Source: Caldilineales bacterium (GTDB lineage Bacteria > Chloroflexota > Anaerolineae > J102). From it: 64,000 bases of DNA. This document shows positions 1-64,000 of this stretch, piece after piece; position 1 is the stretch's first letter, and each line of letters opens with the position of its first letter. A model generated the notes under the pieces. It made no database searches and was not told the origin of the DNA. It saw nothing but the letters and a program-made list of their open reading frames with translations. The stretch is taken from the NCBI GenBank assembly GCA_019695115.1, contig JAIBAP010000023.1, forward strand, positions 1-64,000, written 5' to 3'. Both the position numbers and the translations under genes were made by a program.

Positions 1-257
1 ATCTACGACTATTCTAATCCCATCTGTGTTTCTCCCATTTGTGTCATTTCTCATTACTATAATCATATCTTTGTATCTACGACTATTCTAATCCCATCTG
101 TGTTTCTCCCATTTGTGTCATTTCTCATTACTATAATCATATCTTTGTATCTACGACTATTCTAATCCCATCTGTGTTTCTCCCATTTGTGTCATTTCTC
201 ACCGCCATAATCGTCTATTTGTATTTCTAACTATTCTAATCCCATCTGTGTCATTTC
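1..257. repeat. 74-bp tandem repeat upstream of trpG
   Basis: Three full units begin at 1, 75 and 149, and a shortened fourth runs from 223 to about 257. Units 1 and 2 are identical over 74 bp. Unit 3 diverges only near its end. The unit is AT-rich and pyrimidine-rich (ATCTACGACTATTCTAATCC at its start) and unlike the GC-rich genes around it. The array begins at the window edge, so more copies may lie upstream. It ends within 10 bases of the trpG start codon and no Shine-Dalgarno sequence is visible there. Confidence 0.95.
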
Positions 258-266
258 GGTACTACC

Positions 267-851
267 ATGATCGCCATCATCGACAACTACGATTCGTTTA
301 CCTACAATCTGGTGCAGTATCTGGGTGAGCTGGGCGCAGAACTACGCGTTTGGCGGAACGACCAGGTGACGCCGGACGAGATCGCCGCCCTGAACCCCAC
401 CCACATCGTCATCTCGCCCGGCCCCGGCACACCTGGCAACGATAGCGGCGTCAGCAACGACATCATCCGCGCCTTCTACCAGAGCACGCCCCTCCTCGGC
501 GTCTGCCTGGGCCACCAGTGTATGGGCCATGTCTTCGGCGGCGTCGTCGCCCGCGCCCCCCGGCTGATGCACGGCAAAGTCAGCCCGGTCTATCATACCG
601 ACGACGCCCTCTTCGACGGCCTCCCCAGCCCCTTCTCGGCCACGCGCTACCACAGCCTCATCGTCCAGGAGCCGCTCCCTGCCGACTTCATCCTCACCGC
701 CTTCACCGCCGAAGGCGAAGTGATGGGCATGAAACACCGCCGCTATCCCTGCTACGGCGTCCAATTCCACCCCGAAAGCATCCTCACCGAGGGCGGCAAG
801 CGCATGCTGGCCAACTTCTTGCAGATCCAGAAGCCGCAGGCGCGCGACTGA
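267..851 (+). CDS. trpG: Anthranilate/aminodeoxychorismate synthase glutamine amidotransferase subunit
   Basis: Class I glutamine amidotransferase that would hydrolyse glutamine and pass ammonia to a TrpE or PabB partner, for tryptophan or folate synthesis in the cytoplasm. The 194-residue protein has the family's usual length. It shows the N-terminal [10 protein letters not shown] motif, the nucleophile Cys80 in GVCLGHQ, the RYHSL segment and the catalytic pair His168/Glu170 in QFHPES. The ATG at 267 begins exactly at the conserved N-terminus. No TrpE/PabB partner lies downstream. It could be upstream of the window or unlinked, so the choice between TrpG and PabA stays open. The start is preceded by a repeat-derived leader without a ribosome site. 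Confidence 0.93.
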
Positions 852-864
852 GCACCCGCCCCAC

Positions 865-2235
865 CTACGCCCCCGACACGGCCACCTCCTCCCCCGCCTC
901 GCCGCCTTCGTCTGCCGCCGCCACACCGCGGCCACCCCAGGCCCGGATCACCAACGCCGCCGGCAGCGCCAGCAGCGAAACGACCAGGAAGCTGAGCAGG
1001 AAGATCACGGCTACCCCTGCCGCCTGGGCGAGCAACTGGCCCGGCCAATCGGCAGCCAGCCCGGACGCCGCCAGTAGCCCGGTCACACCCTGGCCTGCGG
1101 CGCCCAGATACTCCTCGATACCAACGCCGTTGTAGCCCGCGCCGGCCGTGCCATCGGCGAAAATTCCTACCGCCAGCAGCCCGGCCAGCGCCGGCAGCCC
1201 GAACGTGGCCAGCACCCCGCCCCGGTCTTGTAGCCGCAGGCGATGGTCGATCAGCCAGCCCGCCAGCAGCATCAGCAGCCCGGCCACGGCCCCCACCAGC
1301 AGGGCGGCAGAGGGCGAGAGGAACGGCGCCGCCGCCAACCCCGCCACCCAACCGGCTGCCGCTCCCCGCGCTCCTTGCAGCGCATCGGCGCCAGCGGCCA
1401 CGAACCAGGTATAGAACAAAGGCAGGGCTGCCCCGCCCGCCGCCGCCAGCAAGGCATTGGCCACCACCCGCACCGCCGATAGGTGCTCCCAATCGGTCAG
1501 CGGCCAGGCCAGCAGCCAGCCGGTCGAGCCAACCAGAAGCAGGCCGGCTCCCACCACGGCCAGCAGGGGCAGGTGGACGGGCGGCAATTCCGCCGGGCGG
1601 TCGGGCTTGGGCAGACGTTCGAGGAAAACGAGGATGCCCGCGAGCGCGACGCCGCCGGCCATCAAGAACAGCGAGGCGCCGCCGAAATCCACATACCCAT
1701 GCCCGGCGCCGATATTGAAGCCTAACCGAGCCAACCAGCCCCCACCCTGCACCCAATTTCCGATCAGAGGATAGCCGATCATGGCCGCCAGCAGCCCGAA
1801 TAAGGCCGTCACCAGGGCCGGCGCGCGGCCGCGCAGGGCCAGCATGGGCAACAGAGCGGCCGTCGTCGCCCAGGGCAGCGTGCTGATCAAGAGCAAATAC
1901 GTCAACGAGTTCTGCACCGACATGCCAAACCCGGCCCATCCCGCCATCCCCCAGTCGGCGCCCCAGTCGGCGCTGATCGGCGACCATTCCCACACCAGCC
2001 CGGCCAGGTCAGGATGATCGACCACCAGCCCGGCGCCGCCGTAGTGCAGGCCAAAGCCCACGAGCACATAGCCGATCACGGCCAGGGCGAAGGCGGCCAG
2101 TGGGGTCAGGGCCGTCTGTCTGGCCTCCGACTCCGGCAGCCCGGCGGAAGCGACCAGGGCCACGGCCAGGGGGATGAGGAAGGCCAGGGCCGCCGCCAGG
2201 AGGGGCCAGATCGGGGTCAGGTTGGTTTCGCTCAT
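865..2235 (-). CDS. Amt-family-like membrane protein lacking the twin pore histidines
   Basis: A 456-residue polytopic membrane protein resembling ammonium transporters: an FGMSVQNSLTYLLL segment near 103-116, a GYPLIGNW segment near 154-161, a DFGGAS segment near 183-188 matching the Amt DFAGGT motif, and a late LAVGIFA segment near 354-360. Aligned by eye, the first pore histidine of AmtB falls on Leu191 (or the adjacent Phe190) and the second on Phe345. A normal ammonia pore is therefore unlikely; it could be a divergent transporter or a sensor. I chose the ATG at 2235 because the longer frame to 2301 would overlap the divergent gene at 2255. No GlnK gene is adjacent. Confidence 0.75.
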   Translation of the reverse strand: MSETNLTPIWPLLAAALAFLIPLAVALVASAGLPESEARQTALTPLAAFALAVIGYVLVGFGLHYGGAGLVVDHPDLAGLVWEWSPISADWGADWGMAGWAGFGMSVQNSLTYLLLISTLPWATTAALLPMLALRGRAPALVTALFGLLAAMIGYPLIGNWVQGGGWLARLGFNIGAGHGYVDFGGASLFLMAGGVALAGILVFLERLPKPDRPAELPPVHLPLLAVVGAGLLLVGSTGWLLAWPLTDWEHLSAVRVVANALLAAAGGAALPLFYTWFVAAGADALQGARGAAAGWVAGLAAAPFLSPSAALLVGAVAGLLMLLAGWLIDHRLRLQDRGGVLATFGLPALAGLLAVGIFADGTAGAGYNGVGIEEYLGAAGQGVTGLLAASGLAADWPGQLLAQAAGVAVIFLLSFLVVSLLALPAALVIRAWGGRGVAAADEGGEAGEEVAVSGA

Positions 2236-2254
2236 AGCGCGGCGATGATACCAG

Positions 2255-2773
2255 ATGCCTGAGACCGCAGCAAACGCCCCGCCGTTGTTGATCGACGCCA
2301 TGCTCGGCTCATTGGCCCGCCGTTTGCGCTGGCTGGGCTACGATGCCGACTACCGCCGCGACCTGGCCGACGCCGAAATGATGCGCATTGCCCGGCAGGA
2401 AGGGCGGGTGCTGGTCACGCGCGACCGCGAGTTGGCCGGCCAGCGGGGATGGGCCGGCAGCCGGGGAAGCCTCTATCTGGCCGGCGACACGCTCGACGAG
2501 CAGGTGAAGACCATCCTCGCCGCGCTCGGCCCACCGCCTGGCCCCAGCCGTTGCACGGTCTGCAACGGCGCCCTGCTGCGGCTCGACCCGGCCCAGGCGG
2601 CGCCGCTGGTCCCGCCCTATGTGGCTGCCACGCAGACCGAGTTCGCCCGTTGCCAGCGGTGCGGGCGCGTCTACTGGCCGGGCACACATTGGCCAGGGCT
2701 GCAGGCCTGGCGGGAGGATGCAGCCACCGCCAGCACTTCCAGCCTGGAGTCTGAGGAAGGTGAGGAGGTGTAG
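2255..2773 (+). CDS. Mut7-C RNase-domain protein with zinc ribbon
   Basis: A 172-residue protein of the Mut7-C family (PIN-like fold, predicted RNase) followed by a zinc ribbon. Visible features are the N-terminal Asp14 in LLIDAMLG, the conserved LARRLRWLGYD segment, Asp57 in VTRDREL, and four likely zinc ligands, Cys100/Cys103 and Cys133/Cys136. Length and order fit the family. The acidic residues would bind the catalytic metal. It is transcribed divergently from the Amt-like gene with only 19 bases between the two starts, so they share a very compact promoter region. A hairpin terminator follows at 2849. The substrate RNA is unknown. Confidence 0.85.
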   Translation: MPETAANAPPLLIDAMLGSLARRLRWLGYDADYRRDLADAEMMRIARQEGRVLVTRDRELAGQRGWAGSRGSLYLAGDTLDEQVKTILAALGPPPGPSRCTVCNGALLRLDPAQAAPLVPPYVAATQTEFARCQRCGRVYWPGTHWPGLQAWREDAATASTSSLESEEGEEV

Positions 2774-2848
2774 ACCACCGCCTCTCGTTTGGCCGGGTCG
2801 TGCGACCGCTGCATTGGTGTGGGTGTTTGTGGGGGGCGGCGTTCGCTG

Positions 2849-2884
2849 TTTCCAGCCGCCCTGTGCGGGAGCGGCTGGAAATTT
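2849..2884 (+). terminator. Hairpin terminator after the Mut7-C gene
   Basis: Two 11-base arms (TTTCCAGCCGC at 2849-2859 and its complement at 2871-2881) are separated by 11 bases and followed by three T. The T tail is short, so termination is plausible rather than certain. Confidence 0.55.
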
Positions 2885-2924
2885 ATGATTCTTCACGATC
2901 ATGCGGTAAGGTGCTGGCAATCTA

Positions 2925-3101
2925 GCCGCTTGCTCTGGCCGCTTGCTCTGGCCGCTTGCTCTGGCCGCTTGCTCTGGCCGCTTGCTCTGGCCGCTTGCTC
3001 TGGCCGCTCGCTCTGGCCGCTCGCTCTGGCCGCTCGCTCTGGCCGCTCACTTACGCTTGCGGTTCTGTGTACTTGCGGTTCTGTGTACTTGCGGTTCTGT
3101 G
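2925..3101. repeat. 13-bp and 16-bp tandem repeats filling a 364-bp spacer
   Basis: About nine copies of a 13-bp unit (GCCGCTTGCTCTG, later copies with TCG in place of TTG) run from 2925 to about 3045. Three copies of a 16-bp unit (CTTGCGGTTCTGTGTA) follow at about 3056-3101. The spacer between the Mut7-C gene and the DUF2723 gene (2774-3137) holds no convincing gene. Frames open across it only because 13 bp units without stops read through in every frame. Confidence 0.93.
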
Positions 3102-3137
3102 GGTTGGCGGTACGGTAGCAGGCATCACGCATCACAC

Positions 3138-5021
3138 ATGACCCGCCGCATGACCCGCCGTCTTCCTCCCCTCCTTCTCTTCCTCCTCGGCCTGGCGCTG
3201 TATGTGGCCACCCTCGCGCCCACCGTCGTCACCCTCTTCGACGACTCGCTGGAGTTCCAGCTTGTTCTGCCCACCTTCGCCATCGCCCACCCCACCGGCT
3301 ACCCGCTCTACACCCTTCTGGGCTGGCTGACCACCCGGCTGATCCCCATCGGCGACGCCGCCTGGCGCGCCAACTTCTTCTCGGCCCTGGCTGCCAGCGT
3401 CGCCGTCGCCCTCCTCTATCCGGTGGCCCGGCGGCTGGGCAGCGGCGTCATGCCAGCCATCGTCGCCGCCCTGCTGCTGGCGGTCAGCCCGGTCTGGTGG
3501 AGCCAGGCCACTATCGCCGAAGTCTACACCTTCCAGGGCTTGCTCACGGTGTTCGTCCTCTTTGCCCTGCTGCGCTGGGACGAAGCCCGCGGCCCGGAGC
3601 GCGACCGTCGCCTCATCCTGGTCGCTTTTGCCCTCGGCCTGGGCCTGGCCCACCATCGCCTCACCCTCCTGCTCCTGCCTGCCGCCGCCGTCTTCGTCCT
3701 TTGGGGAGGCCCCGGCCTGCTCCGCCGCCCGCGCGCCTGGCTGACGCCCGCCCTGGCCCTGCTCGCGCCGCTCTTGTTCTACGTCCTTCTGCCCCTGCGC
3801 AGCGCCACTGGCTCGCTCGACGGCAGTTACGCCCGCATCGGCTTCTGGGGTTGGGTCACGGGCGGCGGCTACAGCGCCTTCCTCGCCGGCAATCCCTTCG
3901 GCATCGACCGCGGCTTCGCCGACCTGGTCGCCATCGTCCTGGCTCAGTTTGGGATGCTGGGCGCGGTCATCGCCCTCCTGGGCTGGCCCACCTGGCAGAT
4001 GCAACCGCGGCGCTTCGCCCTCCTGGGCCTCATCCTCCTGACCGACCTCGCCTTCGCCAGCCGCTACCTGGTGGCCGACATCGAAGTCTTCCTCCTGCCC
4101 GCCATCCTCGCCCTCTGCCTCTTTGTCGCCGTCGGCCTCACCGTTTTGTGGGACGCCGTTTCCGTCTACCTGACCGCCCTCGCCCGGCGTCTGCTCCCTT
4201 CCGTCTCCCCCCGCCGCTTCGTCGCCGCCCTCTCACTCCTGTTGCTGTTCTGGCCTCTGACCCTCGCTTGGGAGCGCCTGCCCGCCCAGGATCGCAGCCA
4301 ACCGGCCGGGCTGGCCTGGGGCGTACACGATTTCGGCCTGGACATGCTTGACTATCTGCCCGCCAATGCCCGGCTGGTGGGGCTGTTGGGCGAGATGACC
4401 CTGGTCAGGTACTTCCAGCGCACCCAGAACCTGCGCCCGGATGTGCAAACCCAGGCCGCCGACCCCGAACCCGACCGCCTGGCCGCCATCGCCGCCGGTG
4501 TGGCCGGCGGCCAACCCACCTACACCACCCGCCCCCTCGCCGGTCTGGCCGAGGCTTTTAGCCTGGGCGCCGACGGGCCGCTGATCCGGGTTTGGCCGGC
4601 GGGAGAGGGCCAGGCCGGGGCCGGGCTACAAACGGTCGGGGCGCCACTGACGCCGGATATCAGCCTGGCCGGCTGGGACATCGCCCTTCGCCAGCCTGCC
4701 AGCGGCCCGGCCGCCCGGCTGCGGCTTGGCTGGCAGGTCGATGCCCCTCCCCCGGCCGATCTCAAAGTCTCGGCCCGCTTGCTGGCCCCCGATGGCGCCC
4801 TCCTCGCCCAGGCCGATGCCGTCCCCGTCCATGATGCCTACCCCACCAGCCGCTGGCGCACTGGGGAGATGATCGAGGACAGCTATGACCTGCCCCTGGC
4901 GGCGCTGCCTGATGGCCCAATGACGGTGCAGGTCATCCTCTACCGGCCACAAGATGGGAGCGAGGTGGCCCGCTGGGAGCAGAGCGGGATCGTGCTGGAC
5001 GGCGGCGGAGTGGCGCCGTGA
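3138..5021 (+). CDS. DUF2723-family polytopic membrane protein, probable glycosyltransferase
   Basis: A 627-residue integral membrane protein. After a basic start (MTRRMTRR) it carries the DUF2723 signature: LAPTV, an acidic DDSLEFQ segment, AHPTGYPLYTLLG, then repeated hydrophobic helices to about residue 420 and a soluble C-terminal domain. DUF2723 proteins resemble GT-C protein mannosyltransferases, and the acidic DS-EF motif is the likely catalytic site. I chose the ATG at 3138 because the longer upstream frame is pure repeat. The gene begins a five-gene glycan run; the next gene overlaps its stop by four bases (GTGA), which implies translational coupling. The sugar donor and acceptor are unknown. 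Confidence 0.85.
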   Translation: MTRRMTRRLPPLLLFLLGLALYVATLAPTVVTLFDDSLEFQLVLPTFAIAHPTGYPLYTLLGWLTTRLIPIGDAAWRANFFSALAASVAVALLYPVARRLGSGVMPAIVAALLLAVSPVWWSQATIAEVYTFQGLLTVFVLFALLRWDEARGPERDRRLILVAFALGLGLAHHRLTLLLLPAAAVFVLWGGPGLLRRPRAWLTPALALLAPLLFYVLLPLRSATGSLDGSYARIGFWGWVTGGGYSAFLAGNPFGIDRGFADLVAIVLAQFGMLGAVIALLGWPTWQMQPRRFALLGLILLTDLAFASRYLVADIEVFLLPAILALCLFVAVGLTVLWDAVSVYLTALARRLLPSVSPRRFVAALSLLLLFWPLTLAWERLPAQDRSQPAGLAWGVHDFGLDMLDYLPANARLVGLLGEMTLVRYFQRTQNLRPDVQTQAADPEPDRLAAIAAGVAGGQPTYTTRPLAGLAEAFSLGADGPLIRVWPAGEGQAGAGLQTVGAPLTPDISLAGWDIALRQPASGPAARLRLGWQVDAPPPADLKVSARLLAPDGALLAQADAVPVHDAYPTSRWRTGEMIEDSYDLPLAALPDGPMTVQVILYRPQDGSEVARWEQSGIVLDGGGVAP

Positions 5022-6169
5022 AGCGCCTGCGCGTCCTCTTCCTCAGCCACTGGTATCCCACCGCCGAAAATCCTGTCGCCGGCGTCTTCGTGCGCGAACA
5101 TGCCCGCGCCGCCGCCCTGAATGATGAGGTCTGCGTTTTGCACGGGGCCGGGCCGAAGCAGGGAATGGCCGGCTTCTGGCAGATGGAGGAAGAGCGCGAC
5201 CCGGCCTTGACCGCGGGCATCCCCACCTACCGCGTTTGGCACCGGCCCAAACCCTTGCCCGGCCTCACCAGCTTCCTCTACTTGTGGGCGATGCTGCGGG
5301 CAGCTTCCCGGCTGCGTCGCTCCGGCTTTCGCCCGGACGTTTTGCACGCCCACATCTACGAGGCCGGCGTCGTCGCCGTCATTCTGGGCTGGTGGTGGCG
5401 ACTGCCGGTCGTGATCAGTGAGCATAGCTCTGACTTCCCGCGGCGAAGGCTGCCGCGCTGGCAGGTGTGGAAAGCGCGCTTTGCCTTTGGCCGCGCGACC
5501 AGAGTGTTGCCGGTCAGCCAGGCCCTGCAGAACGGCATCGAGCAGTACGGCATCCGGGCGAAGTTCGAGATCGTGCCCAATGCCGTCGATCCAGCCCTGT
5601 TCCACCCGCCCGACCGGCCCCGCGCGCCCCACGGCCCGGCCAGGCTGCTCTTCGTCGGCTCGCTGATCCCGGTCAAAGGCGTGCCCATCCTGCTGGAAGC
5701 GCTGGCCCGCGTCCGGCGCCAGCGCCAAGACTGGCGGCTCGACCTGATCGGCGACGGCGTCTGCCGGGCCGAATACGAGCAACTGGCAGCCGAGATGGGG
5801 CTGAGCGACCACGTCCGCTTTCATGGTCGCCAGAGCAAGCCCGATGTGGCGGCCTGGATGCGCCAGGCCGACCTGTTCATCTTGCCCAGCCTGTGGGAGA
5901 ATGCCCCCTGCGTGATCGCCGAGGCGCAGGCCACGGGCCTGCCGGTGCTGGCCGCCGAAACCGGCGGCATCGTCGAGATGATCACGCCGGCGACCGGGCG
6001 GATGACCCCCGCTGGCGACGCCGATGCCCTGGCCGCCGTCATCGTCGTCATGTTGGACAGTCTTCCCACCTTCGACCCGGCCCTTATCACGGCCCAGGCC
6101 CGGCGCTACCACCTGGCCGAAGTCGGCCGGCAGCTGCACGAACTCTACTGGCGATGTCTGAATCCCTGA
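5018..6169 (+). CDS. Glycosyltransferase family 4
   Basis: A 383-residue GT-B fold enzyme. The N-terminal acceptor domain begins LRVLFLSHWYPTAENP and includes HAHIYEAG. The C-terminal nucleotide-sugar domain has FVGSLIPVKGV, GDG, the ILPSLWENAPCVIAEAQATGLPVLA segment and the EX7E-like end, all typical of GT4 retaining transferases. It would add a sugar to a lipid- or protein-linked glycan at the cytoplasmic face. The start is GTG at 5018, overlapping the DUF2723 stop. The next gene starts within its last 16 bases. Confidence 0.9.
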   Translation: MKRLRVLFLSHWYPTAENPVAGVFVREHARAAALNDEVCVLHGAGPKQGMAGFWQMEEERDPALTAGIPTYRVWHRPKPLPGLTSFLYLWAMLRAASRLRRSGFRPDVLHAHIYEAGVVAVILGWWWRLPVVISEHSSDFPRRRLPRWQVWKARFAFGRATRVLPVSQALQNGIEQYGIRAKFEIVPNAVDPALFHPPDRPRAPHGPARLLFVGSLIPVKGVPILLEALARVRRQRQDWRLDLIGDGVCRAEYEQLAAEMGLSDHVRFHGRQSKPDVAAWMRQADLFILPSLWENAPCVIAEAQATGLPVLAAETGGIVEMITPATGRMTPAGDADALAAVIVVMLDSLPTFDPALITAQARRYHLAEVGRQLHELYWRCLNP

Positions 6170-6966
6170 ACCCTTACCATCCCCTCCCCCGCCCGGCCAT
6201 GCAGCGCGGGCGTCAGGCGCTGGTGCTCGAGCGCAGCCGCGGCAAGCGCGTCTTGCATGTGGGCTGTGTAGATGCCGGCCTGCTGCACGAGCGTTTCGCC
6301 CGCGGCGAACTGATGCACCAGAAACTGTCCGCCGTCGCCAGCGAGCTGTGGGGCGTGGATGTGGACGCGGCCGGGATCGCATTCTTGCAGGAGCAGGGCT
6401 TCGGCAATCTGCTGGCAGGCGACATCTGCGAGCCAGAGACGCTGCGCCAACTGCGCGACCGCCCCTTCGACCTCATCATCGCCAGCGAGGTGGTAGAGCA
6501 TCTCGCCAACCCCGGCGCTTTTCTCGAATCCGCCCGGCAGATCATGCGGCCCGGCCACACCGAACTGATCGTGACCGTCCCCAACGCTTTCAAGGTGGAG
6601 GCCCTGCTCTGGATGTTGCGCGGGGTCGAGTTGGTGCATCCCGACCACAACTACTGGTTCTCGTACCACACCGCCACCACCCTGATCGGCAAGAGCGGGC
6701 TGCAGGTGGGCGAGGTCTATCCCTACTCGTTGCAGCGGTGGGGCTGGCGCGGCCAGGGTCAGGCCGCTGCTCCCTCTGGCGGCGGGGGGACAGTCTCCTC
6801 GTCGCCGGCCCGCGGCTTGCCCTTTGCCCGCGCCCTCGGCTACGCCCGTTCGCTGCCCAAACGCCTGTTGGTCTCGTGGCTGTATAGGCGCTCGCCCTTC
6901 TTTGGCGATGGACTGATCGTCGTCGCCACCGTCCCCGAATCCTGGCCCAGTCAGCCCGCCGGATGA
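6154..6966 (+). CDS. Class I SAM-dependent methyltransferase
   Basis: A 270-residue protein with a Rossmann methyltransferase core: KRVLHVGCVDAG (the SAM-binding motif I), GVDVDAAGIAFL (the acidic motif II), then LIIASEVVEHLANPGAFLE, typical of Methyltransf_11/23 members. I chose the ATG at 6154, which overlaps the preceding glycosyltransferase by 16 bases in another frame. It lies inside the glycan cluster, so a sugar or a lipid-linked intermediate is the likely methyl acceptor. The following gene overlaps its stop by four bases (ATGA). Confidence 0.85.
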   Translation: MSESLNPYHPLPRPAMQRGRQALVLERSRGKRVLHVGCVDAGLLHERFARGELMHQKLSAVASELWGVDVDAAGIAFLQEQGFGNLLAGDICEPETLRQLRDRPFDLIIASEVVEHLANPGAFLESARQIMRPGHTELIVTVPNAFKVEALLWMLRGVELVHPDHNYWFSYHTATTLIGKSGLQVGEVYPYSLQRWGWRGQGQAAAPSGGGGTVSSSPARGLPFARALGYARSLPKRLLVSWLYRRSPFFGDGLIVVATVPESWPSQPAG

Positions 6967-8222
6967 AAACCGTCCTCTTCATCGTCCACGACTACCCCCC
7001 CATCCGCACCGCCGGAACCGAGCGCGTGCTCAAATTTGCCCAACACCTGCCCGCTTTCGGCTATCGCCCGCTCATCCTCACCACCGCCCGCTACGGCAGC
7101 CTGCCGGACGACCCGGCGAACGGCATCTATCGCGCCGGCGACCTCGTCCACACACTGTTCTCGCCCTGGCGCCGCCGCTCCCGCACCCTTCCCGCCGAAG
7201 CCCAGGTCCAGATCGCCACCCTCGCCAGCCACAGTCTGTTCGGGCGGCTGCGCGACCAGTGGATGGCGCCCGACACCAAGCTGGGCTGGCTGCTCCCGGC
7301 CGTCCGCCTGGGCCAGGATCTGATCGCCCAACACCGGCCCGCCCTCTTGTTCTCCAGTTCCCCGCCCGAAACCGCCCATCTCATCGCCCGGCGGCTAAGC
7401 CGCAGCAGCGGCCTGCCCTGGGTGGCCGATCTGCGCGATGGCTGGCTGTTCGAGCCGCCCAATCCGGCCCTGCGGCAGGCGGGTTGGCGGCGATGGTGGG
7501 AAGGCCGGATGGAGCGAGATGTCGTTGGACAGGCCGCCGCCGTCGTCGCCGCCACCGACCCCATCACCGCCGACCTGCGCCGGCGCTATCCCCACGCCGC
7601 GGCCATCACCATCACCAACGGCTACGACGAGGCCGAATTCGCCGGCCTGGCGCGACAACGCCGGCCCGATGGCCGCTTTCTGCTCGTCTACACCGGCTCG
7701 CTTGCGGCCAGCCGCGCCGGCACCAGCCCCGACGCCTTCTTCCAGGCCCTGGCCCGCCATCGGCAAGAGCAGCCGTCCACCCCTTTGTGCGTCCGCATCG
7801 TCGGCAACATCTCCGCCGCCGAACAAGCCGCAGCCCAGGCTCTGGGCGATATGGTGGAATTCCTGCCCGCTGTCTCTCGTCGCCAGGCCCATCAACACCA
7901 GCTCGACGCCGACGCCCTCCTGCTGATCACCGCGCCCGGCCAGCGTAGCGTAGCCACCCTCAAACTGTTCGAGTACATCCGCGCCGGCGCACCCATCCTG
8001 GCCCTGGCCGATGACAACGCCGCCGCCGCCATCGTCCAGGCCGACGACCTGGGCATCACCGTCCCGCCCGACGACCCTGCCGCCATCGCCGCCGCCCTCG
8101 CCAGCTTGATGCAGCGCTGCCGGGGCGAGAATCGCTGGCCGGGCTTTGCCGCGGCGCAAGCGCGCTACGAGCGACGGCAACTGACCGCGCAACTCGCTGC
8201 CTGTTTCGATACCCTGAGATGA
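6963..8222 (+). CDS. Glycosyltransferase family 4 (second copy)
   Basis: A 419-residue GT-B type enzyme starting MKTVLFIVHDYPPIRTAGTE, a typical N-terminal Rossmann domain with a Gly-rich donor loop. The C-terminal half has ITNGYDEAEF, LVYTGSL and a late KLFEYIRAGAPILALADD segment that matches the GT4 donor site. It differs strongly from the GT4 gene at 5018, so the two probably add different sugars. Its ATG overlaps the methyltransferase stop. It is followed after 31 bases by a GT2 gene on the same strand. Confidence 0.88.
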   Translation: MKTVLFIVHDYPPIRTAGTERVLKFAQHLPAFGYRPLILTTARYGSLPDDPANGIYRAGDLVHTLFSPWRRRSRTLPAEAQVQIATLASHSLFGRLRDQWMAPDTKLGWLLPAVRLGQDLIAQHRPALLFSSSPPETAHLIARRLSRSSGLPWVADLRDGWLFEPPNPALRQAGWRRWWEGRMERDVVGQAAAVVAATDPITADLRRRYPHAAAITITNGYDEAEFAGLARQRRPDGRFLLVYTGSLAASRAGTSPDAFFQALARHRQEQPSTPLCVRIVGNISAAEQAAAQALGDMVEFLPAVSRRQAHQHQLDADALLLITAPGQRSVATLKLFEYIRAGAPILALADDNAAAAIVQADDLGITVPPDDPAAIAAALASLMQRCRGENRWPGFAAAQARYERRQLTAQLAACFDTLR

Positions 8223-8253
8223 ACACGATTCGCCCCCGCGCCGCTGGCCCGCC

Positions 8254-9060
8254 ATGACCATGATCCTTTCTGTGGTGATCGCGTCCTGGAATACCGCGCC
8301 GTTACTGGCCGCCTGTCTGCGCACGCTCCCCGATGCTGCCGGGACCGTGGCTTTCGAGGTCATCGTCGTCGACAACGCCTCGACCGATGCCAGCGCCGAC
8401 AGGGTGGCGAGCGAGTTTCCCGGCGTCCGACTCATCCGCAACGCCGAAAACCTCGGCTTTGGCCGGGCCAACAACCAGGGCATCGCGCTGGCGCAGGGGC
8501 GTTTCGTCCTGCTGCTCAATAGCGACACCCTTCTCCCTGCCGGCGCCCTTGCCGGTCTGGTGGATTTCATGGCGGCCCACCCTCGGGCTGGGGCCTGCTC
8601 CCCAGCCCTGCTCTTGCCCAACGGCCAGGCCCAAGCCTACGCCTTTGGCGATGACCCCAGCCTGGGCTATCTCCTGCGGCGGGGGATCAACCGGCTCGTC
8701 CTCCAGCGCCCCCTGCACGATTGGGCCACAGCCATCTCGCGGCCCGTGGATTGGGTCTCCGGCGCCTGCCTGGTGCTCCGCCGCGAGGCGCTGGCCCAGG
8801 TGGGCGGCTTCGACGAGGCCATGTTCATGTATTTCGAGGATGTCGATCTCTGTCTGCGGCTGCGGCAGGCAGGGTGGGAGGTGTGGCATCACCCGGCGGT
8901 GGGGATCACACACCTGGGTGGGCAGAGCATGAAGCAGAATCCGGCTGCTCAGGCCGCATATCAGCAAAGCCTGCGCTATTTCTATCGCCAACACTATGGC
9001 AAAGCGACGCAACTGACCCTGAATCTGGTTTTGGGCATCTATGGCCGTCTCGCCGGCTGA
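8254..9060 (+). CDS. Glycosyltransferase family 2, rhamnosyltransferase-like
   Basis: A 268-residue GT-A enzyme with SVVIASWNT near the N-terminus, the donor-binding VIVVDNASTDASAD, GFGRANNQGI, the metal-binding LLLNSDTLLP and, later, the FMYFEDVDLCLRL segment that marks the rhamnosyltransferase-like subgroup. It is the last gene of the five-gene glycan run. The preceding 31-base gap suggests it belongs to the same transcript. The specific sugar cannot be read from the sequence. Confidence 0.9.
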   Translation: MTMILSVVIASWNTAPLLAACLRTLPDAAGTVAFEVIVVDNASTDASADRVASEFPGVRLIRNAENLGFGRANNQGIALAQGRFVLLLNSDTLLPAGALAGLVDFMAAHPRAGACSPALLLPNGQAQAYAFGDDPSLGYLLRRGINRLVLQRPLHDWATAISRPVDWVSGACLVLRREALAQVGGFDEAMFMYFEDVDLCLRLRQAGWEVWHHPAVGITHLGGQSMKQNPAAQAAYQQSLRYFYRQHYGKATQLTLNLVLGIYGRLAG

Positions 9061-9076
9061 CGGGGCCGGCCTGTGG

Positions 9077-9082
9077 TAGAAT
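9077..9082 (+). promoter_or_regulatory. Putative -10 box giving a leaderless mRNA
   Basis: TAGAAT lies six bases before the ATG at 9089. With the usual 6-7 base distance from the -10 to the first transcribed base, transcription would start at the A of the start codon. No clear -35 is visible, so support is moderate. Confidence 0.4.
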
Positions 9083-9088
9083 GGGCCA

Positions 9089-9796
9089 ATGCAAGCCGCG
9101 ATCATGTCTGAACCCTCACCCTCCCGCGAGCCATTGCCGGGAACCGTCAAACTCTACGGACGGCATCTCTTCTTGTGCACCGGCGCCGCCGACTGGCCCG
9201 CCCACATCGAAGAAGACGGCGGTTTGGCCCAGGCGCTAAATCAGGCCATCCAGGCACGGTCGCAGGCCCTGGCCGTCCCGGTCAAGTTGACGGCCTGCGA
9301 CGCTCCCAGCGCCGGCCCCGGCCTCGACCTGCTCATCTTTCCCGACCGCATCCGCTATCTGGGCCTGACCGAGGCCGAGTTCCCGGTCTTGATCGACGAC
9401 CATCTGGTGGGAGACCGCATCAGCAGCCGCCTGCGCTGGGAAGCGGCGCCCGGCTCGTTCATCTTCGTCTGCACCCACGCCGCCCGCGACGCCCGTTGCG
9501 GCGAATGCGGCCCGCCGTTGATTCAACGTCTGGCCGCTGAATTGATCGCACGCGAGTTGAGCGAGGCGGTTTATTTGCACCGCAGCAGCCATGTCGGTGG
9601 CCACAAATACGCCGGCAACGTGCTCCTCTATCCTCCGGGCGATTGGTACGGCTACGTCGCGCCGGCCGATGCGCCCCGGCTCGTCCAACAGGCCGTGCTC
9701 GACGGCCAGATCGTCGCCGACCTCTGGCGCGGGCGCATGGGACTCAGCCCCGACGAAGCCCTCCGTCTGGCCGGCGCGCGCTCGGCCGGCCCCTGA
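9089..9796 (+). CDS. Sucrase/ferredoxin-like (thioredoxin-fold [2Fe-2S]) family protein
   Basis: A 235-residue protein of the Suc_Fer-like family. The C-terminal half holds CTHAARDARCGECGPPLI and HRSSHVGGHKYAGNVLLYP, the conserved Cys/His motifs that in this family lie in a thioredoxin-like ferredoxin fold, followed by GDWYGYV. The N-terminal third also has a Cys (LFLCTG) as is usual. It is probably a cytoplasmic redox protein; no partner enzyme is adjacent. An alternative start is the ATG at 9104 (MSEPS). I kept 9089 because a -10 box lies six bases upstream of it. Confidence 0.82.
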   Translation: MQAAIMSEPSPSREPLPGTVKLYGRHLFLCTGAADWPAHIEEDGGLAQALNQAIQARSQALAVPVKLTACDAPSAGPGLDLLIFPDRIRYLGLTEAEFPVLIDDHLVGDRISSRLRWEAAPGSFIFVCTHAARDARCGECGPPLIQRLAAELIARELSEAVYLHRSSHVGGHKYAGNVLLYPPGDWYGYVAPADAPRLVQQAVLDGQIVADLWRGRMGLSPDEALRLAGARSAGP

Positions 9797-9837
9797 ACCC
9801 GCGTTTGGCTGAGACGATGGGCGCTTTGCCTGATTTG

Positions 9838-9960
9838 ACGAAGGACGGAGGACGGAGGACAGAAGCCGAAAGCGATTTCCCCACCCGCACCCCGCACCCC
9901 GGAACCCAGAACTCGGAACACGCACCCCGGAACACGGAACACGCAACACACCCCACCCCC
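9838..9960. repeat. Micro-repeat leader directly before nth
   Basis: The 164-base spacer before nth is filled by degenerate short repeats: GGACGGA repeats at 9844-9861, then CCCCGGAACCC/CGGAACACG words from about 9890 that run into the ATG at 9961. On the coding strand the last 70 bases are rich in C and A and poor in G runs. No Shine-Dalgarno sequence is visible. Related GGAACCC words recur at 37796-37830. Confidence 0.8.
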
Positions 9961-10605
9961 ATGCCCACCTCACCCCCCGCCGACCGCCTGCCCGAAATCA
10001 TCCGCCGTCTGCGCCTGGCCCATCCCGACGCCAAATGCGCCCTCGACCATGGCAACGCCTTCGAGTTGCTCGTCGCCACCATCCTCTCGGCCCAATGCAC
10101 CGACGAGCGCGTGAACATGGTCACACCCGCGCTCTTCGCCAGCTATCCCACACCGCGGGCCATGGCTGCCGCCGACCGCGGCGATCTGGAGGAGGCCATT
10201 CGCTCCACCGGTTTTTATCGCAACAAAGCCAAACACATCCAGGAAGCCTCGCAGCGGCTGGCCTACGACTTCGATGGCGAGGTCCCGCCGCGCATGGCCG
10301 ACCTGATCACCCTGCCCGGCGTGGCCCGCAAGACGGCCAATGTCGTCCTGGGGGTGGCCTATGGCATTGCCGATGGCATCGTCGTCGATACGCACGTCGA
10401 CCGCCTCTCCCACCGGCTGGGGCTGACGACACAAAACGACCCCAACAAGATCGAGCAGGACTTGATGGCCATCACCCCACGCGAGGAGTGGATCGACTTG
10501 TCTCACCTGCTGATTTTTCATGGCCGCCGGGTGTGCAACGCCCGCAAACCCGACTGCGGCAACTGTGTGCTGAACGATCTCTGCCCGTCGGCGGAGCTGT
10601 TTTGA
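9961..10605 (+). CDS. nth: Endonuclease III (Nth), DNA base-excision glycosylase/AP lyase
   Basis: A 214-residue protein of the usual Nth size. It would remove oxidised pyrimidines and cleave the AP site. The helix-hairpin-helix LPGVARKTANVVLG (119-131) includes the catalytic Lys124, and Asp143 lies in VVDTHVDRLSHRLG. The C-terminal [4Fe-4S] ligands Cys192, Cys199, Cys202 and Cys208 follow the C-X6-C-X2-C-X5-C spacing. I chose the ATG at 9961 because it matches the family N-terminus; the longer upstream frame is repeat sequence. The gene faces the EEP gene and a shared hairpin separates the two stops. Confidence 0.96.
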   Translation: MPTSPPADRLPEIIRRLRLAHPDAKCALDHGNAFELLVATILSAQCTDERVNMVTPALFASYPTPRAMAAADRGDLEEAIRSTGFYRNKAKHIQEASQRLAYDFDGEVPPRMADLITLPGVARKTANVVLGVAYGIADGIVVDTHVDRLSHRLGLTTQNDPNKIEQDLMAITPREEWIDLSHLLIFHGRRVCNARKPDCGNCVLNDLCPSAELF

Positions 10606-10607
10606 TG

Positions 10608-10640
10608 AGAGTTGCCAACTTTCGGAAAGTTGGCAACTCT
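10608..10640. terminator. Perfect palindrome between convergent genes
   Basis: Arms of 16 bases (AGAGTTGCCAACTTTC at 10608-10623 and its complement at 10625-10640) lie around a single G, so the actual loop is CGG or larger. The palindrome starts just after the nth stop and ends two bases before the stop of the opposing EEP gene. It would work as a bidirectional terminator, although there is no T tract. Fourteen bases of one arm recur at 38904-38917. Confidence 0.7.
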
Positions 10641-10641
10641 G

Positions 10642-11463
10642 CTAGGTGAGTTCGACCAACACCGGCAGGTGGTCGGAGGCGATGGCGGCGGGGGCGCTTT
10701 GCCAGCGACGGCATGAGCGCAGGTCGGGCGCCAGCGATTCGGATACGAAGACGTAATCGATGCGAAACAGGGGGTCGGGCTGATTGCAGCAGGTGGGGGC
10801 GGCCCCCTCGCCCACCTGCGTCCAGGCATCGACATAGCCCGCCCGCAGCACCCGGTTGATGACCTTCGGCTCATACAGACTCAGCCCCAGCCCCTCGACC
10901 GTGCGGCGTAGCTCGTCCAGGCTGGCCGCGTCGGGATAGTCGGCGGGGTTGTAGGCGTTGAAATCGCCCATGAGCACATGCGGTCGCGCTCGATCCCGGA
11001 TCGTCCAACTCAGCAGGGCCTGGGTCTGCGCCAGCCGCACCTCTTCCGATTCAGCGTCCAGGTGGGTGACATAGACGGTGAGGGTGCGGTTGCCGTCGGG
11101 CAGAAGGATGCGCGCCTCCAGCAGGCCGCGCGGGGCATGGCCGTTGCTGGGGTTCAGGTGATGGGCGGCGGAGGCGAGGATCGGCCAGCGCGAGAGGAGG
11201 GCGTTGCCGAAGCTGCGGCCGGGCCGGTTGAAAGCCAGGGGAAAGGTCTGCGCCTGGCCGAAGACGAAGCCCATCCCCAGCCGCTCGGCCATGATCTCCA
11301 GCGCCGGCCTGTCCCAGCCCTTCAGTTTGGCCGGATGATAGACCTCGTTCAGCCCGACGATGTCGGCGCCGCTGGCGCGGATGACCTCGATCGTGCGCTC
11401 CAGATCGGTGGCGCCATCGACGCCTTCCCAGTAGTGGATGTTGTAGGTGAGGAGATGGGGCAT
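10642..11463 (-). CDS. Endonuclease/exonuclease/phosphatase family protein
   Basis: A 273-residue EEP-fold metal-dependent hydrolase. Conserved signatures are the N-terminal LTYNIHYWEGVD, the metal-binding Glu in ADIVGLNEVY, TVYVTHLDAES, HVLMGDFNAYNPADYP and the C-terminal FRIDYVFVS and IASDHLPVLVEL motifs. No signal peptide is visible, so it probably acts in the cytoplasm. The substrate (nucleic acid, phospholipid or phosphoester) cannot be assigned. The ATG at 11463 is preceded by a repeat-derived leader with no Shine-Dalgarno sequence. Confidence 0.88.
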   Translation of the reverse strand: MPHLLTYNIHYWEGVDGATDLERTIEVIRASGADIVGLNEVYHPAKLKGWDRPALEIMAERLGMGFVFGQAQTFPLAFNRPGRSFGNALLSRWPILASAAHHLNPSNGHAPRGLLEARILLPDGNRTLTVYVTHLDAESEEVRLAQTQALLSWTIRDRARPHVLMGDFNAYNPADYPDAASLDELRRTVEGLGLSLYEPKVINRVLRAGYVDAWTQVGEGAAPTCCNQPDPLFRIDYVFVSESLAPDLRSCRRWQSAPAAIASDHLPVLVELT

Positions 11464-11563
11464 TGTGTGGCAGGTCGCAGGTGGCAGGTGGCAGGTGGCA
11501 GGTGGCAGGTGGCCGAGTTACGAGTTGATTGTTGACTGTTGATTGTTGATTGTTGACTGTCCC
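11464..11563. repeat. Micro-repeat leader before the EEP gene
   Basis: Read on the plus strand, six or seven units of GGTGGCA (11466-11513) are followed by GTTGATT/GTTGACT words (11522-11561). On the coding (minus) strand this is a C/A-rich leader made of CCACCTG and CAATCAA units that abuts the ATG at 11463. Confidence 0.85.
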
Positions 11564-11656
11564 TTCCGTTTGGCAGGGGGGGGCGGGGCTGAGTATGATG
11601 CCTGCGCCGACTGCTTGTCAACCTGCCGGCGTCGAACCCATGTCGAGGAACATGTG

Positions 11657-12145
11657 ATGAAACAGACTCCCTGGTGGAAAGGCTCGCGCGGCGAGTGGTA
11701 TGTGGTTGCGCAGGGCTTCGTCTTCTTGTTGGTGGGGCTTGGCCCGCGGTCGTTGCCAGGATGGCCGGCTTGGCCGTCGCCATGGTCGGCGGCAGCGGCC
11801 ATCCTGGGCGCCGTATTCCTCCTGGTTGGCGGCGCCCTGGCCCTGGCCGGGTTGCTGCGCCTGGGCCCGAACCTCAGCCCGCTGCCCTATCCCAAAGACG
11901 ATGCCACCCTGGTTGAGACCGGCGTCTATGGGCTGGTGCGCCACCCCATCTACAGTGGCCTCATCTTTGCCGCCCTGGGTTGGGGGCTGCTGCTGCACGG
12001 CGGGCTGACCCTCGTCTATGCCCTACTGCTCTTCATCCTCTTCGACCTCAAATCGCGCCGGGAGGAAGCCTGGCTGCGGGCCAAATTCCCCGCCTATGCC
12101 GCCTACCAGCAGCGCGTGCGCAAGCTGATCCCGTTCGTTTACTAA
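11657..12145 (+). CDS. Isoprenylcysteine methyltransferase-family (ICMT/PEMT-like) membrane protein
   Basis: A 162-residue membrane protein with three or four hydrophobic helices and the conserved C-terminal core of ICMT/PEMT-type methyltransferases: LVETGVYGLVRHPIYSGLI (the RHPxY motif), a helix, and EEAWLRAKFPAYAAYQQRVRKLIP. Bacterial members methylate small lipophilic acceptors or have no known substrate. I chose the ATG at 11657; the longer frame from 11543 lacks any conserved sequence. It stands alone between two repeat-filled spacers. Confidence 0.82.
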   Translation: MKQTPWWKGSRGEWYVVAQGFVFLLVGLGPRSLPGWPAWPSPWSAAAAILGAVFLLVGGALALAGLLRLGPNLSPLPYPKDDATLVETGVYGLVRHPIYSGLIFAALGWGLLLHGGLTLVYALLLFILFDLKSRREEAWLRAKFPAYAAYQQRVRKLIPFVY

Positions 12146-12164
12146 CAGGCAGCCTGGCTTTTCC

Positions 12165-12287
12165 CGATGCACGTGAGACGTGAAGCGTGAAACGTGACGA
12201 TGAGTCGCCGCAAGGAGTACACGCCTCACGTCTTCACGCCTCACGTTTCACGCCTCACATCCTCACGCCTCCCGATTTCGACAACCT
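12165..12287. repeat. Micro-repeat with mirrored halves before the AAC(3)-like gene
   Basis: A first part built of ACGTGAGACGTGAAGCGTGA words (12169-12200) is followed by CACGCCTCACGTCTTCACGC words (12220-12278). The two halves are near reverse complements, so the spacer can fold into a long imperfect hairpin. The C-rich half lies on the coding strand and runs to within about 10 bases of the ATG at 12288. Confidence 0.8.
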
Positions 12288-13097
12288 ATGCCCGAAACCA
12301 CCGACTTCATCGCCCGCACCCCCTGGCCGCGCACCCGCGAATCGCTGGCCGCCGACCTGCGACAACTGGGCGTCGCGCCCGGCATGACCTTGCTCGTCCA
12401 TTCCTCGCTCAGCAGCCTGGGCTGGGTGGTGGGCGGAGAAGTGGCCGTCGTTCAGGCCCTGCTCGATGTGCTTGGCCCGGACGGCACCCTGGCGATGCCC
12501 GCTCACTCCGGCGCCAACTCGGACCCGGCCCAGTGGAGCCGCCCGCCCGTGCCCGAAGCCTGGTGGCCGGTGGTGCGAGAGCACACGCCCGCCTTCGACC
12601 CGCATCTGACGCCCACCCGGCAGATGGGCCGCATCGCCGAGCTGTTCCGCCGTTGGCCGGGCGCAGTGCGCAGCTACCATCCCCAGGACTCGTTCGCCGC
12701 CCTCGGCCCCCAGGCCGAGTTCATTACCGCCAACCATTCTCTGGACGACAGCTTGGGCGAAGGCTCGCCGCTGGCCCGCATCTACGACCTGGACGGATGG
12801 GTGCTGCTGCTGGGCGTGGGACATGGCAACAACACCTCGCTTCACCTGGCCGAGTACCGGCAGCCCCATCCCAAACGCACGACAAACGCAGCCGCAGTGC
12901 TAGAAAACGGCCAGCGCGTCTGGCGCCTGCTCGATAACATCGACCTGAACGATGAGCCGTTCCCCGACCTGGGGGCCGACTTCGACCAGACCGGCCAGGT
13001 GCAGGTCGGCCACATCGGCAGCGCCGAGGCGCGGCTGTTCAGGCAGCGGCTGGCGGTGGATTTCGCCGTCAGCTGGCTGGCGGCGCGGGCAGGTTAG
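12288..13097 (+). CDS. AAC(3)-family N-acetyltransferase
   Basis: A 269-residue protein of the aminoglycoside 3-N-acetyltransferase family (Antibiotic_NAT). Visible landmarks are [16 protein letters not shown] near 34-49, GTLAMPAHS, the [11 protein letters not shown] segment, the [13 protein letters not shown] region, and [17 protein letters not shown] near 178-194 with the active-site Thr-Ser and His. It would use acetyl-CoA. Many environmental members have other amine substrates, so drug resistance should not be inferred. The stop overlaps that of the opposing permease gene by four bases. Confidence 0.87.
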
Positions 13098-14065
13098 CGC
13101 CCACGCTCCCCGCGCACGTAGGGCGTGCCCAGGGCGGCCGGCGCACCCAGGCGTTTCTTCATGGCCTCGCGCGAGCCAAGCACCAGGATGAAGATGGTCA
13201 GGGCATAGGGCAGCATCTGCAAGAAGAAACCCAGGCGCGAGTTATAGAAGAAGGGATTGGCGAACCCCAACAGCACTTGCGGCCCCTGCAAGTCCAGGAT
13301 CAACCGCCGCAAAGCGCCGAACATGTAGCTCCCTGCCGCCGCTCGCCACGGGTTCCACTGAGCGAAGATGACGATGCCGATGGCGATCCAGCCCTGCCCG
13401 GCGGTGGTCAGTTCGCTGAACCAGCCCGGCGACACGGCCAGGCTGATGGTGGCTCCGGCCAGCCCGGCCAGCACCCCGCCCAGGAAGACATAGAAATAGC
13501 GCAAGCGATAGACATTGATGCCCAGAGTGTCGGCTGCGGCCGGATATTCACCCACCGCCCGCAGATGCATACCGGGGCGGGTGCGGTTGATGTAGAACCA
13601 GGCGGCGGGCGTGAGCAAAAAGCCCACATAGACGAGGACGTTGTGGTTGGTGAACAGGATCGGCCCCAGGAAGGGGATGGCCGACAGGCCGGGGACGGTG
13701 TAGGAGGGGAGCAGCGAAATCGCTCCCGCCTTGCTCAACCCTTCGCCCAAGACCATGCTCAGGCCGATGCCAACGAAGTTGATCGCCAGCCCGCTCACCA
13801 CCTGGTCGGCCTGCAGGTTGATGACCACGAAGGCGTGCAACAGGCTCAGTAGTCCCGCAAACAACATGGCCAACGCCACACCCAGCCACGGCTCGCTCGA
13901 CTGGACGGCGGTGCGATAGGCGGTCATGGCGCCGATGAGCATCATGCCTTCGACGCCCAGGTTGAGCACGCCCGACCGCTCGGCGAAGATTTCACCGATG
14001 GAGGCAAAGAGCAACACGGTGCCGGTGGCGATTCCAGCCTGGAGGATGACGATCCAATCGAGCAT
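13094..14065 (-). CDS. ABC transporter permease, BMP/nucleoside type (second permease)
   Basis: A 323-residue integral membrane permease of the BPD_transp_2 family. It has about nine hydrophobic segments, the early [23 protein letters not shown] motif and the loop [17 protein letters not shown] that contacts the ATPase. It belongs with the permease at 14850, the ATPase at 15991 and the BMP lipoprotein at 17681. All run on the minus strand in the usual order. A GxxExxY insertion separates it from the first permease. AGAGG upstream of the ATG at 14065 could be the ribosome site. Confidence 0.9.
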
Positions 14066-14078
14066 GGGGGGCCTCTTT

Positions 14079-14217
14079 GATCCGCGAAGGACGCGAAGGG
14101 ACGCGAAGGGAGGAGAGGAATGGGGGGTGGGTGATCCGCGAAGGACGCGAAGGGACGCGAAGGGAGGAGAGGAATGGGGGTGGGTGATCCGCGAAGGACG
14201 CGAAGGGACGCGAAGGT
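14079..14217. repeat. 53-54-bp tandem repeat, left end of element 1
   Basis: Units start at 14079, 14133 and 14186. Each begins GATCCGCGAAGGACGCG and continues with AAGGGACGCGAAGG; the first two add GGAGAGGAATGGGG. The third copy is cut short. Inverted single copies lie at 14812-14844 and, decayed, at 17657-17676. Confidence 0.93.
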
Positions 14218-14238
14218 GGGCGTGTGTGTGGGGCGATG

Positions 14239-14667
14239 TCAGGGCGCGGATGGGGAGGCTTTGGCGCGGCGCCGTGGGTGGTGCATTTCTTCGCTCCAGA
14301 CATGGCGACTCCATTCCAGCCTGGGCGAAGCGCCGAAATTGATCAGAACGCCGACTTCGATCTGGAATGCCTTCAGATAATTGAGGATTTGCGCCTCCTC
14401 CTTCGTTGTCAACCGATCCATAGCCTTGATCTCGACCATCACCGAGCCATAAACAAAAAAGTCGGCAACATAAGTTTTCTTGAGCGGTCGGCCCTTGTAC
14501 ATGATCCGCAGATCCTTCTGCGCCCCGAAGGGGATGTCACGGTCGGCCAACTCCATCTCAAGCGCCTCCTGGTAAACCGCCTCCAGAAAGCCTGAGCCAA
14601 GTTCAGTGTGCACCTCCATCGCCGCGCCAACAATGGCATAGACCTCATCCTTTGCCAGCAGTTCCAT
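14239..14667 (-). CDS. GxxExxY protein (PDDEXK-like)
   Basis: A 142-residue protein of the GxxExxY family, predicted from PDDEXK-type folds to be a nuclease. The naming motif is GSGFLEAVY near residues 24-32. It is followed by VADFFVYGSVMVEIKAM, where the Asp and Glu-x-Lys would be the active site, then LNYLKAF and GVLINFGA. The start has a strong Shine-Dalgarno sequence (AAGGAGG). The last 20 or so residues are basic and repeat-derived, so the original end is probably near NFGA. A paralogue is at 36277, also between inverted repeats. Confidence 0.85.
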   Translation of the reverse strand: MELLAKDEVYAIVGAAMEVHTELGSGFLEAVYQEALEMELADRDIPFGAQKDLRIMYKGRPLKKTYVADFFVYGSVMVEIKAMDRLTTKEEAQILNYLKAFQIEVGVLINFGASPRLEWSRHVWSEEMHHPRRRAKASPSAP

Positions 14668-14725
14668 CGTAGCACCTCCTTATGCTACTGCAAGAAAGAA
14701 AAAGAACGGTAAGTGTTTACCTTAG

Positions 14726-14771
14726 AGGTGCGACGCACTTCGCGAGAAGCTGCTCAAAGTGCGTCGCACCT
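14726..14771. repeat. GTGCGACGCAC palindrome, inside-out copy
   Basis: Arms AGGTGCGACGCACTT (14726-14740) and its complement (14757-14771) are separated by 16 bases. The core GTGCGACGCAC is the same as in the palindromes at 28273, 51195, 55236, 55714, 56667 and 57473, but the outer and inner ends of the arms are exchanged. It lies upstream of the GxxExxY start, inside element 1. Confidence 0.85.
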
Positions 14772-14849
14772 GAATCGATACAAAGAACGATACCTTTGCC
14801 AACTTCCTAACCTTCTTCGCGTTTCTTCGCGTCCTTCGCGGATCAAAAC

Positions 14850-15977
14850 CTACTCCCGTCCTTCGCGGAAGACAATCCGCACGCGGTAGCGCAGGAGGAT
14901 GCTGCTGGCAATGACACAGAAGAGGATGATGCCCTGGAGCATGCGGGGGATGCCGGAGGGCTGAATCTCACGGCCGGCGAGGATGAGGCCACCGAAGAGG
15001 ACGGAGACAGGGATCACGGCCAGGGGGTTGAGGTTGGCCAGCCAGGCGATGATGATGCCGGTGAAGCCGTAGCCGGGCGAGATCGCCCCTTGCAGCCGGT
15101 GGACGACGCCGGCAATCTCGGACATGCCCGCCAACCCCGCCAGCCCGCCCGAAAGCATCATCACCAGCACCGTGTTGCGGACGAGATCGACGCCGGCGTA
15201 ATGGGCGGCGCGGGGGTTGTCGCCGATCAGCCGGATCTCGTAGCCCCAGCGGCTGCGGTTGAGGATGAACCAGGCCAGGATGGCCGCAATCACGGCCAGG
15301 ATGAAGCCCAGGTGCAGGGTCAGCCCGCCCAGGCCGGGAAAACGGGCGGCGTAGTCGGTCAGCCGGGGCATCCAGGCCGTCTTGGGAAACACCGGCGTCA
15401 TCTGAAACCCACCCTCGCTCCAGGCCCCGAACACCCAGTACAACACCCACGAAAGGGCAATGTAATTGAGCATCAGCGTGGTGATGATCTCGTTCACATT
15501 CAGCCGGGCCTTGAGGATGCCGGGGATGAAGCCCCAGAAGGCGCCGCAGGCGAAGCCGGCCAGCATCATCGCCGGGAGCATGAGGATGCGCGGGGTTTCG
15601 GGCGGCAGGATGGGGAAGAGGACGACGGCGCTGGCGCCCCAGGCCCCCATGTAAAACTGGCCCTCGGCGCCGATGTTCCACAGCCGCATGCGAAAGGCCA
15701 GCGCACAGGCCACGCCGACCAAAATCAGCGGCGTCGCCTTGACCAGCGTATCGTTGATGACGCCGAGGCTGCCGAAGGCCGCCTTGAGAATGTGCTGATA
15801 CGAGCGCAACGGCTCGCCGCCGGCCAGCCACAGGATAATGCCGCCGATCAACAAGGCGAGACCGACGGCGCCGATCGAAAGGGTCGCCGGCAGCCAGGCG
15901 GGGGTCTGCATCCGCGGCTCGACGCGGATGGCAATTGGGAAGCGGCTCTTGCGAACGCTTGAAGTGCTTGCCGTCAT
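14850..15977 (-). CDS. ABC transporter permease, BMP/nucleoside type (first permease)
   Basis: A 375-residue membrane permease of the same superfamily as the gene at 13094. Characteristic segments are ATPLILVGVACALAFRMRLWNIGAEGQF, LKARLNVNEIITTLMLNYIA and IGDNPRAAHYAGVDL. Two ATGs are adjacent; I prefer 15977 because the AAGGAG ribosome site then has normal spacing. It follows the ATPase gene by 13 bases. Its last codons contain a piece of sequence (TTCCGCGAAGGACGG) that resembles the element-1 end beside it. Together with its partner it would form the channel of an importer for nucleosides or similar ligands. Confidence 0.92.
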   Translation of the reverse strand: MTASTSSVRKSRFPIAIRVEPRMQTPAWLPATLSIGAVGLALLIGGIILWLAGGEPLRSYQHILKAAFGSLGVINDTLVKATPLILVGVACALAFRMRLWNIGAEGQFYMGAWGASAVVLFPILPPETPRILMLPAMMLAGFACGAFWGFIPGILKARLNVNEIITTLMLNYIALSWVLYWVFGAWSEGGFQMTPVFPKTAWMPRLTDYAARFPGLGGLTLHLGFILAVIAAILAWFILNRSRWGYEIRLIGDNPRAAHYAGVDLVRNTVLVMMLSGGLAGLAGMSEIAGVVHRLQGAISPGYGFTGIIIAWLANLNPLAVIPVSVLFGGLILAGREIQPSGIPRMLQGIILFCVIASSILLRYRVRIVFREGRE

Positions 15978-15990
15978 CATCTTCTCCTTG

Positions 15991-17541
15991 TCATCCAGCC
16001 GTCTTATCGCCGACATTCATCCCGCACATCATCAAGCCGATCTCGGCCAGCGATGTGTCTTCAGGTTTGACCACGCCCATGATCTGGCCCTCGTACATGC
16101 CCAGCACCCGGTCGGAGAGGGTAAGCAACTCCTCCAGCTCCTCGGAGATGAGCAGGATGGCCGTTCCTCTTGCTCGCTCATCGAGCAAGACGCGGTGCAC
16201 CGACTCGATGGCGCCCACATCCAGCCCCCGTGTGGGCTGCACAGCCACGATCATCTTGGGGTGGGCGGTCATCTCCCGTGCCAGGATGGCCTTTTGCAGG
16301 TTGCCGCCCGAAAGCAGGCGCGCTTGCACATCCACTGTCGGCGCGGCAATGTCATAGGCCATCTTCAGCTCCTGCGCCTGCTGGCGGATGGCGGGCCGGT
16401 TGAGCACCCACCCGCGGGCGATCGGCGGCTTGCGGTAGCTCTTCATGATCAGATTCTCGGCCAGACTCAGGCCCGGCGAGCTGCCGACATGATTGCGGTC
16501 TTCGGGCACATGCGAGACCTCGCGGGCAATGGCCATGCGCGGGGAATGATTGCTGATCTCCTCGCCGTTGATCGACACCCTACCGCCGGTGCACTTGCGC
16601 AGCCCGGTGATCACCTGCGCCAACTCGCTCTGGCCGTTGCCCGCCACGGCGGCGATGCCGACGATCTCGCCGGCGCGCACCTGCAACGAAAGATCCTTCA
16701 GCGCCGGTAGCCCGCGGTCGTTCTGCGCGCTTACATGCTCCACATCCAGCACCACCGGCCCGATGGTGGAAGGCGGCTTCTGGAGGGTGAACACCACCTC
16801 GCGGCCCACCATCAGCTGCGCCAGGTCGCGTTTGGTCACACCCTCGGTCGAGACCCCCGCCGCCGTAACCTTGCCCTGCCGCAACACCGTCACCCGGTTG
16901 GCGATGGCTCGCACCTCATCCAGCTTGTGGCTGATGAACACAATCGAATGCCCGCTGGCCACCATCCCGCGCAAAGTCACGAACAACTCCTCCACCTCCT
17001 GCGGGATGAGCACCGCCGTCGGCTCGTCCATGATCAGCACACGGGCGCCGCGGAAAAGCATCTTCAGGATCTCCACCCGCTGCTGTTCGCCCACCGAAAG
17101 CTGCCAGATCTTGGCCGTGGGGTCCACCTTCAGGCCATATTTGTCTTGCAGCGCCCGGATCTCGTCATCCAGCCGGGCCATGTTCATGTAGAAGCGGGGA
17201 TGGTTCAGACCCAGAAGGATATTCTCGGTCACAGTCTGCGAGGGCACCAACATGAAATGCTGATGCACCATCCCCAGCCCGGCGGCGATGGCATCGCGCG
17301 GGGAATGAAAATCCTTCCGCTGCCCCTTGACAAAAATATCCCCCGCATCCTGTCGATACAGCCCGGCCAGGATATTCATCAATGTGCTCTTCCCCGCCCC
17401 ATTTTCTCCCAAGAGGGCATGAACCTCGCCCTCGCGTAGGTCGAAATCGACGCCATCATTGGCCAGCACACCCGGGAATCGCTTGGTGATGTTGACCATC
17501 TCGACGGCTTTGGTCGCCGGACTGCGCTCGCTATCGGGCAT
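15991..17541 (-). CDS. ABC transporter ATP-binding protein with two NBDs, BMP/nucleoside type
   Basis: A 516-residue protein with two fused nucleotide-binding domains, as in RbsA/MglA-type ATPases. The first has Walker A GENGAGKS (45-52), the Q-loop HQHFM, signature LSVGEQQRVE and Walker B VLIMDEPTAVL. The second has a degenerate Walker A (VAGNGQSELA, no Lys) and the signature LSGGNLQKA, which is normal for this subfamily. It energises the two permeases. It starts 140 bases after the BMP lipoprotein gene; a 14-bp stem in that gap may reduce its expression. GAGGA precedes the ATG. Confidence 0.95.
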   Translation of the reverse strand: MPDSERSPATKAVEMVNITKRFPGVLANDGVDFDLREGEVHALLGENGAGKSTLMNILAGLYRQDAGDIFVKGQRKDFHSPRDAIAAGLGMVHQHFMLVPSQTVTENILLGLNHPRFYMNMARLDDEIRALQDKYGLKVDPTAKIWQLSVGEQQRVEILKMLFRGARVLIMDEPTAVLIPQEVEELFVTLRGMVASGHSIVFISHKLDEVRAIANRVTVLRQGKVTAAGVSTEGVTKRDLAQLMVGREVVFTLQKPPSTIGPVVLDVEHVSAQNDRGLPALKDLSLQVRAGEIVGIAAVAGNGQSELAQVITGLRKCTGGRVSINGEEISNHSPRMAIAREVSHVPEDRNHVGSSPGLSLAENLIMKSYRKPPIARGWVLNRPAIRQQAQELKMAYDIAAPTVDVQARLLSGGNLQKAILAREMTAHPKMIVAVQPTRGLDVGAIESVHRVLLDERARGTAILLISEELEELLTLSDRVLGMYEGQIMGVVKPEDTSLAEIGLMMCGMNVGDKTAG

Positions 17542-17579
17542 GATGTCCTCGCCGGTAAACGGAACGAACAGGAAAGAAC

Positions 17580-17618
17580 AACGACGCCGCGCCGGTTGCG
17601 CGTTGGCGCGGCGTCGTT
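17580..17618 (-). terminator. Attenuator-like hairpin between BMP gene and ATPase gene
   Basis: Perfect 14-bp arms (AACGACGCCGCGCC at 17580-17593 and its complement at 17605-17618) surround an 11-base loop. On the minus strand the stem lies between the binding-protein stop and the ATPase start, and is followed by GTTCTTTCC rather than a T run. Partial termination here would leave the binding protein in excess. Confidence 0.65.
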
Positions 17619-17680
17619 TAGTTGTGAAGGCTTAATCGCTCAAGGTCCTTCGTCCTCTTCGCGTCCTTCGCAGATCGCTG

Positions 17681-18946
17681 TTACTCGCTCAGGGCCGGCA
17701 GTTCGGCGGTGATGCCATCGGCCCACCAGTACATGCCGGTCTTGCAGCGAGCCGCATCGCCCACCGCAAAACAGTCGATGTCCGCCTGTTCCATCTTGGC
17801 GCCGGCCGGCAACACCTCGTTGCCCTTGTTGTCTTTGATCGGCCCGGCAAAGACGTCGAAGCGCGTGAACTCGCCTTTCTGCATTTTGGCCAGGGTGTCC
17901 TTGACCATCGCCAGGGTCTCTGGCGGCAGATCCTTCTGGCCGGCGGTCAGATTCTGGCCCTCCATCACGCCGAAGAGACCGAGCGCACCGGAATCGGCGT
18001 CGAAGTATTCCCAACCGGGCTTGTAGGAGCCGTCGATCACTTTCTTGGTGATGTCGGCGTAGACCGGCCCCCAGTTCCAGTAGGGGGCGGTGAGGCAGTG
18101 CTCGACCTTGCAGGAGCCATACCAGTCATAGGTGATGCCCCACTTGCCCTTGGATTGCGCCACATCGGCCACGGCCGGGGTATCGGCGCCGGTGAAGACA
18201 ACTTGGGCGCCGGCGTCGAACAATGAGGCCGCAGCTTCTTTCTCGATCACGGGGTCATGCCAGGTGTTGATCCAGCGCACATCCATCGTGCATTCGGGGC
18301 AGGTCTTCTTCATGCCCAGGGCGATGGCATTGCCCAGGCGCAGTTCTTCGGGGATGGGGAAGGTGGCCATATAGCCCAATTTGGGGTTGCCGTCCGCTTT
18401 GGCACGGGCGCCAGCGAGCATACCGGCCAGATACTTCATATCTTCCATCGCACCGAAGAGATTGCCGAAGTTCGACTCGTTCGACTTATAGCCGCTGATG
18501 TGGACGAAGGTCGTGTTGGGGAATTCGCTGGCCACCGTCTCCATCGGATCCATGAACCCAAACGAGGTGCCGAAGATCAGCTTGAAGCCTTTGCGGGCCA
18601 AACTGCGGAACACCTGCTCGGAATCGGCCCCTTCGGGCACATTCTCGATGTAGGCGATGTGTGTGTTGGGCACATTCTTCTCGATGTACTCCAGCCCCTC
18701 GTAATGCGCCTGGCTCCAACCGCCGTCATCGTGCGGCCCGATCAGCACCATGGCCACATTGGTCATACCACTCATCACATCCGGGATCTGCAGACCGCCC
18801 TGCTCGGCTTCGGCGGGTGCAGCGGTCGCCTCCTCGGCGGGTGCTGTTGTTGCCGCCGGCGCGGGCGTGGCCGACTGACAGGCGCTCAGCAGCATAGCTG
18901 CCACTACCAGAAGGGCTAACAAGCCCCACAACTTGCTGCGAAACAT
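17681..18946 (-). CDS. BMP-family substrate-binding lipoprotein
   Basis: A 421-residue lipoprotein. The signal sequence ends in LLSAC, so Cys is lipidated; an Ala/Thr-rich linker follows. The mature domain has the BMP-family segments VAMVLIGPHDDGGWSQAHYEGLEY, FRSLARKGFKLIFGTSFGF and GAQVVFTGADTPAV. BMP proteins (PnrA, Med-like) usually bind purine nucleosides. The start at 18946 has a perfect AAGGAGG site, and a strong promoter lies at 19077. This gene leads the ABC operon and would be the most expressed. Confidence 0.93.
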   Translation of the reverse strand: MFRSKLWGLLALLVVAAMLLSACQSATPAPAATTAPAEEATAAPAEAEQGGLQIPDVMSGMTNVAMVLIGPHDDGGWSQAHYEGLEYIEKNVPNTHIAYIENVPEGADSEQVFRSLARKGFKLIFGTSFGFMDPMETVASEFPNTTFVHISGYKSNESNFGNLFGAMEDMKYLAGMLAGARAKADGNPKLGYMATFPIPEELRLGNAIALGMKKTCPECTMDVRWINTWHDPVIEKEAAASLFDAGAQVVFTGADTPAVADVAQSKGKWGITYDWYGSCKVEHCLTAPYWNWGPVYADITKKVIDGSYKPGWEYFDADSGALGLFGVMEGQNLTAGQKDLPPETLAMVKDTLAKMQKGEFTRFDVFAGPIKDNKGNEVLPAGAKMEQADIDCFAVGDAARCKTGMYWWADGITAELPALSE

Positions 18947-19076
18947 GGGTTCTCCTCCTTGAGAGAATCGATCGATTGAGTTGAGAACGTACGGACGGGA
19001 AAGCAGAAGCATCCCTGCCCGGCTGCGCCACACGGCCGGCGCTGGCGTGGTCTGCTCATCTGCTCTGACAGCCAGA

Positions 19077-19104
19077 ATTATATAGAGCAATCCCGATAGT
19101 GCAA
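19077..19104 (-). promoter_or_regulatory. Promoter of the BMP transporter operon
   Basis: On the minus strand, TTGCAC (19104-19099), a 16-base spacer and a perfect TATAAT (19082-19077) form a vegetative-type promoter. The leader to the start at 18946 is about 125 bases. Confidence 0.75.
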
Positions 19105-19128
19105 CTTGGCGAGGGCAGGCTTCCCGCC

Positions 19129-20481
19129 CTATCCGCGCAGGAAGCGTCCGCGCCCGGCCTGCCCCCGAAACTCGCCCCTCTCCACCATCACCTCGCCCCG
19201 ACTGATCACCGTCTCCGGCCAGCCCTGCAACTCGACGCCAGCGTACGGCGTCCAGTCCACGTTCTCGTGCAGGAAGTCGGTGGCGAGCGTGACCCGGCGG
19301 TTGGGGTCAAAGATGACCAGGTCGGCGTCCTGGCCGGGGGCGATGTCGCCCTTTCGTTCCAGCCCCATCAGCCGGGCCGGGGCCGTGCAGCACAGTTCGA
19401 CCCAGCGGTTGAGCGAGAAATGGCCCCGCCGCACGCCCTGATACACGCCCGCCAGCCGCATCTCGATCGACGGCACACCGCCCGGAATCTGGCTGAAGTC
19501 GCTGAGGCCGCGGGCTTTGGTCGCCCGGTCGAAGGGGCAATGGTCGGTGGTGACGAGCTGCAGATCGCCCGCGGCCAGCGCCTGCCACAGCGCCTCTTGA
19601 TCCGACTGCGGCCGCAGCGGGGGCGAGCACACGGGCAGGGTTCCCTCGCTGCCGGGGGCGTCGTAGGCGTCTTGGGTCAAGAAGAGGTATTGGGGACAGG
19701 TCTCGCCGGTGATGGGCCAGCCGCGCGCGCGCGCCGCCCGGATGCGCTCGACCACATCGGCGCAGGAAACATGGAAGATGTGCAGCGGGACGCCAACGAA
19801 GCGGGCGATGTCGATGGCCCGGCCGGCGGCCTCGCCCTCCAGTGGGGCCGGGCGGCTGCGCGGGTGCCAGGGCGGCGTCGTGCGCCCGGCCGCCAGGTTG
19901 CGGGTAATCAGCGTGCAGATCACGTCCCAGTTTTCGGTGTGGATCACCGGCTGCCCGCCCACAGCGCGCACCGCTTCCAGCGCTTGCAGCAATTGCCCGT
20001 CGTCGAGCCGCAGCCCGTAGGCCATGTACAGCTTGAAACTGGTGCAGCCGGCGGCAAAGGCTTCGGGAACCTGGTCGAGTTTGGCGATCTCGGTTGGGCC
20101 GAGGGTCATGTGCAGGCCATAGTCGATGACGACCTGCGGATCGGCCTCGGCCCGGCGCGCGGCCAGCGCCGCCAGCAAGCTCTCGTCTGCCCGCGGCTCC
20201 ACGAAGTCGATGATGGTGGTCGTCCCGCCCAGCGCCGCCGCCCGCGTGCCGGTGAAAAAGGTGTCGGCCGAGATCACGTCCGGGCCTAGCGGCATTTGCA
20301 TGTGCACATGGATGTCCACGCCGCCGGGGATGACGTATTTGCCGGCAGCGTCGATCTCGCGGCCACCGCTCAGGTTCTCGCCGATGGCGGCGATGCGTTC
20401 GCCGCGCAGACCCACATCGGCGGTAAAGGTGTGCGATGAGGTGACGATCACCCCGTTCTTGAGGATGAGATCGAATGCCAT
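19129..20481 (-). CDS. D-hydantoinase / dihydropyrimidinase family amidohydrolase
   Basis: A 450-residue cyclic amidohydrolase that opens hydantoin or dihydropyrimidine rings. It shows the N-terminal metal site VDIHVHMQ, the carboxylated-lysine segment TSFKLYMAYG, HVSC, GETCPQYLFL, the late TTDHCPF motif, and IAPGQDADLVIFDP near the C-terminus. I chose the ATG at 20481 (site GGAGG) because the longer frame runs into the sigma/anti-sigma genes. The gene lies next to the BMP importer on the same strand but upstream of that operon's promoter. That neighbourhood fits nucleobase or ureide use; HyuA-type enzymes accompany YgeW/YgeY, also present here. Confidence 0.92.
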   Translation of the reverse strand: MAFDLILKNGVIVTSSHTFTADVGLRGERIAAIGENLSGGREIDAAGKYVIPGGVDIHVHMQMPLGPDVISADTFFTGTRAAALGGTTTIIDFVEPRADESLLAALAARRAEADPQVVIDYGLHMTLGPTEIAKLDQVPEAFAAGCTSFKLYMAYGLRLDDGQLLQALEAVRAVGGQPVIHTENWDVICTLITRNLAAGRTTPPWHPRSRPAPLEGEAAGRAIDIARFVGVPLHIFHVSCADVVERIRAARARGWPITGETCPQYLFLTQDAYDAPGSEGTLPVCSPPLRPQSDQEALWQALAAGDLQLVTTDHCPFDRATKARGLSDFSQIPGGVPSIEMRLAGVYQGVRRGHFSLNRWVELCCTAPARLMGLERKGDIAPGQDADLVIFDPNRRVTLATDFLHENVDWTPYAGVELQGWPETVISRGEVMVERGEFRGQAGRGRFLRG

Positions 20482-20537
20482 GGCGCCTCCAATCGAAGCA
20501 GAAGTCGGACAACTTGGAACTTGCAGACCAGGCTCCG

Positions 20538-20840
20538 CTACGCCGCGGCGTTGGCCTGCAAGGCAGCCAAAAGCGCCTCGAACTCTTCCCGGCAGTCGCG
20601 GCATTGTTCGAGATGCTGCTGCACCAGGGGCAGGGCCTCGGCTGCGTTGCGGCCCGCTATCGTCAGCTCGGCGAAGCGTCCCACCTGCGCGAAACATTCG
20701 TCGCAGTCGATTTCGTCGGGACGGGTGCCGGCGACCATCTTCATCATCATCGGCAGCTGATCCGGCGCGATCGCCATCGCCGTGGGGCGGGCGAACCGCG
20801 ATCTGATCCTGGCAAATAAGCGGCGGAAATAAGCGTTCAC
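20538..20840 (-). CDS. Zinc-finger anti-sigma-like protein
   Basis: A 100-residue soluble protein. His76, Cys80 and Cys83 make the HxxxCxxC pattern of zinc-finger anti-sigma factors; Cys46 and Cys49 add a second CxxC. There is no transmembrane helix, so it would bind its sigma factor in the cytoplasm. Its ATG overlaps the stop of the sigma gene by four bases, the usual arrangement for a co-translated sigma/anti-sigma pair. The N-terminal 30 residues are basic and unlike the domain. The inducing signal cannot be read from the sequence. Confidence 0.8.
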   Translation of the reverse strand: MNAYFRRLFARIRSRFARPTAMAIAPDQLPMMMKMVAGTRPDEIDCDECFAQVGRFAELTIAGRNAAEALPLVQQHLEQCRDCREEFEALLAALQANAAA

Positions 20841-21469
20841 GAAGAATCCTCGGCGAACATCGCCAAAATCTCGGCGGACGACAGGCCCTCGCCCTGCAAG
20901 CGGCGCTGGAGGCGTTGGCGGGCATCGTACAAGAGCTTGTACAGGGCGTTGCGGTTGGTGCCCAGGCGCTGGGCTGCTTCTTGCAGCGGCATGCCGCCCA
21001 CCATCACCGCCATCAGCGCCTGGCGCTGCTTCTCGGTCAACTCCTCGCTGATCACCCGCTGCACCGTGGCAACCATGATCGCGCGCATCGCCTGCTGGCC
21101 GGGGTCGGGCGCCTTGTCTCTGAGCACGGCCGGGGTGTAGTCAGAGTCTTCGTGCGCGGCCAGCAAGTCTTGCAAAGAAACGTCGTGCCAGCGGCGGCGG
21201 CGCAACTCGGTGAAGGCTGTGCGCACGACGATCTTTTGCGCCCAGGTGGTGAAGCGGGCCTCGCCCCGGAACGACGCCAACTCGGCCAGGATCTTGATCA
21301 TCGCCTCCTGCACGAAATCCTCCAGATCCGCTTCGGTCACGCTGTTCCTGAGCAATGCCTGCCGCAACCCGCGCAGCAAGACGGAACGCAGATCGGCAAG
21401 GGCGGCGTCGGCTGCCTGGCCCTTGTTCTGCAACGCCTGGCGCCATTCGTCATTGCTTCGTTCGGGCAT
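20837..21469 (-). CDS. ECF-type RNA polymerase sigma factor
   Basis: A 210-residue sigma-70 family protein. Region 2 is visible as EADLEDFVQEAMIKILAEL, FRGEARFTTWAQKIVVRTAF, and region 4 as TEKQRQALMAVMVGGMPLQEAAQRLGTNRNALYKLLYDARQRL. There is no region 1 or 3, so it is an ECF-type factor. I chose the ATG at 21469 over the one at 21490. A TATACT box lies nine bases upstream of it, so its mRNA would have almost no leader. It is followed directly by its presumed anti-sigma gene. Confidence 0.92.
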   Translation of the reverse strand: MPERSNDEWRQALQNKGQAADAALADLRSVLLRGLRQALLRNSVTEADLEDFVQEAMIKILAELASFRGEARFTTWAQKIVVRTAFTELRRRRWHDVSLQDLLAAHEDSDYTPAVLRDKAPDPGQQAMRAIMVATVQRVISEELTEKQRQALMAVMVGGMPLQEAAQRLGTNRNALYKLLYDARQRLQRRLQGEGLSSAEILAMFAEDSS

Positions 21470-21545
21470 GGGTTCACAGTATAGCACCACCCTGGCCGTG
21501 ATGCACAGGCAGCCTTCGGTGCGGGGGGCCGGTGATGAGCCGTCT

Positions 21546-22739
21546 TCAGGGCTGGTAGATGCGGGTGTCGGGCCGAAAAGCCGCCCACGAGAACCAGAAA
21601 TGGTTGACGCTTACGACCGGTTCCAACCGACTGCCGGCCAACTCGCCGCCAATTGCTCGGCCCAGCCCGTCCCACTCGCTGCCGGTCTGCTCGTCGAGGA
21701 TGCGCTCGCCCTGGCGACGGAAGCTCAGCCGCCGGCCATCCAACTCGGACGCGAAGGCGTTCGCAGCCCCGACATCGCGCCCGCCGGCCACGGCAAAATC
21801 GTCCAGAGCCGATGCCGTCCCCGCCACCCAGAAAACGACAACCGCCTTTCCGGCCACCGTGTCGTTGACCACGCCGGCCGTTTGCAGGACGTCGTAGGGG
21901 TAGGCGACGGCCTCGCTGCCGCCATCGACGGTGAGGACGCGCGCCATCGGCGGCATCTGCCCGGGGGTGGCGGGGCCTTGATACAACCAGGGGCGCTGAT
22001 CGACATCGTCGTAGCCCACGTAAGGGTTGCGGCCATAGTCGCGCAGGAAACCCGTCTCGCGCGACAGCACCCGGCCTGCGGGGTAGGCCACACGGAAATC
22101 GGCCCAGGCGATGATGGCGGCGGGAAAGAAATCAAGCCGCCGCCCGGCCATCTCGCCAGCGATGGCATCGCCCCCGGCCTGCTGCCACCAACTTTCGGTC
22201 TGGCGGTCGTACATGACCAGATTGCTGTAGCGCAGCCGCCCGGTCGTACCGAAGTCCAGCACGCGACCGCCCACGGTGCGCTCGAAGGCGATGGCCGTGT
22301 TGCAAAGCGGGCAGAAGGTGACGGTCAAGGCTTTGCCGCCCACGGTGTCGTTGACGATCTCATGCCAGATCAGGATTTGCAGCGGATAGGCGCGGGCGTC
22401 TTCCCCGGCTTCCACCAGGATGACCGGCTCCCGATCCTGCAACCAGGCGTCAGCCTCGCCGGCCGAGACAAAGGTTGGCTTGTCGATGGCCGGGATGCCG
22501 TCTTTGGGCGGGCCGCCGGAGAAAATCTCGGCGTAGGGGACGGTGTGGCGGCTGAAATCGGTCTTGAATTCGCGGGCGGCGCCGGAAGGGGGCGGCTCTG
22601 GCGGGAGCAGCGAAGGGGTCGGGATGCCGGTGGCAGGCAGAGAGGATGGCAGAACGTTTGGCGCGAGTTGCGATCCACCGGCGCAAGCCGCCAGGGACAA
22701 GGCGGACAGGACAAGGATGAACCAGGGGAGCAGACGCAT
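21546..22739 (-). CDS. DUF3179 domain lipoprotein
   Basis: A 397-residue protein with a lipoprotein signal (LSLAAC), a Pro/Ser-rich linker, and the DUF3179 domain: FSGGPPKDGIPAID, YPLQILIWHEIVND, VTFCPLCNTAIAF and a second half-repeat YPYDVLQTAGVVNDTVAGKAVVV. The CPLC motif could bind a metal or be redox-active. The protein would sit on the outer face of the membrane. The function of DUF3179 is unknown. It is transcribed convergently or independently from its neighbours; no operon is evident. Confidence 0.88.
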   Translation of the reverse strand: MRLLPWFILVLSALSLAACAGGSQLAPNVLPSSLPATGIPTPSLLPPEPPPSGAAREFKTDFSRHTVPYAEIFSGGPPKDGIPAIDKPTFVSAGEADAWLQDREPVILVEAGEDARAYPLQILIWHEIVNDTVGGKALTVTFCPLCNTAIAFERTVGGRVLDFGTTGRLRYSNLVMYDRQTESWWQQAGGDAIAGEMAGRRLDFFPAAIIAWADFRVAYPAGRVLSRETGFLRDYGRNPYVGYDDVDQRPWLYQGPATPGQMPPMARVLTVDGGSEAVAYPYDVLQTAGVVNDTVAGKAVVVFWVAGTASALDDFAVAGGRDVGAANAFASELDGRRLSFRRQGERILDEQTGSEWDGLGRAIGGELAGSRLEPVVSVNHFWFSWAAFRPDTRIYQP

Positions 22740-23004
22740 AGGATGGGCTCACGACCAGGGGTGACAGCGCTGGCCGCCAGGCGGCGGGTGCGGCACTGAC
22801 ACTGACAAGTTCGGCGTCTGCCATCTTACCCCGCCGCCCGCTCACCGTCGCTCTGCTGTCGGCCTCCCCGCTCTTTCCGCCTCGCCAGCCGGAAGATGAA
22901 TCCGTCAAGGCGGGGTAAGACGGTCAGAGGCGCCGTTGTCGAAACGGCCACAACGCTTTTCCCACCGTCCCACCGCCACTCACTCACCCACAAGGAGCCT
23001 CCTG

Positions 23005-23445
23005 ATGTCAGCCGTTTCCGTGTCCCGTCCTCGTTCTTCTTCTTCCTCCCTCGTCGCCGGCGCCGTGGCCGGGCTGGGCGGCGGCCTCGTCTTTGGCATG
23101 ATGATGGCCATGATGGGGATGCTGCCCATGGTGGCCATGCTGGTCCGGTCCGAAAACGCCGTCGTCGGCTTTCTGGTGCACATGGTCATCAGCGCCGGCA
23201 TTGGCGGAATTTATGGTCTGGTCGTTGGCCGGATGCAGCAGACGACCGCGACCGCCGCCCTCGCCGGCGCCGTCAACGGCGTGGTCTGGTGGGTGCTCGG
23301 CGCCTTGATCGCCATGCCGCTGATGCTGGGCATGACCAACATGGTCTTGCATGTCGGCCAGACACAGTGGCTCAGCCTGATGGGCCATCTGATCTACGGC
23401 ATCGTCACCGCCCTGCTGTTCATGCCCCTGAGCCGCCGCTTCTGA
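23005..23445 (+). CDS. Small polytopic membrane protein, unknown
   Basis: A 146-residue protein with four predicted helices. A Ser/Arg-rich start is followed by a Gly-rich helix (VAGAVAGLGGGLVFG), a Met-rich helix (MMAMMGMLPMVAM), GFLVHMVISAGIGGIYGLVVG and a repeat-like second half with VNGVVWWVLGALIAMPLMLGM and GHLIYGIVTALLF. The two halves look like an internal duplication with paired His residues in helices 2 and 4. I do not recognise the family. The start at 23005 has AAGGAG seven bases upstream. Alone on this strand between two minus-strand genes. Confidence 0.75.
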   Translation: MSAVSVSRPRSSSSSLVAGAVAGLGGGLVFGMMMAMMGMLPMVAMLVRSENAVVGFLVHMVISAGIGGIYGLVVGRMQQTTATAALAGAVNGVVWWVLGALIAMPLMLGMTNMVLHVGQTQWLSLMGHLIYGIVTALLFMPLSRRF

Positions 23446-23536
23446 TCGTCTCCCCCTCAACGCCCGCTTTCTCGCACAGGGCCGGCAGCCTGCCTGCCCG
23501 CTCACCCTTATCACGGCGACGGCGAGAAAGCGGGCG

Positions 23537-25552
23537 TCACGATCCTATGCTCGAAACAGAACACAGGCGCTGCATCGCCGCCAGCGCCTCGGCATCGGCC
23601 ACCACCGCCAGCACATCGCCGGCCTGCAGCACGGTGTCGCCGCGTGGGATGAGCAATTGACTGCCGCGGCGCACCGAGGCAATGACGCATTCGCGCGGCC
23701 AGGCCATATCGCTCACCCGAACGCCTGCGCACGGGGACCCCTGCTCGATCCGCATCTCCTCGACGTGCACACGTCCCATCGCCCCCAATCGCACCTGCTG
23801 CGCCCGGTGCCGCACCGCCTCGCGCCGGGCCAGGGCCACATCATAGGCGCGAATCATGTCCGTGCGGCGCAGCACGCCGAGCAGATGCCGGGGATCGTCG
23901 CGCGCCACCACCGGCAGGCGACCAACATCGCGCACGCTCATCCGTCGCAGGGCCTCGCCAATCGATTCATCGGGGAAGGCGGTCAAGACCTGGCGTGTGC
24001 AGACCTCGCCGACGGTTTGCTCGCCCTGCCCGTCGGTCTGCGCCCGATCGATGTCTTGCACGGTCACGACGCCCGCCAGATTGCCGGCGTCGTCCACGAC
24101 GATCAAGCCATGCGAGCGGGAGCGCAGCAGCCGGTCAGATGCAGCCGCGATGGGTTCGGACATGCGGGCGGTGGGGTAATCGACCTCCATCACTTCGCCC
24201 ACCGTCAGCCCATCGAGCACTTCCAGGTCGCGCCCGCGCTCGATGCGCACGCCCTTGCGGGCTAACCCCAACGTGTAGACCGAATCGCCGTGCAGCACGC
24301 GCGAGATCACCAGGCTAACGCCCACGGCGAACATCAGCGGTAGGATGATGCGATAGTCGTGCGTCATCTCGAAAAGCAGCAAGATGGCCGTCAGCGGCGC
24401 GTGGACGGCCCCCGCCAGCACCGCCGCCATCCCCACCATCGCGAACGCGGCCGGGATGATGCCGAGGCCGGGGAACAGGCGCTCGGCGGCCAGCCCAAAT
24501 GCCGCCCCCAACGTCGCCCCCAAGAAGAGCGACGGGGCAAAGACGCCGCCGAAGAACCCCGCGCCCAGGCTGAGAGGCGTGAGTACGAGCTTGGCCGCCA
24601 GCAGGGCCAGCAACAGCCCCATGGCCAAATTCTGCCCCTGGAGGATGGTCCCGATCGTCTCGTACCCCACGCCAAAGACCTGAGGCAGGAAGACCCCGAC
24701 GACGCCGACTGCCAATCCGCCGATCGCCGGCCTGACCCATCGGGGCACGGCCAGGCCGTGGAAGAAGTCATGCATCAGATAGAGCACTCGGATGTAGGCA
24801 ATGGCCACCAGTCCCGCCGCCACGCCCAAAACCAGGTAGAGGGGCAGCTCCCAGGGCGAGCCGAAGGCATAGGTCGGCGTCTGAAACGCCGGCTGAACCC
24901 CAGACACGGCCTGCGTGAAGACGGACGCCGTCACCGCCACCAACAAGATCACCCCAAGCGATAGGCTGCCGATCTCACCGAGAATGATCTCCAGGGCAAA
25001 AAAGACGCCGGCAATGGGGGCATTGAAGGCCGATGCAATCCCAGCGGCGGCGCCCGCGGCCACCAGCGTGCGCACGCGCTCGTCCGAAAGGTGCAGAACC
25101 TGGCCGATCATAGAGCCGAGATTGGCCCCGATCTGCACCGACGGGTCTTCAGGCCCCACCGAAGCGCCGCTGCCGATCGAAAGCACGGCCGCCGCCGTCT
25201 TGGCCGGGACCCGCCGGTAACGCAAGCGGCCGCCGGCAAGCGCCGTCGATTCGATGATCCCGGCCACGCCGGCATGGCGTTCTTCCCCGATCAGGTAGTA
25301 GGCCAGCAGGCCCACGATCAAACCGCCCACTGCCGGCAGCGGCAACACCGCCCACCGCCCCAGCCCTTCCAAACGGCCCGCCAAAGTCACGAAGAAGAAC
25401 TGATGGACAAGCTCGATCAGCGCCTTGAACAGCCACACGCCGACGGCGCTGCCCAAACCCAGCGCCAGCGCCGAGCCGGCCCATACCAGCGTGCCCGAAG
25501 GTTGGATCCGGTCGAGCCAACGGGCGGACCGGGAGAATGGAGACCCTGACAT
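23537..25552 (-). CDS. CLC-type chloride channel/antiporter with CBS pair and TrkA-C domain
   Basis: A 671-residue protein in three parts. The CLC membrane domain (about 1-420) has SGASVGPEDPSVQIG, where Glu135 takes the gating-glutamate position of the usual GREGP motif, then FNAPIAGVFFALEI and GAGFFGGVFAPSLFLGA. Two CBS domains follow (about 455-580), which in other proteins sense nucleotides. A C-terminal TrkA-C-like domain ends the protein. It would move chloride across the inner membrane under ligand control. The ATG at 25552 is two bases downstream of the aldolase stop, so the two genes look co-transcribed. Confidence 0.92.
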   Translation of the reverse strand: MSGSPFSRSARWLDRIQPSGTLVWAGSALALGLGSAVGVWLFKALIELVHQFFFVTLAGRLEGLGRWAVLPLPAVGGLIVGLLAYYLIGEERHAGVAGIIESTALAGGRLRYRRVPAKTAAAVLSIGSGASVGPEDPSVQIGANLGSMIGQVLHLSDERVRTLVAAGAAAGIASAFNAPIAGVFFALEIILGEIGSLSLGVILLVAVTASVFTQAVSGVQPAFQTPTYAFGSPWELPLYLVLGVAAGLVAIAYIRVLYLMHDFFHGLAVPRWVRPAIGGLAVGVVGVFLPQVFGVGYETIGTILQGQNLAMGLLLALLAAKLVLTPLSLGAGFFGGVFAPSLFLGATLGAAFGLAAERLFPGLGIIPAAFAMVGMAAVLAGAVHAPLTAILLLFEMTHDYRIILPLMFAVGVSLVISRVLHGDSVYTLGLARKGVRIERGRDLEVLDGLTVGEVMEVDYPTARMSEPIAAASDRLLRSRSHGLIVVDDAGNLAGVVTVQDIDRAQTDGQGEQTVGEVCTRQVLTAFPDESIGEALRRMSVRDVGRLPVVARDDPRHLLGVLRRTDMIRAYDVALARREAVRHRAQQVRLGAMGRVHVEEMRIEQGSPCAGVRVSDMAWPRECVIASVRRGSQLLIPRGDTVLQAGDVLAVVADAEALAAMQRLCSVSSIGS

Positions 25553-25554
25553 TC

Positions 25555-26319
25555 TCACCCTTCCCTCTCGGTGGACGCACTCGAACCGTGGATGATCGCC
25601 GCCAAGGCCTGCGCCACGCCCGTCGGGTCCGTCGCCTGCCAGATATTGCGCCCCACCACCGCCCCGCTCGCGCCCGCCTGCATCGCCCGCGCCACCATGG
25701 TCAGCGTCGCCTGCGGATCGGGGCGATGCGCCCCGCCCAGCACCAGCAGCGGCGCAAAGCAAGCCTCCACCACCGTCTCGAAACCGTCTGCATACGGAAC
25801 CTTCACCCAATCGGCGCCCAACTCAGCCGCCACGCGTGCCGATAGTTGGATCGCCGCCAGCGTCCTCATCTCCGGCCCGGCGTCGAACCCGCCGGGCACC
25901 ATCTCGGCCATCACCGGCATGCCCCAGGCGTGCGCCTCGCGGATCACCCGCGCCAGCGTGGCCAGCGTCGCTTCCTCGTGCGCCGTGCCGGGGAAGGCGG
26001 TGACGCACATGGCATCGGCGCCCAGGCGCAGCGCATCCTCGACCGTGTAAAACTGCGCTCCCGGCCCATCCATGGCCCCCAGCGCCGTGCCCGCCCCATC
26101 CGTGCGCAGGATCAGCCCCACCGGCGCCAGCAATTCGGCGAAGCGAGTGGCCGTGCCGTAGCTGCACATCACGGCATCGACGCCTCCAGCGACGATCTGG
26201 CGCAGCGCCTCCTCCATGCGCTCGAGGCCGGGCAGGGGGCCGGAGATCATGCCGTGCTCGGTGGCGCAGATCAGAGCGTGGCCGTCGGGTTGGAAGATGC
26301 GGTAGGTGCGGCGGGTCAT
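25555..26319 (-). CDS. DhnA/LsrF-type class I aldolase family protein
   Basis: A 254-residue TIM-barrel protein of the DeoC/FbaB/LacD aldolase superfamily. It has ATEHGMISGPLPGLERMEE near the N-terminus, MCVTAFPGTAHEEATLATL, GADWVKVPYADGFE with the probable Schiff-base Lys, and the phosphate-binding end GASGAVVGRNIWQATDP. It probably cleaves or forms a phosphorylated ketose. The ATG at 26319 is preceded by a micro-repeat leader without a ribosome site. Downstream, the CLC gene follows after two bases. The sugar kinase at 26772 and isomerase at 28305 lie just upstream on the same strand. Confidence 0.87.
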   Translation of the reverse strand: MTRRTYRIFQPDGHALICATEHGMISGPLPGLERMEEALRQIVAGGVDAVMCSYGTATRFAELLAPVGLILRTDGAGTALGAMDGPGAQFYTVEDALRLGADAMCVTAFPGTAHEEATLATLARVIREAHAWGMPVMAEMVPGGFDAGPEMRTLAAIQLSARVAAELGADWVKVPYADGFETVVEACFAPLLVLGGAHRPDPQATLTMVARAMQAGASGAVVGRNIWQATDPTGVAQALAAIIHGSSASTEREG

Positions 26320-26357
26320 GGGGATTGAAGATTGGAGATTGGTTATTGGAGATTGCG
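26320..26357. repeat. Micro-repeat leader before the aldolase gene
   Basis: GGGATTGAAGATTGGAGATTGG-type words on the plus strand; on the coding strand CCAATCTCCAATAACCAATC repeats that abut the ATG. The same words occur at 33310, 34605 and 38812. The whole 159-base spacer to the next gene holds this leader and the divergent promoter at 26428. Confidence 0.8.
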
Positions 26358-26427
26358 GGTGATCGATCGGCTGCGGAGCGCTGGTTACTCCCTGCTTGCG
26401 CAGTAGAGAGGAGCGGCTGGGGGCAGT

Positions 26428-26456
26428 TTGCGGGGGGAGGCTGAACGCGGTATGAT
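26428..26456 (+). promoter_or_regulatory. Putative promoter of the small RHH-like gene
   Basis: TTGCGG, a 17-base spacer and TATGAT are placed 23 bases before the ATG at 26479, with GAGAGGA between as a ribosome site. The -35 matches only partly. Confidence 0.45.
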
Positions 26457-26478
26457 CTGTCCAGAGAGGATTCGAGAT

Positions 26479-26775
26479 ATGCCAATCGTTTACCGCAAAC
26501 TCCAACTCAAGTTTCATCCACGTGAAACAGAGGCTATCTCTATCGAGATTCCTAAAGACGCGTTGGCTGATCTCAACAAGGTGGCCGCGCAACGGGAAAT
26601 GTCTGTTCATGCGCTGCTAAAATTCTACATCGGCCAAGGACTGCGGCGCGATTTGGCCCAGCTTTTTGGTGATCGCGTGTTGGAACAGACGGAGCAAGTA
26701 TTGATGCGCCATACCCGATCCCAGGAAGAAGTTTTATCCATCATTCGTGAAATCCGGGCAGAGGCAATCGGTTAG
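26479..26775 (+). CDS. Small protein, possible ribbon-helix-helix antitoxin
   Basis: A 98-residue protein. The central part (ISIEIPKDALADLNKVAAQREMSVHALLKFYIGQ) reads as a short strand followed by two helices, as in ribbon-helix-helix DNA-binding antitoxins; the C-terminal half is a charged helix. I do not recognise a named family. No toxin gene is adjacent, so it would be an orphan. The start at 26479 has a GAGAGGA ribosome site ten bases upstream; the longer frame from 26428 overlaps the promoter. Its stop overlaps that of the opposing kinase gene. Confidence 0.65.
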   Translation: MPIVYRKLQLKFHPRETEAISIEIPKDALADLNKVAAQREMSVHALLKFYIGQGLRRDLAQLFGDRVLEQTEQVLMRHTRSQEEVLSIIREIRAEAIG

Positions 26776-28253
26776 ACTCCGCCGGAGGCCAGCTTCTGTG
26801 TGAGCTGATGATACCGCGCGAACGCGGCGGCATAGGCCGGGGCCAGGGAGGGGACGGGTTCGAGGCGGCGGGTGGGGGGGCGCAGACGGGCGACGGCGGT
26901 GGCCAGGGTGGGGAAGGCGCCGGCGCCCCATCCTGCCAGCGCCGCCGCGCCCAAAGCCGCCCAACTGGGATAGTCGGCCAGGACGATGGGCGCGGCGCTG
27001 ACATCGGCCAGGATCTGCGGCCAGAACGGGTTCTTCGTCGCCCCACCCGCGATCCATAGCTCCTCCACCGGCATCCCGGCCCGGCGCAGGTCGTCGAGGG
27101 TGGCGCGCACGGCAAAGGCGGTGCTTTCGAGGATGGCCCGGCTCATGTCGGCGCGGGTGTGGGCCAGGCTGAGGCCGGCAAAGACGCCGCCGGCAGGGCC
27201 TTCCAGCGGCAGGAAGGTGAGGCCGCGGCTGCCGGGCGGGCTGGCGGCCAGGGCGGCGTCGAACAGGTGGAAGAGGCGACCGCGGTCGAGCAGATGATCC
27301 GGGTCGGGGGATTGGAAGGACTGGTCGAGCCACCACTCCACCGTGGCCCCGAACCCGCCCAGGTAGCACGAGGCCGTCCAGCGCTGCGGCGCGGCGTGGA
27401 AGTTGAGGTTCATGGGGCCGGGGATGGCGGCCAGGTCGGGCGCGGCGCTGATGGCGGTCAGCACCCAGGCTGTGCCGGTGGAGAGCATGACGCCGCCGGG
27501 GTCGAGCATGCCCATGCCCAGGCAGGCGCAGCACTGGTCGTGGCCGCCGGCGATGACGGGCGTACCCGCGGTCAGGCCGGTGAGTTGGGCGACCTCAGGG
27601 CTGATTTCCCCCACCTTGCGCCCGGCCCACCCCAGTTCCGCCTGCCCGCGAGGGTCGATCCCGGCCAGATCGCAGAGTTCCTGGCTCCAGGCCTGCGTCT
27701 CCACGTCCACCAGCACCATCTCGGCGGCGGCGGAGAAATCGGTGGCGAAGCGCCCGCTGAGCTTGTGGATGCAGAAATCGGCGGGGCCCAGCCAGCGTTG
27801 GGCGGCGGCGTGCACGTCCGGGCGGTGTTGGCGCAGCCAGACAATGCTGGGCAAGGGCAGGCCGGGGAAGGGCCGCCAGCCGCTCAGCGCCCGCAGGTGC
27901 TCCACCGTGCCGTCTTGCTCCCAAGCGGCCACGATGGCGCGGCTGCGCTGGTCGAGGAAGGTGATCATCGGGTAAACCGGGTCGCCCTGGGCGTCGCAGG
28001 GGATGATCGACCCGGCCTGGGCGGCGAGGGCCAGCCCCATGATCGCGCGGCTGCCGGCCCGCGGCGTGATCTCGGCCAGCACCTGGACCAGCGCCTGCCA
28101 CACCTCCTCGGCGTCCTGCTCCACCCAGTCGGGATGCGGCGTCAGCAGGGGATAGCCGCGGCCGGCGGTTGCCAATTCGCGGCCCTCCAAGTCATAGAGG
28201 ACCGCTTTGATCGAGGTGGTGCCGATGTCGAGGCCGAGGAGGGTGGGGGGCAT
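26772..28253 (-). CDS. FGGY-family carbohydrate kinase (xylulokinase-like)
   Basis: A 493-residue sugar kinase of the FGGY family with two actin-like domains: GLDIGTTSIKAVLYD at the N-terminus, GLALAAQAGSIIPCD, AGGHDQCCACLGMG, and the C-terminal EELWIAGGATKNPFWPQILADV that carries the FGGY ATP signature. It would phosphorylate a pentulose or similar sugar. The start is uncertain: ATG at 28253, just before the conserved GLDIGTT, or 28274, which lies inside a palindrome. It follows the isomerase gene, with a palindrome between, so isomerase then kinase is a sensible pathway order. Confidence 0.9.
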   Translation of the reverse strand: MPPTLLGLDIGTTSIKAVLYDLEGRELATAGRGYPLLTPHPDWVEQDAEEVWQALVQVLAEITPRAGSRAIMGLALAAQAGSIIPCDAQGDPVYPMITFLDQRSRAIVAAWEQDGTVEHLRALSGWRPFPGLPLPSIVWLRQHRPDVHAAAQRWLGPADFCIHKLSGRFATDFSAAAEMVLVDVETQAWSQELCDLAGIDPRGQAELGWAGRKVGEISPEVAQLTGLTAGTPVIAGGHDQCCACLGMGMLDPGGVMLSTGTAWVLTAISAAPDLAAIPGPMNLNFHAAPQRWTASCYLGGFGATVEWWLDQSFQSPDPDHLLDRGRLFHLFDAALAASPPGSRGLTFLPLEGPAGGVFAGLSLAHTRADMSRAILESTAFAVRATLDDLRRAGMPVEELWIAGGATKNPFWPQILADVSAAPIVLADYPSWAALGAAALAGWGAGAFPTLATAVARLRPPTRRLEPVPSLAPAYAAAFARYHQLTQKLASGGV

Positions 28254-28272
28254 GGTCAGGTAGGGAGATGGC

Positions 28273-28305
28273 ATGTGCGACGCACCTCGCAGGTGCGTCG
28301 CACAT
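28273..28305. repeat. GTGCGACGCAC palindrome between isomerase and kinase genes
   Basis: Perfect 15-base arms (ATGTGCGACGCACCT at 28273-28287 and its complement at 28291-28305) with loop CGC. It touches the isomerase stop codon (28305-28307). Confidence 0.9.
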
Positions 28306-29102
28306 CAGACAGGAAAGATGGCCCTCGTCCGCGCCAGCGCCTCCGCCTCGGTGGTCGAGGGCGAGAACTCCAGGCCGATTTCGCCGTCGTAGCCCAGGTC
28401 GCGCAGTTTGCGGCGGAGGTTGGCGAAGTTGATCTCGCCCGTGCCCGGCTCCTGGCGGGTAGGGACGTCGCCGATATGGACGGCGGAGATCAGGTCGAAA
28501 TAGGTTTCCAGCGTCCACAGCAGTTCGCCAGAGCCGCGCTGCTGGTGGTAGGTGTCGAAGGTGAGGCGAAATTGGGGGTGATTCAGGCGGCGCACCCAAT
28601 CGGCGGCCAGGCGGGGGTTATCGACCAGGATGTTGCCCACGAAATGGAAGCGGTTCAGGCACTCCACGCGTATCTCCACCTGCGTCTGCTCGGCCAGCTT
28701 GAGGATGCGCCCGGTCTGGGCGAGGAGATTGGCGTATTGCTCGCCCTCGGCGTAGTTCCCGGACAGCCGCCGCACCCACTCCACCCCGCCCGCCGGCTCG
28801 ATCTGGTTGGAGAAGATGTAGAGCACGGGGATGCCGAAGCGCTCGGCCATCGCCAGCGATTCGGCCCACGAGCGGTAGGTCTTCTCGTTGTCGCCGGGGT
28901 CGGCCAGCGAGCCCATGTCGCCGTCGAAGGTGGAGTAGATCTGCGCCCCCAGCCGTCGGCACTCGGCCGCCAGCTCGGCCATGGGCGCCTGCCGCCAGAA
29001 AAAGCAGTTGAACTGGCGGATGCCGAGGGCGACGAACGGTTCCACGCGCTCGACCAGCGGGCGGTCGCGGAACCAGAAATCGAGATAGCCGGTGTAGTGC
29101 AT
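28305..29102 (-). CDS. Sugar phosphate isomerase/epimerase (AP-endonuclease-2-like TIM barrel)
   Basis: A 265-residue TIM-barrel protein of the xylose-isomerase-like family. It contains ECLNRFHFVGNILVDNP, FRLTFDTYHQQRGSG, AVHIGDVPTRQEPGTGEINF and GEIGLEFSPS, where Glu, Asp, His and Glu form the expected metal site. The TRQEPGTGEIN segment is typical of hydroxypyruvate isomerase and tagatose/psicose epimerase relatives. The exact sugar is unknown. The kinase gene downstream and the aldolase beyond suggest a short catabolic route. The ATG at 29102 is the only start that fits. Confidence 0.88.
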   Translation of the reverse strand: MHYTGYLDFWFRDRPLVERVEPFVALGIRQFNCFFWRQAPMAELAAECRRLGAQIYSTFDGDMGSLADPGDNEKTYRSWAESLAMAERFGIPVLYIFSNQIEPAGGVEWVRRLSGNYAEGEQYANLLAQTGRILKLAEQTQVEIRVECLNRFHFVGNILVDNPRLAADWVRRLNHPQFRLTFDTYHQQRGSGELLWTLETYFDLISAVHIGDVPTRQEPGTGEINFANLRRKLRDLGYDGEIGLEFSPSTTEAEALARTRAIFPV

Positions 29103-29309
29103 GGTTATGGGTCAAAGGAAAGAGAGCAAATCCTGTAGCAAACGTAGTATAGATGGTAGTCCCATCTATGTCGAAGCTCCTTTCCCCTTCGTAATGCAGT
29201 CATTTTCTGACCCGGAAATGCCAGAAGACTGGCGCAACCCGCCCGCGGCATTATCTACTACCCCCAACACCTGACGTTGCCGCCTGCGTTGAAAGCTGGC
29301 CGCCTGCCC

Positions 29310-30101
29310 TCAGCCCCGTGGTTCCGGCGCCAGCACGACCAGGCGGCCATGCAAGCGGTGCACTTCAACCGGCGTATTGTAGACGGTGAACAGGTTCGGC
29401 GCCGTGATCACCGCCTCCGCCGCACCGGCGGCCACCGTTTGTCCCCCCTTCAAGAGGATAACGTAATCGGCGATGCTGGCGGCCGAGGTGGGATCGTGGG
29501 TGGTGAACACCACCGTTTTCGTTTGCTTGCTCACCAGGCGATGGATGAGATTGAGCACACGGCCTTGATTGCTGATATCGAGATGCGAGGTCGGTTCATC
29601 CATCAACATCAGGGCCGGCTCCTGCGCCAACGCGCGCGCCAGGCGGGCCAGTTGGCGCTCGCCGCCGCTGAGCGAGGGCACCGGGCGCTGGGCCAGAGCG
29701 TCGATGCCGACTTCGGCGATGGCGGCGGCGGCCAGGCGATAATCGGCTTCGGTGGGGCTGTCCAGTAGGCCGAGGAAGGGCGCTCGCCCCAACACGACAT
29801 ATTCCAAGACGCTGAATTCAAAGGGAACGTCTTCGTCTTGTGGCACCAGGCCGATCAACTGGCTCATGGCCTTACGCGTATAACCGTTCTGATCCCGCCC
29901 GTCCAGCATGATTTCGCCCCGTAACGGCTGCAATCGGCCCAACAAGATGTGCAGCAGGGTCGTCTTGCCGCAGCCATTCGGCCCCAGGATGGCGGTGACG
30001 GAGCCTTTGGGAATGGCCAGGGAGAGATCGTCCAAGACCAGGGGCGCTTCTTTGCCATAGCAGAAGCGCAGATCTCGCAGGCTGACGATGGCTTCACTCA
30101 T
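29310..30101 (-). CDS. ABC transporter ATP-binding protein, siderophore/cobalamin type
   Basis: A 263-residue single NBD: Walker A GPNGCGKTT, Q-loop PQDEDVPFEFSV, signature SLSGGERQLARLARAL, Walker B LMLMDEPTSHLD and the switch His in TTHDPTSA. The sequence around YVVLGRAPFLG is typical of FepC/BtuD-type ATPases. It overlaps the permease gene by four bases (ATGA) and is the last gene of a three-gene importer operon (binding protein, permease, ATPase). Ligand specificity is not decided by this subunit. Confidence 0.93.
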   Translation of the reverse strand: MSEAIVSLRDLRFCYGKEAPLVLDDLSLAIPKGSVTAILGPNGCGKTTLLHILLGRLQPLRGEIMLDGRDQNGYTRKAMSQLIGLVPQDEDVPFEFSVLEYVVLGRAPFLGLLDSPTEADYRLAAAAIAEVGIDALAQRPVPSLSGGERQLARLARALAQEPALMLMDEPTSHLDISNQGRVLNLIHRLVSKQTKTVVFTTHDPTSAASIADYVILLKGGQTVAAGAAEAVITAPNLFTVYNTPVEVHRLHGRLVVLAPEPRG

Positions 30102-31072
30102 CGACGCTTCAGGGTCAGGCGGTTGGAGCTTAGGAGGACGATGAACAGCAGCGCCCCGAACAGCGAGGTGAGAATGCCCAGGGGGATCTCACCGGCAAGC
30201 AACGTGCGGGCGACGTTGTCGCATAGCAGCACGAAGATGGCGCCGATCAACATCGAGGCCGGTAGCGCCACTCGGGCATCGACGCCCACCACCCGCCGGG
30301 CAATGTGGGGCACGATCAAGCCCACCCAGCCCACTTCGCCAGCCAATGCCACGGACGCAGCCGTGGCCGACACGGCCGCAGTCAAGATCAAGACCCTCTC
30401 CCGCGTCAATGAGGCGCCGAGAGAAAAGGCGGTCTCATCGCTCATCGACAACAAGTTCAAGCGCCAGCGCATCAGATAGACCACGATCAGGCTGACCAGG
30501 ATCATCGGTAAGATGCGCAGAAACTCCGGCCAGGTCACGCCCCACAAGCCGCCCAACAGCCAGAAGACAATGCTGGGCAACTGCTGTAGGGGATCAGCCA
30601 GATATTTGAGCACGCCCAGGCCCGAAGAAAACAAGGCCGAGATGGCAATCCCGGCCAGCACCAGACGCAGCACCCAATCGCCAAAACGGATGCGCGAGGC
30701 AAACAGGTAGGATGCTCCCAGACCCAGGAAGGCAAACAGGATGGCGAATCCTTCCACCAGGAGCGAGGCGCTGCCGAAAAAGATGATGGCTGTGGCGGCG
30801 CCGAATCCCGCGCCCTGTGACACACCCAGAAAACCGGGGCTGACCAGGGGGTTGCGAAACACCATCTGAAAGACGAAGCCTGCCGCTGCCAACGCCGCGC
30901 CGATCAAGCAGGCGGCAGCGATGCGAGGCAAACGCAAGTTGAAGGTCAGGCGCTGGGCCAGGTCATCCTCCCACAGATAGCGCAGCGGCATCCAGGGCGG
31001 ATTCGGGTATCGCCCCACGAAAAGCGAGAGTGCGAATAGCAATACGAGGAGCAGGCCCAGCGTCAGCAACAA
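30098..31072 (-). CDS. FecCD-family ABC permease for siderophores or cobalamin
   Basis: A 324-residue membrane permease of the FecCD family with about ten helices. Conserved segments are LRLPRIAAACLIGAALAAAG, NPLVSPGFLGVSQGAGFGA, ALAGEVGWVGLIVPHIAR and GEIPLGILTSLFGALLF. The start appears to be TTG at 31072, with GAGGAG eight bases upstream. Both the ribosome site and the first codons lie in a 14-bp inverted repeat. It is 36 bases downstream of the binding-protein stop. Confidence 0.92.
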   Translation of the reverse strand: MLLTLGLLLVLLFALSLFVGRYPNPPWMPLRYLWEDDLAQRLTFNLRLPRIAAACLIGAALAAAGFVFQMVFRNPLVSPGFLGVSQGAGFGAATAIIFFGSASLLVEGFAILFAFLGLGASYLFASRIRFGDWVLRLVLAGIAISALFSSGLGVLKYLADPLQQLPSIVFWLLGGLWGVTWPEFLRILPMILVSLIVVYLMRWRLNLLSMSDETAFSLGASLTRERVLILTAAVSATAASVALAGEVGWVGLIVPHIARRVVGVDARVALPASMLIGAIFVLLCDNVARTLLAGEIPLGILTSLFGALLFIVLLSSNRLTLKRR

Positions 31073-31087
31073 CGGGCCTGCTCCTCG
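31045..31087 (-). promoter_or_regulatory. Hairpin covering the ribosome site and start of the FecCD permease
   Basis: Perfect 14-base arms (CGAGGAGCAGGCCC and its complement) at 31045-31058 and 31074-31087. On the mRNA the GAGGAG ribosome site is in the 5' arm, the TTG start in the 15-base loop, and the 3' arm encodes the first membrane helix. Folding would hide the ribosome site unless translation of the upstream gene opens it. Confidence 0.6.
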
Positions 31088-31108
31088 TCTGAGAGCACGC
31101 GTATCGAT

Positions 31109-32299
31109 CTAGAGGTCTCCCTTCAACGCCGGCGCGATGTTCTGTTCGATGCTTGCGGCGTCCATGCCGTAGATCTCGGTGAAGAAAGCCTCGATCTCCG
31201 CCATCATATCCACGTCCGCAAAGCGATCGGGATAGATTTTCTGGCCGAGCCAGGTGACGCCCAGAATCCAGCGGGGATCGGGTGAATCCCAGCCAAAAAT
31301 ATCGGACGGGAAGCCGTAGATCTCATTGTTCTGGGTGGCAGCCAGGGCCTGCCATTCGGGATTCTCCTTGAATTTGGCGATGGCCTCCAGGGGATCGCTT
31401 TGATAGGTGATCACGAAGATTTTGTCGGGATTCCACTGTGCGATCTGCTCGAAGTTGACGGTGTTCCATCCTCCGCCTGGCGCAGCTTCTGCCCAGACCG
31501 GATTCCCTCCCGCCAATTCCACCTGTCGCGTTTGCAGCCAATTCGCCGCCGGCACCTCGAACGCCACCTCGCCCCCTTCTTCGCTGTATTGGATCAGCAG
31601 CACCCGCGGTTTCGCCGCCTCGTCCACGCCTTGTAGGGCCGCGCTCACACGGTCGAGCCGCGCCTGGAAGAAATCGATGATGGTTTGCGCCCGTTCGGGG
31701 GCGCCGAAGAGCTGGCCCACGGTGCGGATGTCATCGAAGTATTGTTCGACCGACTCCATCTCCACGTAGATGATGGGGATGCCCAATGCCTCCAGAGAGG
31801 CGCCCAGTTCATCGACGGCTGTGGTTTTGAGGACGATGGCATCGGGTTTCACCGGCGCGATCTGTTCCGGCCCGGCATTGCGTTCGAGGGCGATCTTCTG
31901 CCCGAAGCCAGGATCGACGAAGGGGAGAAAGGCCGTGGGGTCATTGAATCGCCCGCCTTCATAGGCGGCGACGCGCTCGCTGGCTTGCGGGAAGGTGAAC
32001 AGCGCCCCTGTCACCATGTAGGTGCCACGTCCAGCCACCACAACCCGCTGCGGCAGGGTTTCCAGCGTCACTTCTCGCCCCAGGGCATCGGTGATGGTGA
32101 TGGTCGAGGGCGTCGGCGTGGGAGGGACGGGCGTCGGCGTGGGGGGGACGGGGGTTGGCGGGACGGGGGTTGGCGTGGGGGGCGCCGGGGTCGCGGGGGC
32201 GGGGGTCGGCGGGACGGGGGTTGCGGGCGCCGGGGTTGCGGGCGCGCAGGCGCTGAGCAGGAAAGCCAACACAATCAAGAACAACAAACCTCGTTTCAT
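31109..32299 (-). CDS. Iron-siderophore-type substrate-binding lipoprotein
   Basis: A 396-residue lipoprotein. The signal sequence ends LLSAC; a roughly 45-residue Pro/Thr linker made of PTPVPPTP-like units follows. The binding domain begins TITDALGREVTLETLPQRVVV and contains KPDAIVLKTTAVDEL, EQYFDDIRTVGQLFGAPERAQ, and NPDKIFVITY, all typical of FecB/FepB-like (PBP type III) proteins. It would deliver ferric siderophore or corrinoid to the FecCD permease. The start at 32299 has GGAGC eight bases upstream; the longer frame to 32347 is not needed. Confidence 0.9.
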   Translation of the reverse strand: MKRGLLFLIVLAFLLSACAPATPAPATPVPPTPAPATPAPPTPTPVPPTPVPPTPTPVPPTPTPSTITITDALGREVTLETLPQRVVVAGRGTYMVTGALFTFPQASERVAAYEGGRFNDPTAFLPFVDPGFGQKIALERNAGPEQIAPVKPDAIVLKTTAVDELGASLEALGIPIIYVEMESVEQYFDDIRTVGQLFGAPERAQTIIDFFQARLDRVSAALQGVDEAAKPRVLLIQYSEEGGEVAFEVPAANWLQTRQVELAGGNPVWAEAAPGGGWNTVNFEQIAQWNPDKIFVITYQSDPLEAIAKFKENPEWQALAATQNNEIYGFPSDIFGWDSPDPRWILGVTWLGQKIYPDRFADVDMMAEIEAFFTEIYGMDAASIEQNIAPALKGDL

Positions 32300-32319
32300 T
32301 TTGCAGTGCTCCATGATGT

Positions 32320-32473
32320 AGTTTGATGCCCAGGCCAGGTGCAGCAAAGCGTGCCTATGCCGCGCGGCCAGCCTGTTGGCCCCAGGGACTTCCTGGGGGA
32401 TGCGTTATGTTTTTTCAGCATAACACATCAAACTCCACCGAGGCCAATTTAGGACACGGACGAAAGGCCTCGG
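32320..32473 (-). promoter_or_regulatory. Structured leader upstream of the siderophore-binding protein
   Basis: Four complementary pairs lie in the 206-base spacer: AGTTTGATG (32320-32328) with 32426-32434; CCCCAGG (32380-32386) with 32392-32398; GATGCGTTATG (32399-32409) with 32419-32429, one mismatch; and CCGAGGCC (32438-32445) with 32466-32473. The last could end the SDR transcript. I saw no conserved cobalamin riboswitch core. Confidence 0.4.
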
Positions 32474-32505
32474 CCCATTAGCCCACTGAATACAGCCCCT
32501 GCCCA

Positions 32506-33291
<786 letters not shown>

Positions 33292-33309
33292 GCAAAAATT
33301 CACTTTTTT

Positions 33310-33388
33310 GGGTTATTGGTTATTGGTTATTAGTTATTGGTTATTGACCTTTAATCGCCAATAACCAATAACTAATAACCAATAACCC
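33310..33388. repeat. GGTTATTGGTTATTA micro-repeat forming a 29-bp stem
   Basis: Arms of 29 bases at 33318-33346 and 33359-33387 are perfect complements and are themselves built from GGTTATT units; the loop is 12 bases. The right arm contains the stop codon of the upstream ygeY-like gene (33372-33374). The spacer between ygeY and the SDR gene consists almost entirely of this structure. Confidence 0.9.
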
Positions 33389-34604
33389 TTCTCACCTGGC
33401 TATAAACCAGCGGAAACAAGGCATAAAACATCGTCGCTTTCAGCAGCTTTTGCAGGTCGATCTGGTCGAGGGGGGTGTGGGCGAATTGAGCTTCCTGGGG
33501 GCCGTAACCGAGGGTGGGGATGCCGGCCACCCCGGCAGAGTACGTACCGTTGGTGCTGAATTTCCAGGCCGTCACTGGCGGCGCCTGGCCCCACAGCGCC
33601 TGGCAGGTCAGTTTGCCCGCGACCATCAACGGGTCGTCCTCGGGCAGCAGCCAGCCGGGGAAGAAGGCGGGGCCGCTGAGATCGACGCCCGTCCACGAGC
33701 GCACCGGCTGGATCGGCAGCTCGACCGTCGCTTCCAGGCCCGCCAGCGCCTGTCGGATGACCGTCACCACGCTTTCGGGCGTCTGGCCGGAACCCAGCCG
33801 GCGATCGACCGTGATCTCGCACCAGGCGGGCACGGCGTTGGGCGTGCGCGGGGAGCCGATCATGGTCACGACCTGTGTATCCTGGCCGAAGACGGGGTCC
33901 ACGGGCAGGTGGGGGGTCATCGCTTCCAGGGCGTCAAGCACAGGCCTGGCTTTGAGGATGGCGTTGTCGCCCAGGTGGGGTGTGCTGGCGTGCGCGGCCA
34001 CGCCCGGCACCCGCACCTTGATTTCGCAGCGCCCGCGCTGGCCCTGGGCCAGGGTGAGGTCGGTGGCCTCGGCCAGGAGCACGGCATCGGGCCGGGGGAA
34101 AGGCTCGCGGGTGAGCAGGTGGCGCATGGCGAAGCCCTCGGCGTCCTCTTCCAGGGTCGAGCCTTGCACCGTGACCGTGCAATCGGCGGTGAGGTCCAGC
34201 CGGGCGGCCAGGTGGGCGCCGTAGACGATGGCGGCGACGCCGCCCTTGCAGTCGGAGGCGCCCAACCCGTACAGCTTGCCGCCGGCGAGGGTCGGTTCCA
34301 GGGGCGGGTGCGGCCAATCGCGCTCGTCCGCGATCTCGTTCTCGTCCAGATGGGCGTCGTAGAGCAGGTGAAAGCGGCCGTCGCCGACCTGGGCCAGGGC
34401 GTCGCCGATGGCGTCGGTGCGGGCCTGGCCGAATCCCAGGGCATGGAACTCGGCCAGGGTGCGCTCGACCGCCGGGCCTTCCTCGCCCGTGTACGTTTTC
34501 AGGCGGATCAGGTCGGAGAGAAAGGCGATTTGGGCCTGGGCGATGGTCTCGGCCTGGCCCTTCACCTTCTCCGCCGCCTCAGCGAGGTGGGGGGGGATGG
34601 TCAT
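33372..34604 (-). CDS. ygeY: YgeY-like M20-family hydrolase
   Basis: A 410-residue M20 metallopeptidase-like enzyme: LIRLKTYTGEEGPAVERTL at the N-terminus, DAHLDENEI with the first metal His and Asp, GLGASDCKGGVAAIVYGA, STLEEDAEGFAMRHLL with the catalytic Glu, and FSTNGTYSAGVAGIPTLGYGP. The sequence and the YgeW neighbour point to the YgeY subfamily, which E. coli carries in a purine/ureide degradation locus. The final codons (RRVIGY and stop) are read from the adjacent micro-repeat, so the native C-terminus may have been slightly altered. The start at 34604 abuts another micro-repeat. Confidence 0.85.
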   Translation of the reverse strand: MTIPPHLAEAAEKVKGQAETIAQAQIAFLSDLIRLKTYTGEEGPAVERTLAEFHALGFGQARTDAIGDALAQVGDGRFHLLYDAHLDENEIADERDWPHPPLEPTLAGGKLYGLGASDCKGGVAAIVYGAHLAARLDLTADCTVTVQGSTLEEDAEGFAMRHLLTREPFPRPDAVLLAEATDLTLAQGQRGRCEIKVRVPGVAAHASTPHLGDNAILKARPVLDALEAMTPHLPVDPVFGQDTQVVTMIGSPRTPNAVPAWCEITVDRRLGSGQTPESVVTVIRQALAGLEATVELPIQPVRSWTGVDLSGPAFFPGWLLPEDDPLMVAGKLTCQALWGQAPPVTAWKFSTNGTYSAGVAGIPTLGYGPQEAQFAHTPLDQIDLQKLLKATMFYALFPLVYSQVRRVIGY

Positions 34605-34733
34605 TGGGGATTGGTTATTGGTTATTGGAGATTGGTTATTGGAGATTGGGTGCTCGCCGGCTACTGGCCACTGACCACTGACCACTGAATACTGACCACG
34701 ACTACTGACCACTGACTACTGACCACTGACTAC
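34605..34733. repeat. Two micro-repeats filling the spacer between ygeW and ygeY
   Basis: GGTTATTGGAGATTGG words (34609-34650) lie next to the ygeY start, and CCACTGACCACTGACTACTG words (34670-34733) reach the ygeW stop. The stop codon of ygeW (34730-34732) belongs to the last CTACCA of the array. There is no other sequence in the spacer. Confidence 0.88.
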
Positions 34734-35722
34734 CACCGTCCGCCCATGGTCAGGGCCATCAGCGCCTTCTGCACGTGCAAGCGGTTCTCGGCCTGCTTGT
34801 AGATGACCGATTGCGGGCCATCGATGACTTCGCCGTCGGCCTCGTGGCCGCGGTCGATGGGCATGCAGTGCATGTAAACGGCGTGCTTCTGGGCCAGATT
34901 CATCCGCTCCTGCGTCACCCGCCAGCCGGTGTTCTTGGCGGCCATCGCCTCCACGGTCGGCTCGTCCTCGCTGACCATGATCGGCCCCCAGGACTTGGGA
35001 TAGAGGAAGTCGGCGCCCTCGAAGGCGGCGTCCATGTCGTGCGTTTCCTCCAGCTTCACGCCGGCGATGTCGGCGTTCTGGCGGGCGATGTCCATGATGT
35101 CGGGCATCAGGTGATAGCCCTCGGGATAGGCCAGGGTGACATCCATGCCGAAGCGGGGCATGAGCATGACCAGCGATTGCGGCACACTCAGCGGGCGCAC
35201 ATATTTGGGCGCATAGGTCCAGGAGATGACGAACTTGCGCCGGCGCAAGTCCCGCCCGAACAACTCGACCAGCGTCATCAGGTCGGCCATGGCCTGGCAG
35301 GGATGATCGACATCGTCTTGCATCGAGTAGATGGGGACTTGCGCGTATTCGGCCATCTCATACAGATACTTCTGGCCGATGCCGGTGCGGCAGTCGCGCA
35401 CGGCGATGGCGTTGCCATAGCTGCTAAGCACCATGCCGGTGTCTTTGGCGTTCTCGCCGTGGCCGATCTGCGTGGCCTTGGGCGTGAGATAGATGCCGTG
35501 GCCGCCCAGTTGGGTGACGCCGGTCTCGAAGGAGTTGCGGGTGCGCGTCGATTCCTCGAAGAAGAGCATGTACAGCGTCTTGGCCCGCAGCACCTGGTCG
35601 TGGGGGATGCCGGCGGCGAAGTCGCCTTTCAGCCGCAGCGCCACATCCAGCATGGTGTTCAGGTCGTCAACCGACCAGTCTTGGGTGGAGATGAAGTCTT
35701 TTTGGAAGAGTTGGGTGTTCAT
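34730..35722 (-). CDS. ygeW: YgeW-like knotted carbamoyltransferase
   Basis: A 330-residue carbamoyltransferase. The carbamoyl-phosphate site is FFEESTRTRNSFE, then GYLTPK-like GIYLTPKATQIGHGENAKDT, VDHPCQAMADLMTL and the C-terminal HCMPIDRG. The long inserted loop and these motifs match YgeW, a relative of ornithine and N-acetylornithine transcarbamylases with a knotted fold. In E. coli ygeW lies beside ygeY and hyuA. The true start is the ATG at 35722; the extra 48 upstream codons belong to the 115-bp repeats. It is followed by the ygeY-like gene. Confidence 0.9.
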   Translation of the reverse strand: MNTQLFQKDFISTQDWSVDDLNTMLDVALRLKGDFAAGIPHDQVLRAKTLYMLFFEESTRTRNSFETGVTQLGGHGIYLTPKATQIGHGENAKDTGMVLSSYGNAIAVRDCRTGIGQKYLYEMAEYAQVPIYSMQDDVDHPCQAMADLMTLVELFGRDLRRRKFVISWTYAPKYVRPLSVPQSLVMLMPRFGMDVTLAYPEGYHLMPDIMDIARQNADIAGVKLEETHDMDAAFEGADFLYPKSWGPIMVSEDEPTVEAMAAKNTGWRVTQERMNLAQKHAVYMHCMPIDRGHEADGEVIDGPQSVIYKQAENRLHVQKALMALTMGGRW

Positions 35723-35748
35723 AGTACCTGTAATGGGAGTGTAGTTTT

Positions 35749-36264
35749 GCCACGAATTACACGAATTTTCACGAAGAGAGCAAATAATTCGTAAAATTCG
35801 TATAATTCGCGGCAGAAAATGTCTGAAATTGTGCTGGCATACCAGGACTTGAATTTTGTTTGCCACGAATTACACGAATTTTCACGAAGAGAGAGCAAAT
35901 AATTCGTAAAACTCGTAAAATTCGTGGCAGAAAATGTCTGAAATTGTGCTGGCATACCAGGACTTGAATTTTGTTTGCCACGAATTACACGAATTTTCAC
36001 GAAGAGAGACCAAGTAATTCGTATAATTCGTAAAATTCGTGGCAGAAAATGTCTGAAATTGTGCTGGCATACCAGGACTTGAATTTTGTTTGCCACGAAT
36101 TACACGAATTTTCACGAAGAGAGACCAAGTAATTCGTATAATTCGTAAAATTCGTGGCAGAAAATGTCTGAAATTGTGCTGGCATACCAGAATATGAATT
36201 TTGTTTGCCACGAATTACACGAATTTTCACGAAGAGAGAGCAAATAATTCGTAAAATTCGTGGC
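35749..36264. repeat. 113-115-bp tandem array with palindromic units
   Basis: Units start at 35749, 35862, 35977, 36092 and 36207 (the last is partial). Each has a 62-base part that starts GCCACGAATTACACG and ends in the near-complement AATTCGTGGC, and a spacer of about 50 bases. The array is AT-rich. Unit lengths are not multiples of three and no gene is predicted in it. This explains the 554-base region between ygeW and the GxxExxY gene. Confidence 0.95.
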
Positions 36265-36276
36265 AAAAAAAGGAGT

Positions 36277-36648
36277 CTACTTGACGATGCGTTGGCGTTG
36301 GAGAGAATCGGTCCCGAAGTTGAGGAGGATTGCCAGATGGAAATGCGTGGCCGTAAGGTAGTTGTGTGCTTGCGCCTCGTCTCTGTTGGTCAGTGCCGAG
36401 ATGGCCTTGATCTCGACCACGATTTTTTCATCGACCAGGAAATCCGCTTCATAGTCGCCAACGATCACGCCCTTGTACTCGACCTTCAGCTTCTTGCGCT
36501 GCTCGAAGGGAATGCCGCGTAGTTGGAACTCGTGCGCCAACGCCGCGTGGTACACGGCCTCGAGAAAACCAGGTCCCAAAATCCGATGCACCTCCATGGC
36601 CGCGCCAACAACTTCATACGATAATTCCCTGTAAAGGATCTCTGTCAT
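36277..36648 (-). CDS. GxxExxY protein (PDDEXK-like), second copy
   Basis: A 123-residue protein with the GxxExxY motif GPGFLEAVY near residues 29-37, VGAAMEVHRILG before it, and the predicted nuclease core YEADFLVDEKIVVEIKAI. It ends LLNFGTDSLQRQRIVK without a repeat-derived tail, so it is better preserved than the copy at 14239. About half the residues match that copy by eye. AGGAG precedes the ATG at 36648. The members' function is unknown; their placement inside repeats is the best clue. Confidence 0.88.
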   Translation of the reverse strand: MTEILYRELSYEVVGAAMEVHRILGPGFLEAVYHAALAHEFQLRGIPFEQRKKLKVEYKGVIVGDYEADFLVDEKIVVEIKAISALTNRDEAQAHNYLTATHFHLAILLNFGTDSLQRQRIVK

Positions 36649-36689
36649 TGGGCAATCGCTCCTATCAACTGAATTCTGTAATGAGCTGG

Positions 36690-36765
36690 TTTAGCCACGA
36701 ATTACACGAATTTTCACGAATTCATGTCAAGAGAATTCATAGAATTGGTGTAATTCGTGGCTAAA
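36690..36765. repeat. 18-bp inverted repeat closing element 2
   Basis: TTTAGCCACGAATTACAC at 36690-36707 and its exact complement at 36748-36765. The right arm contains the stop codon of the E1-beta gene (36761-36763). The arm sequence extends the repeat unit of the 115-bp array. Confidence 0.9.
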
Positions 36766-37744
36766 GAACGTATTTGACGAGGTTTTCGATGGTCGTCACA
36801 ATGTCATCAGCCGATGGCAGCATGGAGCGTTCGAGGTCGGGATTGTAGGGGAAGGGGATGTTTTTGGCCGCCAGGCGCAGGATGGGCGCGTCCAGGTAGC
36901 CGATCGCTTCCTCGGCCAGGAGCGCGGCGATCTCGGCCCCTGGCCCGGCCCGGCGGTGCGCCTCGTGGACGATGACCGCCCGGCCCGTCTTCTTGACCGA
37001 CGCCACCAGGGTCTCGGCATCGAGCGGGACGAGGGTGCGCGGGTCGATGACTTCGACGGCGATTCCTTTGGACGCCAATCGCTCGGCCGCCGTCATCACC
37101 GTCGGCAGCACCCCACCGATGGCGATGACCGTGGCATCCTTCCCCTCCCGGCGGATGGCGGCCTGGCCGAAGGGCACCACATAGTCGTCTTGTGGCACTT
37201 CGCCTTTGACCGCATACAGCATCTTGTGCTCGAAGAAAAGCACCGGGTCTTCCCCGCGGATGGCGGTTTTGAGTAGGCCCTTGGCGTCGTAGGGCGTGGC
37301 CGGGATGGCGATCTTGAGGCCGGGCACATTCATGAACCAGGCTTCGGGGCTTTGCGAATGCTGGGCTGCGGCCGAGCCGGGCGCGCCGTTGACGATGCGG
37401 ATGGTCAGCGGCACGCGGGCCTTGCCGCCGCTCATGTAGCGGGCTTTGGCCACCTGATTCACCACCTGATCCATGGCGCAGGTGACGAAATCGGCGAACA
37501 TGACCTCGGCGATGGGGCGCATGCCCATCAAAGCCGCGCCCAATGCCCCGCCGACGATGGCCGTCTCGGAGATGGGTGTGTCGCGCACGCGTTCCGGCCC
37601 GAATTCGCGCACCATGCCGGCCGAGACGCCGAACACGCCGTCGAATACGCCTACGTCTTCGCCGATCAGAAACACGGACGGGTCGCGCCGCATTTCTTCG
37701 GACATGGCTTCGCGGATGGCTTCGCTGAATGAGATGTGGGGCAT
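36761..37744 (-). CDS. 2-oxoacid dehydrogenase E1 beta subunit
   Basis: A 327-residue transketolase-like C-terminal component. It starts HISFSEAIREAMSEEMRRDPSVFLIGEDVG and has DTPISETAIVGGALGAALMGMRPIAEVMFADF, LFFEHKMLY and the end IPFPYNPDLERSMLPSADDI, typical of pyruvate or acetoin dehydrogenase E1 beta (PdhB/AcoB). It pairs with the E1 alpha gene directly upstream. The stop codon is supplied by element 2. No E2 (lipoyl acyltransferase) or E3 gene is in the window. The ATG at 37744 abuts a micro-repeat leader. Confidence 0.92.
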   Translation of the reverse strand: MPHISFSEAIREAMSEEMRRDPSVFLIGEDVGVFDGVFGVSAGMVREFGPERVRDTPISETAIVGGALGAALMGMRPIAEVMFADFVTCAMDQVVNQVAKARYMSGGKARVPLTIRIVNGAPGSAAAQHSQSPEAWFMNVPGLKIAIPATPYDAKGLLKTAIRGEDPVLFFEHKMLYAVKGEVPQDDYVVPFGQAAIRREGKDATVIAIGGVLPTVMTAAERLASKGIAVEVIDPRTLVPLDAETLVASVKKTGRAVIVHEAHRRAGPGAEIAALLAEEAIGYLDAPILRLAAKNIPFPYNPDLERSMLPSADDIVTTIENLVKYVL

Positions 37745-37830
37745 GGGCGGTGGGCAGTGGTCAGTGGGCAGTATTCAGTGGTCAGTGGGGATGCGGAACC
37801 CGGAACCCGGAACCCGGCGCCCGGAACATC
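37745..37830. repeat. Micro-repeats between E1 alpha and E1 beta genes
   Basis: GGGCAGTGGTCAGTGGGCAG words (37748-37788) join GGAACCC units (37796-37828). On the coding strand they read CCACTGACCACTG and GGGTTCC and run up to the E1 beta ATG. The same two word families occur at 34670, 44529 and 9890. Confidence 0.85.
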
Positions 37831-38803
37831 AAAACACCCTGCCTCCGTGCGTTTCGCCATAGACGCCGGTCAGGGCGGTGTTGGGGGCAGGGGCGGGGCT
37901 GGCGATGGCAAAAGCCACGGCCTCGTCCATCTCCTGCTTGATGGCGGCGGCAATGGCGTCGAGATCGGTTTCGCCGGCCAGTCCGTCGCTCAGCAGCTGG
38001 TAGCGGAGCCGGGTGAGGGGGTCGCGCTGTTTCCAGAATTCCAGCTCCTCGCGGGTGCGGTAGACCATGGGGTCGCCCTCGTAATGCCCGCGGTGGCGGT
38101 AGGTCTTGCCCTCGACAAAGGTGGGGCCGTCGCCCGCCCGCGCCCGCGCCGCCGCCTGGCTCGTTGCCTCGTACACCGCCAGCACGTCGTTGCCATCGAC
38201 GATCAGGCCGGGGAAGCCGTAGCTGGCGGCGCGGATGGAGAGATCGGGCACGGGGGCCTGCTTATGCTGGGGCGTGCCTTCGCCGTAGAGATTGTTCTCG
38301 CAGAAGAAGATCACCGGCAGCTTCCACAGCCCGGCCAGGTTGGCGGCCTCGTGGAAGGCGCCCTCGTTCACCGCCCCATCGCCGAAAAAGGCCAGCGCCA
38401 CCCGCTCCTCCCCGCGCATCTGGAAGGCCAGGGCCGCGCCCACCGCCACGGGGATGCCCCCGGCGACGATGCCGTTGGCGCCGAGGATGCCCAGGTCGAA
38501 ATCGGTCATGTGCAGGCTGCCGCCCTTGCCGCCGCAATAGCCGTCGCTGCGCGCAGCCAACTCGGCCATCATGTATTTGGGGTCGCCGCCTTTGGCGATG
38601 AGATGCCCGTGCCCGCGATGCGTGCTAGTGATCACGTCGTCGGGGTTCAGGACGGCGCAGGCGCCCACGGCCGTGGCTTCCTGGCCGATGCAGGCGTGGA
38701 TGAAGCCGGGGATGAGGCCCGATTTACGCTCGTTGATGGCCCGCAGCTCGAATTGGCGGATGAGGAGCATGCGGCGGTAGAGGTCGAGGGGCGAGGGGGG
38801 CAT
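37829..38803 (-). CDS. 2-oxoacid dehydrogenase E1 alpha subunit
   Basis: A 324-residue thiamine-diphosphate subunit. It has GFIHACIGQEATAVGA, TSTHRGHGHLIAKG, GGKGGSLHM, the TPP motif GDGAVNEGAFHEAANLAGLWKLPVIFFCENN, and the phosphorylation-loop-like HRGHYEGDPMVYR, matching PdhA/AcoA proteins. With the E1 beta gene it would decarboxylate pyruvate, acetoin or a branched 2-oxoacid; GHYEGD is common in AcoA. The pair has micro-repeats in place of a normal intergenic ribosome site. The upstream micro-repeat at 38804 abuts its ATG. Confidence 0.92.
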   Translation of the reverse strand: MPPSPLDLYRRMLLIRQFELRAINERKSGLIPGFIHACIGQEATAVGACAVLNPDDVITSTHRGHGHLIAKGGDPKYMMAELAARSDGYCGGKGGSLHMTDFDLGILGANGIVAGGIPVAVGAALAFQMRGEERVALAFFGDGAVNEGAFHEAANLAGLWKLPVIFFCENNLYGEGTPQHKQAPVPDLSIRAASYGFPGLIVDGNDVLAVYEATSQAAARARAGDGPTFVEGKTYRHRGHYEGDPMVYRTREELEFWKQRDPLTRLRYQLLSDGLAGETDLDAIAAAIKQEMDEAVAFAIASPAPAPNTALTGVYGETHGGRVF

Positions 38804-38880
38804 GGGGAGGTGGGGATTGGAGATTGGGGATTGGAGATTGGAGAGTGGAGAGTGGAGAATGGAGATTGGAGAGTGGAATC
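38804..38880. repeat. GGAGATTGG micro-repeat leader before E1 alpha
   Basis: Ten or so GGAGATTGG/GGAGAGTGG units run from 38808 to 38877. On the coding strand they read CCAATCTCC and CCACTCTCC with very few G, ending at the ATG. Confidence 0.88.
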
Positions 38881-38903
38881 CAATTCTAACAGAGCCGGCG
38901 GGA

Positions 38904-38917
38904 TTGCCAACTTTCGG
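38904..38917. repeat. Half-site of the nth-end palindrome
   Basis: TTGCCAACTTTCGG is identical to 10612-10625, one half of the palindrome between nth and the EEP gene. Only one arm is present here, in the spacer between the E1 alpha and UroD genes. Confidence 0.6.
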
Positions 38918-38959
38918 GGGGGCTCATGTGCACCCGTTGCACCTGGCTCGGCCATCGGG

Positions 38960-40135
38960 TCAGAGGTCGGGCCGGATCGGATAGTCGCCATACTCGCGGG
39001 CGGCCGCCAGCATGGCCAGGTAGAGTTCGGGTTGGACGCCGGGGTGGATGGAGTTGCTGGAGGAGAGCAGAAAGCCGCCGCCGGGCGCGGCCTTTCGGAT
39101 CACATCGCGGGTTTGCTGACGCACGGCCTCGGCCGGGCCATCGACGAGGACAGTCGAGCAATCGACGTTGCCGATCAGGGTCAGCCGGTCGCCGTAATCG
39201 CGCTTGAGTTGGGCGATGTCCATGCCGGCGCGCGGCTCGATGGCCTGGAAGCCGTCCACCCCGGCAGCGACCATGCCCGGAAGCAGGGAGTTGACGTTGC
39301 CGTCGGTGTGCTTGACATAAACGACGCCGTAACGATGGCAGAGGTCGGTGATCTGTTTGAGGCGGGGGAAGACGAACGTATTGAAATGGCGCGGCGAAAA
39401 CATGGGGGCGTTGTTGGCGGCCCAATCGTAGCCGCCGTGCAGCCCGTCCACGCCCCGCTGCAACATGGCTTCGCCCAGCAAAAGCGTCAGGCGCAGGCGG
39501 GCGTCGAGATAGCGATGGATGAGCGCCGGAGCTTTGATCAGACCCACGAGAAAGACCTCGGCCCAATCCCAGGTCGAGCCGATCTCGACATCGGCTGTGC
39601 CCATGACCATGCGATCCCGCCCCAGTTCGGCCACCATCGTCTCGACCGGTGTGAAGTCCCAGTCCTCCAGGTTGGGTTCGGCGGCCTCCAGCGTCTCGGT
39701 CAGCCGGGCCAGGCCGGCCAGCCCCTGGCGGCGCACCGAAGAATCGACCTGGTCGTACATATCGCTTTCGGGCGCATAGAGCGACTCGGTCCAGAGGCCG
39801 GTGGTCGGGTCGGTGAACCGCCAGCGGTTTTCATCCACCAGGTCGGGAACCAGGGGCTGGCGGGGGGTGGGCCAGGCGTTGGGGTGCACATCCAGGTCGA
39901 GTGTGCGCCACAGTTCGATTTCATCGGCCAGGCGCTGGCGGTGATAGTGCTCGATCCAGCCTTCTTGCAGGGCCTGGTTCTGGATCACCCCGCGCGCCAT
40001 GCCGCCAAAGCCGCACAGCGCCGTTCGCCCCAAGACATGGCTGGCGGTGGGGTTGTCGATGGTCAATTCGAACAGGGGCACGCGGTCGGCTTCACGGTGC
40101 TGAAAGGCCAGTCGCGCCCGCTCTTTGCCATTCAT
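38960..40135 (-). CDS. UroD/MtaA-family protein (uroporphyrinogen decarboxylase-like)
   Basis: A 391-residue protein of the URO-D superfamily. It starts NGKERARLAFQHREADRVP, the usual opening for MtaA/CmuA and related methyltransferases, and has a TIM-barrel end with VKHTDGNVNSLLPGMVAAGVDGFQAIEP and LIGNVDCSTVL. Free-living members of this type usually act on corrinoid-bound methyl groups or are of unknown role, rather than on haem. A DHPS-like methyltransferase lies at 46301 on the same strand. I chose the ATG at 40135. The stop is about 150 bases from the E1 alpha start. Confidence 0.85.
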   Translation of the reverse strand: MNGKERARLAFQHREADRVPLFELTIDNPTASHVLGRTALCGFGGMARGVIQNQALQEGWIEHYHRQRLADEIELWRTLDLDVHPNAWPTPRQPLVPDLVDENRWRFTDPTTGLWTESLYAPESDMYDQVDSSVRRQGLAGLARLTETLEAAEPNLEDWDFTPVETMVAELGRDRMVMGTADVEIGSTWDWAEVFLVGLIKAPALIHRYLDARLRLTLLLGEAMLQRGVDGLHGGYDWAANNAPMFSPRHFNTFVFPRLKQITDLCHRYGVVYVKHTDGNVNSLLPGMVAAGVDGFQAIEPRAGMDIAQLKRDYGDRLTLIGNVDCSTVLVDGPAEAVRQQTRDVIRKAAPGGGFLLSSSNSIHPGVQPELYLAMLAAAREYGDYPIRPDL

Positions 40136-40137
40136 GA

Positions 40138-40283
40138 TCAGATCCACGCTGGCAGCACTTCTGCCAGAAAGAGAGACAAGCCGTCCAGCCCCGGCTCGTC
40201 GGCGAATTCGAGCATGAAATAGTCCGTCGGTCGGCGTGCTCGACCACCACCCGCAGCATCCAACCGAAATCAACGGGCTTCAT
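40138..40283 (-). pseudogene. Frameshifted small ORF between ParB-like and UroD genes
   Basis: The minus strand reads MKPVDFGWMLRVVVEHAD from an ATG at 40283, then, after a one-base slip, DYFMLEFADEPGLDGLSLFL and AEVLPAWI with a stop at 40138-40140. Both parts are coherent and protein-like, but the 146-base span is not a multiple of three. Its start overlaps the ParB-like stop and its end abuts the UroD start. It is either a broken gene of about 48 residues, an assembly error or a programmed shift. The family is not recognised. Confidence 0.55.
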
Positions 40284-40767
40284 GTCTGCGCCTGACCTTT
40301 TGCAGCGCCTGGGCCAGGGAATCGTCCGGCTGCAGATCGACATCGGCCCTGATGACGGTGACGAAGGCTTCGATCTCTTCGAAACCGGAGGCGCGAGCCA
40401 CCGATACGCGATGGTTGCCGTCGGCGACGAAATAGACGCTGCCGATCTGGAAGACTTCGATCGGCGGCAAGCCTTCGAGACCGGCCATGGCCACATCTAG
40501 CCGCACCCAGCGCTCGCTATCGACGGCAGAGCGGGGGCGGAACTGGCGGGTGAAGTCGTGAGGGCGACCGGTGCTGCCGATGATGCGGTCGAGCGGGATC
40601 GACTGCGGCTGTGGCAGGCGGATGCGCTCGCAGCCTTGCAGCAGGTGGATGAGGGGTTCGAAGGCCAGCAGTTCGGTCGGCCTGCGCCGCAGCCAGGCCA
40701 GCAACACCTCGCGCAGGGCGGCCCAGCGCGCTTTGCGGTACAGTTGCTGGCCGACATATACGCTCAC
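40270..40767 (-). CDS. ParB/Srx-fold protein
   Basis: A 165-residue protein whose C-terminal half has the ParB-like segment FQIGSVYFVADGNHRVSVARASGFEEIEAFV; the DGNHR motif lies in the phosphate-binding pocket of ParB/sulfiredoxin folds. The N-terminal half is basic and helical. No HTH and no ParA partner are visible, so chromosome partition is unlikely. The GTG at 40767 overlaps the nucleotidase stop (GTGA) and has GGAG upstream, which implies coupling. It may bind or hydrolyse a nucleotide in connection with the upstream nucleotidase; this is inference. Confidence 0.7.
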   Translation of the reverse strand: MSVYVGQQLYRKARWAALREVLLAWLRRRPTELLAFEPLIHLLQGCERIRLPQPQSIPLDRIIGSTGRPHDFTRQFRPRSAVDSERWVRLDVAMAGLEGLPPIEVFQIGSVYFVADGNHRVSVARASGFEEIEAFVTVIRADVDLQPDDSLAQALQKVRRRHEAR

Positions 40768-42602
40768 CCCTGGCTCCTGCAATGGGAAGGGAAGGGTGCG
40801 ATCTGCAGCCGGCCGTCTCGCCTGGCGCCACCTTCTGGCCCCACCCCGCCCCAGGCCAGGATTTCGGCCACCAGCAGGTCGCGGACATAGAGGTGGGTGC
40901 GGGTGCGCGGCCAGGCGGGCAGGTCGAGCAGCGGCAGGCCGAGCGAGCGGCGGGCGTGGTCTTCCCAGGCGGCCGCCGGCCCGCGCACAAAGCTGGTGGC
41001 GGCAACCAGGAAGTCGCTGTCGAGACGGCTGGCGAGGGGGAGGCCGCCGAGCGTGGGGGCGAGGACGGTTGCCTGGCCGCGAGTGGGGCCGGGCGCGATG
41101 CCATAGCGCAGGTGGGCGCTGAAATGCAGAAAGCCGCGCTCGGTGTTTGGCTCGTCGGGCCGGGCCAGGCGCAAGGCGTTATCGTGCAGGAGCTGGTGGA
41201 GTTGGCGACCGGACATGGAGAAGAAGCAGAGCGTATCGGCAAAGGGCAGGAGGTCGAACAGATCGCCAAAAAGCAGTTCGTCGCCCACGGGCAGGCCACA
41301 GCGCACGCACGAGGCGTCGATCATGGCCAGATCGACCGGGTAGCCGTGTCGATGGGATTGACTGACCAGGGCGGCGGTGATGAAATTGGCCAGCGCCGAT
41401 TCCGAGGCGGTGAAACGATTGCGCACGGCGTCGGTGCTGAGGTCATCATCGTCGGCGACCCGGCCCAGGCGGCGGCGCCAAAACGGCCGGGCCAGTTCGA
41501 CCAGCGGTTGGACGTGCCGCCGTTCGAACTCGTCATCAGCGGGCAGGTCGATGACGGCGGTCAGCCGGGCATGGGTGACGATGGCGGTTTCCTCGGCGGC
41601 CAGATCGACCTCGCCCACGTATTGCCCCATCTGCCCGGCCTGGACGATGGGGATGCCGGCGATGATGTTGGCGGCGCTCAGGCCCTTTGGGTTCAGGGCG
41701 TGGTGGCTGTGGCCGCCGACGATGAGGTGGACGCTGCCGGCTGGCAACTGCCTGGCCAGTTCCACGTCGCCTGCCCCGTGCACCAGGGCGCCGTTCGGGT
41801 CCAGGCTGTAGCCCAGGTGGCTGAGGATGACCAGCACATCGCAGAGGGGGCGAAAGGCCGGGATCAGGTGGAGGGCGGTCTGGACGGGATCGGCCACGCA
41901 CACAGGGTCGGCGGCGTCGAGATTGAGTTGGGCCTGGGTGGTCAGGCCGATCAGCCCGACGCGCAGCCCCTTGAGGACGAAGAGGGCGGCGGCAGCGCAG
42001 GGTAGATCGGCCCCCGGCGCCAGGCAGACATTGGCGGCCAGGAGAGGGAAGGCGGCCTCGCGGCGGATGGCATGGCCGAGGAGGGCGGGGCCTTTGTCGA
42101 AATCGTGGTTGCCGGGCGCGCCGGCGTCGAGGCCTGCCTGCGAGTAGAGACGGTAGCCGGCGTGCACCTGATAGCCGGCCGCATCCTCGCCCAGGAGTTC
42201 GTCGAAGATCGAGCCGCCGATCTCATCCCCGGCCGAGACGGCCAGGACGGCGACGCGGCCATCGTCTTCATATCGCTGGCGCACGGTCTGGATCCAGGGG
42301 GCGATGCGGGCGAAGATGGGGGCCGGGGTGCGGGCCGCAAACCCGGAGGGCGAGCCGAGACAGCACAGGTGGCCGTGGAGGTCGTTGAAGTGGAGCAGCT
42401 TGAGGCGGATGGCGCGCTGCGCCGGGGGCAGGGCCGGGGGCAGGACGGCGCCCTCCACCGGTAAGATGGTTTGCACGGGGGCCGAGACGGCATCGCCAGC
42501 GAGCAGGAAAAGCGCGGCCCTCGCCCCCTCCCGCCCGGCCCCCAGGGGGTTGGGTCGGGCGGGGAAGAGGCGCAGGACGCCGGGTTCAGGCGTCACCGCC
42601 AT
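40764..42602 (-). CDS. 5'-nucleotidase / metallophosphatase family protein
   Basis: A 612-residue two-domain enzyme. The N-terminal metallophosphatase domain has LLHFNDLHGHL, SAGDEIGGS, GAPGNHDFDKG, LSHLGYS and VGGHSHHAL, which give all metal ligands. The C-terminal domain (FTASESALANFITAAL, GDLFDLLPFADTLCFFSMSGRQL) is the 5'-nucleotidase substrate domain. The first 65 residues carry no clear signal peptide, unlike UshA, so the location is uncertain. It lies after the sugar ABC permeases (stop 42611) and is coupled to the ParB-like gene. Start ATG 42602 or GTG 42608. Confidence 0.9.
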   Translation of the reverse strand: MAVTPEPGVLRLFPARPNPLGAGREGARAALFLLAGDAVSAPVQTILPVEGAVLPPALPPAQRAIRLKLLHFNDLHGHLCCLGSPSGFAARTPAPIFARIAPWIQTVRQRYEDDGRVAVLAVSAGDEIGGSIFDELLGEDAAGYQVHAGYRLYSQAGLDAGAPGNHDFDKGPALLGHAIRREAAFPLLAANVCLAPGADLPCAAAALFVLKGLRVGLIGLTTQAQLNLDAADPVCVADPVQTALHLIPAFRPLCDVLVILSHLGYSLDPNGALVHGAGDVELARQLPAGSVHLIVGGHSHHALNPKGLSAANIIAGIPIVQAGQMGQYVGEVDLAAEETAIVTHARLTAVIDLPADDEFERRHVQPLVELARPFWRRRLGRVADDDDLSTDAVRNRFTASESALANFITAALVSQSHRHGYPVDLAMIDASCVRCGLPVGDELLFGDLFDLLPFADTLCFFSMSGRQLHQLLHDNALRLARPDEPNTERGFLHFSAHLRYGIAPGPTRGQATVLAPTLGGLPLASRLDSDFLVAATSFVRGPAAAWEDHARRSLGLPLLDLPAWPRTRTHLYVRDLLVAEILAWGGVGPEGGARRDGRLQIAPFPSHCRSQG

Positions 42603-42610
42603 ACGCACCT

Positions 42611-43576
42611 CTACCCCTTGATGGCGCCCTCGACCATGGCCCGGAAGAAACTCTGGCGCGCAAACAGGAAGACCACGACCATCGGCAGCGCAATCAGGAC
42701 GCAGGCGGCGGCGATGAGTTGGGCGTTGATGATGTTCTGGCCGAGGAAGTCATACATCCCGAACATGGCCGGTTTGAGTTCGTTCTTGCTGATCAGCAGA
42801 TAGCCGGCGATGAATTCGTTCCAGACGTTGACGAAGGTGAGCAGGAAGACCGCCGTCATGCCGGGCGTGGCCAGGGGCAGGACGATGCGCGTCAACCCGC
42901 CCAGAGGGGTGCAGCCGTCGATCAGGGCCGCCTCCTCCAGCTCGCGCGGGATGGCGTCGAAGAAGCCTTTGGCGATCCAGACGCTGAGCGGCAGGAAGAA
43001 GCCGGTGTAGACCATGACGATGAACAGGCGGTCGTTGTAAACGGGGATGGGCAGGCCACGGAGCGAGACGCCCATCTGATAAAGCGCCAGCAGGTTGGTC
43101 AGCAGCGGCACGCCGGTGATGGCCAGGATGCCGATCATGAGGGCGTCGCGGCCACGGAAGCGATAGCGCGAGAAGGCATAGCCGGACATGGTGGACAGCA
43201 CCACCACCAGCAGGGCCGTGGCCGTCGCATAAATCACCGTGTTGGGCAGGTAGATGCGCAGCATCCGGCCCTTGACGATGAAGCCCAGCAGCGATTCTGC
43301 GTTTGGTTCGGCCAGGATGACGCGTTCGTAGCCTTCGATCGACCAGCGGCAGGCGCTGAGGTCAAACGACGAGGTGGGGGTGTCGCAGGGGAAGATGACC
43401 GGCGGCTTGCGGGTCACGTCTTCCTCGCGTTTGAACGAGATCAGCAGGGTGGTGGCCACCGGCAGCAGGGCGAAGAGGCAGATCAGGATCAGGGCGCCGT
43501 TGGCCAGCACGGCCTCGCGCACCCGCAACCCGGGGCCGAACGACCACCGTTTCGCCGAGGTCGAAGATTCAGCCAT
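42611..43576 (-). CDS. Carbohydrate ABC transporter permease, MalG type
   Basis: A 321-residue permease with six helices. The EAA loop is ELEEAALIDGCTPLGGLTRIVLPLATPG near residues 215-242, followed by FVNVWNEFIAGYLL. A longer periplasmic loop (about 40-110) with two Cys lies after helix 1, larger than in MalG. It belongs to a sugar importer with the MalF-type gene (one base upstream) and the binding protein at 44669. No ATPase is encoded nearby, so it may use a shared MsmK/UgpC-type ATPase. Confidence 0.93.
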   Translation of the reverse strand: MAESSTSAKRWSFGPGLRVREAVLANGALILICLFALLPVATTLLISFKREEDVTRKPPVIFPCDTPTSSFDLSACRWSIEGYERVILAEPNAESLLGFIVKGRMLRIYLPNTVIYATATALLVVVLSTMSGYAFSRYRFRGRDALMIGILAITGVPLLTNLLALYQMGVSLRGLPIPVYNDRLFIVMVYTGFFLPLSVWIAKGFFDAIPRELEEAALIDGCTPLGGLTRIVLPLATPGMTAVFLLTFVNVWNEFIAGYLLISKNELKPAMFGMYDFLGQNIINAQLIAAACVLIALPMVVVFLFARQSFFRAMVEGAIKG

Positions 43577-43577
43577 G

Positions 43578-44528
43578 TCAGGCGCTCCTTTCCTGGACGC
43601 GAGTGAGGCGCAAGGTGCCCGATATCAGCAAGAGGTTGACGACGGCGATCATCATCGCCAGGGCGGCGGCGCGGCCAAAGTCGAGTCGCAGCCAACCGAT
43701 CGAGTACAAGAGGTAGCTGAGGACTTCGGTCGAGGTCCCCGGCCCGCCTCGGGTCAGGCTGAAGATCATGCCGACGCCGTTCATGCCGCTGAGGGTGAGG
43801 CTGAAAAGGGCCACGACCAGGGTGGGCAGGATCAGCGGGACGGTGATGAAGCGGATGGTCTGCCAGCGGTTGGCGCCGTCGATGCGGCTGCTTTCGATGA
43901 CATCGTTCGAGACCGTCTGCAAGGCCGCCAGCAAGAGGAGGGTGACGAAGGGCAGCGCCCGCCAGGCCGAGGCCAGGATGAGGTAGATCATGGCTGGCGA
44001 GGGCGGGAAGGGGAAGTTGCCGAACCACGGTCGGGCGGCATCGGTGGTCAGGACCGACAGCCCGTTGGGAGGGAAGAGGGCGGGATTCTGCAAAATGCCC
44101 GAAAAAAGCCCGTAGTCGGGCAGCACCAACAGCCGGAAGACGACGCCAACGATGATGTCGGCCAGGATCCAGGGGATGAAAAGCAGGGTGATGTAGACGC
44201 CCGACAGTCTTGATTTGCGATTGAGCAGCAGGGCGATGACAAAGCCCAGGAAAAGCGTCAGCCCTGCGTAACCGACCAGAAAGACGATGGTGTGCCCGAT
44301 GCTCTCGCGAAACGCTGACGACGACACCAGCCGCTCGAAATTCCGCAGGCCGACCATTTCCCACCCGGCCGGCTTGCGCTCCTGAAAGCTGAGGAGGACG
44401 GTGTAGATGGCGGGGTAGACCTGGATGGCGAGGAGGATGAGGACGGTCGGCAGGATGAGTAGGATGGGCAGGAGATCGAAACGCCGGCGGGGTTTGGGCC
44501 GGGTGGAGGTCAGCGCTGGTGGTGGCAT
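43578..44528 (-). CDS. Carbohydrate ABC transporter permease, MalF type
   Basis: A 316-residue permease with six helices: LLPILLILPTVLILLAIQVYPAIYTVLLSF, an ERLVSSSAFRESIGHTIVFLV segment, and the EAA loop VIESSRIDGANRWQTIRFITVPL near residues 212-234. It is followed after one base by the MalG-type gene. The ATG at 44528 is preceded by a long micro-repeat and a hairpin that separate it from the binding-protein gene, an arrangement that would lower permease expression. Confidence 0.93.
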   Translation of the reverse strand: MPPPALTSTRPKPRRRFDLLPILLILPTVLILLAIQVYPAIYTVLLSFQERKPAGWEMVGLRNFERLVSSSAFRESIGHTIVFLVGYAGLTLFLGFVIALLLNRKSRLSGVYITLLFIPWILADIIVGVVFRLLVLPDYGLFSGILQNPALFPPNGLSVLTTDAARPWFGNFPFPPSPAMIYLILASAWRALPFVTLLLLAALQTVSNDVIESSRIDGANRWQTIRFITVPLILPTLVVALFSLTLSGMNGVGMIFSLTRGGPGTSTEVLSYLLYSIGWLRLDFGRAAALAMMIAVVNLLLISGTLRLTRVQERSA

Positions 44529-44600
44529 GGTGGGCAGTGGGCAGTGGTCAGCAGTCAGTAGGCAGTAGGCAGTGGTCAGTGGTCAGTAGGCAGTAGGCGG
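44529..44600. repeat. GGCAGTGGTCAGTAGGCAGT micro-repeat leader
   Basis: About twelve GGCAGTG/GTCAGTG/GCAGTAG words. On the coding strand CCACTGCC, CTACTGCC and CCACTGACC words lead up to the ATG at 44528. The words are shared with the spacers at 34670 and 37748. Confidence 0.88.
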
Positions 44601-44612
44601 GCGGGGTGGGGC

Positions 44613-44640
44613 GGGGGGCTTTCCACCAGGAAAGCCCCCC
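44613..44640 (-). terminator. GC-rich hairpin between binding protein and permease genes
   Basis: Perfect 12-base arms (GGGGGGCTTTCC at 44613-44624 and its complement at 44629-44640) with a four-base loop. There is no T run on the minus strand, so it is probably an attenuator or RNA-stabilising stem just after the binding-protein stop. Confidence 0.6.
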
Positions 44641-44668
44641 GCTGGGGTGGGGAGGATGGCCCGAAGGG

Positions 44669-46057
44669 CTATTTCTGGCTGTTGTACTCGTCCTGGGCTT
44701 TGGTCAGTTCGGCGGCGATGTCGGCCGTCGGGTCCTGCTTGACCAGCTTGTAGACGGCGCCCGTGACGACCTTCTTGGCCAGGCCCTGGTTCGTGAGCGA
44801 ACCCAGCCAGGGCCGGCAGGCGCTGGCCTTGACGACCTCGCCCGCTTGCTGGTAGAACGGCGTCTGGTAGCGTTCGGTGCTGCGCTCGGAGATGAGCGTG
44901 GGGAAGCCGGCGCCGGGGCCGAGGACGTAGTCGGGGTTCTGAGCGGATGTCATCAGCCAGTTGATGTGTTCGTAGGCGCCTTCGATGTGCTTGGCCCCAA
45001 CCGGGATCCAGAGCGCGTCGGCGGCGATGTCACAGCTGGGCGTCTTGCCTTCAGGCGCAACGAAGGACGAGAGATAAACATCGCCGGCGGCGATGGCGTC
45101 CAACATGTCCTGCTCGTTCTTCTTCTCGTACTTTTTGCCGCTGGGGGCCGTGAGCGGGTTGACGTAGCGGTAGCCGAACAGACCGGTGGGGAAGGTGCCT
45201 GCCGAGGCGTCCTTGAAGGCTTCTTCCTCCTGGAAGCCGCCGGCAAAGGCGATCTCGGGCACATAGCCGTTTTGCACCATCTCGCGCAGCCAGGCCACAG
45301 CCGCCACGTTTTCGGGTGTGTTGAGCACCATGTTGCCCTGTCCGTCGTCGAGATGACCGCCAAACGAGGCCAGGGTGGTGAAGACGCCGCGGGTCAGGCC
45401 TTCGCCATCGAAATCGGTCGAGCCGAAGTAGGTCATGGCATACAGGCCCTCACCCTTCAGACGCTCGCCTTCGGCCAGGAACTGTTCCGGCGTCTTGGGG
45501 AAGCCATTGGGGAAGCGATCCTTCCAGACATAGACGAGCTGGGGCCGCATGACCATGGGGATGCAGAGCAGCTTGCCGTCGGGGTCGGTGCAGGCGGCGA
45601 TGGCGCTGGGGTCCATGTTGGACCACCACGACTGCGCTTTGGCCCAGGCCGAGAGATCCTGCATGGTGCCGTTCTTGTAGTAATCGATGATCTTCGAAGT
45701 GCCGTCCTGAACCAGGTCGGACACATCGCCCTTGGCCTGCACGGCGGCGATGACGTCAGAGGTCATCTTGTCCCAGACGTGGAAGTTGTTTTCCCACACC
45801 CACTTCCCCTCGAAATCTTTGTTGAACTGCGGCATGGCCTTGCGCAGCCATTCGTTACCCACGCGCTCGTCGCTCTTGGGGTCCTCGTTGCCCTGGTCGT
45901 ACTGGTACCAGGTGACGAGAGTCTGTGGTTCCGGCGCGGCCGTCGGTTCTGCGGCGGGGGCGGTGGTGGCGGCCGGGGCCGGGGTGGCGGCAGGGCCGGC
46001 GCAGGCTGCCAGGGCCACCAGGGCCAACAATGCGATGATGAACCAAATGCGCTTCAT
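44669..46057 (-). CDS. Sugar ABC transporter substrate-binding lipoprotein
   Basis: A 462-residue extracellular binding protein (SBP family 1). The signal sequence ends LAAC; an Ala/Pro/Thr linker of about 25 residues follows. Then TLVTWYQYDQGNEDPKSDERVGNEWL, a GDVSDLVQDGTS segment, LLCIPMVMRPQLVYVWKDRF and FPKTPEQFLAEGERLK, which match maltose- and glycerol-phosphate-type binding proteins. It leads the three-gene sugar importer. The ATG at 46057 has AAAGGAG upstream. Confidence 0.92.
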   Translation of the reverse strand: MKRIWFIIALLALVALAACAGPAATPAPAATTAPAAEPTAAPEPQTLVTWYQYDQGNEDPKSDERVGNEWLRKAMPQFNKDFEGKWVWENNFHVWDKMTSDVIAAVQAKGDVSDLVQDGTSKIIDYYKNGTMQDLSAWAKAQSWWSNMDPSAIAACTDPDGKLLCIPMVMRPQLVYVWKDRFPNGFPKTPEQFLAEGERLKGEGLYAMTYFGSTDFDGEGLTRGVFTTLASFGGHLDDGQGNMVLNTPENVAAVAWLREMVQNGYVPEIAFAGGFQEEEAFKDASAGTFPTGLFGYRYVNPLTAPSGKKYEKKNEQDMLDAIAAGDVYLSSFVAPEGKTPSCDIAADALWIPVGAKHIEGAYEHINWLMTSAQNPDYVLGPGAGFPTLISERSTERYQTPFYQQAGEVVKASACRPWLGSLTNQGLAKKVVTGAVYKLVKQDPTADIAAELTKAQDEYNSQK

Positions 46058-46300
46058 GTGTGTTCGTCTCCTTTGTAAAGCAGGTTGGGTTGGAAAGGGC
46101 GACAGGGTGTTGGCCGAGTGTTTGCGCCGGAGCGGCGGAAGGATCATTCGCCAGCATCCTGCCGGGGCGGAGTTGGGATGACAAGAGATGGGCAAAGATG
46201 GTATGTCGTTCTTCTCGTGATGGCTTGACCTCCGATGAGTCGATGCAGCGGGGCGCCGGCGCCGACCCCGACGATGAGCCGTCGATGGTGGCATTGTGGC

Positions 46301-47002
46301 CTATTCCCGTGATTTCGGCAAACGCGTGTCGGGCTGGCTGGGGCGTCGGCAAATTGGTTCATACCTGCGCCTGCGTGCGCGTAGGCCGGCCGAACGGCGC
46401 ACGAACTCGAGATAGCCCTGGCCGAAGCCATCCCGCCCGGTCAGAAAGTCGATGCCGTGGCTGTAGAGGGCCAGATGCTCGGTGCGATAATCGACCAGGG
46501 CGGCGTCCAGCCCCCACGAGGCGGCGATGGCCAGATAGAGCAGGTCGAGCCGGGTCTGGTCGGGCATGCCGAAGCCGGCGTTGCCGATCCCCAGCTCTTG
46601 CCAAGTTTCGGGGATGCGCACATCGTCCACCAGCATGGCCACCACGGCCAGCCTGTGCTTCTGCACGACCGGCAACAGCGCCTCCAGGAGCGGGCGCTCG
46701 TAGACGATAGAATTGAGCATGGCCTTGCCGTCGTAGCCGTCGAGAGCGGTCTCGATGGCCTCGACCTGGCGTGTGTCCAGCAGAATGGGGCAGCCCAGGA
46801 CCTGGTCCACAGCCCGGAAGACCAGCGGCAGGGTCTGGCGCTCGTCCAGGCCGGGGTGATCGAGCAGGAGATCGACGGCCGCGCAGCCGGCGGCGGCCCC
46901 AGCCTCTGCCATCGCCACGAAGGGCGCCGGGTCGCCTCGCTCCAGGGCGGCGATCACGGCCGGGTCCTGGTCGTAGACGCGCAACTGGTCGTTGATCAAC
47001 AT
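46301..47002 (-). CDS. Pterin-binding (DHPS-like) corrinoid methyltransferase family protein
   Basis: A 233-residue TIM-barrel protein of the methyltetrahydrofolate:corrinoid methyltransferase/DHPS type. It has LLLDHPGLDE, PILLDTRQVEAIETALDGYDGKAMLNSI (Asp and the LNS pterin site), VAMLVDD, GIGNAGFGMPDQTRLDLLYLAI. It is short for the family (usually 260-300), and the last 25 residues are basic and not conserved. It may act with the UroD/MtaA-like protein at 38960 in methyl transfer; the two lie on the same strand but separated by the sugar importer. The ATG at 47002 is the first conserved start. Confidence 0.78.
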   Translation of the reverse strand: MLINDQLRVYDQDPAVIAALERGDPAPFVAMAEAGAAAGCAAVDLLLDHPGLDERQTLPLVFRAVDQVLGCPILLDTRQVEAIETALDGYDGKAMLNSIVYERPLLEALLPVVQKHRLAVVAMLVDDVRIPETWQELGIGNAGFGMPDQTRLDLLYLAIAASWGLDAALVDYRTEHLALYSHGIDFLTGRDGFGQGYLEFVRRSAGLRARRRRYEPICRRPSQPDTRLPKSRE

Positions 47003-47498
47003 GAGGGGTTGGCAGCGGCCATGCTGGCCGCGGCCAACTTGGCCGGGGCCAAAGGTGACGGAGGAATCCCCAAAGTTGGTAGTTCATCGGCGGTAGGATG
47101 GGCGGATTACTCAACCCCCACCCTGTCTTTCCGAACGGGTCGCTCTGTCGCTGCGATCCGCCAGTGAGGAATCCCCAAAATGAAATGTCCCCTCGCCTGC
47201 GCCCGCTTTGTGCGGTACTCCATTTGGCGCTAAAATACCGTCATTCAGACGACGCGCAATTTCTGGGCAGAGATGAGGGTGCAGCACACAGGCGGACCGA
47301 TCCGGCGTCGTCATCGGCTTCTGATCCGCGCTACACACTCGACGGTGAGCACCCACAGATCGATAACGACATGGAGGTTGCCTATCGCTTACAGCATCGT
47401 CCGCAAGCACCTATCGCCAACGAAAGACCTGTCGGCATACCATCGCGCCACAGATCTCCCCCCTTGTTTTCGTTCGTTGCAACAAAGGAGTTGCCACC
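47003..47498. other. 496-bp divergent spacer without a gene
   Basis: No convincing ORF. It holds a direct repeat GAGGAATCCCCAAA (47061-47074 and 47166-47179) and the promoter at 47208. The remaining sequence up to the M6 protease start would be a long 5' leader. Confidence 0.7.
47208..47236 (+). promoter_or_regulatory. Putative promoter of the first M6 protease
   Basis: TTGTGC, a 17-base spacer and TAAAAT. The leader to the ATG at 47499 would be about 255 bases. Match is moderate. Confidence 0.45.
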
Positions 47499-50400
47499 AT
47501 GAATCACAGACACCATCATTCGCGTTTGTGGGCTGGTCTCAGCCTTCTGGTCATCCTCGCCCTGCTCATAGCGGCCATCCCCGTCTTTGCCGCACCCACC
47601 TCCGGCGGCGATGAGATCGTCCAGGTGCAGAAAACGGCGGGCGTCACCCCCAAGCAGTTTGCGCCCAAAGACCAACCCGATCCTGTTGCCTATCGCCAGC
47701 GCCGGGCCAACGAGAAAGCCATTCTGCGCGGCGATTCTGCCGGCGCCCAAACTCTCAGCGGCGAAGGCAAATTACTCGTCCTCTTGCTCGACTTCGCTGG
47801 CACCGACGTCGTCACCTGGGACCCCGGCGACCAATGGGATCCTTATGGAAAAGCTGAGGAAGTTGAATTCGAGAACTTCGGCGACTGCTCCAGCATCATC
47901 ACGCAGACGATGACCTTTACCTACACGCCCACGCTGCACGGCGAGGTGCTGGCGCCCGACACCGCCGACCATGCCTACAAGGGCGAGGAGCCAACCCGTT
48001 CCTTCGGCCTCTACGCGCCGGACACAAGCCAACAGCACTTCGAAGACCTGATCTTTGGCGACGGCGTCTCCTTCAGCTATCAGGCTTTGAACGGCGAACA
48101 GGTCAACATCGATGTCGATGAATCGCTGCGCACCTACTACGAAAAACTTTCGCGCAACCAGTACACCATCAGCGGCGACGTCATCGGTTGGATCCCTCTG
48201 CCTCACTCCTTGGCCTGGTATGGCGCCGACCTCTGTCCTGGCGCCCTGTCGCAAACGGTGCAAAATGCTGGCGGCGCCGATGGCTGGTATGGCTACAACC
48301 CGGACGTCGAAACGCATCCACGCACGGACTACGGCACGCCAGCAACTGCCATCATGGATGCCGTGGACTGGATCAACACCACCATGCCCGATTTCGACTG
48401 GAGCAACTATGATGGCAACGGCGACGGCGTCGTTGACACCATCGTTGTCGTCACTGCTGGCATCGACGAAGCCAACCGCGGCAGCGAGATCGACGAGATG
48501 GCTATCTGGCCGCACAGTTCGGGCGTGGACTACTGCGCCGACCCCGGCCCTGACGACCAATGCGACACCGACGACGACATCCGCACCGGGGCCTACATTT
48601 TCCAAGGCGAAACCACCGGCGCCGCCACCTTTACGCATGAGTTCGGACACCGCCTGGGCGCCGACGATCTCTACTCCTACGGCTACGGTGAAACGTCGGC
48701 CGGCATCTGGTCCAACATGTCCGATGACCGTGGGCACGGTACACCCTGGGACAGCGGCTCGGTGGGGATGGACCCCTGGCACATGCTGGGTTGGGGCTGG
48801 CTGAACCCGCTCATCGTCGATTACGATGACCCGGCGCTTGAGGTCATGCTGACGCAGGCCGCCGACCGCGCCGACGGCATGCACGATTCACTCGTCGTCA
48901 GGTTGCCCGACCAATCCTGGGCGGTGGAAGAACCCCACAGCGGCGAGGGCATGTGGTTCGGCAATCGTGACGACCTCATGAACAACCTGCTCTACCACCC
49001 GATCGACCTGACTGGCGTCCCCGCCGGCGCCACCGGTCTGGAATTGACCTACTGGACCAAGTACGATATCGAGGAAGGCTGGGACTTCGGCTTCACGCAG
49101 GTCTCGACCGACCAGGGCGCCACCTGGACCAGTCTGGCCAACGCCAACACCACCAGCGACCATGACCCCGCCGCCATCGGCTACGTGGTAGCCAATCTGC
49201 CCGGTCTTACCGGCCACATCGACGACTGGACCCAGCAGGCCTTCGGCCTCAGCGCCTACGCCGGGCAACAGATCTGGCTGGGCTTCCGCTACGCCACTGA
49301 CTGGGCCACCCTGGGCGTGGGCTGGTGGGTCGATGACATCGCTGTGAAAGACGGCAACAACACCATTTTCAGTGACGATGTCGAAAGCGGCATGGACGAC
49401 TGGGTGGCCGATCCTGACGAGGATGGTTGGTACATTTCCAACGGCGTCTTCGAGTACCCGCATTACTACATCTTCGAGTGGCGCAACGATGCCGGCATCG
49501 ACCACAACCTTGCCGTAGGCCGCTGCGATGTAGAGAGCTGGGGTCTGGTCGGTTGGTACATCAACGACCAGAAGTACACCGCCAACGAGATCTACGACTA
49601 TGTCTCGGACGTACCCAGCTTTGGCCCTAAGGGCAAGGCGCTGGTCATCGACTCGCACCCCGACCCGCTGCGTGATGCTTCATCGACGGTTGCGCACAAC
49701 CCCAGGGGCAATACCGCCTATCGCTGCTATGGCATGCGCGACGCCGCCTTTGGCCTGGACGAACTGCCCGCCTTCTACGTCACCCAACCGCCCACCAACC
49801 CCACCCGCTGGGGCAATCCGGCCTTCGAGTACCCCGCCCAACCCGCGGTCAGCGCCTTCCACGATAGCATGGGCTACTACCCCGGCCTGGAATACACCAA
49901 CATCCGCCCCACCGACGACCCCCGCGGCCCGCGCAATTTCTGGGTAGCGAAAGAGCGCGACGCCAGCGTCGTTATCCCAGCTAGGGAAACCTACGGCGTC
50001 GCCCCGTCCAACTACGACGGCTCTGGCTTCCTGCAATGGATGCCCGAAGAAAATTCCTACTTCGGCTTCTGGACGGCCGAACCCGGCACCGGCAACCCTG
50101 GCGACACCTGGGCGCAATACGGCGTGCATTTGCAGGTGGTGGACAAGGCTGACGATGGCAGTTGGGGCAAGGTGAAGTTCTGGAATGCCTCTTATGACTA
50201 TGACGGCGCCGTCACAGAAACGCCCAGCAAGACGCCCCTGATGTACGGCGACACCGTCGATGTCCATGTCAACGCCACCAATATCGGCTCGCGGGTCGAT
50301 TCGACCGTGGTTGTGCTGCTCGATCCCTATGTCGACTTCGTCAGCGCCTATGGCGGCGCCTACCCACTCACCATGGGGGCATTGTCCCAGCTGGCCGCCT

Positions 50401-51140
50401 CCAACCACCTCGACCTTAACCTGGCGACGGCTGCAGCGTCGGCCGAAGTCGATGACGTCGTGGCAGTGGCATGGCACAAGAACCCGGTCATGGTCGGTGA
50501 TGTGATCGACTTCGGCTTCATCGCCAGAGTCAATAGCTACGATGGCTATGTACATCATGATGCCGTCTTCTACGACGAAGCCTTTGCCGATGTAACGATC
50601 ACAGGCGACACCCTGGAGATCTACGACGACGGCTTGCGCACGGTGGAACTGCCCTTGATGTACGACGGCTGGGTGAACGGCGGCGCTGGCGGCGCCAACT
50701 ACAACGACTACGCCGCCCTCATCGCCCGCGCCACGGGTCTGGACAACGTGCTGCTGACCTTCGACCGCTCGGCCCTGCCCGAAGGCGCCGAAGTGCACCA
50801 TGCCAGCCTGTCGCTGATGTACCGCGGTCAGTCGGGCGCGGTCGGCAAGTCGCTCACGGCCTGGAACGTCAACGCCTACGACCCCATGACCGTGACCTAC
50901 GACACCGCCCCGTTGGCCTACAACCCCGGCGCGCCTGTGGCTGTGCCCGGCGCCGCTGGCTCGGTCAGCTTCGATGTCGCTTCGCAGGTGATGGCCTGGG
51001 ATGCGGCTGGCGCAGCTGACGCCGATGGCATGGGGCAGTTGGCCGTCTCGGCCTCTGGCCCGCTCGGTCGCGTCATCTTCGACAGCCTGGAAAGCTACCA
51101 GGCCAGCCCGGCCACCCTCGAAGTCACCTACCTGCCGTAA
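47499..51140 (+). CDS. Secreted M6-family (immune inhibitor A-like) metalloprotease
   Basis: A 1213-residue protein. A basic N-terminus and a Leu/Ile-rich signal ending VFAAP direct export. The zinc site is HEFGHRLGADD at 380-390 (His380, Glu381, His384), preceded by Asp-rich calcium-like segments (NYDGNGDGVVD). A MAM-like beta domain with WTKYDIEEGWDFGFTQVSTDQG follows, then another beta region, and a C-terminal DNRLRE-type domain from about residue 1053. The Shine-Dalgarno AAAGGAG is clear. It would degrade proteins outside the cell. The 3' end is nearly identical to that of the next gene. Confidence 0.92.
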   Translation: MNHRHHHSRLWAGLSLLVILALLIAAIPVFAAPTSGGDEIVQVQKTAGVTPKQFAPKDQPDPVAYRQRRANEKAILRGDSAGAQTLSGEGKLLVLLLDFAGTDVVTWDPGDQWDPYGKAEEVEFENFGDCSSIITQTMTFTYTPTLHGEVLAPDTADHAYKGEEPTRSFGLYAPDTSQQHFEDLIFGDGVSFSYQALNGEQVNIDVDESLRTYYEKLSRNQYTISGDVIGWIPLPHSLAWYGADLCPGALSQTVQNAGGADGWYGYNPDVETHPRTDYGTPATAIMDAVDWINTTMPDFDWSNYDGNGDGVVDTIVVVTAGIDEANRGSEIDEMAIWPHSSGVDYCADPGPDDQCDTDDDIRTGAYIFQGETTGAATFTHEFGHRLGADDLYSYGYGETSAGIWSNMSDDRGHGTPWDSGSVGMDPWHMLGWGWLNPLIVDYDDPALEVMLTQAADRADGMHDSLVVRLPDQSWAVEEPHSGEGMWFGNRDDLMNNLLYHPIDLTGVPAGATGLELTYWTKYDIEEGWDFGFTQVSTDQGATWTSLANANTTSDHDPAAIGYVVANLPGLTGHIDDWTQQAFGLSAYAGQQIWLGFRYATDWATLGVGWWVDDIAVKDGNNTIFSDDVESGMDDWVADPDEDGWYISNGVFEYPHYYIFEWRNDAGIDHNLAVGRCDVESWGLVGWYINDQKYTANEIYDYVSDVPSFGPKGKALVIDSHPDPLRDASSTVAHNPRGNTAYRCYGMRDAAFGLDELPAFYVTQPPTNPTRWGNPAFEYPAQPAVSAFHDSMGYYPGLEYTNIRPTDDPRGPRNFWVAKERDASVVIPARETYGVAPSNYDGSGFLQWMPEENSYFGFWTAEPGTGNPGDTWAQYGVHLQVVDKADDGSWGKVKFWNASYDYDGAVTETPSKTPLMYGDTVDVHVNATNIGSRVDSTVVVLLDPYVDFVSAYGGAYPLTMGALSQLAASNHLDLNLATAAASAEVDDVVAVAWHKNPVMVGDVIDFGFIARVNSYDGYVHHDAVFYDEAFADVTITGDTLEIYDDGLRTVELPLMYDGWVNGGAGGANYNDYAALIARATGLDNVLLTFDRSALPEGAEVHHASLSLMYRGQSGAVGKSLTAWNVNAYDPMTVTYDTAPLAYNPGAPVAVPGAAGSVSFDVASQVMAWDAAGAADADGMGQLAVSASGPLGRVIFDSLESYQASPATLEVTYLP

Positions 51141-51227
51141 GCTCCTCCTACCAGACAGACCCTAAAGGTCTCCGAGACCTTTAGGGTCTTCAGCAAGTGC
51201 GACGCACCTCGTAGGTGCGTCGCACTT
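50656..51227. repeat. Duplicated 3' end, copy 1 (DNRLRE domain, stop and hairpins)
   Basis: This block matches 54697-55268 at a constant offset of 4041. It is identical at 50656-50734, divergent over about 80 bases, then nearly identical (about six differences by eye) from 50814 through the stop codon and both hairpins. Confidence 0.95.
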
Positions 51228-51232
51228 TTTTT
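51157..51232 (+). terminator. Double hairpin terminator after the first M6 gene
   Basis: First stem: AGACCCTAAAGGTCT (51157-51171) and its complement (51175-51189). Second stem, of the GTGCGACGCAC family: AAGTGCGACGCACCT (51195-51209) and its complement (51213-51227), followed by seven T. The T run makes this a strong rho-independent terminator. Confidence 0.88.
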
Positions 51233-51554
51233 GACATCCCCCCCACCGCGGCGTAAACTTAGCGGCCATTGTGTAGATGATGTCGTGGGCGTCTTCTGTG
51301 CCTGCCCACCTGGCTGCCGTAGCGCCGACAAACCAAGTCGCGGCCGGTCTGCAAACCACGCCGGTGCGCTCCGAGCCGCTTCATTCCTCTCGGGAGGTGT
51401 CCATCGTCCCAACAACAGAACAGACAAGGTCAAAGCGAACGCCCGACCGCCTTGATGACCTGGACGACAGCGGTTGTCGTCAGGTGCAGGCCACGGGTCT
51501 CCCTCAACGTTTTGTTTCCACCCTCACTGCTTTTCAACGGAGAGAAGACCACAC
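51233..51554 (+). other. Spacer/leader upstream of the second M6 gene
   Basis: A 322-base stretch without a convincing ORF or clear promoter. A GGAG lies about 13 bases before the ATG at 51555. Confidence 0.6.
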
Positions 51555-54500
51555 ATGTCTCGTAAACACCAAGCCATCTCGCTAGTTGTCCTGCTGGCGC
51601 TTTTGCTTGCCATCCCCCTCACCGCTCTGGCTGCTCCGGTTCCCGGCGCCGAGCCAACCCGCTCCGCCCGCGACCTCCTCGACCAGATCCAGGGTCGCCG
51701 CTACGCCAACGAACGCCCCCCGCGCGATGAGTCGGTCGCGGCTGCGGCCGCCGGCGTCTCCCTCAACGACGCCGAAGCCCTGGCCAAGTGGTACGATGAC
51801 TTTGCCGCCAAGAAGGAAAAAGGCGGGCCCAACCCCATCGCCTACGCCCAGCGTATGGCCGCCCTGCGCCAGGCCGAGGCCCTGGGCCTCAGCCCCAAAG
51901 CCGCCGGGCTGGCCGAGATCGGTCAGGCCAAGATGCTGATGATCCCCTTCGAATTCGCCGGCTCCGACACCCTCGACCGCTGCGATGCCGACGGCAACCC
52001 CATCGACCAGGTCACGGTCGAAGGCCCGCTGCACGGGACCATCCCCGATCCCTCGCTCGATGGCGATAACAACACCATCTGGACCGACAACTTCAGCATC
52101 GACTGGTACCAGAAACTGATGTTCGGCGATGGCGTTGGCGTCATCCGCACCGACCTCAACAACGGCGCTGGCGTCGATCTCAGCGGCACCTCGGCCCGCA
52201 ACTGGTATTTGCAGCAATCCGAGGGCCAGTACACCGTCGATGGTGAGATCTACCCACAGTGGATCCAGCTCGACCACAGTGTGGCCTACTATGGTTGGGA
52301 TGGCGATGAACTCAGCCCCGATGGCGTCGGCTACCCCTGCGATGGCACCCCCTCGGGCTACGGCTTCGAGTTCACCAGAGATGTCGTCAACAAGCTGAAC
52401 GAGATCGACCCCAACTTCGACTGGTCCCAGTATGACGTCAACGGCGACGGCATCGTCGACCACCTCATGCTCATCCACGCCGGCACCGATAACTCGGCCG
52501 GCGGCGGCAGCTACGGCAACTACCAGCTGTGGGCGCATTCGTGGGACGTCTACTGCGACAACGACGGCGACGGCCAACTGGAATACGGTTGTCTGGTCGA
52601 TGACCGCGGCACCGAAGACCCCGCCGACGACATCTACGTCGCCAACTACACCCACATCCCCGAAGACGCCGACATCGGCGTGGTGGTGCACGAGTACGGC
52701 CACGACATCGGCCTGCCCGACTACTACGACCAGACGGGCGTCACCAACAACTCCGGCGCCCACTGGGACGTGATGAATGCCGGCTCCTGGAGCGGCGACT
52801 TGGGCGGCTCGCACCCGGCTCCCTTCAACGCTTGGGCGCGCTACTTCTTCGGCTGGGAAGACCCCACCCGCATCGACTACGACGCCGCCGCCCAGGAGTT
52901 CACCATCGGCCAGTCCGACCCGACCCCGGCCGGCGCCCTCGATTCGGTCTGGATCGACTTGCCCGACCAGGGCGTGGAAGTGCCCAACCGAGCCGGCGAC
53001 GGCGGCGGTCTCCACTCCGTCCTCGGCAACAACCTGGTCTCGCCCTTGGGCCGCACCTTCGAGCTGACCGGCACGACCGCCCCGGTCTTCACCTTCGACA
53101 CCTCGTTCGACCTGGAAAAGGATTGGGACTACGCCTACGTGCAGGTCTCGACCGACGGCTCCACCTGGACCAACCTGCTCAACGAAGAAGGTGAATACGC
53201 CACCACCGACCCCAACAGCTCCACAGCCTGGCTGGGCGAGGGCGGTCTCACTGGCACGTACGAGGGCAGCCTGACCTACGATCTCAGCGCCTACGCCGGG
53301 GCCACGATCCAGTTCCGCTTCGTCTACCTCAGCGATGCAGGCGTGCAGAACGCCGGCATCTGGGTGGACAACTTCTCGCTCGACGACGGCGACACCAACC
53401 TCTACGAGAGCGACCTGGACGACGTCAGCGACTGGACGTTCGAGGGTTGGGAACAAGTCCCCTTCCAGGACCTCTATCCCCAATACTACATGCTGGAATG
53501 GCGCAACGACCACGGCTCCATCGCTCAGCACGGCCAGACCCAGCAGTACTACACCCTGGCGCACGACCAGATCGGCTGGAAGGTGGACAAGTTCACGGCC
53601 AACGTGCCCGGCCTCCTGGTTTGGTATCGCAACAACCTCTATTCCAACAACCAGGCGGTCGCCGGCGGTCGCGAGTTCGCTGCGCCCGCCATGGGCCCGA
53701 AGGGCGAACTGTTGGCGGTCGATTCCCACTACGACCCGATCGAGTGGAGCGGCGGCTTCTGGAACCCGGCCACCGGAAAACCCGGCCCGGCCTTCAGCAA
53801 CCGCCGCGGCGCCATGGATGCTCTCTTCACGCTGGATGACACCCCCGCCTGGAACCTCCACGACTACGCCAACAACGCCAACGCGGTCATGGACTTCGGC
53901 AGCCGCCCCGCGGTTTCCACCTTCCACGACAGCATGCGCTCGGTGCCCGGTTGGATCTACCCCGGCGGCAGCTCCGTCTACCGCGCCGACCGCTCTGCCT
54001 CGGTCGTCATCCCCGCCCAGGACATCTACACCACCCGCGTCCGCGGTCTGGCTGCCGATGGCATGCACATCGGCGCCGACGTCACCGGTCTCTGGGGCGC
54101 CACCGTTGGCGGCTTGCCGCTCGGCTCTGGCAACCCCGGCGATGACGACGTGCAGTATGGCGTCCATGTGCAGGTGATCGACCAGGCCGCCGATGGCAGC
54201 TGGGGCAAGGTCAAGTTCTGGAACGCTGAGTACGATATGGAAGGCTCGGCCAGCGCCTCGGCCGCCACCGCCGCTGCTGGCGATGAGGTTGCGTTCAGCT
54301 GGGACGGCCGCAACATCGGCTCCGCCGCCAGCTTCCTGGCCTACTTCCCCCTGCCCGCTGGCACCACCTATGTCGATGGCAGCGCCCATGGCGGTCTCGC
54401 TCCCGTCGGCGGCGACCTGGCCTCGGTGCAGGCCGCCCTCGCCGCCGGGCAGGATGCCTCCGCCCTGTCCGCAGTCGCCGCTGAGGATGTCACCGGCTTC

Positions 54501-55181
54501 GTCTGGGCCTACCACGTTGCCACCGGCGATGGCGGCGAGATGGGCTACAGCGTCGAAATCGGCGAGGCCGCAGCCGGAACCCGCATCAAGGCCATCGCCC
54601 AGTTCCTGGACTTGGGCTATGGCGGCGATTACCTCTCCGTCTGGCGCACCTACGCTACGCCGGAAGTGCGCGTCGCCAAGACCGTCAGCCTGCCGCTGAT
54701 GTACGACGGCTGGGTGAACGGCGGCGCTGGCGGCGCCAACTACAACGACTACGCCGCCCTCATCGCCCGCGCCACCGGCCTCGACAACGTCCTCCTCTCC
54801 TTCGACCGTTCGGGCCTCCCCGCCGGCATGGACATCCAGAGCGCCAGCCTGGCCCTGATGTACCGCGGTCAGTCGGGCGCGGTCGGCAAGTCGCTCACGG
54901 CCTGGAACGTCAACGCCTACGACCCCATGACCGTGACCTACGACACCGCCCCGTTGGCCTACAACCCCGGCGCGCCTGTGGCTGTGCCCGGCGCCGCTGG
55001 CTCGGTCAGCTTCGATGTCGCTTCGCAGGTGATGGCCTGGGATGCAGCTGGCGCAGCTGACGCCGATGGCATGGGGCAGTTGGCCGTCTCGGCCTCTGGC
55101 CCGCTCGGTCGCGCCATCTTCGACAGCCTGGAAAGCTACCAGGCCAGCCCGGCCACGCTCGAAGTCACCTACCTGCCGTAA
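51555..55181 (+). CDS. Secreted M6-family metalloprotease, second copy
   Basis: A 1208-residue protein with a signal sequence ending LTALAAP. The zinc motif HEYGHDIGLPD lies at 379-389 (His379, Glu380, His383, Asp389), with DVNGDGIVD upstream. DLEKDWDYAYVQVSTDGS marks the MAM-like domain and LPLMYDGWVNGG the start of the C-terminal DNRLRE-type domain near 1047. It resembles the first M6 protein along its length, but only the C-terminal domain is nearly identical at DNA level. I chose the ATG at 55155-lower start 51555 because the signal peptide begins there. No sortase or secretion partner is adjacent. Confidence 0.92.
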   Translation: MSRKHQAISLVVLLALLLAIPLTALAAPVPGAEPTRSARDLLDQIQGRRYANERPPRDESVAAAAAGVSLNDAEALAKWYDDFAAKKEKGGPNPIAYAQRMAALRQAEALGLSPKAAGLAEIGQAKMLMIPFEFAGSDTLDRCDADGNPIDQVTVEGPLHGTIPDPSLDGDNNTIWTDNFSIDWYQKLMFGDGVGVIRTDLNNGAGVDLSGTSARNWYLQQSEGQYTVDGEIYPQWIQLDHSVAYYGWDGDELSPDGVGYPCDGTPSGYGFEFTRDVVNKLNEIDPNFDWSQYDVNGDGIVDHLMLIHAGTDNSAGGGSYGNYQLWAHSWDVYCDNDGDGQLEYGCLVDDRGTEDPADDIYVANYTHIPEDADIGVVVHEYGHDIGLPDYYDQTGVTNNSGAHWDVMNAGSWSGDLGGSHPAPFNAWARYFFGWEDPTRIDYDAAAQEFTIGQSDPTPAGALDSVWIDLPDQGVEVPNRAGDGGGLHSVLGNNLVSPLGRTFELTGTTAPVFTFDTSFDLEKDWDYAYVQVSTDGSTWTNLLNEEGEYATTDPNSSTAWLGEGGLTGTYEGSLTYDLSAYAGATIQFRFVYLSDAGVQNAGIWVDNFSLDDGDTNLYESDLDDVSDWTFEGWEQVPFQDLYPQYYMLEWRNDHGSIAQHGQTQQYYTLAHDQIGWKVDKFTANVPGLLVWYRNNLYSNNQAVAGGREFAAPAMGPKGELLAVDSHYDPIEWSGGFWNPATGKPGPAFSNRRGAMDALFTLDDTPAWNLHDYANNANAVMDFGSRPAVSTFHDSMRSVPGWIYPGGSSVYRADRSASVVIPAQDIYTTRVRGLAADGMHIGADVTGLWGATVGGLPLGSGNPGDDDVQYGVHVQVIDQAADGSWGKVKFWNAEYDMEGSASASAATAAAGDEVAFSWDGRNIGSAASFLAYFPLPAGTTYVDGSAHGGLAPVGGDLASVQAALAAGQDASALSAVAAEDVTGFVWAYHVATGDGGEMGYSVEIGEAAAGTRIKAIAQFLDLGYGGDYLSVWRTYATPEVRVAKTVSLPLMYDGWVNGGAGGANYNDYAALIARATGLDNVLLSFDRSGLPAGMDIQSASLALMYRGQSGAVGKSLTAWNVNAYDPMTVTYDTAPLAYNPGAPVAVPGAAGSVSFDVASQVMAWDAAGAADADGMGQLAVSASGPLGRAIFDSLESYQASPATLEVTYLP

Positions 55182-55268
55182 GCTCCTCCTACCAGACAGA
55201 CCCTAAAGGTCTCGGAGACCTTTAGGGTCTTCAGCAAGTGCGACGCACCTTGTAGGTGCGTCGCTCTT
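54697..55268. repeat. Duplicated 3' end, copy 2
   Basis: Counterpart of 50656-51227. The near-identity continues through the stop codon and both hairpins and stops right after them. Confidence 0.95.
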
Positions 55269-55270
55269 TT
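55198..55270 (+). terminator. Double hairpin terminator after the second M6 gene
   Basis: First stem AGACCCTAAAGGTCT (55198-55212) with 55216-55230; second stem AAGTGCGACGCACCT (55236-55250) with 55254-55268, one change in the right arm, then five T. Same design as at 51157. The second stem is also the first palindrome of the toxin-antitoxin region. Confidence 0.85.
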
Positions 55271-55310
55271 TGTTGGTTGCACTTGCCATCGCGTCATACT
55301 CGACAACCGT

Positions 55311-55339
55311 TTGACACCCGTAACGTAACACACTACAAT
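55311..55339 (+). promoter_or_regulatory. Promoter of the higBA remnant
   Basis: Perfect TTGACA, a 17-base spacer and TACAAT. The -10 ends seven bases before the higB ATG at 55347, so the mRNA would be leaderless or nearly so. Confidence 0.82.
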
Positions 55340-55346
55340 CGCAAAC

Positions 55347-55418
55347 ATGATACGCACTGTTCGCCACAAGGGGCTGGCCGCACTCTATAACTATGAAGAA
55401 TCCTCCTCACCCTGGTGA
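55347..55418 (+). pseudogene. higB remnant (toxin gene reduced to its first codons)
   Basis: The frame reads [20 protein letters not shown] and stops after 23 codons. The first 14 residues match the start of HigB toxins (MIR-FRHKGL-LY). The toxin core is missing and the frame runs on into higA, whose ATG lies at 55393. An internal deletion has therefore joined the higB start to a point just before higA. The promoter is intact, so higA can still be transcribed. Confidence 0.75.
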
Positions 55419-55701
55419 GATCATCCGTGACTTGTACATCGAGCCGCTTGACCTGACGGTCACGCAGGCGGCGACGGGGTTGGGCGTCAGCCGCAAGACA
55501 TTGTCTATGCTGCTCAATGGACATGCCGGAATCTCACCCGAAATGGCCATCCGTCTGTCCAAGGCCTTCGGGCGCACACCCGAAAGCTGGCTTCAGTTGC
55601 AGATGCAATATGACCTGGCCCAGTGTAGCCAGCATATCGAGCGCATTCAGGTGCGGCCCTTTGTGCGTCCACGGCAGGAATCCGCTGCACCAGCCGCCTG
55701 A
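55393..55701 (+). CDS. higA: HigA-family antitoxin
   Basis: A 102-residue Xre-type antitoxin. [58 protein letters not shown] shows the HigA N-terminal motif (HPGEI) and the helix-turn-helix. [13 protein letters not shown] is the typical end of the domain. It would bind the HigB toxin and its own promoter. The toxin gene upstream is deleted, so this is an orphan antitoxin. A palindrome of the GTGCGACGCAC family follows 12 bases after the stop. Confidence 0.92.
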
Positions 55702-55713
55702 ATAACAAAGAAA

Positions 55714-55740
55714 TGCGACGCACCTGGCAGGTGCGTCGCA
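55714..55740. repeat. GTGCGACGCAC palindrome between higA and DUF4160 genes
   Basis: Arms TGCGACGCACCT (55714-55725) and complement (55729-55740), loop GGC. Confidence 0.9.
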
Positions 55741-55756
55741 CTGTTATAAGAACCAT

Positions 55757-55785
55757 TTGACCTGGTGCAACCATTGCACTATACT
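55757..55785 (+). promoter_or_regulatory. Promoter of the DUF4160-DUF2442 module, leaderless
   Basis: TTGACC, 17-base spacer and TATACT, six bases before the ATG at 55792. Transcription would begin at the start codon. Confidence 0.82.
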
Positions 55786-55791
55786 CGCATT

Positions 55792-56025
55792 ATGCCCGTT
55801 ATCAAGCGGTTCGGAAACTGTGCGATCAAGATGTATGCTGACGAGCATCCACCGCCCCATTTCCACATAGAATTCTCAGACGGCATGCGATGCTCGGTCG
55901 AGATCGAGACCCTGACCATCATCGCCGGATTGATTCATCCGAGGCATCGCTTGCTTGAACCGTTGACATGGGCCGCTGACAATCGCACTTTACTGCGAGC
56001 AAAATGGAGAGAACTGACAAGATGA
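55792..56025 (+). CDS. DUF4160 protein (toxin-like)
   Basis: A 77-residue protein starting MPVIKRFGNCAIKMYADEHPPPHFHIEFSDG, the DUF4160 signature with its HPPPHFH motif. DUF4160 genes usually precede a DUF2442 gene and the pair is regarded as toxin-antitoxin-like. The stop overlaps the DUF2442 start (ATGA). I chose the ATG at 55792 because it matches the family and the promoter; the longer frame would start upstream of the -10. Confidence 0.88.
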   Translation: MPVIKRFGNCAIKMYADEHPPPHFHIEFSDGMRCSVEIETLTIIAGLIHPRHRLLEPLTWAADNRTLLRAKWRELTR

Positions 56026-56477
56026 TGAAACCACCCCGCATTATGGCTGCGGATGTGACCGGGCCGATGAGGCTATCCATCGCCTGGAGCACCGGCGAGC
56101 GCTTCGATATCGATCTGCGTGAGCCGATCAACCGCCTAGAGGCTCTGTCACCGCTCCGCGACCCGGTTCTGTTTGCCCGCGTTCAGGTGGGCGAGTGGGG
56201 GCACAGCCTGGTTTGGAACGACGAGGTCGATTTGGGTGCAGATCGACTCTACGAGCGATGCAAAGAGCAAGCCGGCGAACTATCGCCGCGCCAGTTCGAT
56301 GCCTGGATGAAAAGCCATCAGCTATCACTCACCACCGCTGCAACAGCCTTGGGAATCTCGCGGCGGATGGTTGCCCACTACCGAACCGGCAGCCGTCCAA
56401 TTCCCAAGGTCGTGTCTCTGGCGTGTAAAGGTTGGGAAGTGCAATCGGCGTTTCCTACCCGCGCGTCAACGAATTGA
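56022..56477 (+). CDS. DUF2442 protein with C-terminal HTH (antitoxin-like)
   Basis: A 151-residue protein. The N-terminal DUF2442 domain (about 1-80) has PRIMAADVTGPMRLSIAWSTGERFDIDLREPI; the second part (about 95-140) is an Xre-like HTH, SLTTAATALGISRRMVAHYRTGSRPIP. The last residues after ACKGWE are read from a displaced higA fragment, so the native end is probably lost. It partners the DUF4160 gene. Confidence 0.85.
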   Translation: MMKPPRIMAADVTGPMRLSIAWSTGERFDIDLREPINRLEALSPLRDPVLFARVQVGEWGHSLVWNDEVDLGADRLYERCKEQAGELSPRQFDAWMKSHQLSLTTAATALGISRRMVAHYRTGSRPIPKVVSLACKGWEVQSAFPTRASTN

Positions 56478-56659
56478 TCCACGGCAAACGCGGCATGACG
56501 CCCGATACAGCCCTCCGCCTCGAACGGCTCTTTGGCATGGAGGCTCAGTTCTGGCTCAATCTCCAGCTTGCCTGGGACCTTTATCAGACGCAACACTCCC
56601 CGGCAGCCCAGGAAATCGCCCACATCCAGCGCCTGCCAGCCCTTGCCGCAGGATCCTGA
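56432..56659 (+). pseudogene. 5'-truncated higA fragment fused to the DUF2442 end
   Basis: In another frame than DUF2442, the sequence reads AIGVSYPRVNELIHGKRGMT, then DTALRLERLFGMEAQFWLNL and ends near ALAAGS at 56659. This is the middle and end of a HigA antitoxin. The HPGEI start and first helices are missing. The junction with DUF2442 lies near 56435. Translation from a TTG at 56432 is possible but weak. Confidence 0.75.
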
Positions 56660-56666
56660 CAGAAGA

Positions 56667-56697
56667 AGTGCGACGCACCTGCCAGGTGCGTCGCACT
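56667..56697. repeat. GTGCGACGCAC palindrome after the higA fragment
   Basis: Arms AGTGCGACGCACCT (56667-56680) and complement (56684-56697), loop GCC, then GTTTTGTT. Confidence 0.9.
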
Positions 56698-56709
56698 GTT
56701 TTGTTACCG

Positions 56710-57108
56710 TCATTTCAGAATGCGTATTGTTCGCTCATCAAAGCTGTAATACAATCTCTCGTATTCACTCACTCGAACAACCTTACCCATACGATTGTTC
56801 TTGGTCCTAAATTGCGGAAGCAGCAAAAGAGATCGCAAAAGTGCCGGAATCAATACGGTCTTCGAATCTGGTAAAGCAAAACAAACCACACAGAAGCTAT
56901 CATTGATAGCAACTTTGCGCCAGAAATCCTTCTCGTTGATTGTTAGTAAGGTCGGCTGGTCTTGCTTCTGCAACAAACGAGGGATGTCGTCGTCTTTGAT
57001 GATCGTACCAGGACGCAAGTCGGTAATGAAGCAGACCCTTCCCGAATACCACTGTGCGATCTGCGTCTCTATTCTCCGGCCAAGCAACTGTTCATCAAGT
57101 ACGATCAT
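56710..57108 (-). CDS. DUF5615-like PIN-domain protein (toxin-like)
   Basis: A 132-residue protein. The start MIVLDEQLLGRRIETQIAQW with an early Asp, the central TLLTINEKDFWRKV and an FCVVCFALPD strand match DUF5615-type PIN proteins. Such genes follow DUF433 genes and the pair is VapBC-like. The DNA is distinctly AT-richer than its surroundings, which suggests recent acquisition. It starts three bases after the DUF433 stop. The C-terminal 40 residues are longer than in typical DUF5615 proteins. Confidence 0.78.
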   Translation of the reverse strand: MIVLDEQLLGRRIETQIAQWYSGRVCFITDLRPGTIIKDDDIPRLLQKQDQPTLLTINEKDFWRKVAINDSFCVVCFALPDSKTVLIPALLRSLLLLPQFRTKNNRMGKVVRVSEYERLYYSFDERTIRILK

Positions 57109-57111
57109 CCA

Positions 57112-57393
57112 TCAGGCCATTTCGAGTTGCGGTAATGAGGTCACGAACTGTGACGAAACCAGCCTGATCGCCTCGATGATGGCCTCACGCGAGACGCGAC
57201 CTCGATACCCTGCAACAATCTCGTCCAGACTCTCACCCACAGCCAGGCGATCGAGTGTGCCAGTGATCTCGATGCGCGTGTACTTGAACGTAGGACGTCC
57301 GCCGCAAACTTCAGGTGATCGTACAACGTAATCGCCCAAAGGATAATAGCGGTATGCTTCACTACCAACGAACTCTGTGGTCAGGTCTGTCAT
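57112..57393 (-). CDS. DUF433 protein (antitoxin-like)
   Basis: A 93-residue protein with the DUF433 core DYVVRSPEVCGGRPTFKYTR then IEITGTLDRLAVGESLDEIVAGYRG and VSREAIIEAIRL, a winged-helix-like antitoxin domain. I chose the ATG at 57393, with GAGG nine bases upstream and a promoter at 57433. It forms an operon with the DUF5615-like gene and has the opposite orientation to the other two modules in the cluster. Confidence 0.88.
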   Translation of the reverse strand: MTDLTTEFVGSEAYRYYPLGDYVVRSPEVCGGRPTFKYTRIEITGTLDRLAVGESLDEIVAGYRGRVSREAIIEAIRLVSSQFVTSLPQLEMA

Positions 57394-57432
57394 TTCTATT
57401 GCCTCAGTGTGCTTGAAGAACTCACATGTAAA

Positions 57433-57462
57433 AAGATAAAACCATTCGACCGATGGTGTCAA
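57433..57462 (-). promoter_or_regulatory. Promoter of the DUF433-DUF5615 module
   Basis: On the minus strand TTGACA (57462-57457), an 18-base spacer and TATCTT (57438-57433). It lies about 40 bases upstream of the DUF433 start. Confidence 0.65.
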
Positions 57463-57472
57463 GTCACCCCGT

Positions 57473-57519
57473 CAACAAAGAATGCGACGCACCTTGTAGG
57501 TGCGTCGCATTCTTTGTTG
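57473..57519. repeat. GTGCGACGCAC palindrome, extended copy
   Basis: The longest copy: 22-base arms that extend the core with CAACAAAGAA on the left, exactly mirrored on the right (57498-57519), around a TGT loop. Confidence 0.92.
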
Positions 57520-57531
57520 GGTGCTTTTTTA

Positions 57532-57858
57532 TCAATTCAGCAGGGGCACCGCCTCTGAGCGGGCATAGATCGAGGGCGGCGTCCAGTCCAGATGGCTGGC
57601 TCGGCAGGCGTGGCGGCCTTCCTCATCGACGATGACGACCACCACCTCTTTGGTGGGGTCGTAGGCTTGCGCCAGTTGGCTTTCCTGCGCGGGCAGATCG
57701 GCGGTCAGGGGCATATACAACATCGGATGAGAATTGGCGCCGCGCGTGTCGATGCGGACGAGGCCGCGGCCATCATTCAGATAGCCGGCCCAGGCCATGC
57801 GGGCAATATCCTTCCACGTCTCATCGATGACGCAGCAATGGCAATCGGTAACTAACAT
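57532..57858 (-). CDS. Hypothetical protein
   Basis: A 108-residue soluble protein, start MLVTDCHCCVIDETWKDIAR. It contains RGANSHPMLYMPLTADLPAQ and a KEVVVVIVDEEGRH strand. The two Cys pairs near the start are of unknown meaning. I do not recognise a family. GGAG precedes the ATG at 57858. It lies just outside the palindrome-delimited cluster, but reads from the opposite side. Confidence 0.6.
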   Translation of the reverse strand: MLVTDCHCCVIDETWKDIARMAWAGYLNDGRGLVRIDTRGANSHPMLYMPLTADLPAQESQLAQAYDPTKEVVVVIVDEEGRHACRASHLDWTPPSIYARSEAVPLLN

Positions 57859-58016
57859 GGTTTGACTCCAGATTGGCAGAGAATGGCAAAGTGACCTGCA
57901 CGTGGGACAGGCCGACAGACGCTTACAAAAACGCCCCGGCCCTACCCATCACCCCATCTTCCTCCCGATCCGCACCTTTCGCCATGATCTAGATCATTTC
58001 AGAGCGCGACCGTGGC

Positions 58017-58787
58017 CTATTCCATCGGCGACAGCCAACGCTCGTCGGCATCAGCCTCAGCCGCCCAACCGATGGCGCGGCCCCCCTCGGCCGCCACCAG
58101 CCACCACCGCAGACCCTCGGCCGCCACCGGCCCCTCCTCGATCTTCAGCACCGTCCCCGCCACCAGCCGCCGCGCCACCAGGCTGCTGGTGCTCGGCTCG
58201 AAACGAATCGCCAACACGATCCCCGGCGGCACGGTGACGGTCACAGTGTCGCCCAGGCGTACAGGCCGGTTCACCGGGCGCGGCGCGCCGATGCGGGCAT
58301 CCAGCCAACGATCGACGGCATCGCCATCCGCCACCCAACCGCTCATCCCCTGGCCATCCTCCACCCGCCACCACCTGAAGCCGTCCGCCTCGACCGGCCC
58401 TTCCAGCACCGAAACCAACACCCCGGCGCCATAGCGGCCAAGTCGTGGAGCAGTGGTCGAGGCAGCCTGGCGGATATTGACGCCCGTTCGCGCCACTACG
58501 CGAGCTTTCTGGCCGATTTGCGGCTGTCCGGGGACCGGTGTGGGGGTGGGCGGCGCCGGGGTGGGCGTGAGTGGGACCGGCGTGGTGGTGGCAGTGGGGG
58601 TGGGCGGAAGCGTCGCCGTCGAAGTGGGGCGCGGCGTCCAGGTCGGCCAGGGAGTTGGCGCCATCGTGGGGCGCGGGGCAAAGCGGCCGCAAGCCAGGCT
58701 GAGGGCAGCCAAAAAGACCAGCGGCCAAAAACGACTGGATGTCGATCGTTTCGCCCTGCTGGATGACCTTTGATCATGCTCAGACAT
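58017..58787 (-). CDS. Lipoprotein with two SH3-like domains
   Basis: A 256-residue lipoprotein. The signal ends LAALSLACG; a Pro/Thr linker of about 60 residues (TPTPAPPTPTPVP) follows. The first bacterial SH3 domain starts ARTGVNIRQAASTTAPRLGRYGAG and ends WWRVEDGQGMSGWVADGD. A second, weaker repeat ends WWLVAAEGGRAIGWAAEAD. SH3b domains bind the cell wall or peptides. The ATG at 58787 was chosen because it precedes the basic start of the signal. Confidence 0.85.
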   Translation of the reverse strand: MSEHDQRSSSRAKRSTSSRFWPLVFLAALSLACGRFAPRPTMAPTPWPTWTPRPTSTATLPPTPTATTTPVPLTPTPAPPTPTPVPGQPQIGQKARVVARTGVNIRQAASTTAPRLGRYGAGVLVSVLEGPVEADGFRWWRVEDGQGMSGWVADGDAVDRWLDARIGAPRPVNRPVRLGDTVTVTVPPGIVLAIRFEPSTSSLVARRLVAGTVLKIEEGPVAAEGLRWWLVAAEGGRAIGWAAEADADERWLSPME

Positions 58788-58872
58788 CCTCCCAGCATAC
58801 CACGTCCGCCCGGTCGCCCTGCAATCCCGGCCCTTGCCAGTTTGCGACCCATAACGCAGCGCGCACAATCAA

Positions 58873-58901
58873 TTGACACACTGCGTCATAAACCCTATAC
58901 T
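58873..58901 (+). promoter_or_regulatory. Promoter of the thiolase gene
   Basis: Perfect TTGACA, 17-base spacer and TATACT. The leader to the GTG at 59031 is about 125 bases. Confidence 0.85.
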
Positions 58902-59030
58902 ATGGCTGCCCGGCGACCCCTCGCCGGACGTTCCCAAAACCAACAGCGCCGGAGCCAGCCACGACCCGATCTCTGATCTCTGATCTCCGCTCTCCGGCCC
59001 CAGCCCTCTCGACTCCTCAGGAGGCTTGCG

Positions 59031-60194
59031 GTGAGAGAAGTCTATGTACTTGGCGTTGGCCAGATCCCTGTCAGCAAAGACAAGGACGAACCATTGCGCG
59101 ACATGGCGGCCAGGGCGGTGCGGGCGGCCCTGACCGATGCCGGCATCGAAGCAGTCGAGGCGCTGTACACCGGCAATATGTTATCGGGGATGCTTTCGCA
59201 CCAACAGCACCTGGGGGCGTTGATCGCCGACGCCGCCGGGCTGCGCGGGGTCGAGGCCGCCACGGCCGAAGCCGCCTGCGGGTCGGGGGCAGCCGCCATG
59301 CGCTGGGGCTACATGGCCATTGCCAGCGGCGCCTATGACCTGGTGGCCGTCTGCGGCGTCGAGAAAATGACCCACACCGACCGCTATGAAACCACGCGGG
59401 CTTTGGCCACGGCCAGCGACTGGCCGACCGAGGGCGCGCACGGCCACAGCTTCGTCTCGCTCAACGCTGTGATCATGCAGGAATATCTGCGCCGCCACCA
59501 CGCCAACCGCTCGTTGTTCGCCGCCTTTGCCATCAACGCCCACGACAACGCCGCCACCAACCCGAACGCCCTCTTCCAGAAAACGATCACGGTCGAAAAA
59601 TACGAAGACTCCCCCATCGTCCAGGCTCCGATCCGGCTTTACGACGCTTCGCCCATCTGTGATGGCGCCGCCGCCCTGATCCTGGCCTCGGCCGACCGCC
59701 TCCCCACCCGCAATGGCGCCCACCCCAGGGTGCGCGTAGCGGCCTCGGCCAGCGCCACCGACAGCGTCGGCATCGCCGACCGCCACGACCTGCTCACGCT
59801 CGAAGGCGCGGTCACCTCCAGCCGGCGGGCCTTTGCCCAGGCCGCCATGACGCCCGCCGACATCGACTTATTCGAGCTACACGACGCCTTTACGATCATG
59901 GCCGTGCTCTCGTTGGAGGGGGCCGGCTTTGCCCAGCCCGGCCAGGGGCTGTGGCTGGGCGCCGATGGCGAGATCCGGCGCGAGGGCAAAGTGCCGATCT
60001 CCACCTTTGGCGGACTCAAGGCCCGCGGCCATCCCGTCGGCGGCACCGGCGTCTACCAGCTCGTCGAAACCTACTTGCAGATCACCCACCAGGCCGGCCC
60101 CAACCAGGTGCCGGCAGCGCGCGTGGGCATGACCCAAAATGTGGGCGGCACCGGCGCCACGGTGATCACCCACATTTTGGAACGCACCACCTAA
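59031..60194 (+). CDS. Thiolase / acetyl-CoA acetyltransferase family protein
   Basis: A 387-residue thiolase-fold protein. The nucleophile Cys lies in AEAACGSGAAAMRWGYMAI; FELHDAFTIMAVLSLEGAG holds the active His region, and GGLKARGHPVGGTGVYQLVE the second catalytic His. It belongs to the SCP2-thiolase-like group, whose members often act with a small OB-fold zinc protein; none is adjacent. The start is GTG at 59031 with AGGAGG upstream. Probably acts on acyl-CoA or acetoacetyl-CoA. Confidence 0.9.
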   Translation: MREVYVLGVGQIPVSKDKDEPLRDMAARAVRAALTDAGIEAVEALYTGNMLSGMLSHQQHLGALIADAAGLRGVEAATAEAACGSGAAAMRWGYMAIASGAYDLVAVCGVEKMTHTDRYETTRALATASDWPTEGAHGHSFVSLNAVIMQEYLRRHHANRSLFAAFAINAHDNAATNPNALFQKTITVEKYEDSPIVQAPIRLYDASPICDGAAALILASADRLPTRNGAHPRVRVAASASATDSVGIADRHDLLTLEGAVTSSRRAFAQAAMTPADIDLFELHDAFTIMAVLSLEGAGFAQPGQGLWLGADGEIRREGKVPISTFGGLKARGHPVGGTGVYQLVETYLQITHQAGPNQVPAARVGMTQNVGGTGATVITHILERTT

Positions 60195-60228
60195 CCATTC
60201 ATGCCCGCCACCACAGCCACGCCCTGCC

Positions 60229-60786
60229 TCAGGCCGGCTTCTTCAGCCTCTGCACGTACTGCTTGCGGAACTTGGCCACTTTGGGGGCGATGACGACCTG
60301 GCAATAGGGCTGATAGGAGTTGCGGCGATAATAGCCCTGATGATAGTCCTCCGCCGCATAGAAGGCCTCGAACGGCGCCACCTGGGTGACGATGGGCGCT
60401 CCCCAGATGCCGGCGGCATTGGTTTCGGCGATCACCTGCTCGGCCGTAGCCTGCTGTGCGGGTGAGTGGTAGAAGATGGCCGAGCGATACTGCGTGCCCA
60501 CATCGGCGCCCTGGCGGTTGAGCGTGGTGGGGTCGTGGATGGTGAAGAAAACCTGGAGCAGGTCGCGGAACGAGACCAACGCCGGGTCGAAGGTGATCTG
60601 CACAACCTCGGCATGGCCAGTCGTGCCGTTACAGACTTCTTTATAGCTGGGGTTGCGGACGCGACCGCCGGCATAGCCCGAAACGACGCTTTCGACGCCC
60701 TGGAGATCGTCGAACACGGCCTCCAGGCACCAGAAACAGCCGCCGGCCAGCGTGGCAACTTCGCGAGTGGGAGATGGATTTGTCAT
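60229..60786 (-). CDS. msrA: Peptide methionine sulfoxide reductase MsrA
   Basis: A 185-residue enzyme that reduces methionine-S-sulfoxide. The active-site [11 protein letters not shown] has Cys17 as nucleophile; [38 protein letters not shown] and AEDYHQGYY follow as in all MsrA proteins. The ATG at 60786 was chosen over one 15 codons upstream. It stands alone; no msrB is visible. Cytoplasmic. Confidence 0.96.
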
Positions 60787-60920
60787 AGCTTTTTTGTCGC
60801 CTGAAGCGAGAAGGATGATCAGCGCCCGCACATCCGGCGCTGCCCTCTCTTGATGGTCTTCCCCTGGCGCCTCTTTCGCCCGGCCCGACGGCGTTCACGA
60901 ATGTGTAACAATTCGTCGCA

Positions 60921-61736
60921 TCACGATTCAAATCGCTCGCCGGCCTCGATCCTGACCTCCAGGCTGTTGCCGGCTGGCGGCAGTGGGCAGGTGGCAAAGG
61001 GTGTGAAAGCGCAGGGCGGGTTGTAAGCGCGGTTGAAATCGAGTTCGACCCGGCCATCCGTCAGCAAGGGCGCATAGAGATAGCGGCAGGCGCCGTAGGT
61101 CTCCTTGCCGCTGGTGGCATCGCGAAAGATGAGCCACAGCAGATCGGGGCCGCCATCCAGGGCTTCCAGCCGCAGGGGGCGACCAGCGAGATCGAACTCC
61201 ACCCAGCCGGGGTTCTCCATCTCCACCACCATGCCCACCGTGTTCGGCACCGGCAACCGGCGCTGCGGCTGGCGCCGCCAGAAGACGCCCTCGACTCGAA
61301 AGCCATCGTCCGGCAGAAACCACCGCCGCCCCGGAAAAGTAAGGCGCTCCGCCCGCTCGGCATCCCACACCCGCAGCGCCGCCTGCTCACCCCGGCGGAT
61401 GATGACCATCGTCAGGGGGCCAACGGTCAGCTGCGAGGGGCCGCCTTCATCGCTATCGGCCAGCAGCTGCGACTCCGGCCCGGCTTTGCCATCCACCCGC
61501 ACATCTTCCGGACAAGTCAGTTGGAGGGTGGGTAGCCCGGCCCGGAACAGGATGACGCCCAGGTGGGCGGGGGCGCCGGCAGGCAGCACGATGTCGCAGG
61601 TCGGGTCGCTGCCGAGGGTGTTTGCTCCCTCGGCCAGCCACCACAGCCCGGCCAGGGCCAGCCAGCCGCTGGGGCCGGTCAGGCTTTCGTCCTTCTGTCG
61701 CCGCCAAAGCAGCAGATCAGTCTCAGCGTTTGTCAT
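60921..61736 (-). CDS. DUF1684 family protein
   Basis: A 271-residue protein with the DUF1684 pattern: RRQKDESLTGPSGWLALAGLWWL at the start, RVWDAERAERLTFPGRRWF in the middle, and the characteristic end DGRVELDFNRAYNPPCAFTPFATCPLPPAGN. The function is unknown. A TATACT box six bases before the ATG suggests a leaderless transcript. It is divergent from the HtrA gene, with 109 bases between them. Confidence 0.9.
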   Translation of the reverse strand: MTNAETDLLLWRRQKDESLTGPSGWLALAGLWWLAEGANTLGSDPTCDIVLPAGAPAHLGVILFRAGLPTLQLTCPEDVRVDGKAGPESQLLADSDEGGPSQLTVGPLTMVIIRRGEQAALRVWDAERAERLTFPGRRWFLPDDGFRVEGVFWRRQPQRRLPVPNTVGMVVEMENPGWVEFDLAGRPLRLEALDGGPDLLWLIFRDATSGKETYGACRYLYAPLLTDGRVELDFNRAYNPPCAFTPFATCPLPPAGNSLEVRIEAGERFES

Positions 61737-61742
61737 GGCCCC

Positions 61743-61748
61743 AGTATA
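61743..61748 (-). promoter_or_regulatory. Putative -10 box giving a leaderless DUF1684 mRNA
   Basis: On the minus strand TATACT is followed by six bases and the ATG at 61736. The -35 is not clear. A second TATACT on the plus strand at 61795 could serve the HtrA gene. Confidence 0.5.
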
Positions 61749-61845
61749 TCACCCTATCACCCCGCCCGGCTTTCCTGCCGCCTGCGCCTGGCTGTATACT
61801 GGCCGCGTTACCATCCCTGGCAAAACTGACATCCTTTTTCTCGCT

Positions 61846-63057
61846 ATGCGCCCACGCACCCTCTTCGCTCTACTCATCCTCCTCCTGGCCGTCTGTCTGT
61901 GCGGATTGGCAGGCGGCGCGCTCCTGGCCAGCCGCAGCCCGGCGATTGCCGACCTGTTGGCCGGGCGCAGGGCCGAACCCGCCCTACGGCCCAGCCCCAC
62001 CGCCTCACCCACGGCCACACCCCTTGCGACCCCCGCCGCGGCGGGAGAGAGCGGCGTCGACGCCGAGGCCCGGCTGATCAGACTCTATCGGACGGTCAGC
62101 CCGGCCGTCGTCAATATCACCACCCAGGTGCTGCGCCAGAATTTCTTCTTTGGCCCGGTGCCCGAAAGCGGCTCTGGCTCTGGTTTTGTTTGGGATGACC
62201 AGGGTCACATTCTGACCAACTACCATGTCATCGATGGCGCCCAAAGCATCGACGTCAGCTTTGGCGACGAAGTGGCGGTACCGGCCACAGTGATCGGCGC
62301 CGACCCGGCCAACGATCTGGCCGTGCTGAAGGTAGAGAAGCTGCCAGAGGGCGTTCAGGCGTTGACGATGGGCGACTCCGATGCCCTGCAGGTCGGGCAG
62401 ACGGCCGTCGCCATCGGCAACCCGTTCGGGCAGTTCCAGCGCACACTGACGGTGGGTGTGATCAGCGCCCTCGACCGCACCATGCAGACCGACAACGACA
62501 AGCTCCTGCGCGGGGTGATCCAGACGGACGCCGCCATCAACCAGGGCAATTCGGGCGGGCCGCTGCTCGATTCCGAGGGCCGGGTGATCGGCATCAACAC
62601 CGCCATTTTCTCGCCATCGGGGGCCAATGCCGGCGTGGGGCTGGCGATCCCGATCAACAAGGCCAGGCGCATCGCCCCTGTCCTGATCGAAAAAGGCCGC
62701 TATGCTCACCCCTGGCTGGGCATCGAGCAACTTGGCTATGCCCTCAGCCCGGTGCTGGCCCAGGCCTTGAACCTGCCGCAAAGCCAGGGATTGCTCATCG
62801 CCCAAATTTACCGCGATTCACCGGCCGATCAAGCTGGTTTGCGCGGTGCGACGGATGAGGTCGCCTTTGGCAACCGGCGTCTGCTGGTGGGCGGCGACAT
62901 CCTCACGGCCATCGACGGCGTCCCCCTGAAAACCTGGGACGACCTGGACGCCTACCTGTCCGAGCAAACCGAAGTCGGGCAGACGGTGCGCTTGAGCATC
63001 GTGCGAGGGGGCGAAGAGCGGGTGGTCGAGGTGGTGGTGGGCGAAGATCCGCGCTGA
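61846..63057 (+). CDS. htrA: HtrA/DegP-type serine protease with PDZ domain
   Basis: A 403-residue envelope protease. An N-terminal membrane anchor (LFALLILLLAVCLCGLAGG) and a Pro/Thr linker precede the trypsin-like domain with His127 (LTNYHVID), Asp157 (PANDLAVLK) and Ser236 (NQGNSGGPLLDS). One PDZ domain lies at about 300-400. It would degrade or refold damaged exported proteins. I chose the ATG at 61846; the long upstream frame runs over the divergent DUF1684 gene. Confidence 0.95.
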   Translation: MRPRTLFALLILLLAVCLCGLAGGALLASRSPAIADLLAGRRAEPALRPSPTASPTATPLATPAAAGESGVDAEARLIRLYRTVSPAVVNITTQVLRQNFFFGPVPESGSGSGFVWDDQGHILTNYHVIDGAQSIDVSFGDEVAVPATVIGADPANDLAVLKVEKLPEGVQALTMGDSDALQVGQTAVAIGNPFGQFQRTLTVGVISALDRTMQTDNDKLLRGVIQTDAAINQGNSGGPLLDSEGRVIGINTAIFSPSGANAGVGLAIPINKARRIAPVLIEKGRYAHPWLGIEQLGYALSPVLAQALNLPQSQGLLIAQIYRDSPADQAGLRGATDEVAFGNRRLLVGGDILTAIDGVPLKTWDDLDAYLSEQTEVGQTVRLSIVRGGEERVVEVVVGEDPR

Positions 63058-63114
63058 AGCTGCCACTTGCAGCGCGCGTCCATCTGGCTACAATGACGTT
63101 CGCAAGGAGTTGAG

Positions 63115-64000
63115 ATGGCGAAATCAGCGGACATTGGCAGCAAGCGACTCATCAGCCTGGCCCCCAATACCTGGGTGCGCTGGCTGACCGGCGACCCCGA
63201 AGCGCAGGCGCTGGAGTTTCTGTCGGGCGAATTTCAGTGGGTTGCGCGCGCCGCCGATGTGCTCATCAAGGCCGTCTCACCGCAGCACGGCGTCTTTCTG
63301 ATCGTCAACGAAATCCAGTTCCGACCCGACTCGCACATGCCCCAGCGGCTTCGCGCCTATGCCGCCCTGGCGGAAGAGCGATATGGCCTGAATATCTTCC
63401 CGGTGGTCATCAATATCCTGCCCCTGGGGCCAACGGAGACCATCCTCACCAGCTATCACTCTGATTTCATGGGGCTGATGGCGCATCAGGATTACAGGGT
63501 CATCAACCTCTGGGAAGTCGATGTAGACATGGTGCAGGCTCAAGATTGGACGACCCTCTTGCCGTTTGCGCCAATCCTGAAAGGCGGCGATAATCCACTC
63601 GTCATCCGTAAAGCGCTGGCGCGGCTGCGCGAAGATGAACAGCTCGCCGATATGGAGGCCCTGCTGGCTTTCTTTGCCACCTTTGTGATGACGCCCGAAG
63701 AAGTACTCCGACTGATGAGGTGGGACATGACCATGCTCCGCGAATCACCCTGGTACAGCGAGATCGAAGAAGAGGCGATTGCCCGCGGCCTGGAACAGGG
63801 TCTCCAACAGGGGCTTGTGCAAGGACGCCGAAGAGAGCGCTACGAGATGCTCATCCGCCTGCTCGATTATCGTTTTGGTGCGACGCCGCTCGTCTTTCAA
63901 GAGCGCGTTCAGCAGCTGGGCATCGAACAGTTAGGCTCTCTCATCGACGCCGCCCTGACTGCTCCCTCGTTGGAAGCGGTGGAGGAGACCCTATCCACCC
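63115..64000 (+). CDS. Rpn/DUF4351-type PD-(D/E)XK nuclease family protein, partial
   Basis: At least 295 residues, open to the window edge. The start KSADIGSKRLISLAPNTWVRWL is followed by FLIVNEIQFRPD, where the Glu-x-Gln fits the PD-(D/E)XK core of Rpn-type nucleases, and LRAYAALAEERYGL. The later part has the typical charged helix (EEEAIARGLEQGLQQGLVQG). Rpn proteins have been linked to recombination and to phage defence. AAGGAG precedes the ATG. The C-terminus is outside the window. Confidence 0.82.
   Translation, partial: MAKSADIGSKRLISLAPNTWVRWLTGDPEAQALEFLSGEFQWVARAADVLIKAVSPQHGVFLIVNEIQFRPDSHMPQRLRAYAALAEERYGLNIFPVVINILPLGPTETILTSYHSDFMGLMAHQDYRVINLWEVDVDMVQAQDWTTLLPFAPILKGGDNPLVIRKALARLREDEQLADMEALLAFFATFVMTPEEVLRLMRWDMTMLRESPWYSEIEEEAIARGLEQGLQQGLVQGRRRERYEMLIRLLDYRFGATPLVFQERVQQLGIEQLGSLIDAALTAPSLEAVEETLST

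Follow-up and report, generated by a model that had tools for sequence, protein, structure and literature searches.

Within-genome homogenisation of a C-terminal module in divergent tandem M6 protease genes of Caldilineales

Two tandem genes, P1 and P2, lie in the 64,000-nucleotide stretch of Caldilineales DNA that was analysed (the window), and their 3' ends have been homogenised at the DNA level. Across four genomes of the same taxonomic family, including this one (G000), the trees of protein bodies and of C-terminal tails conflict: M6 bodies cluster with their orthologs, whereas the tails of G000, G001, G005 and G008 cluster by genome. From these sequence comparisons, the G000 case appears to be one recent event in a recurrent, episodic concerted evolution of the tail module. 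Very probably, the P1/P2 tandem is an old paralogous pair in which each gene had the module before conversion overwrote one of the tails, a process that would have recurred in the family.

Two divergent protease genes and their near-identical 3' ends

P1 (47499-51140, + strand; 1213 aa) and its tandem paralog P2 (51555-55181, + strand; 1208 aa) are predicted to be secreted M6 (immune inhibitor A) metalloproteases, with MAM, VEG and C-terminal DNRLRE-type domains in the same order in both. Peptidase_M6, MAM and VEG (PF05547, PF20773, PF20774) score above cut-off in both proteins, and the translations contain HEFGH (P1) and HEYGH (P2), which we take to be zinc-type motifs. The P2 reading frame is open already from a TTG at 51474. 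The source assembly is a draft in 135 contigs, with P1 and P2 on one contig. A preliminary description had called the two proteases divergent over most of their length, and full-length BLASTP agrees, giving about 39% identity even with the tails counted.

That description had also placed the two 3' ends at a constant offset of 4041, as we find. When 50656-51227 is aligned with 54697-55268, 30 of the 572 bases differ, and 24 of the 30 differences fall inside one 79-base patch. The left tract (50656-50734 in P1, 54697-54775 in P2, both +) is identical at 79 of 79 positions; the divergent patch (50735-50813 and 54776-54854, both +) holds 24 differences in 79 nt; and the right tract (50814-51227 and 54855-55268, both +), which comprises the remainder of the module, the stop codon and the 3' hairpins, holds 6 in 414. 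The outline first drawn, of 79 identical bases, about 80 divergent ones and more than 400 with about six differences, was therefore accurate. The right-tract differences are at 51005, 51073, 51116, 51173, 51210 and 51224 (P1 coordinates), and the longest identical run spans 191 nt (50814-51004). When 30 differences were placed at random, 24 fell in any one 79-nt window in 0 of 20,000 trials (maximum 15) and a 191-nt identical run arose in 1 of 20,000. A comparison of the two gene regions gave 385 exact 16-mer matches, 381 of which fall on the offset-4041 diagonal, and beyond both tract ends an ungapped alignment along this diagonal yields identity no higher than chance. On the left, similarity begins at about the start of the C-terminal module.

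The second tail could in principle be a misassembled copy of a single repeat, a concern that the draft state of the genome raises. The 30 differences with their compact divergent patch, the unique flanks on both sides and the same pattern in separately assembled relatives all argue against such an artefact, which we regard as very improbable.

The hairpins 3' of the reading frame are also near-identical between the two genes. Each gene is followed by a palindrome H1 (51157-51189 after P1, 55198-55230 after P2), both copies of a dispersed family, and then by a palindrome H2 (51195-51227 and 55236-55268), at which the tract has its right edge and which after P1 gives way to T-rich DNA. The stop codon and two hairpins thus lie inside the tract, as first described, and the claim that it stops after the palindrome holds to within a few T, the next difference being at 51231. 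Exact copies number 18 (H1) and 12 (H2) in G000, and 1 and 7 in G001. The P1/P2 contig has six of the 12 H2 copies in G000, and five of the six lie at 51.2-57.5 kb. Most tails in other genomes have different hairpins behind them, and the palindromes were rejected on this ground as a required tract boundary.

Silent sites and the interrupted tract

Silent positions were compared at four-fold degenerate sites where P1 and P2 encode the same amino acid. Agreement was 14/14 in the left and 67/69 in the right tract (81/83 in total), 5/13 in the patch and 88/155 in the bodies (body versus tail, p 2e-7; patch versus tract, p 4e-7). Synonymous divergence along the alignment therefore shows a homogenised tract, and because the sites are alike there and unlike in the patch and the bodies, we conclude that DNA was copied, in an interrupted tract. 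Together with the tree conflict described below, this bears out the early suggestion of gene conversion or recombination; the sequence data lend strong support to gene conversion between the P1 and P2 tails, or to some one-way recombination equivalent to it.

A shared partner might instead keep the tails of one genome alike at the protein level without any exchange of DNA. Such a constraint would suit the grouping by genome of tails on non-homologous enzymes, and the predicted fold of the tail is that of a binding module. However, the silent sites and the untranslated hairpins of G000 are homogenised too, so that protein selection alone is insufficient; this refutes it as sole cause in G000, and as the sole explanation we give it very little credence. 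Among within-genome pairs, G000 shows a strong silent-site signal, G005 a moderate one (p 0.0013) and G001 a weak one (p 0.014), with one of three ortholog controls reaching p 0.046, and constraint may contribute in the older pairs of G001 and G005, where the signal is weaker. A run-length conversion test was convincing for the G000 pair only; many between-genome pairs also passed 0.05, and it was set aside as a marker of older conversions since it did not discriminate the older pairs.

In the conversion scenario, P1 and P2 would be old tandem M6 paralogs, each already bearing a C-terminal CBM96/DNRLRE-type module. Homologous recombination between the modules, possibly of RecA type, would have copied one tail and its 3' hairpins over the other in an interrupted tract, and the 79-base patch would have been left uncopied or replaced later. 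The left tract edge would coincide with the module start, where P1/P2 similarity begins, and a pre-existing H2 after P2 may have supplied the right-hand homology. Two of the six late differences (51210 and 51224) lie within H2, which is consistent with such a role without proving it.

The P2 tail is less similar to that of its G003 ortholog than the bodies are, whereas the P1 tail matches its G005 ortholog at about body level, which hints that copying ran from P1 to P2. Running counter to this hint, six of the seven nearest relatives in the patch (four G001 tails, one from G002 and two from G005) are closer to the P2 version, and the seventh is a tie. The tree set contains 36 further tails, and no donor of the patch was found in it: where a tail spans 70% or more of the patch, its identity to the P1 or the P2 version never exceeds 0.72. 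Codon usage was tried as a marker of the patch, which has CTC in P2 and CTG in P1, the P2 body being richer in CTC; the counts were too small and the marker was discarded.

Bodies and tails across the family

Relatives were searched with a tail profile (A1) built from 20 tails, a close match being one at E<=1e-30. This gave 39 close copies in 16 of 20 genomes of the same taxonomic family and none in 278 other genomes sampled from the class, with at most 12 candidates scored per genome. At E<=1e-4 some match appeared in all 20 family genomes, many of them weak. The named carriers (23 loci) belong to Caldilineales and other Chloroflexota MAGs. We used 38 of the 39 copies, dropping one with an in-frame stop, and omitted a second record of one gene. 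The tail ends within 13 residues of the C-terminus in 36 of the 38 and is internal in two, both pullulanase-like proteins. The carriers comprise 14 M6 genes, 11 subtilases, three GH16 proteins, two pullulanases, one 5'-nucleotidase/phosphoesterase, one DUF285 protein, two partial proteins without a catalytic match (L065 and L111) and four fragments outside the Pfam scan, which covered 28 of the 38; six M6 genes were assigned by similarity to P1 and P2. The preliminary description had pointed to sister genomes as a place to look for genes ending in the same block; such genes are present, and homogenisation has recurred there, partly across non-homologous enzymes.

Trees were built from 13 M6 bodies and from the 38 tails. 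In the body tree, the P2 orthologs of G000, G003, G005 and G006 form one clade and the P1 orthologs of G000, G001, G005 and G008 another, both with support of 100/100. AU tests on the bodies reject as clades P1 with P2 of G000 (p 1.8e-4), P1 with P2 of G005 (p 3.9e-4) and the two G001 bodies (p 1e-44). The tail tree instead contains within-genome clades: P1 with P2 of G000 (100/99) and of G005 (100/98), four tails of G001 (two M6 proteases, a subtilase and a nucleotidase; 99/98), four of G008 (an M6 protease and three subtilases; 98/93) and three of G004 (94/89, not starred). The AU test on tails rejects a clade of the P1 tails of G000, G001 and G005 (p 1e-86) and one of the four P2 tails (p 4e-11), in agreement with a 13-row tail set (p 2e-38 and 1.6e-4, respectively). 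Genome labels change 23 times on the tail tree against a mean of 30.4 after shuffling, and 0 of 200 shuffles gave so low a count. The G001 nucleotidase gene lies on another contig, yet its tail falls inside the clade of the three G001 protease tails.

The pattern is not uniform. All tails of a genome fall in one clade in four of the 12 multi-copy genomes, and G000 as a whole is not among these four. In G013 and G014 the tails follow their orthologs, and two GH16 proteins, of G000 and G003, group together in the tail tree, joined by the P2 tail of G003.

Along the genes, in windows of 60 columns, identity within the pairs of G000, G005 and G001 is 0.04-0.50 along the body and climbs to 0.73-1.00 once the tail is reached, whereas ortholog pairs show no such jump. 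The P2 ortholog of G006 and an M6 protein of G004 leave their body relatives before the tail begins and there approach P1-type sequence, so that exchange tracts seem to vary in length.

A similarity that starts at the first residues of the module would look the same, in a single gene pair, had the tail and hairpins been newly appended to one gene by duplication, with no older tail overwritten. As a control for the tail-based selection of genes, the family was searched with the P1 and P2 bodies alone (E<=1e-40). All 14 M6 genes recovered, every P1/P2 ortholog seen included, bear the tail and were already in the tail set, a result that covers M6 genes at this threshold and not more distant ones. 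The tails are thus ancestral in these genes and would have been replaced rather than gained; duplication would require repeated independent gains at the same place. Fresh duplication was rejected on this evidence, and we consider it improbable. Under the preferred account of recurrent conversion, tails would be replaced across the family from other tails of the same genome, and bodies would be inherited vertically.

The tail module and its possible role

The C-terminal CBM96/DNRLRE-type module was located by profile match at 50637-51137 in P1 and 54675-55178 in P2 (both +). NCBIfam model NF033679 (cut-off 34 bits) scores 38.2 bits in P1 and 40.7 bits in P2, and 33.4 bits, slightly under the cut-off, in a GH16 protein of G000. 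The Pfam CBM96 model PF24517 (cut-off 26 bits) matched neither P1 nor P2 at E<=0.1, but exceeds its cut-off in many relatives of the same tail subfamily. A fold comparison was needed, since a sequence search against solved structures returned 8WAB alone, at E 0.095. The predicted structure of the P1 module is a beta-sandwich (mean pLDDT 91.1, from a 25-row alignment), and in structure comparison by VIA-align it matches 8WAB at Z 19.8 over 160 residues and 7VBO at Z 17.7 over 151 residues, the next group of solved structures following at Z 13.1. The tail module is thus predicted to have the CBM96 fold, at 16-18% sequence identity to the solved CBM96-like modules. With NF033679 above its cut-off, the first identification of a DNRLRE-type domain stands.

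The DNRLRE domain was first described in PMC2447325, and the tails share with CBM96/DNRLRE proteins the predicted fold and the NF033679 match. 8WAB is, by its database title, a chondroitin-sulfate-binding module, and alginate binding by 7VBO is reported to require several lysines, one arginine and a tyrosine (PMC9971899). The 38 tails, in contrast, have net charges of -1 to -18 (median -8), and for such acidic modules binding in the manner of 7VBO is not to be expected. The tails further differ from both modules in their place at the extreme C-terminus, mostly on proteases, and ligand binding by them is putative.

As to function, we lean towards homogenisation as a neutral by-product of repeat recombination, the module then being an accessory domain that binds substrate in the usual way. 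Many of the homogenised tails belong to genes in tandem (in G000, G001, G004 and G005), several genomes have no homogenisation, and the fold is CBM96-like. This account sits less easily with the G001 nucleotidase, which is encoded on another contig and whose tail joins those of three proteases, and with the identified carriers, which are mostly proteases and not glycan-active enzymes. More tentatively, the family-restricted tail is a putative species-specific address tag that would hold unrelated secreted enzymes on the producer's own surface or sheath. The early suggestion that the domain may anchor both proteases to one surface partner is conjectural in the same way, the fold being like that of polysaccharide-binding modules and the tails being acidic, unlike the alginate binder. 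The tail and its 3' hairpins would then form the conversion unit, and recurrent conversion would keep all tags within one genome fitted to the target of the moment, much like dockerins and their cohesins. A surface target common to different enzymes would account both for their bearing one tail and for its sameness; much of this pattern also follows from neutral conversion among tandem repeats. Dockerin tags of cellulosomal enzymes likewise place one C-terminal module on unrelated secreted enzymes, with species-specific pairing; the likeness is to the proposed address-tag pattern only, and no sequence relation is claimed.

Judged by title and opening of the abstract, no paper listed in the literature search deals with this case, most subscription journals lying outside the scope of that search. 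The known cases with which it can be compared involve paralogs that resemble each other either along much of the sequence or at each end. One is babA/babB of Helicobacter pylori, in connection with which Pride and Blaser 2002 is reportedly a cited reference. PMC4552749 presents babA and babB as surface-protein paralogs with near-identical ends, a divergent remainder and intragenomic recombination. As portrayed there, they are alike at both ends and divergent in the middle, whereas P1 and P2 are alike only at the 3' module and hairpins; furthermore, among the relatives of P1 and P2, other enzyme classes share in the homogenisation. In pe_pgrs27/pe_pgrs28 of Mycobacterium tuberculosis, an interrupted conversion of C-terminal domains is reported (PMC12046097). 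According to that report, conversion was observed between sequenced outbreak strains, whereas for P1 and P2 it is inferred from one genome and its relatives; the P1 and P2 bodies are also far more divergent, and their tail is a folded module found on non-homologous enzymes as well. The present case stands apart from these in that homogenisation is confined to a single folded module, carried by enzymes that are divergent or unrelated, and is seen in several genomes within the same bacterial family.

The tails of such proteins will mislead phylogenies and annotation, and a warning is due on this account. In this family it becomes testable whether conversion confined to a domain is a neutral process or one that keeps a set of exported proteins fitted to a common target.

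Hairpins 3' of tail genes in related genomes

Inspection by eye of the related genomes showed that many tail genes, that is, genes carrying close copies of the C-terminal CBM96/DNRLRE-type module, have a GC-rich hairpin (AGGCCGGG...CCCGGCCT type) at most ~100 bases 3' of the stop codon. The 3' flanks concerned are at loci L055, L056, L057, L058, L060, L061, L063 and L101. In the source genome (G000), the dispersed palindromes H1 and H2 occupy the place of this hairpin 3' of tail genes, as also judged by eye. At L101 (G008:C117), an M6 protease gene and a subtilase gene (stop codons at 587 and 5811, minus strand) share ~75% identity across 274 columns 3' of their stops. Despite this similarity of the downstream DNA, their tails are only 52% identical at the protein level.

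Arrangement of H1 and H2 copies

H1 also occurs in G000 as a head-to-tail array of six palindromes with a period of 46 bases (L023:1415-1678; G000:C4:131914-132177), five of which have exact cores and one an altered core. Closely spaced H1 pairs were observed elsewhere in this genome on contigs C54, C62 and C37. The related genome G001 has a single exact H1 copy (L055:17525-17553; G001:C98:103524-103552), which sits ~60 bases beyond the end of an M6 gene that carries a tail, counted from the stop codon.

Half of the 12 exact H2 copies of G000 are found on the window's contig. Downstream of the second M6 paralog, P2, four H2 palindromes (at 55240, 55715, 56670 and 57484, within 55240-57508) sit between short genes, which we take to resemble toxin-antitoxin-type genes.

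Broken and internal copies of the module

One tail copy in G006 (L115; G006:C36:28467-28838) is interrupted by an in-frame TGA and probably represents a broken or truncated gene.

The module is internal in two pullulanase-like proteins (L021:3-6560, G000:C56; L066:3-6839, G003:C227), and in both it is flanked by pullulanase-type domains on one side and a second alpha-amylase catalytic domain on the other. Compared with P1, the first M6 paralog, the G000 pullulanase-like module is 80% identical in its first 127 bases and 56% identical in the remainder. The 80%-identical stretch may be another short conversion tract.
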